Positions 1 to 64,000 of a DNA stretch of 64,000 bases are shown in pieces. Within the stretch, counting starts at the first letter, position 1. Every line of letters starts with the position of its first letter. The translations under genes were made by a program, and so were the position numbers. Location: positions 558,001 to 622,000 of the forward strand of contig NZ_VIKR01000001.1 in assembly GCF_007004765.1 (NCBI RefSeq). Reading direction: 5' to 3'. The DNA comes from Aliikangiella marina. GTDB taxonomy: Bacteria > Pseudomonadota > Gammaproteobacteria > Enterobacterales > Kangiellaceae. Under the pieces are notes generated by a model. The model was not told the DNA's origin. It saw only the letters and a program-made list of their open reading frames with translations, and did not search any database.

Positions 1-2078
1 CGGCAAACGCACTCAAGGAGGCAGGACTTAAAACTCATATTGTTGAGTTCGCACCGCAACTCATGGGTGTCCAAATTGACAGTGCTGGTGGCACTTTGTT
101 GCGTAATAAAATCGAGTCACTGGGTGTCGAAGTACATACCTCCAAGGCGACCGTCGCGATAGAACAAGGTACAAACCATCGGTATCGAATGAATTTTAAA
201 GACGGTGGGCATCTTGAAACTGATTTAATTTTATTTTCAGCAGGCATACGTCCTTATGATGAGCTTGCTGATTTAACTGGACTGGAGAAAGGCGAACGCG
301 GTGGGTTTGCAATCAATAATCAATGTCAAACTTCAGATCCTAATATCTATGCAATCGGAGAATGTGCTGCTTGGAATAATTTTATCTTTGGTTTGGTTGC
401 ACCAGGTTATCAGATGGCAAAAATAACCGTACAAAAATTGATTAATCCTACATCGGATGAAAAGTTCATTGGTGCTGATATGAGCACCAAATTAAAATTG
501 ATGGGTGTCGAGGTCGGTTCTATCGGAGATGCCCATGGTAATACAGCCGGTTCTCAAAGTTACACCTATGAAAACCAACCGCAAGGGATTTACAAAAAAA
601 TCGTTGTTAACCATGATGGTACTAAACTGATTGGTGCCGTTCTCGTCGGCGATACCAGTGATTATGATTCACTATTACAATACATGCTCAATGGCATTGA
701 TCTACCAGAACATGCAGAATCATTAATACTTCCCAATGTGAACAATGGCCCTGTTCTCGGTGCCGATGCACTCCCAGATAGTGCGACTATTTGCTCGTGT
801 CATAACGTTACCAAAAGCGATATCGTTAACACCATTACAGCCGGTTCAACCGAGCTCGCTACTGTCAAGTCATGTACCAAAGCGAGTACTGGTTGTGGTG
901 GATGTGCCGCTCTGTTGAAAGATGTTTTTGATACTGCAATGGAAAACCTCGGTTTTGAGGTGAAGAAAGATATCTGTGAACACTTCGCCTACTCACGTCT
1001 AGAATTATTCAATATCGTTAAAATTGAAAAAATAGAAACATTTGAAGATCTCCTGCAACGCCATGGTCATGGACTCGGTTGTGATATTTGTAAACCCACT
1101 GTCGCTTCCATTTTGGCTTCCTTGTGGAATGACTATGTTCTCGAGAAAAACAAAATCCCGTTACAGGATACTAATGATACCTATCTTGCCAATATGCAAA
1201 AAGATGGCAGTTACTCGGTAGTACCTAGAGTTCCAGGCGGCGAAATTACACCCGATAAACTTATCGTACTGGGAGAGGTTGCGAAAAAATATGATCTGTA
1301 CACCAAAATCACCGGAGGACAGCGTGTTGATTTATTTGGTGCCAGAGTCGATCAATTACCATCAATTTGGGCGGAGTTAATCGACGCTGGTTTTGAAACC
1401 GGACATGCTTATGGAAAGGCAGTAAGAACAGTGAAGTCGTGTGTTGGCAGTACCTGGTGTCGTTATGGTGTTCAGGATAGTGTTGCCATGGCCATATTCA
1501 TCGAGAATCGATACAAAGGTATACGCGCGCCACATAAAATCAAGTTTGCAGTGTCGGGTTGTACCCGGGAATGTGCTGAAGCGCAGAGCAAAGATATCGG
1601 GGTTATTGCAACCGAGAATGGCTGGAATTTATACGTCTGTGGTAATGGCGGAATGCGACCAAGGCATGCTGAATTATTTGCCTCCGATCTCAATGATGAC
1701 ACCTTGATTTTATACATCGACCGCATCTTGTCTTTTTATATCAATACGGCCGATCGTCTACAACGCACCTCAGTATGGATGGAAAACATGGAGGGGGGGC
1801 TGGACTATCTCAGGCAAGTTGTCATTGATGATCATTTGGGAGTTTGTGATGAATTGGAACGGCAAATCGCTCATGTTATTGCCAATTATCAGTGTGAGTG
1901 GAAGACCACAATCAATGACCCAGAAGCATTAAAACGCTTTAAACCATTTGTGAACAGTAACGAGACTGATTCGACTATTGAGTTTGTTCGTGAACGAGGT
2001 CAGATAAGACCGGCTATAGAAAAAGAAAAATCGATTAAACAGTCTCCTCATTTAATCCCTGTGATTGAAGCGAAATAG
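1..2078 (+). CDS. nirB: NAD(P)H nitrite reductase large subunit NirB (5' end outside window)
   Basis: Catalytic subunit of the cytoplasmic siroheme nitrite reductase, reducing nitrite to ammonium with NAD(P)H. The reading frame is open from base 3, and the upstream residues ending in APQLMGV match the FAD/NAD-binding domain, so only the N-terminus is missing. In order one sees the rest of the pyridine-nucleotide oxidoreductase domain, a BFD-like [2Fe-2S] domain (CSC near base 790, CGGC near base 895), the ferredoxin-like half domain, and the siroheme/[4Fe-4S] domain with SCVGSTWC (about base 1437) and GCTREC (about base 1558). All four cluster cysteines are present. The TAG stop is the first codon of a 15-bp tandem repeat that runs into nirD. 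First visible gene of a nirB-nirD-nasA-cysG operon. Identification is firm. Confidence 0.97.
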   Translation, partial: ANALKEAGLKTHIVEFAPQLMGVQIDSAGGTLLRNKIESLGVEVHTSKATVAIEQGTNHRYRMNFKDGGHLETDLILFSAGIRPYDELADLTGLEKGERGGFAINNQCQTSDPNIYAIGECAAWNNFIFGLVAPGYQMAKITVQKLINPTSDEKFIGADMSTKLKLMGVEVGSIGDAHGNTAGSQSYTYENQPQGIYKKIVVNHDGTKLIGAVLVGDTSDYDSLLQYMLNGIDLPEHAESLILPNVNNGPVLGADALPDSATICSCHNVTKSDIVNTITAGSTELATVKSCTKASTGCGGCAALLKDVFDTAMENLGFEVKKDICEHFAYSRLELFNIVKIEKIETFEDLLQRHGHGLGCDICKPTVASILASLWNDYVLEKNKIPLQDTNDTYLANMQKDGSYSVVPRVPGGEITPDKLIVLGEVAKKYDLYTKITGGQRVDLFGARVDQLPSIWAELIDAGFETGHAYGKAVRTVKSCVGSTWCRYGVQDSVAMAIFIENRYKGIRAPHKIKFAVSGCTRECAEAQSKDIGVIATENGWNLYVCGNGGMRPRHAELFASDLNDDTLILYIDRILSFYINTADRLQRTSVWMENMEGGLDYLRQVVIDDHLGVCDELERQIAHVIANYQCEWKTTINDPEALKRFKPFVNSNETDSTIEFVRERGQIRPAIEKEKSIKQSPHLIPVIEAK

Positions 2079-2120
2079 TGTGATAAAAGATAGTGTGATA
2101 AAAAATAGTGTGATGAAAAA
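2076..2120 (+). repeat. Three tandem 15-bp repeats at the nirB-nirD junction
   Basis: Three head-to-tail copies of TAGTGTGAT(A/G)AAA(A/G)A lie at 2076-2090, 2091-2105 and 2106-2120, with a decayed fourth copy following. The array begins exactly on the nirB stop codon, so each copy carries another in-frame TAG for nirB. In the nirD frame it would read as repeated NSVIK. It probably arose by slippage and lengthens the spacer ahead of the real nirD start. Confidence 0.85.
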
Positions 2121-2154
2121 CAGTGAGACGAATTATAATATTATGAATAACAGT

Positions 2155-2499
2155 ATGATGAATACAAATCAAGAAACCTGGTTAAGTGTTTGCAACAAAT
2201 CTGACCTAGTAATCAACTCTGGTGTCTGCGCCCTCGTAGATAATCATCAGGTCGCCATCTTTGGTGTCCAGTCAGACGATCTGAAAATCTATGCCATCTC
2301 AAATTATGATCCTATCGGTAAAGCTCATGTGTTATATCGGGGAATTGTTGGCAGTATTAATGACGAGCCTGTTGTCGCATCACCGCTTTTTAAGCAGCAT
2401 TTTAGTCTGACCTCCGGCCAGTGTATTGAAGATGATTCATCACATGTTCGTACTTTTAAAACTCGACTAGTTGAATCAGATGTTCAAATACTGATTTAA
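2155..2499 (+). CDS. nirD: Nitrite reductase small subunit NirD
   Basis: Small Rieske-like subunit of the NirBD nitrite reductase. The start at ATG 2155 (MMNTNQETWLSVC) gives 114 residues, close to the usual length of about 108, and aligns the WLSVC...SGVCALV stretch with the N-terminus of known NirD proteins. A longer frame opens at TTG 2065 inside nirB, but its extra 30 residues are mostly a translation of the 15-bp tandem repeat and are probably not made. The core ISNYDPIGKAHVLYRGIV and VASPLFKQHFSL matches the family. As in enterobacterial NirD, the Rieske cysteine/histidine ligands are not evident. It sits between nirB and nasA in the same direction. Confidence 0.93.
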   Translation: MMNTNQETWLSVCNKSDLVINSGVCALVDNHQVAIFGVQSDDLKIYAISNYDPIGKAHVLYRGIVGSINDEPVVASPLFKQHFSLTSGQCIEDDSSHVRTFKTRLVESDVQILI

Positions 2500-2518
2500 A
2501 GCTTTGACGATATAGCCA

Positions 2519-5239
2519 GTGTTAATGAAGCCTAACTACATCCCATCACAGACCACGCTTACAGGTCAAAAAAACGCTACAGAACACAAAAACTGTATAG
2601 GGCAAACAACCTGCGCGTACTGTGGTGTTGGATGTGGCGTTGATATTCATTTTGAAAAAGGAGAGCCGGTAGCGATCGAAGGTACACCATCTCATCCTGC
2701 TAACTACGGTAAATTATGTGTTAAGGGTAATCATCTGCTGGAAACTTTGACGTCAGAGGATCGTCTGATAACACCGCAAATTGATGGCAAGTCGGTTAGT
2801 TGGCATTTGGCTACCGATATGATTGCTGACCGATTGATAGAAACCATTCGATCACATGGACCCGATTCTGTTGCATTTTATCTCTCTGGTCAGTTGCTCA
2901 CTGAAGACTACTATGTCGCGAATAAATTCATGAAAGGCTATGTTGGATCAGCTAACGTTGATACTAATTCTCGACTTTGCATGTCCTCCGCTGTCGCAGC
3001 GTATATACGCGCCTTTGGTGAAGACATAGTACCCTGTAGTTACTCTGATCTTGAACAAACTGATCTCTTGATAATAATCGGTTCCAATGCTGCCTGGACT
3101 CACCCAGTCTTATATCAACGCATTGAGCGAGCCAAACAGATCAACCCAGCAATGCAAATTGTCCTTATTGATCCACGCCGAACCGCAACTGTTGAAATTG
3201 CCGACAAACATTTAGCATTAAAGCCTGGAACAGATGCCGCAATTTATAATGGACTGCTGAATTATCTAGCTAACTATGATGGTCTCGATAAGTGTTTTAT
3301 TGAAAAGCATACTGAAAATTTCGATGGATGTTTGGCCGAAGCAAAGCAATGGTCGGTCAATCGTGTTGCATCTTTTTGTGAACTGAAAGTCCAAGAAATA
3401 GAATCGTTGTATGACTTATTTCTTTGCAGCCCACGAGTGATTAGCTTTTACTCTATGGGGATCAATCAGTCGTCTAGTGGTACTGATAAGTGCCAATCAA
3501 TCATTAATGCCCATCTTGCCTCAGGTAAACTATTAAGGCCTGGCTGCGGACCGTTCTCGATTACAGGGCAACCCAATGCGATGGGGGGACGTGAGGTTGG
3601 AGGTATGTCCAATATGTTAACCAGTCACATGGACATTGAAAATGCTACCCATCGAGAGCAGGTAAAAACATTCTGGCAATCACCTACCATTGCGAGTAAA
3701 GCTGGATTAAAAGCCGTTGATATGTTTGAACAGATGCGCTCCGGTCAAATCAAAGCTGTTTGGATTATGGCTACAAATCCAATGGTCAGCCTACCTAATC
3801 GACCTATTATTACAGAAGCGCTGAAGGCTTGCGAAACTGTAATCGTCTCTGACTGCGTTGCTAGAAATGACACCTTAGAATATGCGAACGTTGTTTTACC
3901 CGTATCTGGTTGGCTAGAAAAAGACGGAACTGTAACCAATTCAGAGCGAGTTATTTCCCGTCAACGCGGACTGATAGGTCCGAATGGTGAAGTTAAGCAT
4001 GATTGGCAGATCATATGTGAAGTGGCAAAAAAGATGGGGTTTGATGGTTTTGATTACCAACATGTCCACGAAATATTTAATGAGTGGACTGCACTGACCG
4101 GTTATAAAAATAATGGCTCAAGACAGCTTGATTTGAGTGCTATAGGCCGACTTAGTCAAAGCGAGTATAATAATCTTAAACCGCAACAGTGGCCGATTAA
4201 ACCAGGGGGTGATAGTCGCGTATTTGTTGACCGACAATTTAGTACGTCATCTGGGAGAGCACACTTCCATCCTGTAACCCCTCGCTTACCGATACAAACG
4301 ACTTCAGAACAATTTCCAATAGTCATGAACTCTGGTCGTCTCAGAGATCACTGGCACACGATGACAAGGACAGGGCGCTCAGCCCGTTTACATGCTCATA
4401 CAGAACATCCTTATATCGAAATTAATCCTTCGATGGCTCGCACTTTGGATATTGTCGATGGAGATTTAATTCGCGCTCAATCGTCAACGGGTGAGGTAAT
4501 TGCCAACGCAAGAGTCACTGATAGTGTTCGAAAAGGTCAGTGTTTTATGCCGATTCATTGGTCAAAGCAATACGCTTCACATGCGAAGGTTTCCGCACTT
4601 TATCAGTCGGTCATTGATCCCATTTCAGGCCAGCCTGAAAGCAAACATACCGCAGTAAGAATTGAAAAAATGAACTATGCGCAACATGGATTCTTGTTCT
4701 TGACCAGCGATATTAATTTAACTGTTGATTACTGGAGTAAAACAAGAATAAGTAAGGGCTGGTTATGGCACTTTGCTATGCATCAGGAAGGATTGGAGTT
4801 GCGACATTTTCTCCAAGAACAATTAACGGATCGTTATCAATGGTTGCAGTTCAACAGCTCACACCTTCAGTCTGTTGTTGCACAGTCGAGTGGAGAATTA
4901 AAAGCTGTTGGTTATTTATCAAATGTTCCAGTAAAGATTAATTCTGACTGGTTAAATCAATTATCCATTAGTGACAGCATTTCTGATGACCAATTAAACC
5001 GTTTATTACATGCGCAAACCGATCCAACTTTTGAGAATGGCAAACAGGTTTGTAGCTGTTTTAAAGTCTATGAAAAAAGCATAGTGACTGCAATCAAAGA
5101 AGGTCACCGTAGTGTCGCCGAACTCGGTAAAAAATTACAGTGTGGCACCAATTGTGGTTCATGTAAAACCGAACTGAGTCAATTAATTAAAACACACGCA
5201 GAGGATACTCACCATGACATACATGCCCTTGTTCTTTAA
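2519..5239 (+). CDS. nasA: Assimilatory nitrate reductase catalytic subunit NasA
   Basis: Molybdopterin-guanine-dinucleotide enzyme reducing nitrate to nitrite in the cytoplasm. The N-terminal [4Fe-4S] site has C32, C35, C39 and C67. The molybdenum-ligand cysteine is C154 in NSRLCMSS. The body is the usual molybdopterin oxidoreductase plus dinucleotide-binding domain, and the C-terminus carries a BFD-like [2Fe-2S] module (CSC near residue 844, CGTNCGSC near 873) that accepts electrons. The length of 906 residues suits NasA with the extra BFD domain. Start is GTG 2519, with ATG 2525 as an alternative. The stop overlaps the cysG start by 26 bp, which suggests translational coupling. Its product, nitrite, is the NirBD substrate. 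Confidence 0.96.
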   Translation: MLMKPNYIPSQTTLTGQKNATEHKNCIGQTTCAYCGVGCGVDIHFEKGEPVAIEGTPSHPANYGKLCVKGNHLLETLTSEDRLITPQIDGKSVSWHLATDMIADRLIETIRSHGPDSVAFYLSGQLLTEDYYVANKFMKGYVGSANVDTNSRLCMSSAVAAYIRAFGEDIVPCSYSDLEQTDLLIIIGSNAAWTHPVLYQRIERAKQINPAMQIVLIDPRRTATVEIADKHLALKPGTDAAIYNGLLNYLANYDGLDKCFIEKHTENFDGCLAEAKQWSVNRVASFCELKVQEIESLYDLFLCSPRVISFYSMGINQSSSGTDKCQSIINAHLASGKLLRPGCGPFSITGQPNAMGGREVGGMSNMLTSHMDIENATHREQVKTFWQSPTIASKAGLKAVDMFEQMRSGQIKAVWIMATNPMVSLPNRPIITEALKACETVIVSDCVARNDTLEYANVVLPVSGWLEKDGTVTNSERVISRQRGLIGPNGEVKHDWQIICEVAKKMGFDGFDYQHVHEIFNEWTALTGYKNNGSRQLDLSAIGRLSQSEYNNLKPQQWPIKPGGDSRVFVDRQFSTSSGRAHFHPVTPRLPIQTTSEQFPIVMNSGRLRDHWHTMTRTGRSARLHAHTEHPYIEINPSMARTLDIVDGDLIRAQSSTGEVIANARVTDSVRKGQCFMPIHWSKQYASHAKVSALYQSVIDPISGQPESKHTAVRIEKMNYAQHGFLFLTSDINLTVDYWSKTRISKGWLWHFAMHQEGLELRHFLQEQLTDRYQWLQFNSSHLQSVVAQSSGELKAVGYLSNVPVKINSDWLNQLSISDSISDDQLNRLLHAQTDPTFENGKQVCSCFKVYEKSIVTAIKEGHRSVAELGKKLQCGTNCGSCKTELSQLIKTHAEDTHHDIHALVL

Positions 5240-6719
5240 AACCAATAGTAGTCGACCTGCTTTAATTATTGGTGGTGGTGAGATTGCTTGTGCCAAAGCT
5301 AAAGCACTTATCAGCTGTGACACCAATATAGTTGTTGCAAGTAAAAAGATAAGTGAACCATTAAGAAAACTGCAAATCGAACATGGTTTTAAGATCATCC
5401 CCCGTGACTATAAAGATTCTCTGATAGAGGGTAATGCCTTCGTTATCGCCGCAACAAATAATGATTTCGTTAATCGACAAGTCGCTAAGCACTGTAGAGC
5501 AGTAAACATTCCTGTCAATGTAGTGGATAACCCTAAATTATGTGATTTTATTTTTCCAGCCCTAGTGAGACGAGGACCACTACAAATTGCGATTTCATCG
5601 GGTGGTATTTCACCAGTTCTCGCACGAATCATTAAACAAACCATCGAGCGTATTATTCCTCCTTACTATGAACGAATAATTGATTTCTTACGAACCAAAA
5701 AGGAGCTGTTACGTGATCACCTTAATCACATCCAGCCACGTAGATTATTCGTCGAAACCTTATTGAATGGTCCAATCGCCGAAGAAGCTTTAGAGGGGAA
5801 TACAAATCATGCTTCTGAATTGTTAGAAAAGGCGCTAGCAACAACTAATGACTGCAAACAAGCGGGATTATACCTAATAGGTACAGGCCCCGGTCATCCT
5901 GAGCTTATTACGCTTAAGGGTATGCGTTTAATTTCGCAGGCAGATGTTGTTCTATACGATCGTTTGATTCCTCCTGATCTCATCGAACAATATGCTCGTA
6001 AAGATGCTTCAGTCATTGCTGTAGGAAAAACGCGTAACCATCATCATAAAAAGCAGGAAGATATCGGATGTATGATAGAGAGGTATTTGAAGCAAGATAA
6101 AATAGTGGTTAGATTGAAAGGAGGCGATCCGGGTATTTTTGGACATTGTGCAGAAGAAATAAATATTGCTAAGCATTTAGATGTGCCATACCACATAGTA
6201 CCGGGTGTTAGTGCCGTGACAGGATGTGCCGCCTATAGTGGCTTTCCGCTAACCGAAAGAGGCGGTTCGAATTCTCTACATATATTAACTTTATATTCTA
6301 AAGAAATAGAGCAAGAATTTATTTGGAACAAACTTAGAGGAACACAAAAAGATACGCTGGCTTTTTATATGAGTACACCCAATACATCAATACTCTGTAA
6401 GAAGCTTATCGGTATCGGTTTTCAACCGGACACGCCGATATTACTTATAGAGCAGGGGACTACACCTTTTCACCGTGAGTATCCTGCCACATTGAGTACC
6501 TTTACTTTGAAATACCATGCTCGTCGATTTAAATCACCTAGTTTGGTTATTGTCGGAAATGTCACTCGATTTAGCATGGCACATCAAAGGACCAATAATC
6601 AAGTTGATTTGGAAGAAACTAAAGCTTCGTATTTTGCGCCGTTACCGCAATCGTCAGAAAAGCCTATCTTCGCTAATCATCCCACGGCATTCACAGATCG
6701 AGTTCAGCGGGAAAAATAG
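5214..6719 (+). CDS. cysG: Siroheme synthase CysG
   Basis: Trifunctional enzyme converting uroporphyrinogen III to siroheme, the NirB cofactor. The N-terminal half is precorrin-2 dehydrogenase/ferrochelatase (ALIIGGGEIACAKAKAL, about residues 17-33; ISSGGISPVLARIIKQ). The C-terminal half is the uroporphyrinogen-III C-methyltransferase (LIGTGPGHPELITLKG near residue 221, RLKGGDPGIFGHC, PGVSAVTGCAAYSGFPLTERG). It is 501 residues against about 457 in Escherichia coli; the excess is largely a tail after VIVGNVT that looks unstructured. The start at ATG 5214 lies inside nasA and gives MTYMPLFFK, matching the family start MDHLPIF. Placement in a nitrate operon points to siroheme supply for NirB rather than for sulfite reductase. 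Confidence 0.96.
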   Translation: MTYMPLFFKTNSSRPALIIGGGEIACAKAKALISCDTNIVVASKKISEPLRKLQIEHGFKIIPRDYKDSLIEGNAFVIAATNNDFVNRQVAKHCRAVNIPVNVVDNPKLCDFIFPALVRRGPLQIAISSGGISPVLARIIKQTIERIIPPYYERIIDFLRTKKELLRDHLNHIQPRRLFVETLLNGPIAEEALEGNTNHASELLEKALATTNDCKQAGLYLIGTGPGHPELITLKGMRLISQADVVLYDRLIPPDLIEQYARKDASVIAVGKTRNHHHKKQEDIGCMIERYLKQDKIVVRLKGGDPGIFGHCAEEINIAKHLDVPYHIVPGVSAVTGCAAYSGFPLTERGGSNSLHILTLYSKEIEQEFIWNKLRGTQKDTLAFYMSTPNTSILCKKLIGIGFQPDTPILLIEQGTTPFHREYPATLSTFTLKYHARRFKSPSLVIVGNVTRFSMAHQRTNNQVDLEETKASYFAPLPQSSEKPIFANHPTAFTDRVQREK

Positions 6720-7248
6720 ATTAAAAACAGATAATTCAACTGATGAATGATAATTCAAAAACGATAATTTAAGACATATAAAAAAGATTATTCAGATTAT
6801 TCAAAGAGATTATTCAAGACAGACACTATTGAGTGATTTCTTACAATTATCTGAGCTTATTTCTAATGTATACCATTTAAGTTAAGAACATTCGCCACTT
6901 GCTTTGTGGGTTATCCGAGATATTGTGCCTGTCTATATTTGCATTTTTGTATAACTTAGAAGGAGTTAATTCAGTATACTTGGCTGAATTCTCATATATC
7001 TATGATTACAGCTGGATGAAAAGTTGAGAATGTTTGAGAAGTTATTTAGTAACTAGACTCTTGTCATCAATTACTTGAGATTAAAATTAAGTTTTATTTG
7101 GTTCCTAAGTTTAAGTGTATTCATCTACTAAACGAAGTGCTCGGAACTACATGTAAAAGTATTTAAGAAATAAACGAAGTAATTCATGACAAGCCCTTCG
7201 AATAAACAAGAAATAAACGTCTGAATTGGGGTGTGCAAAGGAGAGTTA
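6720..7248. other. Gene-free AT-rich spacer with short direct repeats
   Basis: No credible gene is visible. The first 100 bp hold three copies of GATTATTCA (6786-6794, 6795-6803, 6808-6816) and looser copies of GATAATTCA, a low-complexity pattern like slippage. The remainder is AT-rich and should contain the promoter of the following small gene, but no clear -35/-10 pair or terminator stands out. Confidence 0.6.
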
Positions 7249-7542
7249 ATGAACAAATGCCCAAATTGTAATAACACGCCGATAAGCTTTTTTGAATGGA
7301 ATAGAGGTTTAAATGCCTTCTCGTGTAAATGTCAAAATTGTTCTTGGCCTCTTAGAGGAAAGATAATAAATATTGTACTTTTTGCTGTAACGGTGCTTTC
7401 TGCTGTAGTTGGGTTAATAGTAGCCCGAGAGATATTTGAGTTTAGAAATGCTATTAAAGGAGTTCTTTTCATTATTTTTATAGCACCACTAATAATAATA
7501 GGCTCAGGGATTGGTTACTGGATGGGTGGCTATAAAATATAG
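7249..7542 (+). CDS. Small zinc-ribbon membrane protein, unknown function
   Basis: No family recognised. The product starts MNKCPNCNN and has two cysteine pairs (CPNC near residue 4 and CKCQNC near residue 29) that should form a zinc ribbon, followed by two predicted membrane segments (about 43-62 and 72-92) separated by a short charged loop. The frame could start at GTG 7231, but AAGGAGAG at 7238-7245 places the start at ATG 7249, giving 97 residues. Similar small proteins with a zinc ribbon followed by two transmembrane helices are common orphans in gammaproteobacteria. It stands alone in an accessory stretch. Confidence 0.7.
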   Translation: MNKCPNCNNTPISFFEWNRGLNAFSCKCQNCSWPLRGKIINIVLFAVTVLSAVVGLIVAREIFEFRNAIKGVLFIIFIAPLIIIGSGIGYWMGGYKI

Positions 7543-7584
7543 AAGAGCTTTAACGCAAAACAAGTGAAACCAGAACCAAAGTAG

Positions 7585-7670
7585 CAAAATAATTAAAGAC
7601 AGCCACAATTAGGCAAATGACTTACACCAAAATAATTAAAGACAGCCACAATTAGGCAAATGACTTACAC
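7585..7670. repeat. Perfect 43-bp tandem duplication near the REP transposase
   Basis: The 43 bases at 7585-7627 are repeated without a mismatch and without a gap at 7628-7670. Each copy starts CAAAATAATTAAAGACAGCC and ends GACTTACAC. The pair lies about 165 bp beyond the 3' end of the REP-type transposase gene, so these may be the repeat element it recognises, or simply a recent duplication. No strong hairpin is obvious inside one unit. Confidence 0.9.
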
Positions 7671-7835
7671 AAACTTGCGAATATTCCTTAGCGACAGTAT
7701 CAAGGCGATTTAAATTAAACTACGCGAGTGAAAAACTTATTGGTTTAAAGCTTGACTTAGCGAACTGGTCGATTTTCAGGTAATCGATAACCTTCTCGTT
7801 TAAGAATAAATCCAAGGTTATGTTATCGTTGGTAC

Positions 7836-8810
7836 TTAGGTAGTGGAGAGGTACAAACGCCGTATGCTCGATACGCCTTTAATCCATTTTGATTTCAGTT
7901 TATCAGCAAACGATTGAATGAGATGAAGGGGCCCAACAGCGCGGTAGTAATTACGACCATAGTGATTAACTTGATTAAGCCAATTATCTTGGTTGATATT
8001 GAGCCGTTGAAATATCGGCTTTAAGTGAGTGGGAATTGTGGCTTTATCCGGATGAATGATTGATTGGCCGGTCCATTCAACCAGTTCAATATAGTCTTTT
8101 AGCGGCATTACCATGGTTCTTTGTCTGACCTTACCTGCAAGTGACTCTACTACTTGGTTTAATGTTTCTTCGGTCATCGAGCGTACTCGTGATTGAATGC
8201 TGGTATAGTCACTCTCTTCGACTTTATCGGTTATCCCTGCTCTAATGGGGTTAAGGTCGACATAGGCCATGCAAGTCAAAGCAGCTGATTCGTCTAACAA
8301 AGCTTGTGAGGTAAACCGAGACTCCCAGAAGTGTCCTTTGACAAAGTCTTCTTGATTACTGCGTTTAGCAATAGGCTCATTTATACAGCGCATGAGCCAT
8401 GAGATTGAGCCCAAGCGTTGTCGATACTCCGCTAACAGTGTTTCATCATTAGCTATAGCTTGTAGTTTGAGTTCTCGCTGGAGTTTAAATTGAGGATTAT
8501 CCAGTTTACCAGGAAACAGTTGTAGCCAGCGCTCTGCGACTTCTAAATCACTCCACTGACACGGTGCGAGCGGGTCAGAATAAACCACTAGATGATAATG
8601 GTTATGCATCACGGCATAACTATAAACTTCGATAGAGAAGATAGTAGCGAGCTGTAATATTCGTTGTTCAATCCAAGCACGGCGATGTTCATAAGATATC
8701 CCTGTCTCATCATCCACACCACATAAGAAAGCCCGTCGAACACAACGGGATATCAGGTGATAGTAACCGGCGTTTTCAGAATCAATCAGGTCACTGCGTT
8801 TGATGGCCAT
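7836..8810 (-). CDS. REP-associated tyrosine transposase (Y1 family, IS200-like fold)
   Basis: A Y1_Tnp/HUH-type single-strand nuclease of the REP-associated group. The N-terminus (SENAGYYHLISRCVRRAFLCG, split here as SENAGYYHL and ISRCVRRAFLCG) and the HUH-type motif AVMHNHYHLVV near residue 65 are diagnostic. FWESRFTSQALLDESAALTCMAYVDLNPIRAGI near residues 160-195 is typical of this group and contains the region of the catalytic tyrosine. The length of 324 residues fits the long members of the family. It starts at ATG 8810, preceded by AAGGAG in the coding strand. It is not flanked by insertion-sequence ends, as expected for RAYTs, which are usually domesticated single-copy genes. The gene appears intact. 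Confidence 0.9.
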   Translation of the reverse strand: MAIKRSDLIDSENAGYYHLISRCVRRAFLCGVDDETGISYEHRRAWIEQRILQLATIFSIEVYSYAVMHNHYHLVVYSDPLAPCQWSDLEVAERWLQLFPGKLDNPQFKLQRELKLQAIANDETLLAEYRQRLGSISWLMRCINEPIAKRSNQEDFVKGHFWESRFTSQALLDESAALTCMAYVDLNPIRAGITDKVEESDYTSIQSRVRSMTEETLNQVVESLAGKVRQRTMVMPLKDYIELVEWTGQSIIHPDKATIPTHLKPIFQRLNINQDNWLNQVNHYGRNYYRAVGPLHLIQSFADKLKSKWIKGVSSIRRLYLSTT

Positions 8811-9240
8811 TATTGCTCCTTAATCAATGAATTCACATTATCAACAAAGGAAGCTCATAAAAGAAGGCGAGAATAACACCGAGACAACTCAGAGATTGAA
8901 GATTGATAGCGTGAGTGATTGTCGATATAGTGACTGTCAGTAATTGTCCTTCGTTTGGGTATTGCCTTTTATTGGCTCAATTTTTACGGTTCTCATTAAC
9001 AGAGAAGACTATTTTACTGATCGAAGGCTTAAGAAAGTAGGAAACAACTCCAATATTACTAATACTCAAGCAGCGAATATGGGGTCAAGTGTTGGGAGTA
9101 GCACTGAACCATAGAAACATATCCTGAAATAGGTGGATGATCCAAAAATACACGCAACACAATCAATCGTTCGGCAAAAAAATATAGAGTATGATAAATA
9201 TCTTAATAAGTAAGCGAGGTTTAAATTTAAGGGAACCGTT
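8811..9240. other. Gene-free spacer
   Basis: This 430-bp stretch between the divergent transposase and the first orphan gene has no convincing reading frame, hairpin or repeat. The only sites I can support are the ribosome-binding sequences at its two ends (AAGGAG on the minus strand for the transposase, AAGGGA near 9228 for the next gene). Confidence 0.5.
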
Positions 9241-9630
9241 TTGGACAGACAAGAATTTGCAAGAAGATTTTCAGAACGACAATTATCGTATCTCAGTACA
9301 ATAGAAGCTCTAAGTAAAAACAAAGATATAACATGGCATAGCTATTTTAGTTATGCTCACGTTGAAGATGTTGGCTCTGTATCTATGGTCCTAAAAAAGG
9401 ATAAAACAGGCCCAGAATCTAAAAACTTGGAAGAATTAAATAGCTATATAAAATTTTTGACTGGTGATGGTTTTAGTCTAGAAGTTTTGGTTGAATGGTC
9501 GCTAGATAGTTGTATATATCATGTTGCATCATGGGAAGATGATGAGGAACCAGATTGGCCTCAAGATATTAATGGTGGGTTTGTCTTGAGGTGGCTTCCG
9601 GTTAAAGACTCTGATAGTTTAGGAATGTGA
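9241..9630 (+). CDS. Small hypothetical protein (orphan), possible immunity-like protein
   Basis: No family recognised. The 129-residue product is acidic, soluble and lacks a signal peptide or membrane segment. The N-terminal third looks helical (FARRFSERQLSYLSTIEAL) and the rest a mixed alpha/beta domain ending in ASWEDDEEPDWPQDINGGFVLRWL. Start is TTG 9241, chosen because AAGGGA lies about seven bases upstream. Together with the next three small same-strand genes, each with its own spacer, it resembles orphan immunity-gene clusters near Rhs or contact-dependent toxins, but no toxin gene is in view, so this is only a suggestion. Confidence 0.6.
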   Translation: MDRQEFARRFSERQLSYLSTIEALSKNKDITWHSYFSYAHVEDVGSVSMVLKKDKTGPESKNLEELNSYIKFLTGDGFSLEVLVEWSLDSCIYHVASWEDDEEPDWPQDINGGFVLRWLPVKDSDSLGM

Positions 9631-9750
9631 ATCACGGGTTAGAATCGCTGAAATGATGAGTGTATGGCAAACTCCATCACAATGCCGACACTGAACGATC
9701 TTTAAGATTATAAGAAAAGCTGTCATTCGAGGTATAAATAAGGAAATAAA

Positions 9751-10152
9751 TTGGGAGCATACACAAAAATTAAAGGATGGATTGAAGTTCCTGAAAGTTT
9801 AGGGAAAGAAATTGAACCTATCTTAATAAAGTACATTACTTCTGAGTATCTAAACAAGCATCAGGTAAAAGTACATCAAGCCGACTTATATTCTGGCGGT
9901 TGGGTGATCCAGGAGAGCCCGATCAATGGATATAAACACGTTTTTTTCGGAGCTGAAACAAGGACCTATTTACTGGGTTATATTAAGGCTCAGATAGAAG
10001 AAATTGCGCTACTAGTCGAAAAGACCGATGACTTTGAACTTTATCCGGAAGGTTTTTTCAGTTTAGAGGAAGATGGAACACATAGTTACCCAGATGTCAG
10101 ATGGATAGTTTCACATGGCCGAGTTCGTGTTCTCGAAGGAAAATTATACTAG
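9751..10152 (+). CDS. Small hypothetical protein (orphan)
   Basis: No family recognised. The 133-residue soluble product has no signal peptide. It begins KIKGWIEVPESL, has a strand-rich middle (YSGGWVIQESPINGYKHVFFG), a helix (YLLGYIKAQIEEIALLVEK) and ends DVRWIVSHGRVRVLEGKLY, which suggests a compact alpha/beta fold. The start is TTG 9751, preceded by AAGGAAAT. It follows the previous orphan by 120 bp in the same direction. The acidic, small, lone character is compatible with an immunity-type protein, but nothing in the sequence proves it. Confidence 0.6.
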   Translation: MGAYTKIKGWIEVPESLGKEIEPILIKYITSEYLNKHQVKVHQADLYSGGWVIQESPINGYKHVFFGAETRTYLLGYIKAQIEEIALLVEKTDDFELYPEGFFSLEEDGTHSYPDVRWIVSHGRVRVLEGKLY

Positions 10153-10300
10153 TCACTTCAGTTTATGAGAGTTAAATAAAATGATAGGCTTGAACCATCA
10201 CAGAGTTGCCGGTCGTATTAACTTTTTGATGTCAAAAAGCAGTCACTCATGAATTGCCGAAAATAATATCCTTCTTTTGATAATTTAAAACATTTCGATA

Positions 10301-10780
10301 ATGAACAAACTTAGACCAACTATACCTATCGCTAACTGGAAAGTAGCGCTTAATATTGAGGAAAGTCAGAAAGTTCAAAATCAAGAGAGTGTGCCAGCAT
10401 TTAATTGTGACTGTGAGTCATGTGAACACTGGAGAAAGATGTACGAAAAGGTTCTGCCTGAAGGTATATTGCTTGAACTAAAAAGGCTTGGTATCAATCT
10501 TGATACTCCTTCAGACGCATATGAGCACGGTTCTGGTGAGGATGGCCGTCATTTCAGAATAATATTTCACATAGTAGGACGAATATTAAGTGGACCAGAA
10601 GCTTACAGGTGTGAGCAACAAATTGATAGCAGTGTTTTAAACTATCAGGTTACCAGAGAAACGCCTTACTTCAGCATAGTAGTTTTGCCATACGCAGAGT
10701 CTTATGATAAAGGTCCGATTTATGAGAAGAGTAAGAAAGGTGAACTTATAACCATTGATATGCGATTAAGTATTCCTTAG
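10301..10780 (+). CDS. Small hypothetical protein with CxCxxC motif
   Basis: No named family recognised. The 159-residue soluble product contains CDCESCEHWRKMYEKVLPEG near residues 37-56, a possible metal or structural cysteine cluster, followed by LKRLGINLDTPSDAYEHG and a strand-rich C-terminal half ending LITIDMRLSIP. The overall pattern, a cysteine cluster followed by a helical LKRLGI segment and a FHIVGRI...GPE strand, recalls small conserved proteins scattered near mobile DNA, but I cannot name the family. Start ATG 10301 has no strong ribosome-binding sequence. It lies on the same strand as the other orphans here. Confidence 0.6.
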   Translation: MNKLRPTIPIANWKVALNIEESQKVQNQESVPAFNCDCESCEHWRKMYEKVLPEGILLELKRLGINLDTPSDAYEHGSGEDGRHFRIIFHIVGRILSGPEAYRCEQQIDSSVLNYQVTRETPYFSIVVLPYAESYDKGPIYEKSKKGELITIDMRLSIP

Positions 10781-10887
10781 TATTCAACGAGTACTTTTAT
10801 CACCTTTCGGGCAGTCAAATATAAATTCTTCTGAACCAAAGTATGACTTATGAGACGTCCAATTAGCTTGAAATGTAATAGAATTCT

Positions 10888-11334
10888 ATGGACTTAAAAC
10901 TAACTTTTAAAAATCCTCAGCATGGATGGTTACCTTGAGTATTCACAAGCGGTGATTATACTGTGGAGTTTGAAGCATCAGATGTCCCAAATAACCCGGT
11001 GAGTGAACTTGTAGAATCCCTTTGGAAACCTGTTAGAAATGAAAACTCAGAAGTGTGGTGGCACTTAGAGCCTGCTGGTTATTATTTTATATTTGAGCCT
11101 AAACAGAGCGAATTGTTGTTTAGCATTCAGTTTTCACCAAACTCTAGTTTAGCTAACAGAAAAATATTGTTTGAAGCGAAAGTAAATTTAAGAAACGCAT
11201 TAATGATGTTTTGGCGTTGTGCGAAGAAAACCACTACCTTTGAAACATCTGACACTGATTGGCCCAAGCTTGACAAAAATGAATTAGAAAATTTAAGGAC
11301 TAAACTTAACCAGATTACTGATGATGGTTTCTAA
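10888..11334 (+). pseudogene. Small conserved orphan interrupted by an in-frame TGA
   Basis: A frame starting at ATG 10888 reads MDLKLTFKNPQHGWLP, hits TGA at 10936-10938, then continues in the same frame as VFTSGDYTVEFEASDVPNNPVSELVESLW to the stop at 11334. The part before the stop reads like a genuine N-terminal strand that pairs with the part after it, so a point mutation of TGG, CGA or a similar codon is likely. A shortened 123-residue product could still be made from GTG 10963, but no good ribosome-binding sequence precedes it. The family is not named here; the product would be a small soluble alpha/beta protein. A selenocysteine reading is unlikely because no selenocysteine-insertion hairpin is evident. 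Confidence 0.65.
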
Positions 11335-11382
11335 GGTGCAAGGGAGGCTCAAACCATTACAAAGTAGACACTCAACTCAGCA

Positions 11383-11536
11383 CGTCATTCCGAGCGTAGT
11401 CGAGGAATCTCCCACAGTTTTGGATACATCTACAAGCAGAGATTTACAAAGAAACACACCCATGTCTGTGATGGTGTCCAAGATTTTGAGTTTGTCTAAG
11501 CCTTTGGGAGATCTCTCCACTCCGGTCGAGATGACG
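11383..11536. repeat. MITE-like element with imperfect terminal inverted repeats
   Basis: The left end (11383-11413, CGTCATTCCGAGCGTAGTCG and onward) and the right end (11507-11536, ending CGGTCGAGATGACG) are imperfect reverse complements enclosing about 90 bp. Elements with this CGTCATTCCGAGCG...GTCGAGATGACG pattern are common in many bacterial genomes and generate spurious frames reading IPSVVEES. No transposase is inside. A decayed second right end may be present near 11655 (CCACTGCGGTTGAAACAAC). Confidence 0.7.
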
Positions 11537-11731
11537 GGCTACCTTTGAAAGTCTGGTTTGAGGAAATAAAAAGCTCCTTGATGCTTCGAAGTATGACTAG
11601 AAACTAAATGGCAAACCTTGCCCTTTAAAAAACTGAGTCAATAAAGTCAGGAGAACATTCCACTGCGGTTGAAACAACTAAAAAAATCTCTAGATGATTC
11701 AACCGACTTTTTGTATTTTTAAATATTACGG

Positions 11732-12142
11732 TTAAACATCTTCCTCATCGGTTTCAACCCAAGGAATCAATAACTCCTTATAACCAACAATACCAAGTGC
11801 TTTACCTGCTTCAGTGACTAACGTATGAGAAAGTCCAAACCGGCTGAAAAGTCGAGCGCAATATCTTACGTCCATGTCCGGTTCGATACTTATGACAGGT
11901 TTAGACATGATTTCATAGAGATTAACTCTGCGTGTTGCTTTGTCTTTCGCGAGTACTTTTTTGACGATGTCTGATAAGAGAACCACGCCATAAGCATCAT
12001 GTTTATCACGTTTTTTTATAATCAGCATTTCAATGTTTTTTTCTTTAAAAACTTGAATAGCTTCCTTTACTGTAGCGAGACCATCAATTTCATAGAAGTC
12101 AGTTCGCATCACATCGCGTGCTTTGATTACTTTCTTTTCCAT
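11732..12142 (-). CDS. CBS-pair domain protein, partner of DUF1538/PII
   Basis: A stand-alone pair of CBS domains in 136 residues: the first contains ARDVMRTDFYEIDGLATVKEAI and ends GVVLLSDIVKKV, the second contains YEIMSKPVISIEPDMDVRYCARLF and ends GIVGYKELL. CBS pairs bind adenine nucleotides and usually regulate a neighbouring transporter or enzyme. It starts at ATG 12142, sharing one base with the stop of the PII-like gene (TAATG), so the two are translationally coupled. As the last gene of a DUF1538-DUF1538-PII-CBS operon it is probably an energy-state sensor for the membrane proteins. Confidence 0.85.
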   Translation of the reverse strand: MEKKVIKARDVMRTDFYEIDGLATVKEAIQVFKEKNIEMLIIKKRDKHDAYGVVLLSDIVKKVLAKDKATRRVNLYEIMSKPVISIEPDMDVRYCARLFSRFGLSHTLVTEAGKALGIVGYKELLIPWVETDEEDV

Positions 12143-12492
12143 TATAAAAACTCCTTCACTTCGTCAGTGAGCTTCGCTTGTTGACTAGCAACACCAACGG
12201 CGTCCTCAACATCAATCTGAAAGGCAATTCCAGTCCCGGGTTTATCATCAAACTCACCCACTTTATTAATCTCTTCAATAATGTGTCGACTTAAATGTTC
12301 TTCAACTAAAAACAAGATAACATCTCTTTGGGTTTCGAGGTTTAAACCAAAGAATGTTTTTGATTGAGTCATTCCTTCACCTCTCGCATTATTAATAACC
12401 GTCGCGCCGGTAGCTCCTGCCTTTCTGGCTGCATCCATAACCGCATCGGTTTTCTCATCTTCGATGAATACTACAATCATTTTAAAGTGCAT
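12142..12492 (-). CDS. PII-like regulatory protein
   Basis: A 116-residue member of the PII superfamily. It begins with the edge strand MIVVFIEDEK, followed by a helix (DAVMDAARKAGATGATVI), a T-loop-like region (NNARGEGMTQSKTFFG) and the C-terminal strand GIAFQIDVEDAVGV. The T-loop lacks the classical uridylylated tyrosine of GlnB, so it is not an ordinary nitrogen PII. Its gene starts two bases after the second DUF1538 gene and overlaps the CBS gene, which fits the known association of PII-like proteins with membrane transporters. The ligand cannot be read from the sequence. Confidence 0.85.
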   Translation of the reverse strand: MHFKMIVVFIEDEKTDAVMDAARKAGATGATVINNARGEGMTQSKTFFGLNLETQRDVILFLVEEHLSRHIIEEINKVGEFDDKPGTGIAFQIDVEDAVGVASQQAKLTDEVKEFL

Positions 12493-12494
12493 GA

Positions 12495-13316
12495 TTAACT
12501 CCTCACGCTGCTATTAGCTTGATCTACTTGAGATCGTTTTGATTTAAAAAAGTTAACTTTAGCTTCTGATAACTGAGCATAAGCCATTACTGACATAATC
12601 GGAAATAAACTGGCGAAGGCAATCAGCCCAAAACCATCTATCAAAGGATTACGTCCCGGAACTGTTTGCGATAGACCTAATCCGAGTGCGGCGACTAGTG
12701 GAACGGTTACGGTTGATGTGGTTACACCACCTGAATCATAGGCGAGGGGAATAATGAGTTTAGGCGCGAATGATGTTTGAATAACAACGATAACGTAACC
12801 CACAATAATGTACCAATGAATCGGATCGCCGACTACTATTCGGTAACAACCCAAACTAATTCCGATCGCTACGCCTAAAGCAACAGCGATGCGCAGTCCC
12901 CAAATTCCGATCGCGCCGGCTGATACTTCATTCGCTTTAATTGCGACAGCTATTAGTGATGGCTCAGCAATTGTGGTACTAAACCCGATACAAAATGCAA
13001 AAATATAAACCCAATAATAATCTTGCCAACTAATCTCCCCAGCGATATCGCTTATTCCGCCAAGCGACTGAATAAATGATGGTGCCGTAAGTTGTTCCGC
13101 CATGATTTTGCCGAGTGGAAACAATGCCCACTCTAGACCGATAAGGAAAAGAGATAGACCAATTAGGACCCAAACAAACCCCGTTAAAATCTGCCCAAGG
13201 TTAGCTGGTTTTTTACGAATGACTAGGAATTGAAACCCAAAGATAATCACCGCAATCGGTATGACATCTTTAACCGTGGTTACAATTACATTGAGAATTT
13301 CGAGTAGTGTCTCCAT
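12495..13316 (-). CDS. DUF1538 membrane protein, second subunit
   Basis: A polytopic inner-membrane protein of 273 residues with about seven to eight hydrophobic segments. DUF1538 landmarks are GFSTTIAEPSLIAVA, a [22 protein letters not shown] motif (given here in part: [14 protein letters not shown]) and [20 protein letters not shown]. It is paralogous to the upstream gene over most of its length; the stop of that gene and this start overlap by one base. Paired DUF1538 proteins have been reported as a two-component Na+(K+)/H+ antiporter (UmpAB) in Halomonas, so a heteromeric cation/proton antiporter is a reasonable inference. The polar DSGG...STxTVP motif repeated in both subunits is the likely ion-binding site. 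Confidence 0.85.
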   Translation of the reverse strand: METLLEILNVIVTTVKDVIPIAVIIFGFQFLVIRKKPANLGQILTGFVWVLIGLSLFLIGLEWALFPLGKIMAEQLTAPSFIQSLGGISDIAGEISWQDYYWVYIFAFCIGFSTTIAEPSLIAVAIKANEVSAGAIGIWGLRIAVALGVAIGISLGCYRIVVGDPIHWYIIVGYVIVVIQTSFAPKLIIPLAYDSGGVTTSTVTVPLVAALGLGLSQTVPGRNPLIDGFGLIAFASLFPIMSVMAYAQLSEAKVNFFKSKRSQVDQANSSVRS

Positions 13317-14050
13317 TAGATAATCATTCCATATGCCATGACAAAAATCATTGGTGTGAGTGAAGCAAAGGCGATCAATCCAAAGCCGTCAATCATCGGG
13401 TTTCGTCCTTTAATCGATGACGCTAAACCTACACCCAATGCGGTTACAAGGGGCACAGTTATTGTCGATGTTGTGACGCCACCTGAGTCATAAGCGATTC
13501 CAATGATTTCTCTTGGTGCAAATGCTGTCATGATTACCACTAGTAGATAACCACCGATAATGATCCACTGAATCGGCCACCCTTTTAAAATACGAATAAC
13601 GCCAATAACGATTGCGATACCGACCGATAAAGCAACAGTAAACCGCAGACCTGTAGCGTATGATTGCTGGGCTTCTGTAGAGGCTTCAATCATATTTCCC
13701 GCGGCAGCAACTTTTGCGGCTTCTGCGGAAACAGCAATTAATGCAGGTTCAGCGACAGTCGTACCGAAACCTAAGCAAAAAGCAAAAATCACTAGCCAAA
13801 CTACGCTACCTTTGCGGGCAAAAGCGTGTGCCATTGACTCTCCAATGGGGAATAACCCTTGTTCAAGGCCATGAATGAAAAAAGTCAGGCCGAGAATTAC
13901 AAATCCTACACCGGCAATTAATTTGCCAACATTGGGGAGCGGTTGCTGGAGGACAAAAAACTGAAAGAATAAGATAACAATCAATATTGGTAGCAGGTCA
14001 CGAACACTACCTAACATCGATGCAAACAACTTATGCAGTAGCTTAATCAA
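13316..14050 (-). CDS. DUF1538 membrane protein, first subunit
   Basis: First gene of the DUF1538-DUF1538-PII-CBS operon, encoding 244 residues with multiple membrane segments. It has the same landmarks as its partner: [41 protein letters not shown] and [21 protein letters not shown]. The start appears to be TTG 14050, since no ATG lies in frame upstream. The partner's start codon overlaps its TAA by one base, which argues that the two chains are made in equal amounts and form one complex. It is shorter than the partner at the loop following GESMA. Role as in UmpA-type antiporter subunits is inferred from the literature on the family, not visible in the sequence. Confidence 0.85.
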
Positions 14051-14288
14051 ATATGAATCCAGAATTATACTAAGATTTAATTATTGGTTTTTAGGGTAGG
14101 GGGATAACGGAAAGTGGTCAACCAAGCAAATACGCATTTATTGACTTTGGTCATCTTGATGCCAGTTTTTGTACGTTGCTAGAATTGACCAAACCTTATT
14201 TAAGGAGTCAGCGAACTTTACCAGGCGAGTATTGGTTTGAGAATAGCAATGAGCATGCGCCAGTGAATGAGGGGGGTAGACAATCAAC

Positions 14289-15416
14289 TTATTCCTTTTT
14301 GGAGACTTTAAGCGAGTTATCTGGTGCAGTAAATTCGAGGTTAGTGAGGGTAAGCGTTACGTCAGGTTTATCTTGTTCAAATTGGGCGATTTTAACTGGA
14401 AAATAGTTTAATTCTGGACTTAACCAAACTGAAAAACTACTGTCATCACCACTAACTCTCTCAAGGCGTATCGTTTGATATTCTCCAAAAGGTGTTTTGA
14501 TCACGTCTTCACCTTTGAGTTGATATTCATAAAACTCACGTAATCCTTTGTAGCTGACAAGATATTTGAACTCTTGATTTCCGATGAGTAAATCAGAACG
14601 GAGTTTAAGCAAATGATTCGCTCGATCAAATACCTGTGATTCTAACGGCAGGCTCCATTTCCGTTTGCCTCGCGTTCCGACTTCCTGCTTTGCATCCCAA
14701 TCGAATGCTTGTTTGGTTAACCGATCTTTTCTGAAACTGACTTTTGTTTTCGAGTAAAATTCGTCGGTAAACATCTTTCGTTCTTTAATTTTAAATTTAG
14801 AGTACTCACGACTTCTTAACGTTAAAAGCCATTTGCTCAATTTAGAAGATACTTCAAGTTGCCATTGATTATCTTTCTTTTCCATTTTTCGGGTTGCATT
14901 ACCTAGCGCATCACCATCGGCGCTAATTTGATAAGTCGCTACATAAGCATGCAGAAAGATCCATGGGTTTTCCTTGAGAGAACGGTTAATTTTATTTTGT
15001 TCAGATGGGTTTACTCCGGGAATTTCTGCAAGCTCGTCATTTGGAGCAGTCGATTCGGTTTGTTCGATATTGGCGCTAACTGAATTGCTTTGGATAACTT
15101 GTTCAGTCAAATTGGTTGAGTCAGTTGTTTCAGTTGATTGAGTAGATTCTGTTCCATCAGTATTTTCGGTTTGTATTGAGTCGCTAAGTGCCTCGGATTG
15201 GGTTGACTCCGCTGGTACTGCCTCAGATTGGGTTTCGACGGATTTTTGTTGTGGGTTGAGCTCGTTTGCTTTGAGGTCAATCGAATTCCAGGTTAAGAGT
15301 AACGTAATGAATAAAAGAGACACAACTCTGGTTGAATCAAATTCAATCTGAGTAAAGCTTTTGCGAGGATTATTCCGAATCAATAATGATGGGGTGAGTA
15401 AGCTTTTCATTGTCAA
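14289..15416 (-). CDS. DUF3108 domain protein, exported
   Basis: Exported protein of 375 residues with a DUF3108 domain. A hydrophobic segment (VVSLLFITLLLTWNSIDL, about residues 32-49) is the likely signal anchor or signal peptide. It is followed by a Ser/Thr/Glu/Gln-rich linker of about 85 residues (for example TESTQSTETTDSTN), then the DUF3108 beta-rich domain (AYVATYQISADGDALGNATR ... GVWLSPELNY-type end, here FSVWLSPELNYFPVKI). DUF3108 genes often sit beside purN/purM in gammaproteobacteria, as here. The start overlaps the purN 3' end by 47 bp; ATG 15410 is an alternative. Function unknown. The low-complexity linker is unusually long for the family. Confidence 0.8.
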   Translation of the reverse strand: MTMKSLLTPSLLIRNNPRKSFTQIEFDSTRVVSLLFITLLLTWNSIDLKANELNPQQKSVETQSEAVPAESTQSEALSDSIQTENTDGTESTQSTETTDSTNLTEQVIQSNSVSANIEQTESTAPNDELAEIPGVNPSEQNKINRSLKENPWIFLHAYVATYQISADGDALGNATRKMEKKDNQWQLEVSSKLSKWLLTLRSREYSKFKIKERKMFTDEFYSKTKVSFRKDRLTKQAFDWDAKQEVGTRGKRKWSLPLESQVFDRANHLLKLRSDLLIGNQEFKYLVSYKGLREFYEYQLKGEDVIKTPFGEYQTIRLERVSGDDSSFSVWLSPELNYFPVKIAQFEQDKPDVTLTLTNLEFTAPDNSLKVSKKE

Positions 15417-16017
15417 AATAAATCCCTTCAGATTCCATTGAAAGTCTTTCAGTCAAAAACCATGAAGCGACCTCTGGATATAGCTTGTGCTCTAATTGTT
15501 GAACTTTGGCCATAACCTCAGATTCGCTGTCATTTAAGTCAAGTTTCAGCCTTGCTTGGCCGATAACCGGTCCACCATCTAACTCTTCCGTTACAAAATG
15601 CACACTTGTGCCATGAAAGGTGTCTTTGTTCTCTAGTGCGCGTCGGTGGGTATGTAAACCTGTATATTTGGGCAACAAAGATGGGTGAATGTTCAATAGT
15701 TTGCCATTAAACTTTTGCACGAAACCTGCACTTAGGATTCTCATGAAACCTGCTAATATAACAAGGTTAGGGGAGAATGACTCAATAGTTTTCGCTAACG
15801 CTTCATCGAATGCTTCTCTGGAATCGAAATTACCGTGTTCGATAACACGAGTCGGAATATTGGCTTTGGCCGCGCGCTCTAGACCAAACACGCCGGATTT
15901 ATTGCTGATTACGCCCACGATTTTGGCGTGCAAATTACCTGCTTTTTCCGCCTCGATAAAAGCTTGTAAGTTAGAACCGCTGCCCGATATTAAAACAACA
16001 ACCCGTTTGTTACTCAT
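15370..16017 (-). CDS. purN: Phosphoribosylglycinamide formyltransferase PurN
   Basis: Third step of de novo purine synthesis: transfers a formyl group from 10-formyltetrahydrofolate to GAR. The N-terminal phosphate-binding motif VLISGSGSNLQAFIEA and the catalytic region LNIHPSLLPKYTGLHTHRRAL, followed by HGTSVHFVTEELDGGPVI, contain the conserved Asn, His and Asp residues. The length of 215 residues is normal. It lies 24 bp downstream of purM in the same direction, the common purMN order, and its 3' end overlaps the DUF3108 gene. Confidence 0.97.
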   Translation of the reverse strand: MSNKRVVVLISGSGSNLQAFIEAEKAGNLHAKIVGVISNKSGVFGLERAAKANIPTRVIEHGNFDSREAFDEALAKTIESFSPNLVILAGFMRILSAGFVQKFNGKLLNIHPSLLPKYTGLHTHRRALENKDTFHGTSVHFVTEELDGGPVIGQARLKLDLNDSESEVMAKVQQLEHKLYPEVASWFLTERLSMESEGIYFDNEKLTHPIIIDSE

Positions 16018-16041
16018 TGGCTAATTCCTGTCGACCAATGT

Positions 16042-17082
16042 TTATTTAAAGCTAACTTGCTGGTTGTCTTGTGATTCGACGATTTCACCTAAGTGCCATG
16101 CTTGTTCGCCGAGCGCATTGAGAATCTCTAGGGATTTGTCGAGTTCATCGGCAGCGACCACTAATACCATACCTACCCCACAGTTAAAGGTACGATACAT
16201 TTCCATTTGTTCAACATTACCCTTAGTTTGAAGCCAGTTAAAGATTGCCGGCATTTGCCAAGAATTCTGATTGATTTGCGCGCAGCTATTGTCGGGCAAA
16301 ACGCGCGGGATGTTTTCTAATAAACCGCCGCCAGTAATGTGAGAGAGGGCTTTTAAATTAACTTGTTTGGCAAGTGCCAAGGTTGACTTCACATATATTT
16401 TGGTGGGTTCTAGTAATGCTTCTGCTAAAGTACCCTCGCCGAATGAGTCATCAAGTTTGGCACCGGATACTTCGATGATTTTCCTGATTAAAGAATAACC
16501 ATTAGAGTGGGGACCACTGGAGCCTAAACCAATCAACTGATCGCCAGTTGTTACTTGGGTACCGTCAATAACTTGAGACTTCTCAACAATACCTACACAA
16601 AAACCAGCAAGGTCATAATCTTCGCCTTCATACATCCCTGGCATTTCGGCAGTTTCACCACCTATCAGTGCACAGTTTGATTGAATACATCCTTCACCAA
16701 TTCCTTTTACAACATCTGCTGCAGTGTCGATGTCAAGTTTACCTGTTGCATAGTAGTCTAGGAAGAAGAGGGGTTCTGCCCCTTGAACGATGAGATCATT
16801 TACGCACATCGCGACAAGATCAATACCCACTTTATCGTGGATACCAGCATCAATTGCTAAACGAAGTTTGGTACCAACACCGTCTGTTCCTGAAACGAGA
16901 ACTGGTTCTTTGTAGCCAGTGGGCAGTTCAAACATCGCGCCAAAGCCGCCCAGGTTAGATACAACTTCGGGTCGCTTCGTCGCTTTGGCGACACTCTTGA
17001 TGCGCTCAACCAATTGATTTCCGGCTTCAATATCCACACCGGCATCTTTGTAACTTAGGCCTTTAGAGCTGTTATCTGACAT
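16042..17082 (-). CDS. purM: Phosphoribosylformylglycinamidine cyclo-ligase PurM (AIR synthetase)
   Basis: Fifth step of purine synthesis, closing the imidazole ring of AIR with ATP. Start at ATG 17082 ([22 protein letters not shown]) gives 346 residues, matching the usual 345; a frame extension upstream to 17136 is probably untranslated. Family motifs include [36 protein letters not shown] and [16 protein letters not shown]. First gene of purM-purN. No clear PurR-type operator is seen upstream. Confidence 0.97.
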
Positions 17083-17227
17083 CTTAATAAATCTCTGGCT
17101 AGGGTCATAGAATTTGGGCGGTATTCTACCATGCATTGATTTGAGATCGAGTTATTTGCCAGTAAAAAGAACAAAAAATACGGATTTATCGCCGATTAAA
17201 AACGATTCTTATTGATGTGGTTGAGTG

Positions 17228-17518
17228 TCAGCGTGATTTACGTTCGATCGACATTAGTGCTTCGTTTATGGCATAGTCATTAAAGGCCGGATCTTGTCGG
17301 TCAATTTCAAACGGGCCCGTCCAATCTTCAGGCGGCGCCGATTCCAGTGGAATTAAGGCTTTCCAGCCGCTGAACTCTAACTCTTCTATTTCGCCGTCGT
17401 AATATTGGATTTCGATACTTTGTTCTTCGTAATCAATCGCGACGACTTCGAACAATGCATCATTGTTTACTGGACGGTACCAGTGACCAATTTCTGCGGA
17501 TATTTGTCCTGACATCAT
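17228..17518 (-). CDS. DUF6763 family small protein
   Basis: A 96-residue acidic cytoplasmic protein. The sequence has the feel of a short SH3/Tudor-like barrel: GHWYRPVNNDALFEVVAID, then IEIQYYDGEIEELEFSGWKAL, then PPEDWTGPFEIDRQDP. I recognise this as the DUF6763 type, found widely in gammaproteobacteria with no assigned function. Start at ATG 17518 (MMSGQIS), with the second ATG three bases later as an alternative. It is transcribed towards purM with a 145-bp spacer, so it may be separately expressed. Confidence 0.8.
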   Translation of the reverse strand: MMSGQISAEIGHWYRPVNNDALFEVVAIDYEEQSIEIQYYDGEIEELEFSGWKALIPLESAPPEDWTGPFEIDRQDPAFNDYAINEALMSIERKSR

Positions 17519-17778
17519 TGCGAGTTACCTCGTGTGGTTAGATGTATTATTGAGTTTATTCGGTGCCAACCATACGACCGTAACAAAGTTTCAAAAGCAA
17601 CGGGCGCGAATGGTAGATTCGGCAAACCCCTATATTCACAGGGTTTTCACAGTAATAATCGACTATTAACAAGCTTTTTAGAAGGACTGATTTGTTCATA
17701 CCAGAACCGCTATTAGAAGAATTTCTTATTATTATCGAGACTTGCTTGACAGCAGAGGCCGAACGACTGCCGTTAGCA

Positions 17779-19737
17779 CTACTTGGTGAGAATGGTCGGT
17801 GTTGTTATCGGGAAGTTATCTATTTGTGCGATAAAATCTTCGGGTTGGTTGGTCAAGCGTGCATAGATAAGCTGATAAGTCAGAACATTCTTAACGTATT
17901 CGCGAGTTTCTTTATAGGGAATTTGTTCAATCCATTGGAGTGGATCTCGTGTATTGTTGTTTTCCAACCATTTTTGTACTTTTGCTTTGCCTGCATTGTA
18001 GGCGGCTGTTGCTAAAATTGGGTGGTCATTAAAGGACTCATACATTTTACTCAGGTGTGCAGTACCCAGTTTAATATTCATGTCAGCATTGAGTAATTGT
18101 GATGCGCGTTTAAACGATTTACGGTGCTTAACAACCATACGTGCCGTTGACGGTTTTAGTTGCATTAAACCTCTCGCACCAGCGCTTGAGACCGCATCAG
18201 TCTTAAATGCCGATTCCTGTCGTGTAATGGCGTAAGCCCAACTGAGTGGTATTTGATTTTCTTTCGCTTGCGCTTCAAATAAAGACAATTGATGCAACGG
18301 GAAGCGTTTCTCCACATCATCTATTTGTTTACTGCGTGCGAATGCCAGTATCGCTTGATGTTGCCACTGCCATTGGTGAGCTATCAAAGCTAATTTAGTC
18401 TGGTCTTCAAGTGGAGTCTGTTGCACCACATAATTCCATTCACGCCGGGCATCGTTTAGACGACCTAAAGCGAGAAACTCTCGGGCTCTCCGAGCAGAGG
18501 GTTTTTGCGTATATTGCGCCAGTTCATGCTGATCGTAGCTGATAGTACGTTGTTTTAGTTCTGCTTGTTTACCGAGCTGTCTCGCCGATAAAAAACCATA
18601 GTAGCTGCGCTCTTGTGAGAGGGATTCAAATATGGATTGTGCTTTATTAAGATTTCCGAGTTGGGTTTCTGCAACCGCTTGCCAGTAAAACCATTTATTC
18701 GACTCTTGGCTTTGCTGCGACAGGTCTGCTGCTAGCTCCGTGATTAATTGCCAGTTTTGGTCTGCGATTGCGGTGGATAAAAGCCATTGGTTGACTGACT
18801 CATCGCCACGCCATTCTATCGATGCAAGCCAATTAGCCGCCTTGGGGTCCTTGTCGATTGCCAAGCTAAGGCTGATTGCTCGTTTCAGTTTTCCAGTGCG
18901 ATCAGTAAATTGGTGCTTCTTGCCGAGTTTTTTCCACACATCAATCGCTAAGTTAGGATCATCCCAAGCCAGCCGATATAAGGCGAAATCAATGATATCT
19001 ACCGCTTTGTCGGTTAACGGGTTTCGAAAGTCGACCTTATTGAGTTTTTCAGGACTTTTCGCAACCTTCTGTAACAACTGCGCGGCCTCTTGCTCGGAGG
19101 GAGGCAATTTTCTAGCGAGGTATTGCGCTAGCGAGCGCTGTCTCGCTTTTACCGCGAGCACGAACCTTTGCCAGACCATCTCGTCAGTAATTTGCCCAGA
19201 TTGCTTTAATGTCGATATGAGTTTGTCGCAGGCTTTTGGCAGCGAACGGCCAGTTAACCAAATAGATTTCGCGAGCGGGTAGATATCTTGCGGATTTTCT
19301 GAGGTTTTTAATCGAAATTCCAGCTGTTTACAGGAAAGTTGAGTACTGCCAAAGTTCCTGTAATGTCGCAAAAAGAGTGAAGAATGGTTATTTTTAGCGA
19401 GCCAGTGTAGCCATTTATAACGGAGCTTTCGTGACACCGGAAGGTCACCGTGCTGATTGAGAAAAGATTCGATTAAACTGCTATTGGCTAAGCTTAGATT
19501 GGCTAAAAGTCGATCTCGTTCGAGATAAATTGCCAGTGGATAATCGCCTAAATGGTCGAGCTTTTTATCAAAATCATTCCACTTTGCTTGGCGTAAGAGT
19601 TTTTCTGCCGCCAAAAAATCTGTTTGTTGCGCTGTTAGGACCGAAGCAGTGTCGTTCATTTTTGCAAAAGTAAGCGGCGTCGTAAAGGCTACTACAACCA
19701 AAATAAACATTAAAATCAAACACTTACTTCTTAACAA
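17779..19737 (-). CDS. slt: Soluble lytic murein transglycosylase Slt
   Basis: Periplasmic peptidoglycan-cleaving enzyme of 652 residues forming 1,6-anhydromuropeptides. An N-terminal signal peptide (CLILMFILVVVAFTTPLTFA) is followed by the long alpha-helical superhelical U/L domain and a C-terminal GEWL domain with the catalytic glutamate in AITRQESAFKTDAVSSAGARGLMQLKPSTA (the E of RQESAF near residue 510), then the YNAGKAKVQKW motif. The start appears to be TTG 19737; ATG 19710 would leave a very short signal peptide. Size and domain order match E. coli Slt70. It appears to be a single-gene transcription unit. Confidence 0.95.
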   Translation of the reverse strand: MLRSKCLILMFILVVVAFTTPLTFAKMNDTASVLTAQQTDFLAAEKLLRQAKWNDFDKKLDHLGDYPLAIYLERDRLLANLSLANSSLIESFLNQHGDLPVSRKLRYKWLHWLAKNNHSSLFLRHYRNFGSTQLSCKQLEFRLKTSENPQDIYPLAKSIWLTGRSLPKACDKLISTLKQSGQITDEMVWQRFVLAVKARQRSLAQYLARKLPPSEQEAAQLLQKVAKSPEKLNKVDFRNPLTDKAVDIIDFALYRLAWDDPNLAIDVWKKLGKKHQFTDRTGKLKRAISLSLAIDKDPKAANWLASIEWRGDESVNQWLLSTAIADQNWQLITELAADLSQQSQESNKWFYWQAVAETQLGNLNKAQSIFESLSQERSYYGFLSARQLGKQAELKQRTISYDQHELAQYTQKPSARRAREFLALGRLNDARREWNYVVQQTPLEDQTKLALIAHQWQWQHQAILAFARSKQIDDVEKRFPLHQLSLFEAQAKENQIPLSWAYAITRQESAFKTDAVSSAGARGLMQLKPSTARMVVKHRKSFKRASQLLNADMNIKLGTAHLSKMYESFNDHPILATAAYNAGKAKVQKWLENNNTRDPLQWIEQIPYKETREYVKNVLTYQLIYARLTNQPEDFIAQIDNFPITTPTILTK

Positions 19738-20237
19738 AGGTCGCTCTCAATCTGATGAAAAACACTTTCTTGCCCAGCCGCATGTTCTGCCCAGGATGAT
19801 TGGCTTCGTATTAGCCATTTCTTCTTAACGACTTAGTTTTCTCGCCTAGCATCAACTAATTCCACCGGCGCTGTAAAACTACTATCAATTGTTATCGCTG
19901 GATCTCTCAATAAGTTTAGAACTTTATTTAGGACAATATCCAGTGATTTTTGGTTCCCCGTAAGAAAAAATATTATTGAGATCAATTATTAGCCGCATTT
20001 CTCTCGAAAATACTTTAACCCTTTATAATGAATATTGGGAATCAAATCAGTTTAACATTGGATAAAAACCTTAAAAATAAGCGAGAGATGTCGCGCTTAC
20101 GAAAAAAGAGCACACCATCACAGTGTGCCCAAGGCGGAGGTAGAGCAAATCGAAGTCTTTGGCTCTTGAGAGGGGAATTGGGGCCAGTGTCGCGAGAGGT
20201 TTGAAAGAAGTGATTCAAGAAGCTCTCGCACAGTGTA
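19738..20237. other. Gene-free spacer between slt and pdsO
   Basis: No gene is visible. The part next to slt must carry its promoter. The part next to pdsO carries the pdsO terminator hairpin (20102-20130). A short minus-strand frame running through 20042-20275 overlaps the terminator and pdsO and is not considered real. Confidence 0.5.
20102..20130 (-). terminator. Rho-independent terminator downstream of pdsO
   Basis: On the minus strand a GCACAC/GTGTGC stem (arms 20110-20115 and 20123-20128, extended by GGG/CTC pairs) is followed directly by six T residues (20107-20102). It sits about 107 bp after the pdsO stop. Confidence 0.75.
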
Positions 20238-20933
20238 TTAATTCTGAGCGACTTGCTGACTGCCGCGAGTGACAAAATTTACGCTGACCTTTCTCGCCAT
20301 AGCGAATACGTCGGGAGACTCATTATTGGTAAAGCCGAGGACTTCGCCGTGAGCGATACCGATCAATCTGTGAGAAGGAACACCTTGTTTTTCAAAAGCG
20401 GCAATCACTGAGTCAACACGTTTTTGCGAAAGCGTCATATTGTCTTTTTTGGTACCTCGTGGATCAGTGTATCCATCGAGTCTCAAGCTTAATTCCGGAA
20501 ACTGTGTCATTACGGTAGAGATTCTTTCAATACTCGCTAAATCTGCGTCAGAGAGTGCTGCAGAATTTGTGGTGAACATAAGATTTAAAGTTAATCCTTC
20601 GGTAACCCATTGAGCGCTTGAAGCTTGCGCAGTTTCTACCGCTAAATCTTCCTGAATCATTGTTAACTCCCTTTTAAGTTGTCGCTCTCGCAATTCTGAA
20701 CTTGCTAGCTCTGCCGAAACTTCATCAAGTTGGTTGGCTTTTTCTACCTGATTTCCAAACAGCGCTCCAATGGCACCACCGATGATGAAGCCTGCCGGTC
20801 CACCGATGGCTGCCCCTGCAGCTGCTCCACTGGCAAAACCAATGTTTTCTTCTTTGCTGGCTTCAGCTTTCGCCTGGTTGATGCTGAAAATTGACGTTGC
20901 TACTAGTGCTGAAATTACGATTGCCTTTTTCAT
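20238..20933 (-). CDS. pdsO: Sortase-system-associated OmpA-family protein PdsO
   Basis: Exported 231-residue protein: signal peptide (MKKAIVISALVATSIFSINQAKA), a glycine-zipper hydrophobic stretch (GFASGAAAGAAIGGPAGFIIGGAIGAL, quoted in part: AAAGAAIGGPAGFIIGG), a coiled-coil-like segment (ELRERQLKRELTMIQEDL) and an OmpA C-terminal peptidoglycan-binding domain (LRLDGYTDPRGTKKDNMTLSQ, part: DGYTDPRGTKKDN). This combination, divergent from the response regulator and kinase described next, matches the PdsO component of the proteobacterial dedicated sortase system. An ordinary glycine-zipper OmpA protein is the alternative; the neighbours favour PdsO. No sortase gene is in the interval. Confidence 0.8.
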   Translation of the reverse strand: MKKAIVISALVATSIFSINQAKAEASKEENIGFASGAAAGAAIGGPAGFIIGGAIGALFGNQVEKANQLDEVSAELASSELRERQLKRELTMIQEDLAVETAQASSAQWVTEGLTLNLMFTTNSAALSDADLASIERISTVMTQFPELSLRLDGYTDPRGTKKDNMTLSQKRVDSVIAAFEKQGVPSHRLIGIAHGEVLGFTNNESPDVFAMARKVSVNFVTRGSQQVAQN

Positions 20934-21395
20934 GTTATTTCCTCTTTTAAAATTGAATTACTGAATAAAATTTTTTGTCTCGTCCTAGCCTTTTAATTGA
21001 CCGTTGGTTTAAGTTGCCTTCCTTGGACGAGTCCGCGAAGCGGTGTGTCCTTAACTTTGCCTGGTCAGTTTGTCCTCACGGTAGGCTCGCGTTGTTGGCC
21101 TCATCTCGTTTGGACGATTCCATTAAAGCGCGATAAAGAGGCACGCAAATAGGCCAAAAAAGGAAGGTCGCAGGCCAAATATGGCGAAAAAGTGGCAATC
21201 CGACAGAAACGCTTTTTAACTGACTAAAATCCGGTAATATAAAAACATCAGCAGCAAACAACTATTAAGCGAGTCGACAAAACGTTTTGGTCAGCTCAAA
21301 AATTAAACAAAGGTAGTAGTCGGTTGTCGTTTGTTTTTTGACCGGTTAAGGAATAAACGATTCTCACTAAATTAAAATGAATAAGAAGGTAAATG
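20934..21395. other. Divergent spacer between pdsO and pdsR
   Basis: This 460-bp interval should carry the promoters of the divergent pdsO and pdsR genes. It contains AGAAGGT at about 21382 as the pdsR ribosome-binding sequence. A minus-strand frame of 61 codons (21076-21261) includes a hydrophobic stretch, but it has no family resemblance that I can support. No sortase or sortase fragment was recognised. Confidence 0.5.
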
Positions 21396-22088
21396 ATGGC
21401 TAGAAGAATAGCACTGGTGGAAGATGAAAAAGCGATTCGGGAGAATTATGCGGCATCCTTACGGAAACAAGGTTACGATGTGCTGTGCTATGAGTCGAAA
21501 GATCAAGCACTCAAGGCGTTTGAAACTCGCTTACCTGATTTAGCTATTTTAGATATCGGATTAGGTGCTGAACCCGAGGGTGGATTTGAACTTTGTCGCT
21601 TTTTAAGAGCCCAATCAAGTACCCTGCCGATTATTTTTCTGACAGCGTTAGATAGTGAGTTCGATACCATTTCAGGCTTAAGGTTGGGAGCGGATGATTA
21701 TTTAACTAAAGACATAAGCTTAGCGCAGGTTTTAGTGAGGGTATCGGCACTGTTCAGGCGAATCGACGCGCTTAAGTCTAATCTCGATCAGGAGCAAGAC
21801 CTGATTGAGGTGGGAAAGCTACAACTTGATGCGAGTCGGTTTGTAGCAAGTTGGGACGAACACCCCATCGAGATAACTTTAACGGAGTTTTGGATTTTGC
21901 ATGCGCTTGTTAAAAGGCCGGGGCATGTAAAAAATCGTGATCAACTTATGGAGGCCGCTAAAGCGGTTGTAGATGACAGTACGGTGACTTCACACATAAA
22001 ACGATTACGAAAAAAGTTTGTTGCTCTAGAACCTGAATTTGATCGCATCGAAACCGTTTATGGCATGGGTTACCGTTGGAAGGCCTAA
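21396..22088 (+). CDS. pdsR: Response regulator PdsR of the Pds sortase system
   Basis: OmpR-type DNA-binding response regulator of 230 residues. The receiver domain has the acidic pocket in LVEDEKAIRENY, the phospho-acceptor Asp in PDLAILDIGLGAEPEGGFEL (near residue 52) and the conserved Lys in DDYLTKDIS. The C-terminal winged helix runs from IEVGKLQLDAS to VYGMGYRW. The sequence ARRIALVEDEKAIRENYAASL and the GLGAEPEGG insertion resemble the PdsR family that pairs with PdsS. ATG 21396 is preferred to 21393 from the family start and the AGAAGGT spacing. It is followed by pdsS after a 127-bp gap. Confidence 0.85.
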   Translation: MARRIALVEDEKAIRENYAASLRKQGYDVLCYESKDQALKAFETRLPDLAILDIGLGAEPEGGFELCRFLRAQSSTLPIIFLTALDSEFDTISGLRLGADDYLTKDISLAQVLVRVSALFRRIDALKSNLDQEQDLIEVGKLQLDASRFVASWDEHPIEITLTEFWILHALVKRPGHVKNRDQLMEAAKAVVDDSTVTSHIKRLRKKFVALEPEFDRIETVYGMGYRWKA

Positions 22089-22215
22089 AAAATACTTTAA
22101 AATTGATAAAATTTATTAAGAGTAGAATAATTAAAAACGAGTAAAAGTGGCGGGTAATATTTGTTAGTTAAGATAGCACGATTACATTGTTGGACAAAAA
22201 ACGGGGGAATTGTTG

Positions 22216-24321
22216 TTGAACATTAACCCGCTTCGCTGGCAACTTAAGACTAAGTTTATCTCGATACTTTTGGTTGTCCTTTTGATTCCTATTGCTTCGG
22301 TGGTTTTACTCAAAGAAGTCGAAAAAACATTAGTCGACAATCTTAAGCAAAACCTGTTGCTAACGAGTAAGCTCTATAGTTTACAACTAGAATCTAATAG
22401 TAATTGGTTTTACGACAGCAGATTGCCTGATACCGAATCTGCGATTGCTGACGAGCTTTTTGTTTTTCCGCTTCAACAAGAAATCGTATTGGATGGATTT
22501 TTTGATGAGTGGGAGTTTCTCGAGCATTTTCGCGCGAATTTAAAAGTGTTAGATAGAAGTGCCGACCCCGACACCATGGGGTTTCTGATGGGGGCAGTCA
22601 AAGAAAATCTATACTTATCTTTTCAAATAACAGATGAACATATTATTTATTGGCAGCCTGTTCAAACGTCGAGCCAAGAAAGTTCTCGAGGCGGAGGGAA
22701 TGCCACAAATTACCGCTCAGAGTTAATTGTTGTTAGTTTTATTGACAACAATAATATTCCACAAAGAATTTTTATCAAACCGATAGCGCCTGGCAAGATT
22801 CCTGTCGAAAAAATCAGCCAAGGTGAACTGAAGGTCGATTGGCGCTATAGTGCTTATTGGGTTGAGACCGCAGATGGTTTTAATGTAGAGGTAAAGTTTC
22901 CTAACGGATTGATGCCGACTTATTTGCAAGTTCGTTATTTTGACGTCGACAAACCACAACAAACTATTCATGAGAAAGTCATTGCGTCGAGTCTTTTAGA
23001 TCTCAACCCAGTTGTTTGGCCTTCGGCGAGTTTGGATAAGTATGTAAAAACGTTAACCGTCAACCCAGGGCAAAGAGTGTGGGTTTTAGATACTAAAGGA
23101 AGAGTCATGGCGCGGCATGGCGATTTACGACCACCAATACAAGAGCGAACTTTTTTGAGCGCAATTGCAGATTGGATTTTTGCGCCGCAAATTAGTCCAC
23201 TCGTGGACCACCGTAGTTCTAAACTAAGGTTGTCTTCACCAGTTATCCAAGACGCGCTAACGCTTGGACCTTCATCGGCTATTGAGAGTGAATTAAAATC
23301 CGATTTTTCAGTCGCACTGGCGGCTAGTCCGATCATCGCAGATGGGCAAGTTTTAGGTGCTGTAATGATCGAGGAAAACGTAGCTCGGGTTCAATTTGTA
23401 CAAAGAAAAACGTTATCGCAAATGCTTTATGTTATGGGGGCAATTATTTTTGGGGTTATTGGCTTACTTGGTTGGTACGTTTCAAAATTAGTAGGAAGAA
23501 TTTCTAAACTACGAAAACAAGTGACGACGCTAGTTGATGAGCAAGGAAGAATGAGAATTCCTGCTGAGTTGGATGTTTATGAAGGGGATGAAATTGACGA
23601 GCTTAATAAAGCATTTGTCAGGATGGGAAATAAGCTCTACGACTATCATGATTATTTAGAGAAATTAGCATCAAGACTCTCACATGAATTGAGAACGCCC
23701 ATTGCGGTAGTGCGGTCTTCATTAGATAATCTATTGCTAACCCATCGTGAAGAAGCGGATACAGAAACCATAAAACGGGCACTTGTTGGAACTGAGCGAC
23801 TTGGTGAAATTATCACCCGTATGCGACAGGCGAGTGGTGTAAAAGAAGCGATGCAATCAGCGAATTTCGAGGAAATTGATCTCACTGATTTTCTTACTCA
23901 TATGGTGGCTGGATTTCAACAAACCTTTAAGTCGACTGAGTTTAAGTTAAAGCATCCTGACAAACCTGTTGTAAGAAGTGTTTCGCCTGATTTACTTGCC
24001 GAAATGATGGATAAGTTATTATCAAACGCTATAGATTTTTCGCAGAGTCAACACCCTGTGATTGTTGAATTAGTTCACGATAGAGACTCAACCTTTCTCA
24101 ACATATCGAATACTGGACCATTAATCGAGAAAAAGAATTTAAGAAAAATTTTTCAATCATTGGTATCCATTCGGGACAAGCGAAATGAGAGTACGCCTAA
24201 TTTAGGTTTAGGGTTATATGTTGTTCGGTTGATCGCGGAATTTCATGGGGCGAAAGTAAAAGCAGCTAATCGCGAAGATGCTACGGGGGTCGTGTTTTCT
24301 GTGATTTGGCGAAATAAATAA
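22216..24321 (+). CDS. pdsS: Sensor histidine kinase PdsS of the Pds sortase system
   Basis: Membrane sensor kinase of about 701 residues, the length expected of PdsS. It has a membrane segment (ISILLVVLLIPIASVVLL, about 14-31), a large periplasmic region of about 360 residues, a second membrane segment (VMGAIIFGVIGLLGWYV), a HAMP region, the HisKA motif LASRLSHELRTPIAVVRSS with the phospho-acceptor His, and an HATPase domain (MDKLLSNAIDFSQ, LGLGLYVVRLIAEFHGA). The periplasmic part contains IVLDGFFDEWEFLE and ENLYLSFQITDEH, a CBM9-like signature suggesting a carbohydrate or cell-surface ligand. Three TTG codons begin the frame; the third (22216) is best spaced after GGGGGA. It forms a two-component pair with PdsR. 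Confidence 0.85.
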   Translation: MNINPLRWQLKTKFISILLVVLLIPIASVVLLKEVEKTLVDNLKQNLLLTSKLYSLQLESNSNWFYDSRLPDTESAIADELFVFPLQQEIVLDGFFDEWEFLEHFRANLKVLDRSADPDTMGFLMGAVKENLYLSFQITDEHIIYWQPVQTSSQESSRGGGNATNYRSELIVVSFIDNNNIPQRIFIKPIAPGKIPVEKISQGELKVDWRYSAYWVETADGFNVEVKFPNGLMPTYLQVRYFDVDKPQQTIHEKVIASSLLDLNPVVWPSASLDKYVKTLTVNPGQRVWVLDTKGRVMARHGDLRPPIQERTFLSAIADWIFAPQISPLVDHRSSKLRLSSPVIQDALTLGPSSAIESELKSDFSVALAASPIIADGQVLGAVMIEENVARVQFVQRKTLSQMLYVMGAIIFGVIGLLGWYVSKLVGRISKLRKQVTTLVDEQGRMRIPAELDVYEGDEIDELNKAFVRMGNKLYDYHDYLEKLASRLSHELRTPIAVVRSSLDNLLLTHREEADTETIKRALVGTERLGEIITRMRQASGVKEAMQSANFEEIDLTDFLTHMVAGFQQTFKSTEFKLKHPDKPVVRSVSPDLLAEMMDKLLSNAIDFSQSQHPVIVELVHDRDSTFLNISNTGPLIEKKNLRKIFQSLVSIRDKRNESTPNLGLGLYVVRLIAEFHGAKVKAANREDATGVVFSVIWRNK

Positions 24322-24348
24322 ACTCAAAAACAGAGGAGATGGAATTTA

Positions 24349-24999
24349 GTGAGTAGTTCAAAAAGCTTGCAGAAAGCTGGTGGCATTGCGGCAATCGGTG
24401 AAGCGTTAATTTATATATCAATGTTTGTTTTTTATGGTGCGATATTCAGCTTTCCACAAGATGCCTCTTCACTAGATAAAGTCGCTTATATGGCAGAAAA
24501 CCAAGTGACACTGTTTATTATGAACATTATCGGTTATGTGTTGTTTGGTTTTCTTCTAGCGATTCTTGTTTTAGCGATTCATCGAAAGCTAATTGCGACA
24601 AACGAAACACTGGTTCAGTTAGCATCCATCTTCGGGTTAATTTGGGTTGGTATAATAATTACTGGTGGAATGATGGCCAATATTGGTCTGCAAACCTTAA
24701 TTGATTTAGCGAATACTGAGCCAGAGCATGTCCGGGCGGTCTGGCTCGCCAACAACGTAGTAGAAGAGTCGTTAGGTGGCGGAATCGAAATCTTTGGCGG
24801 CCTTTGGGTATTACTGATCACCATTGTTTCATTGAAAGGTAAGTTAATGCCTTTCGGGCTAAATATCTTAGGTCTAATTGTTGGAGTCGCTGGGATATTG
24901 ACGCTTTATCCGCTGGATTTATTTACTGAAATCTTTGGGCTAACCCAAATCGTCTGGTTTATTTGGTTAGGGATTGTATTAATTAGAGATAACAAATAA
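24349..24999 (+). CDS. DUF4386-like integral membrane protein
   Basis: A 216-residue protein with about six membrane segments: AAIGEALIYISMFVFYGAIF, IIGYVLFGFLLAILVLAI, LASIFGLIWVGIIITGGMMA, FGGLWVLLITIVSL, ILGLIVGVAGILTLY and QIVWFIWLGIVLI. The pattern, with an N-terminal GGIAAIGEAL and C-terminal GIVLIR, matches the DUF4386 family of unknown function. Start is GTG 24349, placed by GAGGAGAT upstream. It follows pdsS by 27 bp, so it is likely to be co-transcribed, although it is not a known Pds component. Confidence 0.75.
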   Translation: MSSSKSLQKAGGIAAIGEALIYISMFVFYGAIFSFPQDASSLDKVAYMAENQVTLFIMNIIGYVLFGFLLAILVLAIHRKLIATNETLVQLASIFGLIWVGIIITGGMMANIGLQTLIDLANTEPEHVRAVWLANNVVEESLGGGIEIFGGLWVLLITIVSLKGKLMPFGLNILGLIVGVAGILTLYPLDLFTEIFGLTQIVWFIWLGIVLIRDNK

Positions 25000-25008
25000 G
25001 TGAAAAAG

Positions 25009-25049
25009 GCGCGGAGGTTTGTCCGCGCTTTGTCTTGAGGTTTTTTTTT
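25009..25049 (+). terminator. Probable terminator after the DUF4386 gene
   Basis: A GCGCGGA/TCCGCGC stem (25009-25015 and 25022-25028) follows the stop codon and a run of nine T residues lies at 25041-25049. The stem and the T-run are about 12 bases apart, which is longer than ideal, so efficiency is uncertain. Confidence 0.5.
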
Positions 25050-25058
25050 GGTAATTGA

Positions 25059-25598
25059 CTAGCTTCTTGAAGGGTAGACGCCTACAAGTGCAACGCAGGC
25101 ATTGATGACCTGATAGGGAGGCATATTGCTGTGTGGTTGAGCACCGCCTGAATTTGATGTTTTTATTTTTTTACCTTGCTGACCTTTCTTATTTACTTCG
25201 ACGCCTCGTTTATTGCCATTTCCAGATACGCGAACTTCATGCGAGTGATTCGGGAGTTGCGCTTGAGTGAGAGTAATAGTCTCGACACCTCCTTTTTGAC
25301 CGATTCTGTTAGGTGACAGTCCTGGACCAGTGCCCGGGCCTAAAACAAATCTACCGCGCAAGTCAGGCAAACCAAAAGTTGTTCTACCATCACCGCCATA
25401 CATCGTTCCATACAAGCTAAATAACGCCTGATTTTGGGCGATAGGAAGCAATTGGCCTCCCGCCGAAGTCCAACCTCTCGGGCAAAAATTGAAACCAAAA
25501 TATCGAATTTCACCGATGAATGGCTCGACAGCATTCACAGATGTGGAACCACCAAATAAAGCGATAAAGCCGATAGCGGCAGGAATAAGTCTTTTCAT
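25059..25598 (-). CDS. Secreted phage tail-collar domain protein
   Basis: Exported 179-residue protein: signal peptide (LIPAAIGFIALFGGSTSVNA, cleaved before VEPF) then a Tail_Collar fold with FIGEIRYFGFNFCPRGW, LLPIAQNQALFSLYGTMYGGDGRTTFGLPDLRGRF and QLPNHSHEVRV. Proteins of this type are called microcystin-dependent protein homologues in many genomes, but the real function is unknown; a secreted trimeric fibre-like protein is plausible. Two cysteines (FCPRGW and INACVAL) may form a disulfide. The ATG 25598 start follows AAGGGGA. No other phage gene is nearby, so it is not evidence of a prophage. Confidence 0.85.
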   Translation of the reverse strand: MKRLIPAAIGFIALFGGSTSVNAVEPFIGEIRYFGFNFCPRGWTSAGGQLLPIAQNQALFSLYGTMYGGDGRTTFGLPDLRGRFVLGPGTGPGLSPNRIGQKGGVETITLTQAQLPNHSHEVRVSGNGNKRGVEVNKKGQQGKKIKTSNSGGAQPHSNMPPYQVINACVALVGVYPSRS

Positions 25599-25807
25599 TA
25601 TTGTCCCCTTAATTGATTAGAATTAGCTCCTATACTGATTACACTATAGCCCAAAATCTTTAGTACTGAATGGAGAATAATCAGAGGAAAAAATTCATAG
25701 CAAGTTGCGAGGACTTTTCGACCGTTGTTGAATATTAGGTTTTCTCCTCTCTTCAGTGAGAGAGGAGTCGATCGGAGAAGATGATAGCTATTTTTTACTT
25801 GAGATAT

Positions 25808-26959
25808 TTATCGCCACCAATGCAAGTCACGAGCCTTATCAACTGAGTCATCATCTTCAAGTGTTATCACTTGCCCCATTTTCGGCGTCATCAAATCAAT
25901 CCATTCTCTGTTTGAAAGGTCGACCATTTGTTCGAAAGGGTCAGTCCATTCATGAAAAGCTAAATCAAAAGTGCCATTGTGGATGGGCAACATTTTTCTG
26001 CCGCGCAGATCTTTATGGGCTTGTATTGTTTCTTCAGGTGCCATATGCACATCAGGCCATTGTTCGTCATAAGCCCCAGTCTCCATCATCGTGAGATCAA
26101 ACGGGCCATATTTTTCACCAATCGTTTTGAATCCATCAAAGTAGCCGGTATCACCGCTAAAAAATAAGTTGGTATTTTCATCACGTATGACCCAAGAACT
26201 CCACAAAGCTTTGTCTCTGTCGCCTAAACCACGACCAGAAAAATGTTGTGAAGGTGTTGCGACAATTTGCACGCCGTTAACATTTACTGACTGCCACCAA
26301 TCAAGTTCAAAAATTTTATCTTGGTTTACCCCCCAACTATTTAGTTGCGCGCCATTGCCGACTGGAACTACAAATTTTGAAACCTTTTCTTTAAGTTTCT
26401 TAATCGAAAACTCGTCCATATGATCATAGTGGTTGTGGGATAAAATAACGCCGGTAATTGATGGTAGTTCACTAATCTCTATGGGGGTAGGATGAAAACG
26501 TTTAGGTCCCATAAACCGAAATGGTGAGGCTCTTTCTGAAAAGACGGGATCAAGCAGCCAAAGTTGATTATTTATTTTGATTAAAATGGTCGAATGTCCT
26601 AATCGTATCACCGAGGTTTTATCTTCAGGAAGTTGATTCACTTGGTGCTGGCTTAACTTTTCAATCGGAATCGTTTTACTCGGGACAGTATTAACTTTTT
26701 TCTCAAATAGCGCACGGTTCATAAAACCAAGTATTCGTGACCAACTCAATTCCGCGACAGGTTTTGCATTGGTAAATTTTCCATCAGCGTTTAATTGCGA
26801 TGTGGGTAAAAAGAACCGGTCTTTTTCAATAGTTACAGCATCAAGTGAAGAAATTGTCATGGCTAACGTGCCTCCAAGCAAGATAGTTATGGTTAATAAC
26901 TTACGTTTGAGAATAAATAGGGCAGAGCCCCTTAGTTTTCCTATGAGTTGTAAATTCAT
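25808..26959 (-). CDS. Metallo-beta-lactamase-fold hydrolase (UlaG / NAPE-PLD-like)
   Basis: A 383-residue metal-dependent hydrolase with a hydrophobic N-terminal segment (LLTITILLGGTLAMTISSL) that anchors or exports it. Metal-ligand motifs are SHNHYDHMDEFS (HxHxDH near residue 184) and the downstream FFSGDTGYFDG and LPIHNGTFDLAFHEWTDP. HSTILIKINNQLWLLDPVF and GPKRFHPTP are characteristic of the NAPE-phospholipase-D-like/UlaG subgroup, which act on phosphodiester or lactone substrates; the substrate here is not known. It is transcribed divergently from the TetR-type gene, and a palindrome between the two suggests repression by it. Confidence 0.85.
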   Translation of the reverse strand: MNLQLIGKLRGSALFILKRKLLTITILLGGTLAMTISSLDAVTIEKDRFFLPTSQLNADGKFTNAKPVAELSWSRILGFMNRALFEKKVNTVPSKTIPIEKLSQHQVNQLPEDKTSVIRLGHSTILIKINNQLWLLDPVFSERASPFRFMGPKRFHPTPIEISELPSITGVILSHNHYDHMDEFSIKKLKEKVSKFVVPVGNGAQLNSWGVNQDKIFELDWWQSVNVNGVQIVATPSQHFSGRGLGDRDKALWSSWVIRDENTNLFFSGDTGYFDGFKTIGEKYGPFDLTMMETGAYDEQWPDVHMAPEETIQAHKDLRGRKMLPIHNGTFDLAFHEWTDPFEQMVDLSNREWIDLMTPKMGQVITLEDDDSVDKARDLHWWR

Positions 26960-26975
26960 TAATAACCCTTATAAA

Positions 26976-26998
26976 GTAAACTATACGGTGTAGTTTAC
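26976..26998. promoter_or_regulatory. Palindromic operator, probable TetR binding site
   Basis: A perfect inverted repeat GTAAACTA-N7-TAGTTTAC lies in the divergent spacer between the hydrolase and the TetR-type gene. A second, weaker copy follows at about 27015-27032 (GTAAACT-GATT-AGTGTAA). The position and symmetry are what one expects for autoregulation and control of the divergent hydrolase. Confidence 0.7.
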
Positions 26999-27101
26999 AT
27001 GGGTTTGCTAAAAAGTAAACTGATTAGTGTAAAAAAATATGTTAGAGTATCAGCGGTTAATCCCAGGTTTTTCAGAAAAACCCGTGAATTCAGTGAGTTA
27101 A

Positions 27102-27698
27102 ATGAAGTTAACAGATATTAAAAAACAACAGATCATTCAAGGTGCAGTAGCCGAGTTCCATAAGAATGGCTTCTCAGGAACCAGTATGGATGCAATTGCG
27201 CAAACGGCTAACGTATCGAAAAGAACAGTTTACAATCATTTTCCAAGTAAAGATGAGCTGTTTATTGGGATAGTGCAGCATATGTTTGGTCTGGTAGAGG
27301 AGACTCACCCGGCACCTTATGATCCCGGTATCGATTTTTATCAGCAGCTTGAGAGGATTGCCCGCCAAAAGATCGAACTATTTTCATCTGAAGAATTTAT
27401 TTCGTTGTCTCGAGTTGTTATGCCTGAAGCTTTGCACAGCCCTGAGAAAATGGAGGAGGCCTTAGCCCAAATTTCGACGATTGAGTCAAATATGATTAAT
27501 TGGTTTCAGCAGGCAATTGATGACGAGAAAATCAATTCTCAGGATGCCAATGACGTGTGTTTTACGTTCATGGGTTTAATCAAAATGGACGCCTATTATT
27601 CAAGGCTGTATAAGGGGAAAGAAGCACCGGACCAAGTGGCTATCGAGCAAATGGTTAAAAAAGCAGTGGATTTATTTGTAGGCTATTATTGCAACTAA
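27102..27698 (+). CDS. TetR/AcrR-family transcriptional regulator
   Basis: A 198-residue repressor. The N-terminal helix-turn-helix (IIQGAVAEFHKNGFSGTSMDAIAQTANVSKRTVYNHFPSKDELF, quoted in part: GTSMDAIAQTANVSKRTVYN) is a textbook TetR domain, and the rest is an all-helical ligand/dimer domain similar to the AefR-like C-terminus. It is divergent from the metallo-hydrolase gene, with a 23-bp palindrome between them, so it probably controls that gene and itself. The inducer cannot be guessed from the sequence. Confidence 0.92.
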   Translation: MKLTDIKKQQIIQGAVAEFHKNGFSGTSMDAIAQTANVSKRTVYNHFPSKDELFIGIVQHMFGLVEETHPAPYDPGIDFYQQLERIARQKIELFSSEEFISLSRVVMPEALHSPEKMEEALAQISTIESNMINWFQQAIDDEKINSQDANDVCFTFMGLIKMDAYYSRLYKGKEAPDQVAIEQMVKKAVDLFVGYYCN

Positions 27699-27721
27699 TA
27701 GTAAATCGCGAATGCCTAATC

Positions 27722-28381
27722 TCACTCGACTATGCTTTTAAGTTTATCCAGCAGTCTATCGCTTTCCTCAACGTAATAATCAGCCGCCCAGTCCAAAGGG
27801 TTTTGGCCTGCAAGATAACCCCATTCAGCACAAATAGAAATCATTTGAGCGCCTTTTGCGGCTTGGATATCTCTTAAGTCATCACCGACGTAAATACACT
27901 GTTCAGCATCTACGCCAGCTATTCTTGCCGCTTCGGTTAGTGGAAAGGGATCTGGCTTTTTGACGCTATAGGTATCGCCACAAATAACCGATGAAGCTCG
28001 AGTATCTAATTGCATTGCATTTAGTATTGGGGTGGTCAAAAACTCAGGTTTGTTGGTGACGATCCCCCAAGGAATATTATTGTTTTCCAAAAAGGTTAAG
28101 CAAGCATCAATACCAGGGAAAAGTTTGGTGTGAACAAGCGAGATTTCTGCATAGATGTTTAAGAACAACTGTTTTAATCGTTCAAATTCATCGCCAAAAG
28201 GTTCGAGTCCAAAACCTATCTTAATCAGCGCTGGCGAGCCGCCAGATACAAAAGGTCGTAAAGACTCAAATGGCAAAGGCGCTCTCCCTTCATTGATTAG
28301 AAGTTGGTTTGTTGCCGCGGCAAGGTCGGGAGCGGTATCTGCTAGCGTACCGTCAAAATCAAAAAATACACCCTGGATCAT
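27722..28381 (-). CDS. HAD-family sugar-phosphate phosphatase (Gph- or MupP-like)
   Basis: A 219-residue HAD phosphatase: motif I VFFDFDGTLADTAPDL, motif II VTNKPEF, motif III with KKPDPFPL and motif IV YVGDDLRDIQAAKGA. It would normally be annotated phosphoglycolate phosphatase (gph). However, in Pseudomonas the phosphatase encoded directly after ubiG is MupP, the N-acetylmuramate-6-phosphate phosphatase of peptidoglycan recycling, and this gene lies in that same position. The length is close to MupP. I cannot choose between the two from the sequence alone. It starts at ATG 28381 and is 42 bp downstream of ubiG. Confidence 0.88.
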   Translation of the reverse strand: MIQGVFFDFDGTLADTAPDLAAATNQLLINEGRAPLPFESLRPFVSGGSPALIKIGFGLEPFGDEFERLKQLFLNIYAEISLVHTKLFPGIDACLTFLENNNIPWGIVTNKPEFLTTPILNAMQLDTRASSVICGDTYSVKKPDPFPLTEAARIAGVDAEQCIYVGDDLRDIQAAKGAQMISICAEWGYLAGQNPLDWAADYYVEESDRLLDKLKSIVE

Positions 28382-28423
28382 GACTAGACTCTTTTATCGT
28401 GATTAAAGATTTATTATTAGTTG

Positions 28424-29137
28424 TTATTCGTCGATAGCTTGGGTGTGCATGACATAGTTAACATCAACACCGGGAGCTAATTTGTAAACTTTAGTCAGCG
28501 GGTTGTAGTGCATACCGATTAAATCTTTCAAGTCTAACTTGGCCTCGCGTGCCCAAGTCGCAAGCTCGGATGGTTTTACAAATTTTTCGTACTGATGAGT
28601 ACCTTTAGGAAGCATTCGTAAAATGTATTCTGCACCGACAATCGCAAATACAAAAGCTTTAGGGGTGCGGTTAATCGTCGAGAAAAAGACATGACCACCT
28701 GGCTTAACGAGTTGTGCACAGGCTCGGATGATTGATGACGGGTCGGGGACATGTTCTATCATTTCCATACAAGTGACAACATCAAAAGTAGCAGGATGTT
28801 TTTCAGCCATTTCTTCTGCCGTTGAATGAACGTATTCAACACTTTGCCCAGACTCAAGTTGATGTAATTTAGCCACTGAAAGCGGCGCTTCTCCCATATC
28901 AATACCGGTAACTTCAGCACCTTTTTCGGCCATCGAGTCTGATAAAATTCCGCCGCCACAGCCAATGTCGATAACCTTCTTACCTTGTAATCCACCGCAG
29001 TGTTTATTGATGTAGTCTAGCCGTAAAGGGTTGATGTCATGCAGCGGTTTGAATTCGCTGTTTTTATCCCACCAGCGTGAAGCTAGGTCGGAAAACTTTT
29101 TTATCTCTGCGGCATCTACGTTTTGTGTGGTTGTCAT
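28424..29137 (-). CDS. ubiG: Ubiquinone biosynthesis O-methyltransferase UbiG
   Basis: S-adenosylmethionine-dependent enzyme that performs both O-methylations in ubiquinone synthesis. The sequence has [17 protein letters not shown] at the N-terminus, the SAM motif [28 protein letters not shown] (in part: [15 protein letters not shown]), and the family features [16 protein letters not shown] and [13 protein letters not shown]. The length of 237 is normal. It lies in a minus-strand series mtaD-like, ubiG, HAD phosphatase. Confidence 0.96.
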
Positions 29138-29206
29138 ATACTTCTCAAAATTAATTTAAAAGTTATTCGGTATTAGTGTTTCACCTGAGCGATATACTAC
29201 TGATAT

Positions 29207-30547
29207 TTACGCTTCACGGTTGATAATCTTTGTTTGCCAATGTTTAGCGTTTTGAATGACTAGGGCTTCATTCATCGTGGTTAACGCTTTATCTTTGAGT
29301 AAACGTTTACCATTCACCCAGACATTGCTCACCTGATTTCTAGCCGCAGCATAAACAATCTGTGAGATAGGATTGTATACGGGTTGAGTCTCGATCTGGT
29401 TTAGGTCGATAGCAATGATGTCTGCAGCTTTGCTTAGCTCTATTGAGCCAATTTGGTCTTGTAATCCTAATGCTTTAGCACCGCCCATCGTCGCTGCATG
29501 AAGCGACTGATAAGCCGTTAAAGCCGTCGGGTTAAGATAGTCTAATTTGGCGAGTAACGATGCACTTCGCAGCTCATCAATCATATCGAGATCGTTATTA
29601 CTTGCCGCCCCATCTGTGCCAATAGCTAAGTTAACGTTAGCGTCAAGTAGCTGCATCGTTGGGCAAATGCCGCTTGCTAACTTCATGTTGGATTGTGGAC
29701 AATGGATGACATGGCATCCTGCTTCCGCCAACCATTCGATTTCGCCTTCATTTAGCTGAGTCATATGAACCGCATTAAGCAAAGGCGATAACAAACCGAT
29801 CTCCTTAAGGCGTGCTAATGGTCGAATCCCGTTTTCTTCGACAAAGGATTCAACTTCTCCCGCGGTCTCGTGAACATGGATCTGTACAGTCATGTTCAGC
29901 TCGTTGGACAACATCCCAATTTTTTCTAAGGTTTCTTTGGCCACGGTGTAAGGCGCGTGCGGAGCAAAGTTAAAGCTGCAAGTCGTGCTATGCTTAAACT
30001 GATCAAAAACATCCAAACCTTTATCAATGGCTTCTTGTGCATTAGCAGACCAACTTGTTTCAAACTCGACAACCACTAAACCGATACTGGCACGAATTCC
30101 AGATTCTTGAACGGCTTTTGCGGCTTGATTGGGCATGAAATACATGTCTTGAAAACAGGTTGTCCCTGAGCGAATCATTTCCGCTATCGCATGCTGGGTA
30201 CCTTGATAGACGAATTCATCATCGACAAACTGCGCTTCAACAGGCCAAATGGCATTCTCTAGCCATTCTTTGAGGGGAAGATCATCGGATAAACCTCGCA
30301 ACAAGTTCATGGCTGCATGACAGTGACTGTTGACCAAGCCAGGCATGAGTGCTTGCCCATCCAAACGAGTAACTGGCGCATCTGGGTATTTTTCAATGAG
30401 CTGGTCTTGCGGCAATATATCGATAATTTGGTGGCCCGAAATAACCACAGCGTGATTATTGAGCCAATGATCAGTTTTGGTCATTGGAATAACCCAGTCA
30501 GCGGCGATTATTTGAGCAGCATTGGTCGATTGAGTATTCTGATTCAT
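29207..30547 (-). CDS. TRZ/ATZ-family amidohydrolase, probable 5'-methylthioadenosine/SAH deaminase (MtaD-like)
   Basis: A 446-residue amidohydrolase. Metal-ligand motifs are LVNSHCHAAMNLLRGLSDDLPLKEWL (HxH near residue 80), the histidine in QIHVHETAGEVE, and the aspartate in GTDGAASNNDLDM. These are the marks of 5'-methylthioadenosine/S-adenosylhomocysteine deaminases. The gene is the first of a minus-strand run with ubiG, an arrangement also known in pseudomonads where mtaD, ubiG and mupP are close to gyrA. Substrate is inferred from family and synteny. Just upstream begins the accessory RiPP island. Confidence 0.88.
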   Translation of the reverse strand: MNQNTQSTNAAQIIAADWVIPMTKTDHWLNNHAVVISGHQIIDILPQDQLIEKYPDAPVTRLDGQALMPGLVNSHCHAAMNLLRGLSDDLPLKEWLENAIWPVEAQFVDDEFVYQGTQHAIAEMIRSGTTCFQDMYFMPNQAAKAVQESGIRASIGLVVVEFETSWSANAQEAIDKGLDVFDQFKHSTTCSFNFAPHAPYTVAKETLEKIGMLSNELNMTVQIHVHETAGEVESFVEENGIRPLARLKEIGLLSPLLNAVHMTQLNEGEIEWLAEAGCHVIHCPQSNMKLASGICPTMQLLDANVNLAIGTDGAASNNDLDMIDELRSASLLAKLDYLNPTALTAYQSLHAATMGGAKALGLQDQIGSIELSKAADIIAIDLNQIETQPVYNPISQIVYAAARNQVSNVWVNGKRLLKDKALTTMNEALVIQNAKHWQTKIINREA

Positions 30548-30746
30548 GAGCTTTTTATTATCTCTTGGTTTAAAGATTGCACTTGAATTAAGTGCCTGAT
30601 ATTTTCAAATATTTTAACGTATGGTAAAAACAAAGGTAAGACAGTATAGTAGAGCACGTAACCCGCTTCATATTATAAACGACTATAGGACTTTGTTAAA
30701 TTAGTCAAATTCAAATACGCGTTCGATTGGAAAAGAGAATAGTACA

Positions 30747-31295
30747 ATGCAACTAGAGATTGAAACTAAAAATTTACTCATTAAGAAAATTCAATCGGAT
30801 GATTTTGAATTGTATCGAAAACTGTATTCGAGTCCTCAAGTCATGAAGTATATTTCGCCGGTACCACCTGATGAAGTGATAAAAAAAACATTTACGAAAT
30901 GCCTTGAGCCATGGAGCGTCAACACCAAAAGCAGCCTTGTTTTGACCATTTTTGTTAAAACGTGCAATAGTAAAGTTGGAATCTTAGGAGTTACTACTAC
31001 GGATCTCAAAAAGATGGTTGCTGAGCCCGGGATTATGTTATTACCCGAACATCAATCCATGGGGGTTGCCTTTGAGGCATTTAAGGAGTGTTTAAAGTAC
31101 TGCTTTGATTCAATTGGTTATAAGAAGGTCCAGGGTTCTCCGCACAGAGAAAATGTTGCTTCAATTAAAATGATAAGAAAACTAGGGTATCAATTCTACA
31201 AAACTGAGACATTACAAATATTCGATAACTGCCCACCTTTGACGGTCGATCGTCACTATCTTACCAAAGAAAATTTTGCATCTTTCACGAAATGA
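30747..31295 (+). CDS. GNAT-family N-acetyltransferase (RimJ/RimL type)
   Basis: A 182-residue acetyltransferase of the RimJ/RimL/Acetyltransf_3 kind. The N-terminal TKNLLIKKIQSDDFELYRKLYSSPQVMKYI and the C-terminal HRENVASIKMIRKLGYQFYKTE fit the acetyl-CoA-binding fold; the usual R/Q-x-x-G-x-G/A loop appears as HQSMGVAFEAF, a degenerate version. It converges on the repeat-containing precursor gene with only 43 bp between the stops. Its closeness to the borosin-like genes makes a role in modifying the peptide possible, but a general protein or antibiotic acetyltransferase is equally likely. Confidence 0.8.
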   Translation: MQLEIETKNLLIKKIQSDDFELYRKLYSSPQVMKYISPVPPDEVIKKTFTKCLEPWSVNTKSSLVLTIFVKTCNSKVGILGVTTTDLKKMVAEPGIMLLPEHQSMGVAFEAFKECLKYCFDSIGYKKVQGSPHRENVASIKMIRKLGYQFYKTETLQIFDNCPPLTVDRHYLTKENFASFTK

Positions 31296-31338
31296 GTCGC
31301 CTGCCAGCAATCTAAGCAAGCGACTTTTATACAGGGCT

Positions 31339-31707
31339 CTATTTAGGCGCGATTATCAAAGCTTTATGTGACGCTTGAGTTTTAGGCGTAATAATCAAAG
31401 CTTTGTGTGATGCTTGAGCTTTAGGGGTAATAATTAAAGCTTTGTGCGATGCTTGAGCTTTAGGGGTAATAATTAAAGCTTTGTGTGATGCTTGAGCTTT
31501 AGGGGTAATAATTAAAGCTTTGTGTGATGCTTGAGCTTTAGGGGTAATAATTAAAGCTTTGTGAGACGCTAGGGGTTTTGGACCTATGATTAGTGCTTTG
31601 TTGGCAGACAATCGAATCTGTTCGCTTTGAGCTGTTTCCTGAATTAGTTCCTCTTTAAGTTTCGAATTAGAAGCAAGTTCTATCAGTTGTTCAACATTAT
31701 AATTCAT
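31339..31707 (-). CDS. Multi-core borosin-like RiPP precursor with seven KALIIxPK repeats
   Basis: A 122-residue peptide with a 36-residue helical leader (MNYNVEQLIELASNSKLKEE at the start) and then seven copies of KALII(G/T/A)PK with a 13-residue period. The units start at residues 37, 50, 63, 76, 89, 102 and 115; spacers are PLASH, AQASH (four times) and TQASH, and the last unit ends the protein. The DNA repeats are 39 bp and nearly identical. The start at ATG 31707 is set by GAGGA six bases upstream; the frame extends to 31773 into the methyltransferase gene but that part is probably not translated. It lies 31 bp downstream of a borosin-type N-methyltransferase. The ALIITP cores are the kind of hydrophobic stretch such enzymes methylate on backbone amides. 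Confidence 0.85.
   Translation of the reverse strand: MNYNVEQLIELASNSKLKEELIQETAQSEQIRLSANKALIIGPKPLASHKALIITPKAQASHKALIITPKAQASHKALIITPKAQASHKALIITPKAQASHKALIITPKTQASHKALIIAPK
31342..31599 (-). repeat. 39-bp coding tandem repeats (7 units) in the RiPP precursor
   Basis: Six full 39-bp units and one partial 24-bp unit, read on the minus strand, each encoding KALII(G/T/A)PK plus a five-residue spacer. The four central units encode identical peptides and differ by only a base or two; the first and last are the most diverged (KALIIGPKPLASH, KALIIAPK). This gradient is typical of expansion in the middle of an array by unequal exchange or slippage. Confidence 0.93.
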
Positions 31708-31738
31708 GTTTTCCTCGTATTGTTGTTTGATGATGGTT

Positions 31739-32536
31739 TTAGTTAAATGCCAGTTGCTGTTCACTAACGCCAAATAGTTTGAGCGCTTCTGTATCTATTT
31801 CTAAGTCTTTGGCGGGTGGGATCACTAATGTAGAAATCATACTCAATGAAACATTGGAAAGGTCACGTAGAGCTATTTCTTCCTTTCTCGCTGATTCAGT
31901 TGGTAAGAATGGAGCTTCGTAGACGACAACTTTGTGGTCTAAAGGGTACCATTGACTCAAGTATTTAATGGTAAGCTCGATATTCGACTTGTTTGGTTCG
32001 AAAGTTTTAAGAGTGTGATCGCCCGCAAGTGCAATTTGCCACAAAATTAACAGACACGAAGTATCTACAGCGTGTTTGTAAAATAAGAATTGTGTAGCTT
32101 CATACGCTAAACACCCTGTATTACCCGGGTCTACACCTAAATCAGCGTACAGACAATCTTCTGCGGATATTCCTGGTTCCATGTGAGCCGAGTAACCCTC
32201 AGATAATGCCTGTCTTACCGCTTCATGAGGTACCCAAGCAAAAACTCCCGGATGACCATAAAAAGCACCAACCACTTTCTTCCCTGCTCGTACTTCATCC
32301 ATGATTGCTGAAACCATGTCTTGGTAGCATTCAATTCGGATTTTTTCTTCAGAGTAGAAAGGTTGTAAGCTCACATAATTCTTGTTCAAAATGGACATCC
32401 ACTCATCACATTCACTGTTCGGCATAATCCCAAACACAATATCAGCATTTTCAATATAACTTTTTGATATTACAGAGATTTGTCCGCCTAGTGCTATCCC
32501 AGTTCCAACACTAATGTATGACCCGCTTTTTTTCAT
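31739..32536 (-). CDS. Split borosin-type peptide alpha-N-methyltransferase 1
   Basis: A 265-residue enzyme of the tetrapyrrole-methylase (TP-methylase) fold. It matches the methyltransferase domain of OphMA/SonM borosin enzymes: GSYISVGTGIALGG at the start, the YxxxxxR...Y active region (Y61, R67, Y71), the SAM-binding YGHPGVF (93-99), PGISAEDCL (121-129), YADLGVDPGNTGCL and EATQFLF. There is no fused core peptide at the C-terminus, so it is a split enzyme acting in trans on a separate precursor, presumably the repeat peptide encoded 31 bp downstream. A corrin/porphyrin methylase is much less likely given these motifs. Start ATG 32536; the region upstream to the divergent protease is only about 160 bp and should carry both promoters. 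Confidence 0.9.
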   Translation of the reverse strand: MKKSGSYISVGTGIALGGQISVISKSYIENADIVFGIMPNSECDEWMSILNKNYVSLQPFYSEEKIRIECYQDMVSAIMDEVRAGKKVVGAFYGHPGVFAWVPHEAVRQALSEGYSAHMEPGISAEDCLYADLGVDPGNTGCLAYEATQFLFYKHAVDTSCLLILWQIALAGDHTLKTFEPNKSNIELTIKYLSQWYPLDHKVVVYEAPFLPTESARKEEIALRDLSNVSLSMISTLVIPPAKDLEIDTEALKLFGVSEQQLAFN

Positions 32537-32699
32537 TATAACTACTTGAGAATCCGAATTTTACAAACGCGTTCGGATTCTAAATCAATTTCTTGATTTA
32601 CACAATTAATGTTTATGGATTGTGTTTCTTTCGTTAGAATAGCGAGGCATTTTTAGGTAAGTAGATTTAGTGTGAACTTTGCTCAGAGGTCATTTCGCT

Positions 32700-33986
32700 A
32701 TGAATACAAAAAAGCGGTCACTTCGTATGCCGACTACCAATGTTCTGGCCAGAGGCGGCCACTCAATTACGATAAGTTTTGGTAGTGAGCTGGATACAGC
32801 AGAGTTGATTCTTGATACCGGTAGTTCGACGCTCGTTGTGACTCAAGAGGCTTATGAGTCTAAAGTTGATAAGGAACTCCAAGCGACAACATTTGCGCAG
32901 TGTATTCGATATGGTATGGGGGGATGGTATGGACCGGTAGTAAAGACCGGCGTGGACATGATTTGTCATGATGGAAAAATGATTCTTGATGATGCCCACG
33001 TAGCAATTGCGACGGAATTTTCAGAAGGTTCGTTTGCGAAAGCGGACGGAATCTTAGGACTTGCGTTTCACTCTTTAAATGATGGCCACTGCTTGCAAGA
33101 ATATCTGCTGGAGCAAAAAATTGAACCGAGCGTAACTTACCCATGGTCTGCCACACAAATTGAGTCACAACCGATCAAAGAGTTTAAAAGCTTTTTAAAA
33201 GGAAAGCCTAAGGAAGATATAAAGCCTTATTTTACCCGACTTGAAGAGATGGGTATTTCACCAAACAAGTTTGCGTTTATGGCGCATCGTTCGAGTATCC
33301 ACCATGCCGAACCTAACTTACCTGATGAGGTGCTCAAGCAGGACCCACTCAACCAAGGCATGTTCATTTTAGGGGGCGGTGAAGAAGATTATGATTTGTA
33401 CGAGGGCGAGTTCATCAAGCTTAAAGTCATTGATGATGTCTACTACAACGTTAGGTTAATGAAAGTTAAAGTTGACGGGTTTGAGGCGTTCGACGTGCCC
33501 AAACTAAAAGGTAAAGAACTTGAACGTCATCACTCGAACGCGTTTATTGATACCGGGGCGTCTTACATAGTGTTGGATAACGTTGTATTCGAGTACATTA
33601 TGCAATGTTTGGAAAGTATCAAACCAGCGTTTAAAGCTATTCTAGAGCCCTTTCATACCTTTGAATATAAAGAAGAGGGCGTTCCAATGGAAAAGGTTAA
33701 CTTGGATGAGTGGCCTGACATTGAGTTTATCTTCCAGGCTTCTGACAGTGTTGATGCAGAAGAGGTTTCACTGATGTGTCATGCGCATGATTATTGGCAA
33801 GTTAATTCTCCAACTCACGGTGAAGTGTGCTTTAAATTTGCATCTCAGTTACCCGGGTGGCCCGATCAGTCGATATTGGGATTACCTCTGATGAGTGGTT
33901 ACTACACCATCTTCGCAAGATTTGTCGGAGAGCTTGGAGAAATAAAAATCGCGAAAGCCAAATCAGCGAATACAAATAAAAGTTAG
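32700..33986 (+). CDS. Pepsin-family (A1) aspartic protease, cytoplasmic
   Basis: A 428-residue two-lobed aspartic protease. The two catalytic motifs are LILDTGSSTLVV (D39) and AFIDTGASYIVLD (D284). The flap is visible as CIRYGMGGWYGP, with its tyrosine at Y71 where pepsin has YGTGS. Both lobes are in one chain, as in eukaryotic pepsins and the few bacterial homologues such as shewasin A, and unlike retroviral or archaeal single-lobe types. There is no signal peptide or propeptide, so it should act in the cytoplasm. The start ATG 32700 follows AGAGGT; TTG 32679 is in frame. It is divergent from methyltransferase 1 and precedes methyltransferase 2, so cleavage of the repeat precursor is a good hypothesis. 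Confidence 0.88.
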   Translation: MNTKKRSLRMPTTNVLARGGHSITISFGSELDTAELILDTGSSTLVVTQEAYESKVDKELQATTFAQCIRYGMGGWYGPVVKTGVDMICHDGKMILDDAHVAIATEFSEGSFAKADGILGLAFHSLNDGHCLQEYLLEQKIEPSVTYPWSATQIESQPIKEFKSFLKGKPKEDIKPYFTRLEEMGISPNKFAFMAHRSSIHHAEPNLPDEVLKQDPLNQGMFILGGGEEDYDLYEGEFIKLKVIDDVYYNVRLMKVKVDGFEAFDVPKLKGKELERHHSNAFIDTGASYIVLDNVVFEYIMQCLESIKPAFKAILEPFHTFEYKEEGVPMEKVNLDEWPDIEFIFQASDSVDAEEVSLMCHAHDYWQVNSPTHGEVCFKFASQLPGWPDQSILGLPLMSGYYTIFARFVGELGEIKIAKAKSANTNKS

Positions 33987-34520
33987 AAAAACTCTCCACA
34001 GAGTAGTTCAAGCTTGTTTCTTTTGAGGAGAGTGTACGGCAGCTGTATGTGAATTTACATTCCTATCCATGTGTCATTAAAGTAATTACCGAACCTTCGA
34101 GTCAACCGCAATCAAGTAAATCATTTCATGTTTGTATTGTTGAGAGCAATCCAAGTTACTTCGCCAAGTACTCGTAGATTATATAATGTACAATGAAAAA
34201 CTAAAGTGGCAGGCATTAGCGTACTAGTGATAGAAGATAAACTTTTAGGCAGTACTTCGTTTGGCTTTTTAATATCCAAGGAGTTTGGAAAATAGCCATA
34301 ACCTCCTAATCCTGGATGAAATAATACTACATGGAGTATGGCAAGAAATGGCAAAATTTTGTTTTGCTTTTCGAAACTTCAATTACAATCTCATATTGAC
34401 TTACTATTAGTCGTGTCTTCGATTTTACAAAATAAGAGTCTGATAATACTAGGATTGGCGAGTTCTACTGGTTTAAATAGCTCGTCAACATAAAACATGT
34501 TAACTGGAAATAATATTACG
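33987..34520. other. Spacer with a possible decayed UmuD/LexA-like fragment
   Basis: No intact gene. Just after the protease stop, ACTCTCC and GGAGAGT (about 33990-34033) could pair as a loose hairpin. On the minus strand, 34121-34354 encodes a 77-residue frame ending in NLRVLGEVTWIALNN, which faintly resembles the C-terminus of S24/UmuD-type peptidases, but the catalytic motifs are absent. The promoter for methyltransferase 2 is presumably near 34400-34490. Confidence 0.4.
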
Positions 34521-35306
34521 ATGAACCAAATTGGTAGCTATGCAAGTGTCGGTATTGGGATGATGTTGGGCGCCCACATAACACCTGCAGCGAAAGATCA
34601 TATCTTAAACGCAGACGTCTGCTTCCTCGCTGCGTCTGATTCTCTCGTAGAGTTGTGGATAAAAGAGTTGCATCCTAATGTCAGAAGTCTACAAAGCTAT
34701 TATGCTAGTAATAAATCTCGTAAGGACACTTACCGGGAAATGATAGAAGTTGTTTTGAGTGAAGTATTTGCGGGTAAAAGAGTTTGTGGAATCTTCTATG
34801 GGCACCCTGGAGTTTTTGCTTATGCCCCCCATGAAATCGTCAAGCGAATTCGAGCGAAAGGGGGCAAAGCAATTATGGAGCCAGGCATATCGGCAGAAGA
34901 CTGTTTAATAGCTGATCTCGGTCTTGATCCAGGAAAATACGGGTGTCAGCAATTCGAAGCTAGTCAATTCTTATTTTATGATCGAATGATAGATCCTTCA
35001 GCTACCTTAATTTTATGGCAAATTGCATTGGTGGGCGATTTGAGTTTTGGTTGCGAAGCCACGAGTTCGCAATGTAGGCAAGTTTTATTGGAAGAACTTT
35101 ATAAAATATATCCTGAAAATCATAAAGTAACCTTGTATGAAGCCATGACTTTACCAATAGGAGAACCACGAATCGATGTGATACCACTTTCCTCGTTAGT
35201 CGATGTCAAGCTAAATGATTATACGACATTGGTCGTTCCTCCATTATCCAAAATGAAAAGGAACATCAAAATAATCGAAAAACTTAAAAGAATTCACTCT
35301 AAATGA
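34521..35306 (+). CDS. Split borosin-type peptide alpha-N-methyltransferase 2
   Basis: A 261-residue paralogue of methyltransferase 1, alignable without large gaps from the first residues: GSYASVGIGMMLGAHIT, Y60-Y61, R67 and Y71 of the catalytic region, YGHPGVFAYAPHE at 93-105, PGISAEDCLIADLGLDPG and EASQFLFYD. With start ATG 34521 the residue numbers coincide exactly with those of the first enzyme, which favours this codon over ATG 34497. No core peptide is fused at the C-terminus, so it should act in trans. Its likely substrate is the acidic-tailed peptide encoded 63 bp downstream. It is on the opposite strand from methyltransferase 1 and downstream of the pepsin-like protease. Confidence 0.9.
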   Translation: MNQIGSYASVGIGMMLGAHITPAAKDHILNADVCFLAASDSLVELWIKELHPNVRSLQSYYASNKSRKDTYREMIEVVLSEVFAGKRVCGIFYGHPGVFAYAPHEIVKRIRAKGGKAIMEPGISAEDCLIADLGLDPGKYGCQQFEASQFLFYDRMIDPSATLILWQIALVGDLSFGCEATSSQCRQVLLEELYKIYPENHKVTLYEAMTLPIGEPRIDVIPLSSLVDVKLNDYTTLVVPPLSKMKRNIKIIEKLKRIHSK

Positions 35307-35369
35307 TTGTTTTTACGTAATTATCTAGTATTATTACCGTTCGAGAGAAACTATTTTAGGACGATAAAA

Positions 35370-35654
35370 ATGAATAAAGTAATAAGGTTCCTTGAAGAGC
35401 TGGGTGAAAGTTCAGCACTACGACTGGATAAAGTAGACTTTGAATCAATTCTCAACAATGAAGAGTTTGATGAGGAAACCAAAAAAGCAATCCTAAATGA
35501 GGATCCTGCGGCGCTAAAAATGTTAATGGATGCTCGACATAAAATTGTATGTATATTGATACCTGCTGAGCCGGACGAAGAAGAAGATGATGATGATTCG
35601 GAAGAGGATGACTCTCAAAATGATGAAAAAACCTCTCGTATTGCAATGCTATAG
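35370..35654 (+). CDS. Split-borosin-like precursor with helical leader, short core and acidic tail
   Basis: A 94-residue peptide. The first ~55 residues look like the helical borosin-binding domain of SonA-type precursors (VIRFLEELGESSALRL ... EETKKAILNEDPAALKMLMDA). This is followed by a short hydrophobic stretch HKIVCILIPAEP, a plausible core, and by a strongly acidic tail (DEEEDDDDSEEDDSQND) ending TSRIAML. The start ATG 35370 is placed by AGGA (35358-35361); the frame extends upstream to TTG 35307. It lies just after methyltransferase 2 and unlike the first precursor has a single candidate core. The acidic tail may be a solubility or recognition element. Assignment rests on context and general architecture. 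Confidence 0.75.
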   Translation: MNKVIRFLEELGESSALRLDKVDFESILNNEEFDEETKKAILNEDPAALKMLMDARHKIVCILIPAEPDEEEDDDDSEEDDSQNDEKTSRIAML

Positions 35655-35673
35655 ATAGCAAAGAAATTCAGAA

Positions 35674-37428
35674 GTGAAGGCGAATAAAGGGTACAAAAAA
35701 CTCATACTTTGTATGAGTTTTTTCTATATTCCTTTTCTAGTGAGTTCTAAACAGCTTGAACTGGAGGCTGTGGACGCTCAGCTCCAACTAGCCGAGAATG
35801 TTAAGTCATCGGACAGTGTTCGGTTTGACGAGCTTCTGTACTCAATAAACTCCAAATTTGATCAACTTACGATAGATCAGAAGTACAGATACTTGTTTCT
35901 TAGCGCTTACCAATCCTCGTATAAAGGTGATGTAGCGAAAGCGATCGGCTTGTACAAGCACGTTGAACGAAACTCTCAAAATGTTAATTTACGATATAAA
36001 GCAAGCGTCTCCTTGGTAAATTTATTTTCGCTCAGAAAAGACTGGCAGAGTGGTTTTGATTATTTGGACACCATAAATAATAATTTCGAATCAATAGAGG
36101 ATGTATCAACAAGACATCTCGGTCTAATCGGAGCTTCATTTTTCTATAACGAATTAGAACAATATGAGATGACTCAAATCTTTGTAGGAAGGCTAATTGA
36201 CGAAGAGGTCAGCGGAAGAAATTTATGTATGACATTGGGCCTCAAGCTTCGTGCGGACTTGGTCACTCGGAAGTCAGAGCTCAAAGAATCTGATTTTACT
36301 TCGGGCATTCAATCATGTCTTGACGTTAATGAGCCAATCATAGCAAATGTAATGAGAAGTTATTTTGGCGCGTTTTATAATTACAAGAAAGAGTCGGAGA
36401 CAACTATTAAGCTTCTAGAGAGGCATTACGAAGAGTCGATGGGGTTTAATTACCCCTTTTTAACTTTTGAGATAAACATCGCGTTAGCGAAAGCCTACCA
36501 GAATATAGGCGACCTCAAGAAAGCCAAGCAATTTGCACGCGTCGTTGCCGATAGCCCGGTGGCAAATGACTATATTGAACGTTTGGTTGAAGCGTTCGAG
36601 ATAATTGCACTACATGCAATGGAAAAAAATGAGTTCGAGAAAGCAGTGTATTATCAGGACAAGTACATCAGGGCAAAAGAAAAATTGTTTGAGCAGGCCA
36701 AAGCAAAACAAATCGCGATAGAGTTTTCGAAACACCGTGCAGTTGAAAAAGATAATCAAATAAAAATACTTAACAATCAAAACCGAATTCTTCAGTTAGA
36801 AAAAGAATTGTCTGAGGAGTCGGCTTTATACAATAGATGGATTATTATTCTGCTCGTTGTCAGTGTATCTATTTTATTTATGTGGGTGTTTTATGTGAAG
36901 CGCTCCCAACAGAAATTACGCTATCTGGCTGAATTTGACAGTTTGACTGGAGTTAGTAACCGAGCATATTTTAATCAAAATTCTGAGGCTATTCTTAATT
37001 ATTATTCGAAAACGAACCGAACAGCGAGTTTGGTCTTATTTGATTTAGATAATTTTAAAAAGATTAACGATACCTATGGTCACCCCATCGGTGATGAGGT
37101 GCTTAAACTGGCTGCAGAGGCTTGTAAGGCGTGCGTTAGAAAAGTTGATATCTTTGGTAGGGTAGGCGGAGAAGAGTTCGCTATGTTGCTCCCTGGCTGT
37201 GAATTGGAGCAAGCTTTGAAGATAGCGGAAGACTGTCGCGCTAAAATTGAGAGTATCGATACCTCGACACTCGGTATGCAAGGAAAGATTACCGCAAGTT
37301 TTGGTGTCGCCGACAGTGCTTCAACAGGTTACTTACTCAAAGACTTAACGGCCAACGCTGACGAAGCCATGTATCTTGCAAAACGGCGGGGCAGAAACCG
37401 CGTTGTAAATTATCAATCTAGCGAGTAA
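35674..37428 (+). CDS. TPR-containing diguanylate cyclase (GGDEF)
   Basis: A 584-residue membrane sensor making cyclic di-GMP. An N-terminal signal sequence (LILCMSFFYIPFLVSS) is followed by a periplasmic helical region of TPR-like repeats (about 30-350), a coiled coil (about 350-385), one membrane segment (WIIILLVVSVSILFMWVFYV, about 389-408) and a cytoplasmic GGDEF domain. The active-site motif is intact (FGRVGGEEFAMLLPG, GGEEF near 498) and an inhibitory I-site RKVD (R-x-x-D) precedes it at the standard spacing. The GTG 35674 start is 20 bp after the second precursor stop, so the two may share a transcript. Domain calls are firm; the signal sensed is unknown. Confidence 0.88.
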   Translation: MKANKGYKKLILCMSFFYIPFLVSSKQLELEAVDAQLQLAENVKSSDSVRFDELLYSINSKFDQLTIDQKYRYLFLSAYQSSYKGDVAKAIGLYKHVERNSQNVNLRYKASVSLVNLFSLRKDWQSGFDYLDTINNNFESIEDVSTRHLGLIGASFFYNELEQYEMTQIFVGRLIDEEVSGRNLCMTLGLKLRADLVTRKSELKESDFTSGIQSCLDVNEPIIANVMRSYFGAFYNYKKESETTIKLLERHYEESMGFNYPFLTFEINIALAKAYQNIGDLKKAKQFARVVADSPVANDYIERLVEAFEIIALHAMEKNEFEKAVYYQDKYIRAKEKLFEQAKAKQIAIEFSKHRAVEKDNQIKILNNQNRILQLEKELSEESALYNRWIIILLVVSVSILFMWVFYVKRSQQKLRYLAEFDSLTGVSNRAYFNQNSEAILNYYSKTNRTASLVLFDLDNFKKINDTYGHPIGDEVLKLAAEACKACVRKVDIFGRVGGEEFAMLLPGCELEQALKIAEDCRAKIESIDTSTLGMQGKITASFGVADSASTGYLLKDLTANADEAMYLAKRRGRNRVVNYQSSE

Positions 37429-37568
37429 ATTAACGAGCGAGCGGTCGAAAAATAACCAGTTTTTTGAGTGCGGATTTCCCGGTTTTCGTTTTCTGTCATT
37501 TCTTGCATTTATAGCAAATAAACTCACCCCAAATGCGGCTGTTTGTGATAAACTTAGCCGCTAAATTT

Positions 37569-37602
37569 AACGCCCTGAGTAAAATCGATTTGGGCGTTTT
37601 TT
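37569..37602 (+). terminator. Rho-independent terminator before gyrA
   Basis: AACGCCC (37569-37575) pairs with GGGCGTT (37592-37598) across a 16-base loop and is followed by a run of T residues to 37602. It ends the transcript of the GGDEF gene and insulates gyrA. Confidence 0.8.
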
Positions 37603-37675
37603 GAACAACAATAAAGTCCAAGAACTTTTATAAAAATCCTTTAAATTTCAACAAGATAAAGAATGATGGTCGTTT

Positions 37676-40348
37676 ATGGGTGAGTTTGCAAAAGAAGTCC
37701 TTCCAATTAACATCGAAGATGAATTAAAAGTCTCTTATCTCGATTACGCCATGAGTGTTATCGTGGGTCGAGCTTTACCGGACGTAAGGGACGGTTTAAA
37801 GCCTGTTCATCGTCGCGTTTTGTATGCGATGAATGAGCTGGGTAATGACTACAACAAACCCTACAAAAAGTCTGCCCGTGTTGTTGGTGATGTTATCGGT
37901 AAATATCACCCCCACGGCGACACGGCCGTTTACGACACAATCGTTCGAATGGCGCAACCATTCTCTCTCCGTTATATGCTGGTCGATGGCCAAGGAAACT
38001 TTGGTTCGGTTGATGGTGATTCTCCGGCGGCGATGCGATATACCGAAGTCCGCATGGACAAAATGGCTCACCAGTTATTGTCTGATTTAGACAAAGAAAC
38101 CGTTGATTGGGCTGAGAACTATGACGGCAGCGAGACGGAACCGACAGTTTTGCCGACGCGTATTCCGGCACTTCTAGTCAACGGCTCTGCAGGTATTGCT
38201 GTTGGAATGGCAACCAATATTGCGCCACATAACCTCAATGAAGTTATCGATGGCTGTTTGGCAGTTATGGATGAGCCAGATATCGATGTTGCTGGTTTAA
38301 TGGAGCACATTCCAGGACCTGACTTCCCAACACAAGGGGTAATCAACGGCAGGGCCGGTATCATTCAAGCCTATCAAACAGGCCGAGGCAGAATCTACAT
38401 TCGTGCACGCCACCACATTGAAACTGATGAAAAGAATGGCAAGGAAAGTATTGTCGTTACCGAACTTCCGTACCAGGTCAATAAAGCCCGCTTAATCGAA
38501 AAAATAGCTGAGTTAGTGAAAGAAAAGAAAGTTGAGGGCATTACGGGACTTCGTGACGAATCGGACAAAGACGGCATGCGCATGGTGATAGAACTTCGCC
38601 GTGGTGAAAATTCCGATGTGATTATGAATAACCTTTATTCACAATCTCAAATGCAAACGGTGTTCGGCATCAATATGGTTGCGTTGGAGAATGGCCAGCC
38701 GAAGCTATTTAATCTGAAGGAAATGCTTGAGGCATTTATTCGCCACCGTCGTGAGGTCGTCACTCGTCGCACCGTTTTCGATTTGAGAAAAGCGCGCGAG
38801 AAGGCCCATGTATTGGAAGGTCTATCAATCGCTCTCGCGAATATCGATGAAATCATTGAATTAATCAAAAAGGCGCCAACACCGGCAGAGGCAAAAGTTG
38901 CGTTGATGGCCAAAGGCTGGGTTGCTGAGTCGGTACTTGCGATGTTAGAGCGTTCAGGTGCTGATGCATGCCGCCCTGAAGATTTGGAAGCTAAATATGG
39001 CCTTGTTGATGGCATATACCATCTGTCACCGGCGCAAGCGCAAGCCATTTTAGATTTGAGACTGCACAAGTTAACGGGTCTAGAGCACGAGAAAATCATT
39101 AACGATTACAAAGACCTAATCGCGTTGATTAGTGAATTGTTGGCGATTTTAGGTAGCACTGAACGTTTAATGGAAGTGATTCGTGATGAGTTAATTCAGG
39201 TCAAAGAAGAGTTCGGTGATGAGCGTCGCACGGAAATTACCAATAGCTCTGCCGATCTGTTAGTTGAAGATTTAATTCCAGAAGAAGACGTGGTCGTAAC
39301 ACTTTCTCACGAGGGTTATGTGAAGTACCAGCCGCTTTCGCTTTACGAAGCGCAGCGAAGAGGCGGTAAGGGTAAGTCGGCAACCAAGATGAAAGAAGAA
39401 GATTTTATCGCCAAGCTATTAGTCGTCTCGACCCACGCGACCATTTTATGTTTCTCTAGCCATGGCAAGGTCTATTGGTTACGGACTTTCGAGTTACCGC
39501 TCGCTAGCCGCGGATCACGCGGTAAGCCCATCGTTAATATCTTACCATTAGAAGAAGGCGAGAAAATAACCAGTATTTTACAGGTTAAAGAGTACGCAGA
39601 GGACCAATATGTCTTCATGGCGACCGCTAATGGTACGGTTAAAAAGACCTCGCTTGAGCAGTTCTCGCGGCCTCGTTCGTCTGGCATCATTGCCTTGAGA
39701 TTAGATGAAGGTGATGAATTGATCGGAACGGTTGTCACTAAAGGTGAAGATCATTTAATGCTGTTTAGTGACGGCGGTAAGGTCATTCGATTCCATGAAG
39801 AAAATGTGCGTCAAATGGGACGTACCGCTCGTGGCGTACGCGGAATGAGAATTCCTGATGACCAAAAAGTCATTGCACTCGTTAGAGCTGACAATGATAG
39901 CCAGATATTGACTGTGACCGAAAATGGTTATGGTAAACGTACCTGTATGACAGAGCATCCAGTGCGAGGACGTGGTGGTCAGGGGGTTATCTCGATTACC
40001 CTAAGTGAAAGAAATGGTAAAGCGATAAGCGCGGTTCGAGTCGCTGACGGCGATGAGATCATGCTAATCAGTAAAGGTGGCACCCTCGTTAGAACTCGCG
40101 TTGATGAAATTAGAACCATGGGTCGAAACACTCAAGGCGTCCGTTTAATCCGTTTACAGGATGGTGATTGTTTGGTCGGATTGCAACGTATTGACGAGTT
40201 GACTAAGGAAGATGACGAGCTTGAAGACGCTGAAAAATCCCGTGTCATTGAAGGGGAGGCTCATGAGGAAAATGCGCAAGCTTCTGCTGAAGTGAGTCCA
40301 CAAAACACTGACGAATCTGAAGAGAAAGACGACTCTCAAGATGACTAA
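37676..40348 (+). CDS. gyrA: DNA gyrase subunit A
   Basis: Subunit of the type II topoisomerase that introduces negative supercoils; this one cuts and rejoins DNA. The 890-residue product has the breakage-reunion domain with the catalytic tyrosine in [14 protein letters not shown] (RYTE), the quinolone region [19 protein letters not shown], and six C-terminal beta-pinwheel blades ending with an acidic tail (EEKDDSQDD). The residue matching E. coli Ser83 is threonine here, a natural variant in several genera, and Asp87 is retained. Start ATG 37676. The stop overlaps the serC start by 8 bp. Confidence 0.98.
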
Positions 40349-41432
40349 TCCAACTTATAATTTTTGTGCAGGGCCTGCGGCTCTGCCCAAAGCTGTTATG
40401 GAAAAAGCTCAGCAGGAGTTGCTAAATTGGCGCAACCTTGGGATTTCTGTGATGGAAATCAGCCATCGTTCAGCCGAGTATCAAGCGTTAGCGACAACTG
40501 CTGAAGCCAATTTGAGAAAGCTACTTAACATTAGCGACGATTATGCGATTTTGTTCCTCCATGGCGGAGCAACTCTGCAGTTTTCGAATATTCCGATGAG
40601 TTTACTCAACGCAACGAATGAAGCAGAGTACTTATCAAACGGAATGTGGTCCGGCAAGGCCGCTAAAGAAGCACGCAGATACGGTAATGTTAATGAGATC
40701 GAGATTGTAGCGACTGACTCTGAAGGCCGCCGGTTTGTGACCGATAGTGGCAGCTGGAGTCGCTCTGATAACCCTGCTTATACACATTATACTCCCAATG
40801 AAACGATTGAAGGCATTCGTATTGGTGGTAAATTACCAGCGAACAGTCCGGTTATTGCAGATATGTCTTCTTGTATATTGTCTGAGAATATCGATGTAAA
40901 TGATTACGCGATGATCTATGCGGGGGCGCAAAAGAATATCGGTCCTGCAGGCATGACAATTGTGATCGTCAAAAAAGCCTTTTTCGAGCAAATGAATTTC
41001 AGCCAAGTCCCACGCGTGTTTAATTATCAAGAGCAAGCCAAACAAGGCTCGATGATCAATACGCCTCCAACCTATACTTGGTATTTAGCCAGTTTAGTTT
41101 TTGAATGGTTGTTAGAGCAGGGCGGAGTTGCCGAAATGGAGCAGCGGGCAATTGCCAGAGCTGAGAAGCTCTACAGTTATATCGATGCAGATGACTTTTA
41201 TTCTAATCCCATAGCGATTAAAAACCGCTCGAGAATGAACATACCTTTTATATTAGCTGACAACGGATTGGATGGGCTGTTTTTGGAAAAAGCCCAAGCG
41301 GCTAATCTTGTTGGGCTCAAAGGGCATAGAAGTGTCGGCGGCATGAGAGCGAGCTTATACAACTCGATGCCACTCGAGGGTGTGGATGCGTTAATTGAAT
41401 TTATGGCTGACTTTAAGCGCAAATACGCTTAA
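40341..41432 (+). CDS. serC: Phosphoserine aminotransferase SerC
   Basis: PLP enzyme of serine and pyridoxal phosphate synthesis converting 3-phosphohydroxypyruvate to phosphoserine. The sequence begins [25 protein letters not shown] and has the PLP-lysine region [16 protein letters not shown] and the C-terminal [17 protein letters not shown]. The length of 363 is usual. It starts eight bases before the end of gyrA, which implies coupling. In many related genomes pheA, hisC and aroA lie between serC and cmk; here cmk follows directly. Confidence 0.97.
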
Positions 41433-41477
41433 CCAGTCTGTCAGGTACGATAAGTTCTCAATCATAAGGAAATTCTT

Positions 41478-42164
41478 TTGACCAAAAACTTGATTACTAT
41501 CGATGGCCCTTCCGGATCGGGGAAAGGCACTATTACGTTGATGGTTGCTGAAAAACTCGGCTGGCATATTCTCGATAGCGGCGCTTTGTATCGAGTGCTG
41601 GGAATTGCCGCTCAGAGACACGGCATACCGCTAGACCAGCAAGAACAAATCACTCAGCTCGCAAGAAATATGGATATTCAATTTGTGTTGAATGAAAAGA
41701 GCGGCGAAATTGAGCCAGTGTTTGAGGGAGAGAATGTCGGATTAGATATTCGAACCGATGAAGCCGGTCAAGCTGCTTCGCAAGTCGCGATAATTCCCTC
41801 GGTCCGAGATGCGCTGTTAGCGCGCCAAAGAGATTTTTATCGTGAACCTGGACTGGTCGCCGATGGACGGGATATGGGGACAATTGTTTTTCCTGAAGCG
41901 CCGGCAAAAATCTTCCTTACTGCGAGCGCCGAATGTCGTGCCGAAAGACGCTATAATCAGTTGAAAAGTAAGGGGGTTAGTGCTAATATGCGCGCGCTTT
42001 TAGACAGCATCAAAGCACGCGATGAGCGTGACCGAACGCGTTCCGTGGCACCGTTGGTTCCTGCGGAGGGCGCTTTTGTCGTTGATAGCTCAAATTTGAC
42101 TATTGACCAGGTCATGGCCCAAGTGATTGATTTTGTTGTAGAAAAGCTGCCGCAATTGCGCTAG
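41478..42164 (+). CDS. cmk: Cytidylate kinase
   Basis: Phosphorylates CMP and dCMP to the diphosphates. The P-loop is ITIDGPSGSGKGTIT, followed by the CMP-binding region LDSGALYRVLGIAAQRHGI and DGRDMGTIVFPEAPAKIFLTASAECRAERRY. The length of 228 is normal. The start is TTG 41478, placed by AAGGA at 41466-41470. It stands just upstream of rpsA, its usual partner, with about 200 bp between. Confidence 0.96.
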   Translation: MTKNLITIDGPSGSGKGTITLMVAEKLGWHILDSGALYRVLGIAAQRHGIPLDQQEQITQLARNMDIQFVLNEKSGEIEPVFEGENVGLDIRTDEAGQAASQVAIIPSVRDALLARQRDFYREPGLVADGRDMGTIVFPEAPAKIFLTASAECRAERRYNQLKSKGVSANMRALLDSIKARDERDRTRSVAPLVPAEGAFVVDSSNLTIDQVMAQVIDFVVEKLPQLR

Positions 42165-42365
42165 GTCCGACACTGTAAACTGTCCTTCCTCGCCAATCTC
42201 GGTGAGGGAATCCAAATCATATTTTGCTTCCCATTGATGACTTTAAATCTGGATTGCTAACGGATTGGCGACCCATTGACTAATAATCCCGTGTTAACTG
42301 GAGTGTTAAGCGGAGTTTTAAACCCAGGCGTAATCTTTTCGATTACGTAATTTTAGGTAAACAAG

Positions 42366-44039
42366 ATGAGCGAAAATTTCGCAGAATTATTTGAACAAAG
42401 TTTAAATGAACTAGAAATGCGCCCTGGTGCCATTGTTAAAGGTACTGTGGTTGCAATTGATAGCGAGACTGTCACTGTAAATGCCGGTCTTAAGTCTGAA
42501 GGCGTTATTCCTGTGTCTCAATTTTTGAATGAGCACGGTGAAGTAGAAGTTAATATCGGTGATGAAATCGATGTCGCCCTAGACGCAATTGAAGATGGTT
42601 ACGGTGCAACTCAGTTGTCTCGTGAAAAAGCCAAGCGTTTTGAGACTTGGTTGGAGCTTGAGAAAGCTTGTGAAGCGAATGAAACAGTTATCGGAATTAT
42701 TACCGGTAAAGTTAAAGGTGGTTTCACTGTTGAAGTTAAAAATGTTCGTGCGTTCTTACCAGGTTCTTTGGTTGACGTGCGTCCTGTCCGCGATACGACT
42801 CATCTTGAAGGTAAAGACCTTGAGTTTAAAGTTATCAAATTAGACCAGAAGCGCAACAATGTCGTTGTTTCTCGTCGCAGCGTAATCGAAGCTGAAAGTT
42901 CAGCGGAAAGAGATGAGTTGCTAGCTCGTCTTGAAGAAGGTGCTCAAGTTAAAGGTATCGTTAAGAACCTTACAGACTACGGTGCATTCGTTGATTTGGG
43001 CGGTGTAGACGGTCTTCTTCACATCACTGATATGGCTTGGAAGCGTGTTAAGCATCCTTCAGAAGTCGTTCAAGTTGGTGACGAAATCGATGTTAAAGTA
43101 CTTAAGTATGACCGTGAGCGCTCACGTGTTTCATTAGGTATGAAGCAATTAGGTGAAGATCCATGGGCAGAATTAAACCGTCGCTACCCAGAAGGTGCGC
43201 GTTTATTCGGTCGTGTAACGAACTTAACCGACTACGGTTGTTTCGTTGAAATTGAAGAAGGCGTTGAAGGTCTTGTTCACGTTTCTGAAATGGATTGGAC
43301 AAACAAAAACATCCACCCAAGTAAAGTCGTTAATTTGGGTGACGAAGTTGAAGTTATGGTACTTGATATTGACGAAGAACGCCGACGTATTTCTCTTGGT
43401 CTTAAGCAATGTGTGCCAAACCCATGGACTGAGTTCGCGAGCAAGTTCAACAAGAATGATCGTGTTACTGGTAAGATCAAGTCAATCACTGACTTTGGTA
43501 TCTTCATCGGTCTTGACGGTGGTATCGACGGTCTTGTTCACTTGTCTGATATTTCATGGACTGCAACTGGTGAAGAAGCAGTACGCGAATTCAACAAAGG
43601 TGATGAAGTTGAAGCGGTTGTTCTTTCTGTTGATGCGGAAAGAGAGCGTATCTCTCTTGGTATCAAGCAGATCGACTCAGATCCGTTTGCGCAGTACTTA
43701 GCTGATCATGCAAAAGGGACTATTGTTAATGGTACCGTTATCGAAGTTGATGCTCGTGGCGTTAAAGTTAACCTAGCTGAAAATGTTGAAGGTTACTTGC
43801 GTGCTTCTGAAATCAGCGATGAGCGAGTTGATGATGCTGCCAAGCACTTTAAAGAAGGCGATGCTGTTGAAGCTAAGTTTACTGCGGTTGACAAGAAGAA
43901 TCGTGTGATTACATTGTCTATCAAAGCTAAGCATAAGCAAGAAGAAGCTGAAGCAATTGCTGAATTCAGTAAAGATGGCGATGAGTCAGCGCCGGCTACA
44001 TTAGGTGATCTATTGAAAGAGCAAATGGATCGCGACTAA
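42366..44039 (+). CDS. rpsA: 30S ribosomal protein S1
   Basis: RNA-binding ribosomal protein that unfolds and docks mRNA. The 557 residues form six S1 OB-fold repeats, each visible by GxVxxxxxxGxFVxL-type motifs (for example [29 protein letters not shown] and [18 protein letters not shown], quoted in parts). The codon usage is that of a highly expressed gene, which creates long shadow frames on both strands. Start ATG 42366. It is followed by a strong terminator. Confidence 0.98.
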
Positions 44040-44060
44040 TTAGTCACAAAACTTCTTTAA

Positions 44061-44099
44061 AAAATGCCCTTAATCCATTGATTTTGGGCATTTTTTTTT
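44061..44099 (+). terminator. rpsA terminator
   Basis: AAAATGCCC (44061-44069) and GGGCATTTT (from 44086) form a long stem followed by nine T residues. Confidence 0.88.
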
Positions 44100-44171
44100 G
44101 CTTTTTACATAATAATTGTCTATTGTATTAGTTATAGAACAACGGTCTTAAATAACTAAAGGAAAGGATTG

Positions 44172-44465
44172 ATGACAAAATCCGAACTTATCGAACGATT
44201 AGCTGCTCGTCAAACTCAACTCTCACTAAAAGACGTGGAACTTGTTGTTAAAAGTATTATCGAGCACATGGCTCAATCACTAGCAAAAGGCGAAAGGATA
44301 GAAATTCGTGGTTTTGGTAGTTTCTCCTTGCACTACCGAGCGCCTCGAGTTGGTCGCAATCCTAAGACTGGTCAATCAGTACAACTTGAAGGGAAATATG
44401 TACCCCATTTCAAGCCAGGTAAAGAGTTGCGAGAGCGAGTCAATGAGAGCGTTAATCCTGAATAA
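44172..44465 (+). CDS. ihfB: Integration host factor beta subunit
   Basis: DNA-bending nucleoid protein subunit that pairs with IhfA. The family signature [25 protein letters not shown] is complete, including the proline of the beta arm in [15 protein letters not shown] 44172 ([11 protein letters not shown]) is the family start, with GGAAAGGA immediately upstream; TTG 44169 is in frame. It lies after rpsA as in most gammaproteobacteria and is closed by its own hairpin terminator at 44489-44518. Confidence 0.97.
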
Positions 44466-44488
44466 CTGACCCTTTCAAAAGCAATTGT

Positions 44489-44518
44489 AAAAAGCATATC
44501 AACGATATGCTTTTTTTG
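44489..44518 (+). terminator. ihfB terminator
   Basis: AAAAGCATATC (44489-44500 region) pairs with GATATGCTTTT (44504-44515) across a three-base loop, followed by further T residues to 44517. Confidence 0.88.
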
Positions 44519-44600
44519 TATCTGCAGAAAACCCAATTGAGTATCGACCATCAACATTGTACTGGGATACAATAGAGCCCCTTAAAAAAGAGGAACGGAT

Positions 44601-44894
44601 TTGAGAAATTTTCTAATAATAATAGTCTCTCTGTCGGTCGTGATTGGCTCGGCGTGGTTTTTTTCACAAAACGACGGTCCAGTGGAAATTAATTACTTTA
44701 GTGGACAGGTTGAGTGGAGACTGCACTGGGTAATGATATTTTGTTTCGTGTGTGGCTTTGGAATAGGTATAGCCTCAGTGATTGGAAGTTTGCTCAAAGC
44801 AAAACTTCAACTTCGCAATATAAGAAGTAAATTAGACCGGCAAGAGAAAGAGTTGAATAGCTTAAGATCTTTGCCGATTAAGGACGACTATTAA
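44601..44894 (+). CDS. lapA: Lipopolysaccharide assembly protein LapA
   Basis: Small inner-membrane protein of 97 residues with two membrane segments (FLIIIVSLSVVIGSAWFF and WVMIFCFVCGFGIGIASVIGSLL) and a C-terminal coiled coil (KAKLQLRNIRSKLDRQEKEL). It is the DUF1049/LapA type that associates with LapB and helps control LpxC turnover. Start TTG 44601 follows AAGAGGAA. It directly precedes lapB, the usual arrangement. Confidence 0.92.
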   Translation: MRNFLIIIVSLSVVIGSAWFFSQNDGPVEINYFSGQVEWRLHWVMIFCFVCGFGIGIASVIGSLLKAKLQLRNIRSKLDRQEKELNSLRSLPIKDDY

Positions 44895-44915
44895 TCTCAG
44901 GGCCAGAGTCTTTCT

Positions 44916-46091
44916 ATGTATGAATTACTCACAATTTTCGCTTTTTTACTCCCATTAGCTTGGTACTTCGGCTATCGAAAAGGAAGTCAGCGCTCAAACA
45001 GTAATGCGGCATCAAGTCATGTCGGATTGTCTAAAAAGTATTTCACCGGAATTAACTATTTATTAAACGAAGAAGACGATAAGGCAATAGACACATTTGT
45101 TGGCCTTTTAGAAGACGATCCAGAGGCTGTTGAGTTGTTTATGGCTGTAAGTAAACTCTATCGCCGGCGAGGCGAAGTTGATAGAGCAATTGGCTGCCAT
45201 CAAAATATTATAGCGAGAACGTCGCTTTCGACCGTTTATCGAAAAATGGCATTGCTCGAACTTGGCTACGACTATATGGCCGCTGGTTTGCTCGATAGAG
45301 CTGAAAACATTTTTAAAGAGCTAGTCAACGATCAAAACCACAAGCAAGCGAGCCTTAAGCAGCTGTTGCTCATTTACCAACAGACTAAAGATTGGGAAAA
45401 AGCCATCAAGGTTTCCGAAAAGCTCCAAGTCAATGCATCTTCCAGCCTTAAAACTGAGATTGCGCATTTTTATTGTGAGCTTGCAGAAAATAAGCTTTAC
45501 ATGCAGCTTCCAAAAGACGCTTTAGGATTTGTTAAAAAAGCGCTTCAAGTCGACCCAAACTGTTCCAGAGCCACACTCATTAACGGAGACATTGAGTATG
45601 CTCTCGGTCGTTACAAACAAGCGATTAAGGCCTATCGCGGATTAATCAAACAAGATGTTGAAATTTTACCCGAGGCGATTAACAAAATTACCAGTAGCTT
45701 TCTGCAGCTCAATGACAGGAAAGGCCTAATCCAGTTTTTGGAACAAGCGATTTCTCAAGGCGGTGGCGTTTCAATCATTTTGACTTATGCCGAAGAGATA
45801 AAGAAGCAGCATGGTGACCGAGCTGCAGGTGAATATATCGCAGAACAACTAGCCGTCCACCCATCAATAAAAGGCTTGTTAAAGCTTATTGAATTGCATA
45901 TAAAGCATGCTAATGAGACGGCACGTCCTAGCCTATTAATGTTGCAAGAAGTCGTTTCAAAATTACTCAAAAACAAGCCGGTCTATCACTGCAACTTATG
46001 TGGTTTCGACTCGAAAACATTATTTTGGCAATGTCCTAGCTGTAAGAACTGGGGAAGTGTTAAACCGATTCAAGGTATAGAAGGAGAGTAA
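44916..46091 (+). CDS. lapB: Lipopolysaccharide assembly protein LapB (YciM)
   Basis: Membrane-anchored regulator that delivers LpxC to FtsH and balances lipopolysaccharide synthesis. It has a single N-terminal membrane segment ([20 protein letters not shown]), nine or so TPR repeats, and a C-terminal rubredoxin-like zinc site ([10 protein letters not shown], residues near 364, and [10 protein letters not shown] near 377). The 391-residue length matches E. coli LapB (389). It lies 22 bp after lapA and just before pyrF, the conserved order. Confidence 0.96.
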
Positions 46092-46095
46092 ACTC

Positions 46096-46812
46096 TTGGC
46101 CAGTTTGCAACCAAAAAGTGACAGTAAAATCATCGTCGCGTTAGATTTTAATGATCTTCAAGATGCAAAAGCGCTCGTCGAGCAACTTGATCCTGAGCTG
46201 TGCAAATTAAAAGTAGGCAAGGAAATGTTCACATTGTTTGGCCCTGAGTGGGTCAAATATCTCGTCGAGAAAGGTTTTAAAGTCTTTTTAGACCTAAAGT
46301 TTCATGATATCCCGACAACCGTCGCAAAAGCCGTTGCCGCCGCCGCAGAGCTTGGCGTATGGATGGTTAATGTCCATGCGTCGGGTGGCGATAAAATGAT
46401 GCAAGCTGCGCGAGAGGCTTTGCAACCATATGGTGAAAACCGGCCTTTACTCATTGGGGTAACGGTACTAACCAGTATGGACGAAGCACAATTCTCCAAG
46501 CTAGGCTTTCAACGTGACATTGACTCGCAAGTTTATGCGTTAGCGAAGCTCGCTCATTCAGCCGGTTTAGATGGTGTCGTTTGTTCGGCACAAGAAGCGA
46601 CAAAGTTATCAGGCATAGATGACAAGTTTCTGCTGGTCACACCGGGAATCAGACCCATTGGCGCTGATGTGGGCGATCAATCAAGGGTTATGACGCCAAA
46701 AAGAGCACTAGAAGCTGGGGCTTCTTACTTAGTTATCGGTCGTCCGATTACTCAAGCCGCCAATCCGCTCAAAACTTTGTGCGATATTTCTGAAAGTATT
46801 GCAATCGACTAG
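46096..46812 (+). CDS. pyrF: Orotidine 5'-phosphate decarboxylase PyrF
   Basis: Last step of UMP synthesis. Catalytic residues are visible in [16 protein letters not shown] (Asp-Lys-...-Asp) and [14 protein letters not shown]; the phosphate loop is in [20 protein letters not shown] and VIGRPITQA. Length 238. Start TTG 46096 follows AAGGAGAG four bases after the lapB stop. It is part of the lapA-lapB-pyrF unit. Confidence 0.97.
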
Positions 46813-46883
46813 TTTCTATCATGCGTTTGGGTTAAAGTGCACCCACTCGAATCACTCAGGGAAATTTACTCAAGGAGAGACAA

Positions 46884-47198
46884 ATGAAGAACATGATTCT
46901 GGTGGTGACTTTAATACTTGGATTGGTCGGCTTTAGCCAATCAACTATAGCAAAATCTGCGAGTTCCAAGCCGATCCAAAAGTCATCGATGATCGCTAAG
47001 CATTTGAAAGTAAATTTGAACACAGCGGGTGCAAAAGAACTGGCTGAAGCCCTTACCGGTGTGGGAATCAAAAAAGCGAATGCGATTGTTGAATATCGAA
47101 AAGCTAACGGCAAATTTAAATCAATTGAAGAGCTAGCCAATGTCAAAGGCATTGGTGTTAATACGATTGCGAAAAACCATGGTCGCATGGCAATTTAA
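46884..47198 (+). CDS. ComEA-family helix-hairpin-helix protein
   Basis: Exported DNA-binding protein of 104 residues. A signal peptide (MILVVTLILGLVGFSQSTIA) precedes tandem helix-hairpin-helix motifs: VNLNTAGAKELAEALTGVGIKKANAIVEYR and FKSIEELANVKGIGVNTIAKN. In naturally transformable bacteria such proteins bind incoming DNA in the periplasm. Start ATG 46884 follows AAGGAGAG. The gene is followed by a clear terminator. Confidence 0.92.
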   Translation: MKNMILVVTLILGLVGFSQSTIAKSASSKPIQKSSMIAKHLKVNLNTAGAKELAEALTGVGIKKANAIVEYRKANGKFKSIEELANVKGIGVNTIAKNHGRMAI

Positions 47199-47221
47199 GT
47201 CATTTTCTTAATCGCTAAATG

Positions 47222-47248
47222 AAAGGGCTCGTCAGGCCCTTTTTTTTG
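47222..47248 (+). terminator. Terminator after the ComEA-like gene
   Basis: AAAGGGC and GCCCTTT form a stem around a short loop, followed by seven or eight T residues. Confidence 0.85.
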
Positions 47249-47318
47249 GTTGGGTTAGTTTCAATTTGCTTTAACGGTTGCAGCACTCTTGTTGATTAGT
47301 CTTCGACGCTGAATGAGC

Positions 47319-48005
47319 TTACGAATGCGGCCCTGGTTTTTCTTCGATATCTGAGTGATAGGCGTTTGGATTTGCAGGGGGGGAATCTGGCGAATACGAG
47401 ATTGGATGTCCAGAAAAATACTGATAACCCCGAAATAAACCATAAAAGAACACGGCACTTAACGCGCCAAACAAGTGTGACTCTTCGACCACATTCGCTT
47501 CAATCAACTCACTTGCAGTAAAGTTAATATCCCAAACCATTTCCAAAAACAACTTCCCGGTAACTATCACGATAATTAACGAATTGATGATTTTGTATTG
47601 AAAATAGGTAATTAGTGCGCCACCTATCAAGTAACCGTGTAATGCGCCAGACATACCAACATACCAGCTGAGATCAACTAACCAGTGAAGCAGGATTACG
47701 TTGAGGAGTAAGCAAAACCACATGAGCCAAAAACGCCACCGGTGGTTAATCACTGGCTGATAAAAGTAATCAATCATTACTAATCCGAGCATATTTAAGC
47801 CAAAGTGATACCAGTTGCTATGACAAAAATTTGCCGTTATCAGTCTCCACCACTGGCCTTGAGTAACCTCTAGCTGCTGGTATCTGAGCCACTCATGCCA
47901 GTCACCTGCAAATATTTGGATGACTAAGCTTGGTAAAAGTAACCATATAGTAAGCCGAAATTCGCGATAAAAATTAGCGACTTTCTTCGTGTTAAACATA
48001 GGCAT
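47319..48005 (-). CDS. rrtA: Rhombosortase (rhomboid-family GlyGly-CTERM protease)
   Basis: Intramembrane serine protease of 228 residues with about six membrane segments. Key features are WWRLITANFCHSNWYHFGLNMLGL, the catalytic serine in YVGMSGALHGYLIGG and the histidine in EESHLFGALSAVFF. This short form with the GMSG serine and GALHG is the RrtA (rhombosortase) type that cleaves the GlyGly-CTERM tail of exported proteins before their release. A general rhomboid protease is the alternative. The hydrophilic C-terminal tail (SPDSPPANPNAYHSDIEEK) is unusual. No GlyGly-CTERM protein is encoded in the window. Start ATG 48005. Confidence 0.85.
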   Translation of the reverse strand: MPMFNTKKVANFYREFRLTIWLLLPSLVIQIFAGDWHEWLRYQQLEVTQGQWWRLITANFCHSNWYHFGLNMLGLVMIDYFYQPVINHRWRFWLMWFCLLLNVILLHWLVDLSWYVGMSGALHGYLIGGALITYFQYKIINSLIIVIVTGKLFLEMVWDINFTASELIEANVVEESHLFGALSAVFFYGLFRGYQYFSGHPISYSPDSPPANPNAYHSDIEEKPGPHS

Positions 48006-48149
48006 AAGCGCGTATTCGCTGCGGTTAATGTCATATCAAATACCCGTTCTGAGAGCTAGGTAACGATTCTGCGCACAAAATTGATATGACAAACAAGTCA
48101 TTTGGCAATAGAATAGAATAAATTTACTAACAAAAGCAAAAGGATAAGC

Positions 48150-48953
48150 GTGAAAATTAAATTAATTTCTACATTAGTATTGGCCAGCTTGCTTTTATCT
48201 CCCGTCGCTTCATCTCAAGAAGAAGAGAAGCAAGATGCCGCTGAGCGTTTTAAATTAGGGTTCAAGCAGAAATTGCGCTTCTTTTTCGAGGTTGGTGCCC
48301 AGGGTGGTGGCGATTCCACGGCACCGCTACCACTATTTGTGCGCCAAACTAACGGATATGTCCAAGGCATTGATTTATCGGTTGTGGGAGCCTGGCAAGG
48401 CCTTCCATCAAATCTTGATCCTGTGTTTAGCGATTCGGTCGAAGCCGGTGGGCTATATAAACTAGCGTTTGGTGCTGAAATACCATTGTCCGGAGACTTT
48501 ACACTAATGACCTCATTGGGAACTCAGTTCGATGAGGTTTATGGTGATCTACTTGACGGTAGCGGGGGAGAGGGTAGTTTTTCCTACTCGAGAACGACGG
48601 TTGAGTTGATACCTTTCTACAACATGGGTCGACACAGAGTAGGACTGGGCGCTGAATTACACCTTTCCCCGAAAGGTCGGTTTAAGGAGTCTGCGGTTAA
48701 TCAATTTCGCCACGTTTCCACTTATACCTTTGATGACGCAGAAGGAATCGTTCTTCGATATGATTACTTAATCAATAAAAACTTGTCGATGGGGGTTAAG
48801 TTGACTCAAATGACTTATGATTTTGAGAGCGTCTCTACCTACTATGCCGTTGGCGGTAACGCAGTTGTTGATCAAACCTTACCGTGTATATCAAATTGTG
48901 AAGAAATCGTTACTGCTGATAGTTTCGGGATCCATCTAAGCTATCGATTTTAA
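48150..48953 (+). CDS. Outer-membrane beta-barrel protein, unknown function
   Basis: Exported 267-residue protein with a signal peptide (LISTLVLASLLLSPVASS) and an alternating beta-strand pattern ending in SFGIHLSYRF, the terminal aromatic expected of an outer-membrane barrel. Gly-rich turns (GAQGGGDSTAPLP, DGSGGEGSFSYS) and a cysteine pair in LPCISNCEE are visible. No family is recognised. The start GTG 48150 follows AAGGA. It is divergent from the rhombosortase gene with about 145 bp between; both may be independently expressed. Confidence 0.7.
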   Translation: MKIKLISTLVLASLLLSPVASSQEEEKQDAAERFKLGFKQKLRFFFEVGAQGGGDSTAPLPLFVRQTNGYVQGIDLSVVGAWQGLPSNLDPVFSDSVEAGGLYKLAFGAEIPLSGDFTLMTSLGTQFDEVYGDLLDGSGGEGSFSYSRTTVELIPFYNMGRHRVGLGAELHLSPKGRFKESAVNQFRHVSTYTFDDAEGIVLRYDYLINKNLSMGVKLTQMTYDFESVSTYYAVGGNAVVDQTLPCISNCEEIVTADSFGIHLSYRF

Positions 48954-49080
48954 TCGTGGTAATCAAGCCCTGTTTACTTGAAATAAAGCTCGTTTGCAGG
49001 GTGAGGCGGTTTAAGTAGGAATAGGAATTACTGATAGAGTCGTCATTTTGCTCCGTCAACGCGAAAACAGTAAAAACAAA

Positions 49081-49103
49081 AAAGGCCGCTATCAGCGGCC
49101 TTT
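49081..49103 (-). terminator. Terminator of tRNA-Asn
   Basis: AAAGGCCGCT-ATC-AGCGGCCTTT is a perfect 10-bp stem; on the minus strand it is followed by T-rich sequence (TTTTTTGTTTTT), placing it just after the tRNA. Confidence 0.85.
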
Positions 49104-49110
49104 CTTAATT

Positions 49111-49187
49111 TGGCTCCCCCTCCCCGACTCGAACGGGGGACCTGCGGATTAACAGTCCGTCGCTCTAACCAACTGAGCTAAGGGGGA
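49111..49187 (-). tRNA. tRNA-Asn (GTT)
   Basis: Read on the minus strand, the sequence starts TCCCCCTTAGCTCAG, has the anticodon loop CTGTTAA (anticodon GTT), the T-arm GTTCGAGTC and ends AGGGGGAGCCA. The acceptor stem TCCCCCT/AGGGGGA is perfect and CCA is encoded. Length 77 nt including CCA. A terminator hairpin follows at 49081-49103. Confidence 0.97.
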
Positions 49188-49570
49188 ACAGTGCTCTCCT
49201 TGAGAGCGAGCGCAATAATAAAGAAGAATTCATAGCCGGTCAACTGTGAATTTTAAAAAAATTGAAATCTTTTAATTTGGAGTCAAAATTCGTTTAAATA
49301 ATGCGCGAATCATGACAAATATGGTGCTTTTTTAGCCGTTAAACCGATTATCTATCGTATTGAATCGATCTGCGCCCGTTGCAAAATCAAACCTCAAAAA
49401 GTAGCAATGTCATCTTATCAAGGTTTAGCGAGGGTCGTAGGTGCCGGTAAGTGTAATAATTTGACTAACTTAACGAGACGATCGCTTCATTCATTTGCGG
49501 TAAACTCTGGCGTTCATCCTCAGCATAAAATAAGATATTGTCCCTCCACTGGTTAACGGGTTAGCTTTTT
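49188..49570. other. Gene-free spacer between tRNA-Asn and uvrB
   Basis: No gene is visible. It should hold the tRNA promoter (minus strand) and the uvrB promoter (plus strand). I saw no CTGT-N8-ACAG LexA box upstream of uvrB. Confidence 0.5.
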
Positions 49571-51574
49571 ATGAGCGACATGTTTGATATTCAATCAAAA
49601 TTTAAACCTGCGGGTGATCAACCTAACGCGATTGCTAAATTGATTGAAGGTCTTGAAGATGGTTTAAGTCATCAAACTCTTTTAGGGGTTACTGGCTCAG
49701 GTAAAACTTTTACTGTTGCTAATGTTATTCAACAAATTCAAAGGCCAACGATTATTTTGGCGCCTAATAAGACCCTGGCTGCGCAGTTATATGGTGAAAT
49801 GAAAGCTTTTTTCCCCAATAACGCTGTTGAGTATTTCGTTTCCTATTACGACTATTATCAACCAGAAGCTTATGTACCGAGTAGTGATACATTTATTGAA
49901 AAAGATGCTTCAATTAATGATCACATCGAGCAAATGCGTCTTTCTGCAACGAGGGCCCTACTAGAAAGGCGCGACAGTATAATTGTTGCATCAGTGTCAG
50001 CAATATATGGTCTCGGCGATCCCAAACAATTCCATAGTATGGTGATGCACCTAAAACCAGGTGATGAGACAAATCAAAGGCAAATTTTAAGCAAACTCGC
50101 GGAACTGCAATTCACCCGAAATGATACTGAATTGCAACGAGCGACTTACCGAGTCCGCGGCGATGTCATCGATATATTTCCTGCAGAATCTGAGCGTCAT
50201 GCAATACGAATCGAACTCTTTGACGATGAAGTGGATAGTTTAGCGAGCTTCGACCCTTTAACCGGAGAGGTTCTAAAAAAACTTTCGCGAGTAACCATTT
50301 ATCCAAAAAGTCATTATGTAACTGCTCGTCAAACGCTTTTGGATGCCATTGAGGAAATCAAAATAGAGTTTGCTGAACGTCTCGAACAACTGCAAAAAGC
50401 GAATAAACTCGTTGAATACCAGCGACTTGATCAACGAGTTAAGTTTGATTTAGAGATGATGCGAGAGCTTGGGTATTGTTCAGGAATTGAAAACTATTCG
50501 CGATTTTTATCTGGTCGTAAACCGGGTGAGCATCCACCGACGTTATTCGATTATTTACCAAGCGATGCGCTGCTGGTCATTGATGAGTCGCACGTTATGG
50601 TTTCTCAAATTGGCGCGATGTACAAAGGCGATCGCTCACGGAAAGAAACGTTAGTGGAGTATGGTTTTCGTTTGCCTTCTGCTTTAGATAACCGGCCACT
50701 AAAATTTGATGAATTCGAGCGCTTAGCGCCGCAAACGATTTTCGTGTCAGCGACGCCTGCAGACTATGAAAAAGAGCACTCTGGTGAAATTGTCGAGCAA
50801 GTGGTTAGACCGACTGGGTTACTTGATCCTGAAGTCGAAGTTCGGCCAGTCGCTACTCAAGTTGACGATCTGTTATCGGAAGTCACTCAACGAGCGAAAA
50901 TTGATGAACGAGTTTTGGTTACAACCCTGACAAAGCGAATGGCTGAAGATCTTACTGAATATTTAAATGAACACGGAGCCAGGGTGCGGTATTTGCATTC
51001 TGATATCGACACCGTGGAACGTATGGAAATTATTCAAGATCTCCGCAAAGGGGCATTTGACGTTTTAGTCGGAATTAATTTGTTGAGAGAGGGGCTCGAT
51101 ATGCCTGAAGTCTCACTCGTTGCGATACTAGATGCGGACAAGGAGGGCTTTTTAAGGTCGGAAAGGTCACTCATTCAAACTATCGGTCGAGCAGCTAGGA
51201 ACTTGCGGGGGAAAGCGATTTTATATGCCGACAGGATGACGGGTTCAATGGAGCGTGCGATTGGCGAGACTAACAGGCGACGTGAGATTCAACATGCTTT
51301 TAATGTCGAGCATGGTATTAAACCGAAAGGTGTAGTGAAAGAAATCGCTGATGTCATGCAAACTGGCACCACCGATAGCAAGCAAACTAAAGCTAAGCGT
51401 AAAAGAGTTGCCGAAGAAACCAAAGAATATCTCGTCGATACGGCTTCTCATGCGGGCGAGTCAATTGCAAAATTAGAAAAGCTCATGCTAGAAGCCGCTA
51501 AGAATCTAGAGTTTGAAAAAGCCGCTCAGTATCGAGATCAAATTGCTGAGTTGAGGGAGACCATTTTTAAATAA
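49571..51574 (+). CDS. uvrB: Excinuclease ABC subunit B
   Basis: DNA-damage-recognition helicase of nucleotide excision repair. The 667 residues show Walker A ([16 protein letters not shown]), the beta-hairpin region [21 protein letters not shown], helicase motifs ([53 protein letters not shown] and QTIGRAARN) and the C-terminal UVR motif ([24 protein letters not shown]). Start ATG 49571. It stands alone. Confidence 0.98.
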
Positions 51575-51604
51575 ATAGTCTCGATCAATGCCAACCCAGC
51601 GGAT

Positions 51605-51964
51605 TTAAAGCGATGATTTTGCCTCTTCAAATAGGAATTCTAAACTTTCTGCCGCATGTCTCGCATGAGGGATAACAATCGATCCGCCAACTAACATCGC
51701 AATACCAATTGCTTCGTCGATCTGTTCTTTATTGAAACCCATCTTGACGCTGGTCTCTAAGTGATAGTCAATACAGTCATTGCAGCGTAGTACCATCGAA
51801 GCGACTAATCCAAGAAGCTCTTTGGTATCTGCAGGAAGCGCACCGTCTTTATAGGCTTGTTTATCGAGAGAGACGAAACGCTTGGTCAGTAAGTTGTCGG
51901 TCTCAAGCAGCTTGGCGTTGCCTTTGAGGCGCTTTTCTCTGAATTTCTCAAATTCATGGGACAT
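51605..51964 (-). CDS. Carboxymuconolactone decarboxylase/AhpD-like protein
   Basis: A 119-residue helical protein with the AhpD-like CxxC site in MVLRCNDCIDYHLETSVKMGF, the thiol pair plus downstream histidine typical of this family of peroxidase or disulfide reductases. The length fits the short stand-alone subgroup. Start ATG 51964, preceded by AGGAGA. It converges on uvrB. The physiological substrate is unknown. Confidence 0.88.
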   Translation of the reverse strand: MSHEFEKFREKRLKGNAKLLETDNLLTKRFVSLDKQAYKDGALPADTKELLGLVASMVLRCNDCIDYHLETSVKMGFNKEQIDEAIGIAMLVGGSIVIPHARHAAESLEFLFEEAKSSL

Positions 51965-52361
51965 AGTTGTAATCTCCTATTCAATATTGGTGCGAATAAT
52001 AGCTAGGATATTATTTAAAAGGAAGACCGCCAGGTGTTTAATTCCTGTCATCGAATTGTGTTGAATATTCACCTCTATTTTGACTGGCTTGGCCTTGCGG
52101 GATAGAATAGGGGGTTGCTTCAGCGGCCGAAATCACTATAGCAAGGTCGACACAAGTGCTGTAGCAAGCTAGCCAAACTGAGAATAACGCTGAATCAAAC
52201 CCTAATTTGTTTGGTTTAAATGATAAATATTAAACAAGTGTTAAACCGTGTCAGCGGCATCAATTAGGCTGCCAACGGTTAGACCAGTTAACAACTAAGA
52301 TTATAAAAAACAAAGTAGCTAGAGTAATAATGGGTCAACCCAGTAAGGGCGACCTATTCTC
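51965..52361. other. Gene-free spacer
   Basis: No gene or clear structure. It carries the divergent promoters of the AhpD-like gene and the pentapeptide/cyclase gene; the AT-rich stretch around 52200-52235 is the likeliest promoter position for the latter. Confidence 0.45.
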
Positions 52362-54092
52362 ATGGAAATACTTATGAATGAAGTGTTAAGCGATCCTAAT
52401 TTTTTTATCAAACCAGAAAATTGGCAACGCTGGAAAGATTCCCACGGAAACAATGAAATCATCATCGAATCGATGGAGTTTCGTGATCTTGATTTCTCGC
52501 AATTAGACTTTTCTAATGTTCACTTTATTGGTTGTTACTTTGATTGTTGCTATTTTAAATCAGCCAATCTTATATCGACCAATTTTGGTCACTCGAGTTT
52601 TCATGCATGTGATTTTGCTGATGCAAAAATGATAGCGGCTAACCTGTCTCACGCCGAGTTTAAAAAGTGTAACTTCGATCGAGTCAACCTTTTGACTGCA
52701 GTGCTCAATGATACCTCTGTCATTAACTGCGACTTGAAAGATTTAGATTTACAGAGTTTTAATTTGATTGGCATAACGCTCGATTTGTGCGATCTTAGGA
52801 AACAAAATTTATCTGGAAAAAATTTATCTCGAGCCAGCTTGAAAAGGGTCGACTTGCGCGGGGCAAACTTAGAAGACACCATTTTTAACGGTGCGAATTT
52901 ATCAGAATCTTTGATTCAAGGTGCAACTCTCACAGGCGCTCAATTTAAATCGGCTAATTTAAGTGGTGTCGATTTATCGGGCATGAATTTGTCTCGTCTC
53001 AATTTAGAACAGGCTATCTTACGAGGTTGTGATTTAAGAGACACTGATTTAACGGGCACCTATCTCGCCAAATCAGATATCAGTAATGCGAGTTTATTCA
53101 ATGCTGAAACAATAGGTTGGGATATTCGAGGTATCAAATGTGATCTCGCCTTTTGGGACCGAGACTCGACTGTTAAGACCGAATATAAACCGCATGAATT
53201 TGAGCGAATTTATGCGGAGTCACTGGTTATTGAGCTAAAGTACGACTTCCGTTTGACAGCCAATGAAATTACAACTTTACCGATTCTAATTGACCATCTG
53301 CAAGCCTGTCACTGGGGAGTTGCTTTAAGATTAAAGAGTGTTAAAGATATTGCGGGCGGAGCGCTGGTGCAGCTCGTTGTTGATGAAGCCGGTAGCTATG
53401 CGTTAGATGATCTTGAAAACTCATTAAAAGAAGAAGCGAATCGTATCCAAAATGCGCAACTTGCGCTGCGTTCGGATCGTCACTTACAAAAAAGGTTTAA
53501 GGAAGCCATTGCTGGTATTAAGGATCAGTTTTGGCCTCGACTTCTCGAGCTTGCTGCCGAACATGAAATGGATCAGGTCAGGAATTTTTGTGTCTTGTTT
53601 ATCGACTTGAAAGGTTTTACCCAGTGGAATGAGGGGGTAGTTTCAGAGAAACTTTCTTTGTTCCGTGGTCTCTTAAAGCCAGTGTTAGAACGATGGAAAG
53701 CAAGCTACCCCAATATGGAAGGTGATTCTTTACGAGCAACTTTCAGGAGCGCAAGAACCGCCGTCGAATGCGCTTGCATGATAAGAGAAGTGCTAATGGC
53801 TGCTGAATTTGAGTTGAGAATTGGTATTGATTTAGGTCAGGTATCGGTCGTTCACAATGAGGTTACTGATCAATCTGATTTAGAGGGTAGTGCAGTTAGT
53901 ATGGCAGCAAGATTGGAATCGATGGCTGATGGTGGCGAAATAATTGTTTCCGAAAAAGTAAAGCATTATGCCGAGCAAGAGTCGAGCGAGTTTGTATTCT
54001 ATCCTCGCAAGAGTCGCTTAACCAAAGGTATCGGCAGTAAAAAGGCCGGTGACTGGATTAATATCTATCATGTACAAAGGAAATTAGTTTGA
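52362..54092 (+). CDS. Pentapeptide-repeat protein fused to a class III nucleotidyl cyclase
   Basis: A 576-residue fusion. Residues about 40-240 are A(D/N)LxX pentapeptide repeats forming a right-handed quadrilateral helix (LDLRKQNLSGKNLSRASLKR and DLRGANLEDTIFNGANLSES are examples). A spacer of about 160 residues follows, then a guanylate/adenylate cyclase domain: first metal Asp in FCVLFIDLKGFTQW (near 409), second in MEGDSLRATF (near 452), and LEGSAVSMAARLESMADGGEIIVSE near 510. The usual Asn of the VNxAAR motif is Ser here, so activity is uncertain. No membrane segment. Start ATG 52362. The stop overlaps the next gene's start (TTGA). Confidence 0.85.
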   Translation: MEILMNEVLSDPNFFIKPENWQRWKDSHGNNEIIIESMEFRDLDFSQLDFSNVHFIGCYFDCCYFKSANLISTNFGHSSFHACDFADAKMIAANLSHAEFKKCNFDRVNLLTAVLNDTSVINCDLKDLDLQSFNLIGITLDLCDLRKQNLSGKNLSRASLKRVDLRGANLEDTIFNGANLSESLIQGATLTGAQFKSANLSGVDLSGMNLSRLNLEQAILRGCDLRDTDLTGTYLAKSDISNASLFNAETIGWDIRGIKCDLAFWDRDSTVKTEYKPHEFERIYAESLVIELKYDFRLTANEITTLPILIDHLQACHWGVALRLKSVKDIAGGALVQLVVDEAGSYALDDLENSLKEEANRIQNAQLALRSDRHLQKRFKEAIAGIKDQFWPRLLELAAEHEMDQVRNFCVLFIDLKGFTQWNEGVVSEKLSLFRGLLKPVLERWKASYPNMEGDSLRATFRSARTAVECACMIREVLMAAEFELRIGIDLGQVSVVHNEVTDQSDLEGSAVSMAARLESMADGGEIIVSEKVKHYAEQESSEFVFYPRKSRLTKGIGSKKAGDWINIYHVQRKLV

Positions 54093-54988
54093 ATCTTAAA
54101 AAACGCCCTTATTGCCAATCCGCACGAGACCTATCTACTTTCATTTACGCTTTGTTTTTCTCCTTATCGCTGACTGCTGCCGAGCAACCGAACCATGACA
54201 TCGTCCTTTTTGAGCTGAGCAAAAATGAGCAAGGTTTTTCGGTTGATAGTTTTCAGCAAGTTGCTTCCAGTCCGCACTATGATAACCAGCCGTTTTTTGC
54301 AGCCAATGGAAAAGATCTTTTTTTTACCCATATTCAAGGAACTAACGCTGACATTTGGAAGTGGGATGCAAAATCCGGAAAGACTTCAGTTTATGCTAAA
54401 ACCGAATTAAGTGAATATTCTCCGACAGTTATCCCTTTTGAACAAACAAGCTTGTCCACCGTAAGAGTTGAAGCAGATGGAACCCAACGATTATGGAAGT
54501 TGGATAAAACTGGCGAGTTTTCAATGGTATTCGGAGCCATCAAGCCCGTAGGCTATCACGCCTGGAGTGAACAAAATATAGCGATGTTTGTTCTGGGTGA
54601 GCCTCACGAGTTACATATCAGTCATTTTGGTTCGCAATCTTCAACTATCATCGATAAAGACATTGGTCGAAGCATGCATAAAGTACCGGGTAAAAATGCC
54701 ATTAGTTATACGGTAGCTAAAAACAATAGGCAGATGCTCAAAGTCTATGATTTCGATGATAAAAGCATGACTGAGTACTTGTTATTGCCGGAAGACACTC
54801 AAGATTATGTTTGGTACGATGAAAGTACCATCATTTCGAGCAAAGATGGACAACTGTTTTATTCATCTATCCACCAACCCAGTTGGAAAAATATAGAAAA
54901 CTTGTCTAAATTAGGATTAAGCCAAATCTCCAGATTGGCTATTTCACCTGATTTGAAAAAACTAGCAGTCGTTTATGTAAAGCCTTAG
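54089..54988 (+). CDS. Exported PD40/TolB-like beta-propeller protein
   Basis: A 299-residue exported protein. The N-terminus has a hydrophobic segment (LSTFIYALFFSLSLTAAEQ). The rest has repeating strand blocks typical of a WD40-like/PD40 beta-propeller, such as DNQPFFAANGKDLFFTHIQG, LSEYSPTVIPF and QDYVWYDESTIISSKDGQLF. Its start TTG 54089 overlaps the cyclase stop by four bases (AAAGGAAAT lies upstream), so the two are coupled and probably functionally related. No catalytic residues are recognised; a sensing or binding role is likely. Confidence 0.72.
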   Translation: MNLKKRPYCQSARDLSTFIYALFFSLSLTAAEQPNHDIVLFELSKNEQGFSVDSFQQVASSPHYDNQPFFAANGKDLFFTHIQGTNADIWKWDAKSGKTSVYAKTELSEYSPTVIPFEQTSLSTVRVEADGTQRLWKLDKTGEFSMVFGAIKPVGYHAWSEQNIAMFVLGEPHELHISHFGSQSSTIIDKDIGRSMHKVPGKNAISYTVAKNNRQMLKVYDFDDKSMTEYLLLPEDTQDYVWYDESTIISSKDGQLFYSSIHQPSWKNIENLSKLGLSQISRLAISPDLKKLAVVYVKP

Positions 54989-55101
54989 CAGTTGTGCGCT
55001 GTACCCATTTTGCAGCGCATTCGAGTATTTAAGTTGGTCTTACAGTGAAGATAGCTCAAATTCAGGTATCCGAAAAATTTTAGGGTTTCTGAATTGAAAC
55101 A

Positions 55102-56367
55102 ATGATAGTTGAAAAAGATATCTCCCAGTTAGTCGTCGGTTCGTTTGTTGTTAAAATCATCAAACAAAAGGGAAATTACAAACTCAAAAGTGCGGGTTTT
55201 GTGCGCGACTTTCATGCAATTGAAGAGCTGATTCATCAAGGCGTTAAGCGGGTCGCCATTGACACTTCTCGTCAGTTTTCCGAAGAAAAAAATAACCGTG
55301 AGAAACAAGCGAAAGAAGAATCTCTCGCAGACAATCAACCGGAAACTCATCCAGAATCTAACGTTTCGCAACAACAGAATAAATCGGCTAAATCTAATCA
55401 GACGGCGTTCCAACGTGAGGTACTCGTAGAGAATTTTTTTCAGGCCAAAGAACTATTCAGTGAAGCCAAATCCGTACAAGCGAAAGTGCTTGATGATATA
55501 AAGCAGGGAAGGCCAATCGATGCGGCTAGTGTCGTTGAGATGACCGACAAAACAATAGAAAGTATCTTTGAGAACTCCGATGCGTTAAGTTGCGTGATCA
55601 ATATTCGTCACAAGGATGAGTACCTATTAGAACATTCGATTTCTGTTTCGGTCATCATGACGATTTTTGCAAAGTATCTCGGGTTTGACGTGCAGACGAT
55701 AAGTGATTTAGCGGTGGGGGCCTTTCTGCATGATGTGGGTAAGATTAATGTCCCCATGCCGATCTTGAATAAACCTGGAAAATTAACGGAAGCCGAGTTT
55801 GAAATTATTAAATCCCATGTGGTTCATTCCGCAAACATTGTCAATGAGACACAGGGACTGAGCGAACTGAGCCGAGAGGTGGTGGCAAATCATCATGAGA
55901 AACTCAATGGTAATGGCTATCCAAAGGGAAAACGAGCTGAGCAGTTATCAAAGTACTCGAGAATGATTGCAATTTGTGACATTTACGATGCGCTAAGCGC
56001 CGAACGGGTCTATAAAAAAGGAATCCCACAGATAAGAGCATTCAAAGTGTTAAGGGAAATCGCGACTCGCGGTGAGCTGGATGCTGAGTTAGTCGACCAG
56101 TTTATAAAATGCATGGGTGTTTACCCGGTTGGTTCTTTGGTCAGGTTGACGTCAAATAAATTAGCAATAGTTGAAAAGGTCAATCAAGAAAATCCCGTCA
56201 AGCCGCTTGTAAGAGCATTTTTTAGTTTACAGCAAAATACATTCATTGAAGCGAAAGATATTGATTTGGCTGAAGATAAAAACCAACAAATCGCTCAGGG
56301 GGTTAGAGCGGATGAGTTTGATTTAGATATGAATAAAATAACTGAGTTTTTAATGATGCAAGGATGA
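55102..56367 (+). CDS. HD-GYP domain cyclic di-GMP phosphodiesterase
   Basis: A 421-residue cytoplasmic protein with an N-terminal DUF3391-like domain (EKDISQLVVGSFVVKI ... HQGVKRVAIDTSRQ), a charged linker, and a C-terminal HD-GYP domain. The metal-binding HD is in AVGAFLHDVGKINVP (near 208) and the signature is HHEKLNGNGYPKG (near 263-275), so the domain is likely to be active and to hydrolyse cyclic di-GMP. Start ATG 55102. It occurs about 18 kb from the GGDEF protein and stands alone here. Confidence 0.93.
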   Translation: MIVEKDISQLVVGSFVVKIIKQKGNYKLKSAGFVRDFHAIEELIHQGVKRVAIDTSRQFSEEKNNREKQAKEESLADNQPETHPESNVSQQQNKSAKSNQTAFQREVLVENFFQAKELFSEAKSVQAKVLDDIKQGRPIDAASVVEMTDKTIESIFENSDALSCVINIRHKDEYLLEHSISVSVIMTIFAKYLGFDVQTISDLAVGAFLHDVGKINVPMPILNKPGKLTEAEFEIIKSHVVHSANIVNETQGLSELSREVVANHHEKLNGNGYPKGKRAEQLSKYSRMIAICDIYDALSAERVYKKGIPQIRAFKVLREIATRGELDAELVDQFIKCMGVYPVGSLVRLTSNKLAIVEKVNQENPVKPLVRAFFSLQQNTFIEAKDIDLAEDKNQQIAQGVRADEFDLDMNKITEFLMMQG

Positions 56368-56617
56368 TTTTGATTGAGTCTCTCAGTTTTGCTGGTTTAA
56401 TTAATCAAACAATCGGTGTTGAAATCATAAAATTAACTTCCCGTTTCAAATGGGCGATTTTGAACTTTAAATCTCCATATGAGGTTAACGCGTAACTAGT
56501 TAGCAATTAATAATTATTCGCTCAATAATGGGTTGATTATTTTTAGGGATTTGCTAACTTGAGCTAACTTTCCTGCGTCTGTCTTGATGAGACTCTTCAG
56601 AGAACAATAACTAAAAG

Positions 56618-58924
56618 ATGACACTAGCTACTGGTAATCGAACTGGCGAAAGCGAGCCATCTAATATTATTTGCGGAAAACGATTTGTCCGGTTTTTTAG
56701 CTGTTTTATGGTTTGTCTATTGCTATGTCGACCACACGTTATTGAGGCTGCCGAAGACAAGTCTGAGATCACCGAAGTAAAAATTCCGAAGTTAACTGCC
56801 GAACTGTCCCTAGATGGCGAATTAACCGATAGTGTCTGGAAAAGCGCAAGGCAGTTTGATTTGAAGTTTGAAGTTGAACCAGCAGAAAATATTGTTGCGC
56901 CGCAAAAAACTGTTGCTTATTTGTTCGAAGATGGCCAAAACCTCTATATTGGAATCGAAGCTTACGATACCCGAGCCGATCAAATCAGAGCCTATTTGTC
57001 AGATAGAGACTCAATTCAAGCGTCAGATCACATTATCATTAAATTGGATACATTTAATGATTCGAGAAGGGCCTTCGAGTTTGCGATTAATCCTCTCGGT
57101 ATCCAAGCCGATAGTATTATCGATGAAAAATCAGGCAATTCCGATGATAGTTGGGATGCAATTTGGTATAGCGCGGGCCGAGTAACTGATTCAGGTTACG
57201 TCATTGAAATCCAAATTCCGTTTAAGGCGTTGCGGTTTGAGGAATCAGACACTCTCAAGCGTTGGGGGATTTCTTTTTCAAGAATTTGGCCGAGAAATGT
57301 CATTCATGAGTTTTCTAACGCGCCAAGAGATCGAAATATTTCGTGTGAAATTTGTCAATACGACAAAATTGTTGGCTTCGAGAATGCGCAAGCGCCTACT
57401 AATATCACATTAATACCTTCGCTCACATTAGTAGAAAGTGAAGCTCGCGACGTTCAAGCCGCGGTGCCAGTTTGGACCGAGGTAGCCACAGAGGATAAGG
57501 CAAGCTTAGACTTCCGGTGGGGCATTAGTCAGGAAGCTTATCTTAATGCGACAATTAACCCCGACTTCTCCCAGGTTGAAGCCGATGCGCTGCAATTGGA
57601 TGTTAATAATTTGTCGGCGTTGTTTTTAACTGAAAAGCGGCCATTTTTCCAGGATGGTGCCGATTTTTTTAGGAGTTGGAGTCGATTAGTATACACTCGA
57701 ATTTTTGAAGAACCTGAATATGGTGTGAAGCTGACTGGAAAATCCGATCGTCACAGTTATGCCTTTATGGCACTTGAAGACAAACATACCAATCTTCTCA
57801 TCCCTTACGAGTATGGTGCTGATTTAGTCAGGTTAGAAAACTATCAAAGTTCGAGTCAGATATTTCGATATTCCTATGATATTGGCGATAGAGGAAATTT
57901 AGGAACAACCTTTACCAACAGAGAGGCGGATGGTTTTCATAGTTGGATGTTAGGCATTGATGGAAAATACTGGTTTTCTGACAGCGATTTTATTCGTTTT
58001 CAAGTAATGAATTCTGAAACCGATTATCCGCAAGAGGTTCTCGCTTTAATGCCTTCACAAGCAGCAAGTATCTCTGGAAACGCCTATTCAGTTAACTACA
58101 CTCATCAGCAAAGAGACTGGTCTTGGGATATTACTCATCATTACTTTGACGAAGATTTTCGAGCGGATGCTGGTTTTATCAGCTTCGGTAACTGGACGAG
58201 AAACGGCCTGAAAGTTAATCGCTTTTTTTATCCTGAGGACGAAAGTAGCTGGTGGAAAAAGTTTAGAATTACCGGTGGAGTTATTCAATCAGAAGAAATT
58301 GATGGGACACCAATCGAAGATTTTAATGAGCTAATTATTGAAACGAGTGCAATTTATCAATCACTGTTTGGTTTTCAAATAGTGCAAAATGATCTGACAT
58401 ACATTGATGAAAGTCTTTTGAATCAGGCTCAGACCTCGTTTGATTTGCGGCGCTATGACGCATGGCTTGAGTTCCAACCGGTCGCAGGCTTAGATCTGCT
58501 TTTTGAGCGTATTTGGGGAGACACGGTAGATTATTCGAATGCTAATCCTGCTGAAGAAGATACCGTTATTGTCAGTGCCGATTATCAAATATCGGCTGCG
58601 GTTAACTCAGAGTTAGAGTTCATTACGCAAACTTTAGAGAGTCTCGGGACTGAGCTGTATACCGTAGATATTACGAATTTAAAGGTGGCCTACCAAATTA
58701 ACGAAAATAGTTTTGTGCGTCTAACGCTGCAACACCAGGATTTAAAGTCTTCTGCCAATCGTGAGCGTCTTGCTTCTCAATTGATATATTCTTATAAAGT
58801 TAATCCTTTTACCTTGTTTTACCTTGGTTATTCGGATCGTTATCGAACTCAGATAGCCAGTAACGATCTTCTGAGAGACAGTAAAACGCTTTTTATGAAG
58901 TTTTCATATGCCTGGCAGCTATAA
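56618..58924 (+). CDS. DUF5916 outer-membrane protein with CBM9-like domain
   Basis: A 768-residue exported protein. After an N-terminal hydrophobic segment (FSCFMVCLLLCRPHVIEA) comes a CBM9-like carbohydrate-binding domain (PKLTAELSLDGELTDSVWK ... LFEDGQNLYIGIEAYD), then the DUF5916 region (FPFKALRF-type IQIPFKALRF, ISFSRIWPRNVIHEFSNAPRD) and a long C-terminal stretch of alternating strands ending in MKFSYAWQL, consistent with an outer-membrane barrel. The family occurs beside peptidases or glycan-utilisation genes. Start ATG 56618. Function inferred as surface glycan or peptide recognition; not established. Confidence 0.85.
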   Translation: MTLATGNRTGESEPSNIICGKRFVRFFSCFMVCLLLCRPHVIEAAEDKSEITEVKIPKLTAELSLDGELTDSVWKSARQFDLKFEVEPAENIVAPQKTVAYLFEDGQNLYIGIEAYDTRADQIRAYLSDRDSIQASDHIIIKLDTFNDSRRAFEFAINPLGIQADSIIDEKSGNSDDSWDAIWYSAGRVTDSGYVIEIQIPFKALRFEESDTLKRWGISFSRIWPRNVIHEFSNAPRDRNISCEICQYDKIVGFENAQAPTNITLIPSLTLVESEARDVQAAVPVWTEVATEDKASLDFRWGISQEAYLNATINPDFSQVEADALQLDVNNLSALFLTEKRPFFQDGADFFRSWSRLVYTRIFEEPEYGVKLTGKSDRHSYAFMALEDKHTNLLIPYEYGADLVRLENYQSSSQIFRYSYDIGDRGNLGTTFTNREADGFHSWMLGIDGKYWFSDSDFIRFQVMNSETDYPQEVLALMPSQAASISGNAYSVNYTHQQRDWSWDITHHYFDEDFRADAGFISFGNWTRNGLKVNRFFYPEDESSWWKKFRITGGVIQSEEIDGTPIEDFNELIIETSAIYQSLFGFQIVQNDLTYIDESLLNQAQTSFDLRRYDAWLEFQPVAGLDLLFERIWGDTVDYSNANPAEEDTVIVSADYQISAAVNSELEFITQTLESLGTELYTVDITNLKVAYQINENSFVRLTLQHQDLKSSANRERLASQLIYSYKVNPFTLFYLGYSDRYRTQIASNDLLRDSKTLFMKFSYAWQL

Positions 58925-59055
58925 GAAAGCCATAGCAATTGGGTAAAGAGATGTTTTGCTCAGTCAAGATTACTGGTATCATGCGCGCTGTAGAGCTGTA
59001 GTATGAAGTTTATCTACTACAAAGAACTGTTTTAAGACAAAAAAGGAACTGTCAT

Positions 59056-59877
59056 ATGCCAATATCTTTACGTCCTTTAGTACCAATTTCATTAGCATTA
59101 TTTGCGAGTCATCCTGTACTGGCTGATGACTATTTTATGTATTCTCCTGCAGAATCTGACAGTACTCAAGTCGATTGTGAAAAAACTGAAGAAGGTTGCA
59201 AAGGTAAGTGGGAAGCATCAGTTGAATTTGGTTATGTCGCGATCACTGGTAACCAAGACAGTAACTCATTAAATGCACGATTCGCTGTGTCTTACGAGGT
59301 CGAAAAGTGGCGCCATGAGGGAAATATCGCGATTGTTGAGAGTTCAACTGAAGAAAATATCTCAGGAACGGTGGTCGAAACTAAGGCAGAGCGGTTAACC
59401 GCACAAGCAAAATCTGATTATAAATTTAGTAAAAAAGGGTATGCATTTGGTATCTTAGACTATGATGACACCAAAGATTCAGGTTTTGAGTACCAAGCGT
59501 CTTTCGCTGCTGGTATGGGTTATAGTTTTATCAAAGATGATGAACATTCTTTGGATGGAGAGCTGGGTTTCGGTTCTCGTACAAGTAAAACCGAAGCAAC
59601 AGATCTTTTACCATCGGATTCAAATAGTGAAACGATTACTCGTATTGCCGGTAAATACGTTTGGAAAATCAGTGAGCATTCACAATTTGAACAGAAACTA
59701 TCAACAGAAATCGGTGAAGATAACACCATTACTAAGTCTTATTCAGGCTTATCTGCGAACGTGATGGAAAATTTAGCACTCAAGCTTTCTTACTCAATAA
59801 AAGATCAAACCGATGTGCCTGTAGGCAACGAAGAAACGGAGACTACAACTGCTTTTACAGTGGTTTATACCTTTTAA
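59056..59877 (+). CDS. DUF481 outer-membrane protein (YdiY-like)
   Basis: Exported 273-residue protein: signal peptide (LVPISLALFASHPVLA, cut before DDYFMYS), a short acidic N-terminal part with two cysteines (VDCEKTEEGCKGKW), then the DUF481 barrel (ASVEFGYVAITGNQDSNSLN, LTAQAKSDYKFSKKGYAFG, ending AFTVVYTF). Such salt-induced outer-membrane proteins of the YdiY type have no fixed function. Start ATG 59056 follows AAAGGAA. A bidirectional terminator separates it from the convergent GloB-like gene. Confidence 0.9.
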   Translation: MPISLRPLVPISLALFASHPVLADDYFMYSPAESDSTQVDCEKTEEGCKGKWEASVEFGYVAITGNQDSNSLNARFAVSYEVEKWRHEGNIAIVESSTEENISGTVVETKAERLTAQAKSDYKFSKKGYAFGILDYDDTKDSGFEYQASFAAGMGYSFIKDDEHSLDGELGFGSRTSKTEATDLLPSDSNSETITRIAGKYVWKISEHSQFEQKLSTEIGEDNTITKSYSGLSANVMENLALKLSYSIKDQTDVPVGNEETETTTAFTVVYTF

Positions 59878-59980
59878 GGTTAATACCGCTTAATGGTGTT
59901 TAACAATAAGACTAGGATTTATATATCAGAAAGGGATTTTATTGTAAAACTGGTCTCGATTGACTGAAGTTTGTCGAATA

Positions 59981-60007
59981 AAAAATGGCGCGTTAGCGCC
60001 ATTTTTT
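59981..60007. terminator. Bidirectional terminator between DUF481 and GloB-like genes
   Basis: AAAATGGCGC-GTTA-GCGCCATTTT is a perfect stem flanked by A and T runs on both sides, suitable for stopping transcripts from either direction. It overlaps the 3' end of the minus-strand gene by two bases. Confidence 0.88.
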
Positions 60008-60665
60008 ATGAGCTAATACCAAGCTTAGCGTCACTAACGTAGGGATTAGACAAGCGCTCGCTTGCAAAGTCTGAAATTCCACCATGACCAGAAACAAACC
60101 GAGTTTCTTTACCGAGTGGCCAAAGTTGAGTGGTGATCGAGTTGATAAGGGTATCAAAATCTCCTCTAGGAAAATCGGTCCTTCCGATTGATCCCTTAAA
60201 AAGCACGTCGCCGACAAATGCAAGTTTTGAGGCCGCGTGATAAAAAACAACGTGTCCAGGTGTATGACCGGGGCAAAATAGAACAGTTAGTTTTTCATCG
60301 CCGACACTGACTTCTTCACCACCCTCCAACCATTCGTCCGGATAGCAAACTTTAGCGCCACTAAATCCATAACTCTGTCCTTGTTTCTCGATACCCTCTA
60401 GCCAAAATAAATCCTCTTTATGAGGTCCGATTATTTTTACCTTCAGAGCCTCTGCTAAATCATGTGCACCACCTGCATGATCGAGATGACCATGAGTGAG
60501 CAAAATTTTACTAACTTGCACTTTAAAGTGGTCGATTGCTTGGATAATCTTATCGATATCGCCGCCCGGATCAACGACTGCGCCAATCTGTGTTTTGTCA
60601 CACCAGATAAGTGAACAGTTTTGTTGGAAAGGGGTCACGGTAATGATCTCAACTCTTAGTGCCAT
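60006..60665 (-). CDS. Metallo-beta-lactamase-fold hydrolase, GloB/YcbL-like
   Basis: A 219-residue binuclear metal hydrolase of the glyoxalase II group. Metal motifs are LTHGHLDHAGGAHDLAEALK (HxHxDH), CPGHTPGHVVFYH, FVGDVLFKGSIGRTDFPRGD and FVSGHGGISDFASE. It resembles YcbL, a short type-I glyoxalase II, rather than full-length GloB, because the C-terminal helical domain is reduced. Substrate would be S-lactoylglutathione or another thioester. Start ATG 60665. It lies 11 bp downstream of tmcA in the same direction. Confidence 0.92.
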   Translation of the reverse strand: MALRVEIITVTPFQQNCSLIWCDKTQIGAVVDPGGDIDKIIQAIDHFKVQVSKILLTHGHLDHAGGAHDLAEALKVKIIGPHKEDLFWLEGIEKQGQSYGFSGAKVCYPDEWLEGGEEVSVGDEKLTVLFCPGHTPGHVVFYHAASKLAFVGDVLFKGSIGRTDFPRGDFDTLINSITTQLWPLGKETRFVSGHGGISDFASERLSNPYVSDAKLGISS

Positions 60666-60676
60666 TGATATAAAAC

Positions 60677-62887
60677 CTATTCATTTAATTTTGTGAGCAT
60701 TATTTTTAGTTCGTCTCTGATTGTAGAGATGATTTGTTTTTTACCGGTCAAAGATTGACTTAATCGAATATCATGCCAATCAAGTCCCTTGAATATGAGT
60801 TCGATAATTAAGCCATCTCTATCCTTTTTAAAGGTTAACTGATGATTTTCTATAAGCCAAGACAAATACCATCGAGCAATCTGAAAGTCGACATTAGATA
60901 GGTGTGACTGTTTATTAATGAATCGTTTAATCTCTGATAAATCAAATGATTCACTTATGGCTTTATTCTTTCCGAGGGATAACGCAATGGTTTTTAGTGT
61001 TAAGTAAACCACTTTTGTTTCAAGTGATTTTAATTGACGCGAAACCTTAAACAAGAAAGAATCTACAAATTTTGACTGTAGCGACTCAAAATCAGTTACC
61101 AATTTTGTTTCTCGGCCTGTTTGCAAAGGCTTCAATACTTCACTGGTAAAACTTCCCGATGACGACTCTTTAGCATTTCCAAACCTAAATAGCGCATAGT
61201 GATTTTTTATCCAAAAACCGAGGACCTTATCATCGACAGCAAAACTAGCGCCGATAAGTTCAAATTGATCAGCCGATAAACAAGTTTCCAATTTTTCTAA
61301 AAAGAGGCTACCGAACCCTTGGTTTTGCATTTCAGGGATAATCGCTATCCGCATAACCCGAGCAATTTTTCGCCTTGCCAAGGAAGTAACACCATAGTTC
61401 AAAACGATAGATTGCGGTAGGAGCTCTCCCTTACTCTCGCGTTTACCTTGGTAGAGTTTATCGATCGACTCATCACTAAGTTCACCTTCCGTTCTGACGA
61501 GACAAACGCCAATAATATGACTGCTGTTAGAATCGTTATTCGCTGTTTTCTGGTCTGCGCCATTATCAGAGGAGCAAAGACCATAAACCGCTAACCGAGG
61601 ATCGGATAATAATCGCTCAAGATCATTGGGTCTAGTTTGGTAATGTGCGTTGACCAACAATGAAAATACTTGAGCTAAAGTGTAGTCATCTTCATTTAAA
61701 AGTTTTTTAGTAAGTTCTTTGATGTGAGTTTGCGAATAGCTTGCATTAAAACGACAAGCCTTAACAGGATAAGCCAGTAAAAATGTTGAATAGATTATTT
61801 TTTCGAGTTGATCTTCGCTGGACCAACGGATGGGAAGGTTTAACGCGGCAAATCGAGTTTGGGGCATGATTTTGAGTAGCTTTTCTTTAAATCTGACTTC
61901 AAAGCCTTTTCCATTGCCCTCATAACCCTCAGAAGTGGTCGAAAAAATAATTCGATTATACTGTCTGGCGAGTAAATCCAATTGTTGAACGGGTATCGCT
62001 GCCGCTTCATCAACAATTAACAAGTTCGCTTGAGGGGGTTGTTGAATAATTTGGTCAACGGGCATAAAAACGACGGAGCTACCATTGGAACAGACGACGT
62101 TATTTTTGGTCGTGTGGCTTACATGGGTATTAGCCGGCATTTTTAAATGTTGGTAGAAGCTATTTAAATTCGACAAACTTGGCGCTGTAATGAGAATCGT
62201 TTTATTTGGCTCTGCAATCAGTCTAGTGGCGGCTAATCCAAGCGCCGATGATTTTCCTCGACCTCTTGGCGCAGTCAACACGAGAGGGCGCTTAGCATGA
62301 CCCATCGCAACACGACACATTTGTCCAACTATTGCTTGCTGCTCTTTGATGGCAAGATCAACAGAAGGAGTTTGTTGGCTTAACGGTGGAAAAAAATAGG
62401 TCTTGTCATCAACTATTATTGCGGCTGATTTGCGCGTAGTCGCAAATTTTAAGAATCGTTTTAAAAGCGCTTCAATTGGCAGAGATTGAATAAGAGCCGC
62501 TGAATTTTTTTCCAAATTCATTTCGGTGGAAGAGTGTAATTGAGCGGGTAGAAGGCTTTTTAAAAAGTGCATTGTTATTGGTGGTAGGTCGATGATCATT
62601 ATTCCACCGCCGACTAATGAACCATTTAATCCAGTAAACAAATTACTATCGAACGAATCACGCGCATCAAATATTATCCCTTGCGTTTCTTGGCCCAGTA
62701 ACTTTTGGAATTGTGTTTTTGAAAACTGTTGTGGAAGCTCCCTGGTATCGATTAGAGACTGTTCATTGGATAAAAGGGTGTGACGAATAGATTCGATCTT
62801 GCTCGGTGACACACAGGCTAATATTAACCCGCGCACTTGATTCCGACTTAATTGCGAATGCCATTTTTTTAATGATTCAGAAAACAA
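60677..62887 (-). CDS. tmcA: tRNA(Met) cytidine acetyltransferase TmcA
   Basis: Makes N4-acetylcytidine at the wobble position of elongator tRNA-Met using acetyl-CoA and ATP. The 736 residues contain an N-terminal DUF1726-like domain, a Walker A P-loop (LTAPRGRGKSSALGLAATRL, near residue 205), a Walker B (LLIVDEAAAIPVQQLD), and a GNAT domain (RIAIIPEMQNQGFGSLFLEKLE, then IGASFAVDDKVLGFWIKNHY). The start is TTG 62887. It is the first gene of a likely two-gene unit with the GloB-like hydrolase. Confidence 0.96.
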   Translation of the reverse strand: MFSESLKKWHSQLSRNQVRGLILACVSPSKIESIRHTLLSNEQSLIDTRELPQQFSKTQFQKLLGQETQGIIFDARDSFDSNLFTGLNGSLVGGGIMIIDLPPITMHFLKSLLPAQLHSSTEMNLEKNSAALIQSLPIEALLKRFLKFATTRKSAAIIVDDKTYFFPPLSQQTPSVDLAIKEQQAIVGQMCRVAMGHAKRPLVLTAPRGRGKSSALGLAATRLIAEPNKTILITAPSLSNLNSFYQHLKMPANTHVSHTTKNNVVCSNGSSVVFMPVDQIIQQPPQANLLIVDEAAAIPVQQLDLLARQYNRIIFSTTSEGYEGNGKGFEVRFKEKLLKIMPQTRFAALNLPIRWSSEDQLEKIIYSTFLLAYPVKACRFNASYSQTHIKELTKKLLNEDDYTLAQVFSLLVNAHYQTRPNDLERLLSDPRLAVYGLCSSDNGADQKTANNDSNSSHIIGVCLVRTEGELSDESIDKLYQGKRESKGELLPQSIVLNYGVTSLARRKIARVMRIAIIPEMQNQGFGSLFLEKLETCLSADQFELIGASFAVDDKVLGFWIKNHYALFRFGNAKESSSGSFTSEVLKPLQTGRETKLVTDFESLQSKFVDSFLFKVSRQLKSLETKVVYLTLKTIALSLGKNKAISESFDLSEIKRFINKQSHLSNVDFQIARWYLSWLIENHQLTFKKDRDGLIIELIFKGLDWHDIRLSQSLTGKKQIISTIRDELKIMLTKLNE

Positions 62888-62954
62888 CTACAAGTCACAC
62901 TGCGATAATTAAAAAATCGAGTATAGCGGAATAATGGATAAGGCAAAATCCAAG

Positions 62955-63368
62955 TTAGGCACATTTTTTTCGATATCGCCACCTCAAATCGGCGAGTTTG
63001 GTTTTTAATAGATCGAACTCTTCTGGTTTTTGTCTTTTTGATAAGGCATTTTCAGTTTTTTGCAGGTCTTGTTTGATTTTTGTACAGATTGACTTTGCGC
63101 TTTTAGGAGCGGGTTTAGTCGCTTTCTTTCGTTGTTTTTGGGTAATTTGATTAATCGTAATATCAGAACGAATCCAGGTAACGGTTTTAAGCGGTTGTAT
63201 CATTTGCTCGACATAGTCATCTTTTTGAGGTTGTCTATCAGAGAACACAGTGAGGCCTTCGGAGTCGGTATAGATATAAATCCTTTCAATTTTAGCGAAC
63301 ACTGACTCAGACGTTAAACTCACAATTAACGCAACGAGTAAAAAGTTAAATTTGATGATGGTTTTCAT
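62955..63368 (-). CDS. DUF4124 domain-containing exported protein
   Basis: A 137-residue exported protein: signal peptide (FNFLLVALIVSLTSESVFA), then a DUF4124-type motif with IYIYTDSEGLTVFSDRQPQKDD, and a basic, Lys/Arg-rich C-terminal half with a coiled-coil tendency (KIKQDLQKTENALSKRQK) ending in YRKKCA. DUF4124 proteins are periplasmic and of unknown role. Start ATG 63368 follows AGGAAG. Two cysteines in SICTKIKQ and KKCA could pair. Confidence 0.85.
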   Translation of the reverse strand: MKTIIKFNFLLVALIVSLTSESVFAKIERIYIYTDSEGLTVFSDRQPQKDDYVEQMIQPLKTVTWIRSDITINQITQKQRKKATKPAPKSAKSICTKIKQDLQKTENALSKRQKPEEFDLLKTKLADLRWRYRKKCA

Positions 63369-63438
63369 TGAGACTTCCTGTCTTAATTGTTTTGTTGATT
63401 AACAGCTTAGTGACTAATGCGAACAATTAATACGGGGA

Positions 63439-63555
63439 ATGTCTTGTCTATCTGTAAGCGAATGCTGGATGAAGAAAGCGGAACGTCACTATGGTTTACC
63501 TCAGCGATTGACTGGTAATGGTAAACCACAGTGGCTCAATTGGGCAAAACTTTAA
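63439..63555 (+). CDS. Possible small ORF of 38 codons, unknown
   Basis: Too short for most tracks. The frame MSCLSVSECWMKKAERHYGL, then PQRLTGNGKPQWLNWAKL, has a protein-like composition and ends one base beyond the convergent sodB stop. The frame is open about eight codons further upstream. GGGG precedes ATG 63439 but too close to be a good ribosome-binding site. It may be a remnant of a larger gene or a real small protein; nothing identifies it. Confidence 0.25.
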   Translation: MSCLSVSECWMKKAERHYGLPQRLTGNGKPQWLNWAKL

Positions 63556-64000
63556 GCGGCAAAGTTATTTGAAACGAAATCCCAATTGATGATGTTCCAG
63601 ATAGCGTCTAAGTAGCTTGGTCGAGCATTACGATAGTCAACGTAGTAAGCGTGTTCCCAAACGTCAATGGTGAGTAATGGTGTGTAGTCTTCAGTCAGCG
63701 GACAGCCGGCATTGCTCGTATTGACGATTTCAAGCTCGCCTGCTGAGTTTTTGACTAGCCACGTCCAACCAGAGCCAAAATTAGTGGTCGCTGAGTTGAT
63801 GAATTTAGCTTTAAATTCGTCCATTGAGCCAAATGCAGCGTTGATAGCACCAACTAAGTCGTCACTCGCAGTTGTCGCTTGCGGGCTTAGGCAATTCCAG
63901 TAAAAAGTGTGGTTCCACACTTGAGCAGCATTATTGAAGATGCCGCCGTCAGATTTCTTGATGATTTCTTCAAGGCTTAAACCGGCGAAGTCAGTGCCCT
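63552..64000 (-). CDS. sodB: Superoxide dismutase [Fe], SodB (N-terminus outside window)
   Basis: Detoxifies superoxide. The frame is open to the right edge and reads GTDFAGLSLEEIIKKSDGGIFNNAAQVWNHTFYWNCLSP, so the gene begins beyond 64000. Metal-ligand regions include the histidine in VWNHTFYWN and the DVWEHAYYVDYRN motif (Asp and His). GSGWTWLVKN is typical. The iron form is inferred from the FNNAAQVWNHTFYW pattern. The last residues are NNFAA. Confidence 0.95.
   Translation of the reverse strand, partial: GTDFAGLSLEEIIKKSDGGIFNNAAQVWNHTFYWNCLSPQATTASDDLVGAINAAFGSMDEFKAKFINSATTNFGSGWTWLVKNSAGELEIVNTSNAGCPLTEDYTPLLTIDVWEHAYYVDYRNARPSYLDAIWNIINWDFVSNNFAA

Follow-up and report, generated by a model that had tools for sequence, protein, structure and literature searches.

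Two probable split-borosin systems in Aliikangiella marina and a likely role of bacterial shewasin-group pepsins in processing a borosin subtype

We analyzed a window of 64,000 nucleotides from Aliikangiella marina (assembly GCF_007004765.1, contig NZ_VIKR01000001.1, positions 558,001 to 622,000; all coordinates refer to this window) and conclude that it probably carries two split-borosin systems side by side, and that bacterial pepsins of the shewasin group, one of which is encoded here, probably process a borosin subtype. We hold this explanation, taken as a whole, to be the likely one. It is built on gene content, family membership, conserved gene order, co-occurrence and predicted folds. 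Methylation, acetylation, export and sensing are inferred from these, as are cleavage and the place of the cut.

An earlier note on this DNA had described a locus at 31339-35654 with two methyltransferases (MT-A and MT-B), two precursors (preA and preB) and a pepsin, proposed to act in one pathway. All five genes lie where it placed them (Table 1), but it missed a GNAT acetyltransferase and a GGDEF cyclase, which were counted as part of the locus because the gene sets of relatives were compared; the locus thus extends over 30747-37428 and comprises two systems. The single pathway did not stand as the best reading. In relatives, MT-A and MT-B belong to separate clades and gene settings, and a joint pathway for the two was rejected: linkage of the pepsin is confined to MT-B-type enzymes whose precursors are acid-tailed, and the MT-A clade is separate, so that two modules are indicated, the MT-A module being on the other strand here. 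Promoter and terminator scans gave numbers close to chance (22 found vs 17.1 expected and 5 found vs 5.1 expected, respectively).

Table 1. Features of the A. marina locus, in window coordinates.
Feature	Position	Strand	Support
GNAT acetyltransferase (Acetyltransf_3), probable accessory gene	30747..31295	+	PF13302 7.7e-20
preA, precursor-type gene: seven tandem 13-aa units behind a short leader	31339..31707	-	
7-copy core array within preA	31342..31599	-	
MT-A, borosin alpha-N-methyltransferase, 265 aa	31739..32536	-	SonM E 5.1e-87
Pepsin-like aspartic protease, family A1 (shewasin group), 428 aa from ATG	32700..33986	+	PF00026 1e-14
Decayed GNAT remnant stretch, between pepsin and MT-B	33961..34560	+	GNAT profile E 1.3e-7
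MT-B, borosin alpha-N-methyltransferase, pepsin-associated clade	34521..35306	+	open frame from 34497
preB, precursor-type gene: core around IVCILIPAEP, acidic tail	35370..35654	+	
Diguanylate cyclase: predicted membrane helix, N-terminal TPR-like helical sensor domain, C-terminal GGDEF (GGEEF)	35674..37428	+	PF00990 3.7e-42

Both methyltransferases matched the Pfam TP_methylase family (2.5e-14 for MT-A, 6.6e-17 for MT-B), and SonM was the closest solved relative of each (E 5.1e-87 for MT-A and 1.5e-67 for MT-B, the latter queried from 34497), followed by OphMA/dbOphMA. In the alignment, the SonM active-site residues Y58, R67, Y71 and Y93 corresponded to Y61, R67, Y71 and Y93 of MT-A, and all four were invariant in 14/14 aligned enzymes. 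The motifs YGHPGVF and PGISAEDCL were found in the sequence, and the previous assignment of both TP-methylase-fold enzymes to the borosin type is borne out. Neither grouped with cobalamin or siroheme methylases, the placement against which the assignment had been set, as the family-model scores were far under the cut-offs (MT-A with CobI/CbiL, 12.9 bits vs 163; YabN, 31.7 bits for MT-A and 43.2 for MT-B vs 525); no cobalamin/siroheme-type (CobI/CbiL) match was listed for MT-B in this search. Homology to SonM/OphMA, the active-site residues and a separate precursor-type gene adjoining each enzyme place both among the split borosins, and judging from sequence they very probably put methyl groups on peptide backbones. 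The MT-A clade of the tree (14 rows, support 98) came entirely from A. marina's family, f1, and was confined to it among the genomes searched, with MT-A 59-61% identical to the Kangiella enzymes. MT-B fell inside a 50-row clade containing all 22 pepsin-linked methyltransferases of the tree.

Each methyltransferase gene is followed, as first described, by a small gene of precursor type, and these putative substrates differ from each other. The multi-core preA has a leader of only ~36 aa and 7 units of 13 residues, with KALII-x-PK cores and xxASH linkers; Tandem Repeats Finder reported a 39-bp array (5.5 copies, score 370), and where codons differed between the 7 cores, 52 pairs were synonymous vs 11 non-synonymous (the pairs are not independent). 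No Pfam match was found for preA. Relatives of preB were detected by tblastn downstream of the methyltransferase at five loci (L052-L055 and L060) and could be aligned with it, and a preB sequence search of the PDB, bearing on a putative borosin binding domain in its leader, gave no meaningful match.

The protease between the methyltransferases is a family A1 pepsin, in agreement with the earlier note: besides the PF00026 match, the catalytic residues D39 and D284 were invariant in 16/16 aligned homologues, and the AlphaFold2 model (pLDDT 88.2) had BACE1 as its best Foldseek match (1.8e-23), with query TM-scores of 0.61-0.66 among the matches listed. Having two catalytic Asp motifs, a predicted pepsin fold and the gene setting of the named shewasins, the A. 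marina pepsin is a member of the shewasin group. A 2009 report described pepsin homologues in bacteria (PMC2761423), and a 2016 study described shewasin D as cytosolic and left its in-vivo function open (PMC4814920). Shewasin proteolysis is inhibited by pepstatin, as published for shewasins only, and has a pH optimum of 3.5-4.5 (PMC4814920); this optimum is odd for a cytosolic processing enzyme and counts against a role in maturation.

The association of pepsin and methyltransferase is general and takes in published shewasins, which the earlier note had missed. The conserved order is pepsin, GNAT, methyltransferase, precursor and GGDEF cyclase, represented in A. marina by the pepsin, MT-B and preB. 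The methyltransferase was 0.5-1.0 kb downstream of the pepsin on the same strand in 39/40 pepsin-bearing Shewanella genomes, the 40th having a contig end. At the order level, 23 of the 38 pepsin genomes had the pepsin just upstream of a methyltransferase, both genes sharing a strand (22 with a methyltransferase of at least 150 aa and gaps of 503-1022 bp; in the 23rd, G018, a contig end cuts the gene), and the same order and strand recurred in four family groups (f1, f6, f7 and f20). A borosin methyltransferase was present in 38/38 order-level pepsin genomes vs 57/356 without pepsin (Fisher 4e-27, not corrected for kinship). Acid-tailed precursors were found in 37/38 (35 called by script, G058 and G165 by eye), the contig of G018 ending before one. 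Shewasins A and D, Shew_2996 and Ssed_3567 were identified by exact coordinates, and all four are in the cassette; this match covered the four published Shewanella pepsins from a table that also lists Colwellia, Marinomonas and Sinorhizobium loci. The longest open frames overlap by 4 bp for pepsin and GNAT at shewasins D and A, and for methyltransferase and precursor at shewasin D.

Co-occurrence was also seen at a distance. Among 18 Kangiella genomes, pepsin and acid-tailed precursor were both present, unlinked, in 11 and both not found in 7, a pattern that may reflect very few events. G762, from a distant family, carries a methyltransferase, an acid-tailed precursor and a GGDEF protein together with a pepsin that is not linked to them. 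Other genomes speak against the proposed role of the pepsin: two (G009 and G022) have a second, unlinked pepsin, and two linked pepsins look broken (a fragment in G238, two frames in G1018). In the 73% complete genome G007, where the pepsin adjoins a contig end, the one methyltransferase lies outside the pepsin-associated clade, and no acid-tailed precursor was seen in this incomplete assembly. Because 5/40 genomes with script-called acid-tailed precursors, and about five more judged by eye, were without a pepsin, the protease is not essential to the acid-tailed subtype.

The intact GNAT of the window is related to those between pepsin and methyltransferase in other genomes, sharing 19-30% identity with the 14 GNATs of the comparison and giving a profile match of 8.3e-60 (this protein was included in building the profile). 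An intact GNAT between the pepsin and MT-B was rejected, as only a decayed remnant is there, recognized by the profile in frame +1 with stops read as X and filters off; single-sequence tblastn for GNAT found nothing significant in this stretch. For the cyclase, the AlphaFold2 model (pLDDT 91.0) has a helical solenoid at residues 48-317, and residues 1-389 gave a single match in the genome. Its best 50 Foldseek matches were all GGDEF-containing structures with no peptide receptor named, and the peptide-receptor idea is therefore without fold support. A borosin figure legend names a GGDEF domain (PMC11395268), so some borosin-GGDEF connection is already in print.

In the mechanism that we propose, MT-B would dock onto the preB leader and methylate backbone amides of the hydrophobic core ahead of the PAE motif, and the pepsin would cut the methylated preB, removing the leader and/or the acidic tail to free the peptide. 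The GNAT may acetylate the released peptide, and the adjacent membrane diguanylate cyclase could detect the product via its helical sensor domain and respond with c-di-GMP. MT-A would likewise methylate the seven cores of preA. A simple rule, derived from the cleavage preferences published for shewasins, predicted no single conserved pepsin site across 41 precursors: the commonest cut, in 17/41, was inside the core, one residue before the PAE proline, and others were near the leader-core junction (11/41) and at -23 (10/41); the rule is crude, and a few precursors, e.g. that of G327, are out of register. More tentatively, and as a possibility that we would not yet favor, shewasin-group pepsins could be dedicated borosin proteases in a signaling circuit, where the methylated peptide is cut and exported and the TPR-like sensor then reads it, leading to c-di-GMP. 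If true, Gram-negative bacteria would have a pheromone system based on a methylated peptide and a eukaryote-like protease.

The commonest predicted cut fits a pepsin that acts as a clearance protease and destroys unmethylated precursor, since N-methyl groups would block cleavage within the core; the final product would come from a different protease. Pepsin linkage was absent from all 24 SonM-type Shewanella tree rows, so SonM-type systems must mature otherwise, which also suits such a role. We consider it unlikely, given the crudeness of the rule and the other sites that it predicts, and clearance leaves the pairing of pepsin with acid-tailed precursors unexplained.

That the linkage is an inherited neighborhood without shared function, the pepsin being a general stress protease, seems less likely still. 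The cassette can pass on as a block, the counts are uncorrected for kinship, stress-related roles were proposed by the shewasin D authors (PMC4814920), and in G855, a genome of another class, a more distant pepsin was seen and no methyltransferase was found. Against this, the co-occurrence survives loss of linkage (the 11 Kangiella genomes, G011, G013, G016, G117 and G762), and order and strand are repeated across the four family groups. It is very improbable that MT-A and MT-B act on a tetrapyrrole or small molecule rather than a peptide backbone, as their TP_methylase domain and weak YabN match might suggest: of all solved relatives, the peptide-modifying SonM and OphMA come nearest, by tens of orders of magnitude, the active site is retained, and a precursor-like gene follows each enzyme. 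Processing of a borosin subtype by shewasin-group pepsins remains our preferred reading. It offers a candidate protease for the release of N-methylated peptides and a hypothesis for the role of bacterial borosins.

Among known systems, the type IV split borosin SonM/SonA of Shewanella oneidensis (PMC8429565) likewise has a separate SAM enzyme and an adjoining short precursor, with active-site residues identical to those of MT-A and MT-B. The SonM-type Shewanella rows share the downstream GGDEF-protein gene with the cassette (24/24) but have neither linked pepsin nor upstream GNAT (0/24), and the SonM-type precursors examined are without the acidic tail and PAE motif. The words pepsin, peptidase, GGDEF and acetyltransferase do not occur in the main text of PMC8429565. 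The fused borosins OphMA/dbOphMA have a homologous methyltransferase domain, but their core is fused to the enzyme; in omphalotin cyclization the serine peptidase OphP takes part (PMC12235650). Multi-core precursors in borosin pathways have been described in a passage on fungal RiPPs (Imani 2022 and Quijano 2019, cited in PMC11253845), and preA resembles them in its multiple cores. No report of the pepsin link was found: in the open-licence literature, outside which some key borosin papers fall, none of the matches listed connects borosins with pepsins or shewasins. Shewasins A and D (PMC4814920, PMC2761423) are of the same family as the A. marina pepsin, with the same catalytic motifs and resemblance to BACE1. 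Their papers treat the proteases alone, with no discussion of neighboring genes found in the text searched, whereas here the genes are placed in a cassette. This cassette points to a likely function for bacterial pepsins, long without an explanation, in the processing of borosin-type peptides, and ties together two open questions that are both testable in the Shewanella species with published shewasins.

Pepsin and borosin methyltransferase (MT) profiles were searched against 394 genomes at the order level and matched 38 and 95 of them, respectively. An MT was found in all 38 pepsin genomes vs 57 of the 356 others (Fisher 4e-27, kinship not corrected), and in 23 of the 38 the pepsin gene lies directly upstream of the MT gene on the same strand. 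For 22 of these linked genomes the MT is at least 150 aa long and the pepsin-MT gap is 503-1022 bp; the MT of the 23rd (G018) is truncated by a contig end. A GNAT gene between the two was detected in 19 of the 22 by single query and in two more by profile, and a remnant is left in the window. Acid-tailed precursors, with a hydrophobic core (typically IVCMLVPAKDDD or VVCVLFPAEEEE), a PAE motif and an acidic tail, were identified in 37 of the 38 pepsin genomes (35 by script, G058 and G165 by eye; G018 is not judgeable). G009 and G022 have an additional second pepsin that is not linked to an MT.

The 15 unlinked pepsin genomes are 11 from Kangiella plus G011, G013, G016 and G117. In Kangiella, pepsin and acid-tailed precursor occur together in the 11 genomes despite being unlinked, and neither was found in the remaining 7, whose MTs fall outside the pepsin-associated clade of the MT tree (p 3e-5 for the 11 vs 7 pattern); a very small number of evolutionary events may account for it.

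Among 129 Shewanella genomes, 40 encode a pepsin and at least 112 an MT. Among the matches listed, the MT lies 542-962 bp downstream of the pepsin on the same strand in 39 of the 40, and in the 40th genome the contig runs out after a GNAT gene downstream of the pepsin. The two sets combined, with 9 of these 40 genomes common to both, comprise 69 pepsin genomes, 53 of them linked. Coordinates of bacterial pepsin genes from Shewanella, Colwellia, Marinomonas and Sinorhizobium have been published (PMC2761423, Table 1). The comparison by coordinates covered Shewanella, where four loci gave an exact match: Sden_0804 (shewasin D), Sama_0787 (shewasin A), Shew_2996 and Ssed_3567. At each of the four, the pepsin gene is followed in turn by those for a GNAT, an MT, one or more precursors and a GGDEF protein. 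When open frames are taken at their longest, the shewasin D and A loci each show a 4-bp overlap between the pepsin and GNAT genes, and the shewasin D locus has another of 4 bp between the MT and precursor genes. In S. denitrificans, the MT adjacent to shewasin D is followed by two tandem acid-tailed precursors. In published work, shewasin D is mainly cytosolic and acid-active, and its function is left open (PMC4814920).

Coordinates of the genes of the locus and of precursors noted in other loci
Feature	Sequence	Coordinates	Strand
GNAT	window	30747-31295	+
preA	window	31339-31707	-
MT-A	window	31739-32536	-
Pepsin	window	32700-33986	+
MT-B	window	34521-35306	+
preB	window	35370-35654	+
GGDEF cyclase	window	35674-37428	+
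Acid-tailed precursor	L055	9098-9478	
Acid-tailed precursor, first of tandem	L256 (S. denitrificans), record	926463-926723	
Acid-tailed precursor, second of tandem	L256 (S. denitrificans), record	926707-927042	

The five genes described in the earlier note (preA, MT-A, pepsin, MT-B and preB) were all found where it had placed them, and its borosin assignment of both enzymes held. MT-A and MT-B each carry a TP_methylase domain, and their nearest solved relative is SonM of the Shewanella split borosin (E values of 5.1e-87 and 1.5e-67, respectively), with the fungal OphMA enzymes next. MT-A Y61, R67, Y71 and Y93 align with the reported SonM residues Y58, R67, Y71 and Y93 (PMC8429565), and these positions are invariant in all 14 enzymes aligned. 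Cobalamin-type methylase models scored far under their cut-offs. In a FastTree phylogeny of 145 of the 147 MT rows, all 22 pepsin-linked MTs and every acid-type row included in it fall into a single 50-row clade (support 91; 49 rows at 95). MT-A is placed within a 14-row clade of the window genome's own family (support 98), and the SonM-type Shewanella enzymes form a separate clade (24 rows, support 99). L046 and L047 have MT pairs in tandem followed by one precursor, and in L046 an open frame of 1195 aa with a GGDEF match comes next.

The protease was likewise correctly recognized as pepsin-family: it matches PF00026, both catalytic aspartates are retained in it and across 16/16 aligned homologues, and its model (pLDDT 88.2) has BACE1 as best structural match (1.8e-23).

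The single joint pathway proposed for both MTs was not borne out, as relatives point to two modules. Their cassette (pepsin, GNAT, MT, precursor and GGDEF protein) runs on a single strand, and in the window MT-A and preA lie on the strand opposite to the pepsin and MT-B. The GNAT gene between the window pepsin and MT-B has decayed to a remnant that the GNAT profile detects (E 1.3e-7) and single-sequence queries did not; the other GNAT gene of the locus may substitute for it. In Kangiella aquimarina, the MT-A relative has a two-core precursor and adjoins an MT-B-type module without pepsin. The acid-tailed precursor of L055 ends in a long Asp-Asn repeat.

A GGDEF protein is encoded downstream of 42 of the 43 acid-type MT rows vs 38 of the 104 others, the latter including all 24 SonM-type Shewanella rows; the full-length query was used for these counts, and therefore any GGDEF protein can score. 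Sensor-region cysteines C185 and C215 are invariant in 27/27 chosen cyclases (the window protein and 26 relatives). In the cyclase model (pLDDT 91.0, pTM 0.59), the chain runs from a long first helix through a helical solenoid (48-317) and a further long helix to the GGDEF domain. The cyclase profile matched engineered TPR proteins at up to 7e-22, the best one without any single stretch passing alone, and the best 50 Foldseek matches listed are GGDEF-containing structures. Residues 1-389 have one match in the 5.3 Mb genome around the window. We infer that the cyclase acts at the membrane in a signalling role.

Most likely, MT-B would methylate the hydrophobic core of its precursor, the pepsin would next process the precursor, and the product would then be modified by a GNAT and sensed by the cyclase. 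Pepsin sites predicted in 41 precursors with a crude rule from published shewasin preferences, which is misregistered for some rows (a few, e.g., G327), fall in the core (17/41), near the leader-core junction (11/41) or in the leader (10/41). Maturation and clearance of the bare precursor are not told apart by this rule.

At the class level (369 genomes) pepsins were found in the window genome and G762 only. G762 belongs to a distant family and combines an MT, a GGDEF protein and an acid-tailed precursor with a pepsin encoded at a separate place in the genome. The phylum-level survey (299 genomes) added solely G855, from another class. No borosin MT was found in it, and no neighbour of its distant pepsin (L228) was marked when three profiles or queries were applied. 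In G007 (73% complete) the pepsin is at a contig end and the MT lies outside the pepsin-associated clade. Pepsin is absent from 5 of the 40 genomes with an acid-tailed precursor by script, and from ~5 more with looser cores judged by eye. Given G855, G007 and these pepsin-less genomes, the pepsin-borosin link, though strong, is not absolute. Two linked pepsins look broken. In G238 just a short fragment is left, and two tandem precursors lack Cys and the PAE core motif; in G1018 the pepsin is split over two reading frames, and the core is normal despite this.

The preA precursor consists of seven 13-residue units in a 39-bp array, and differing codon pairs among its cores are synonymous in 52 cases vs 11 non-synonymous, the pairs not being independent. 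Multi-core borosin precursors are already known (PMC11253845). No print report of the joint borosin and pepsin gene set was found in the literature searched, and an earlier mention may exist; separately, both split borosins and bacterial pepsins are already known.
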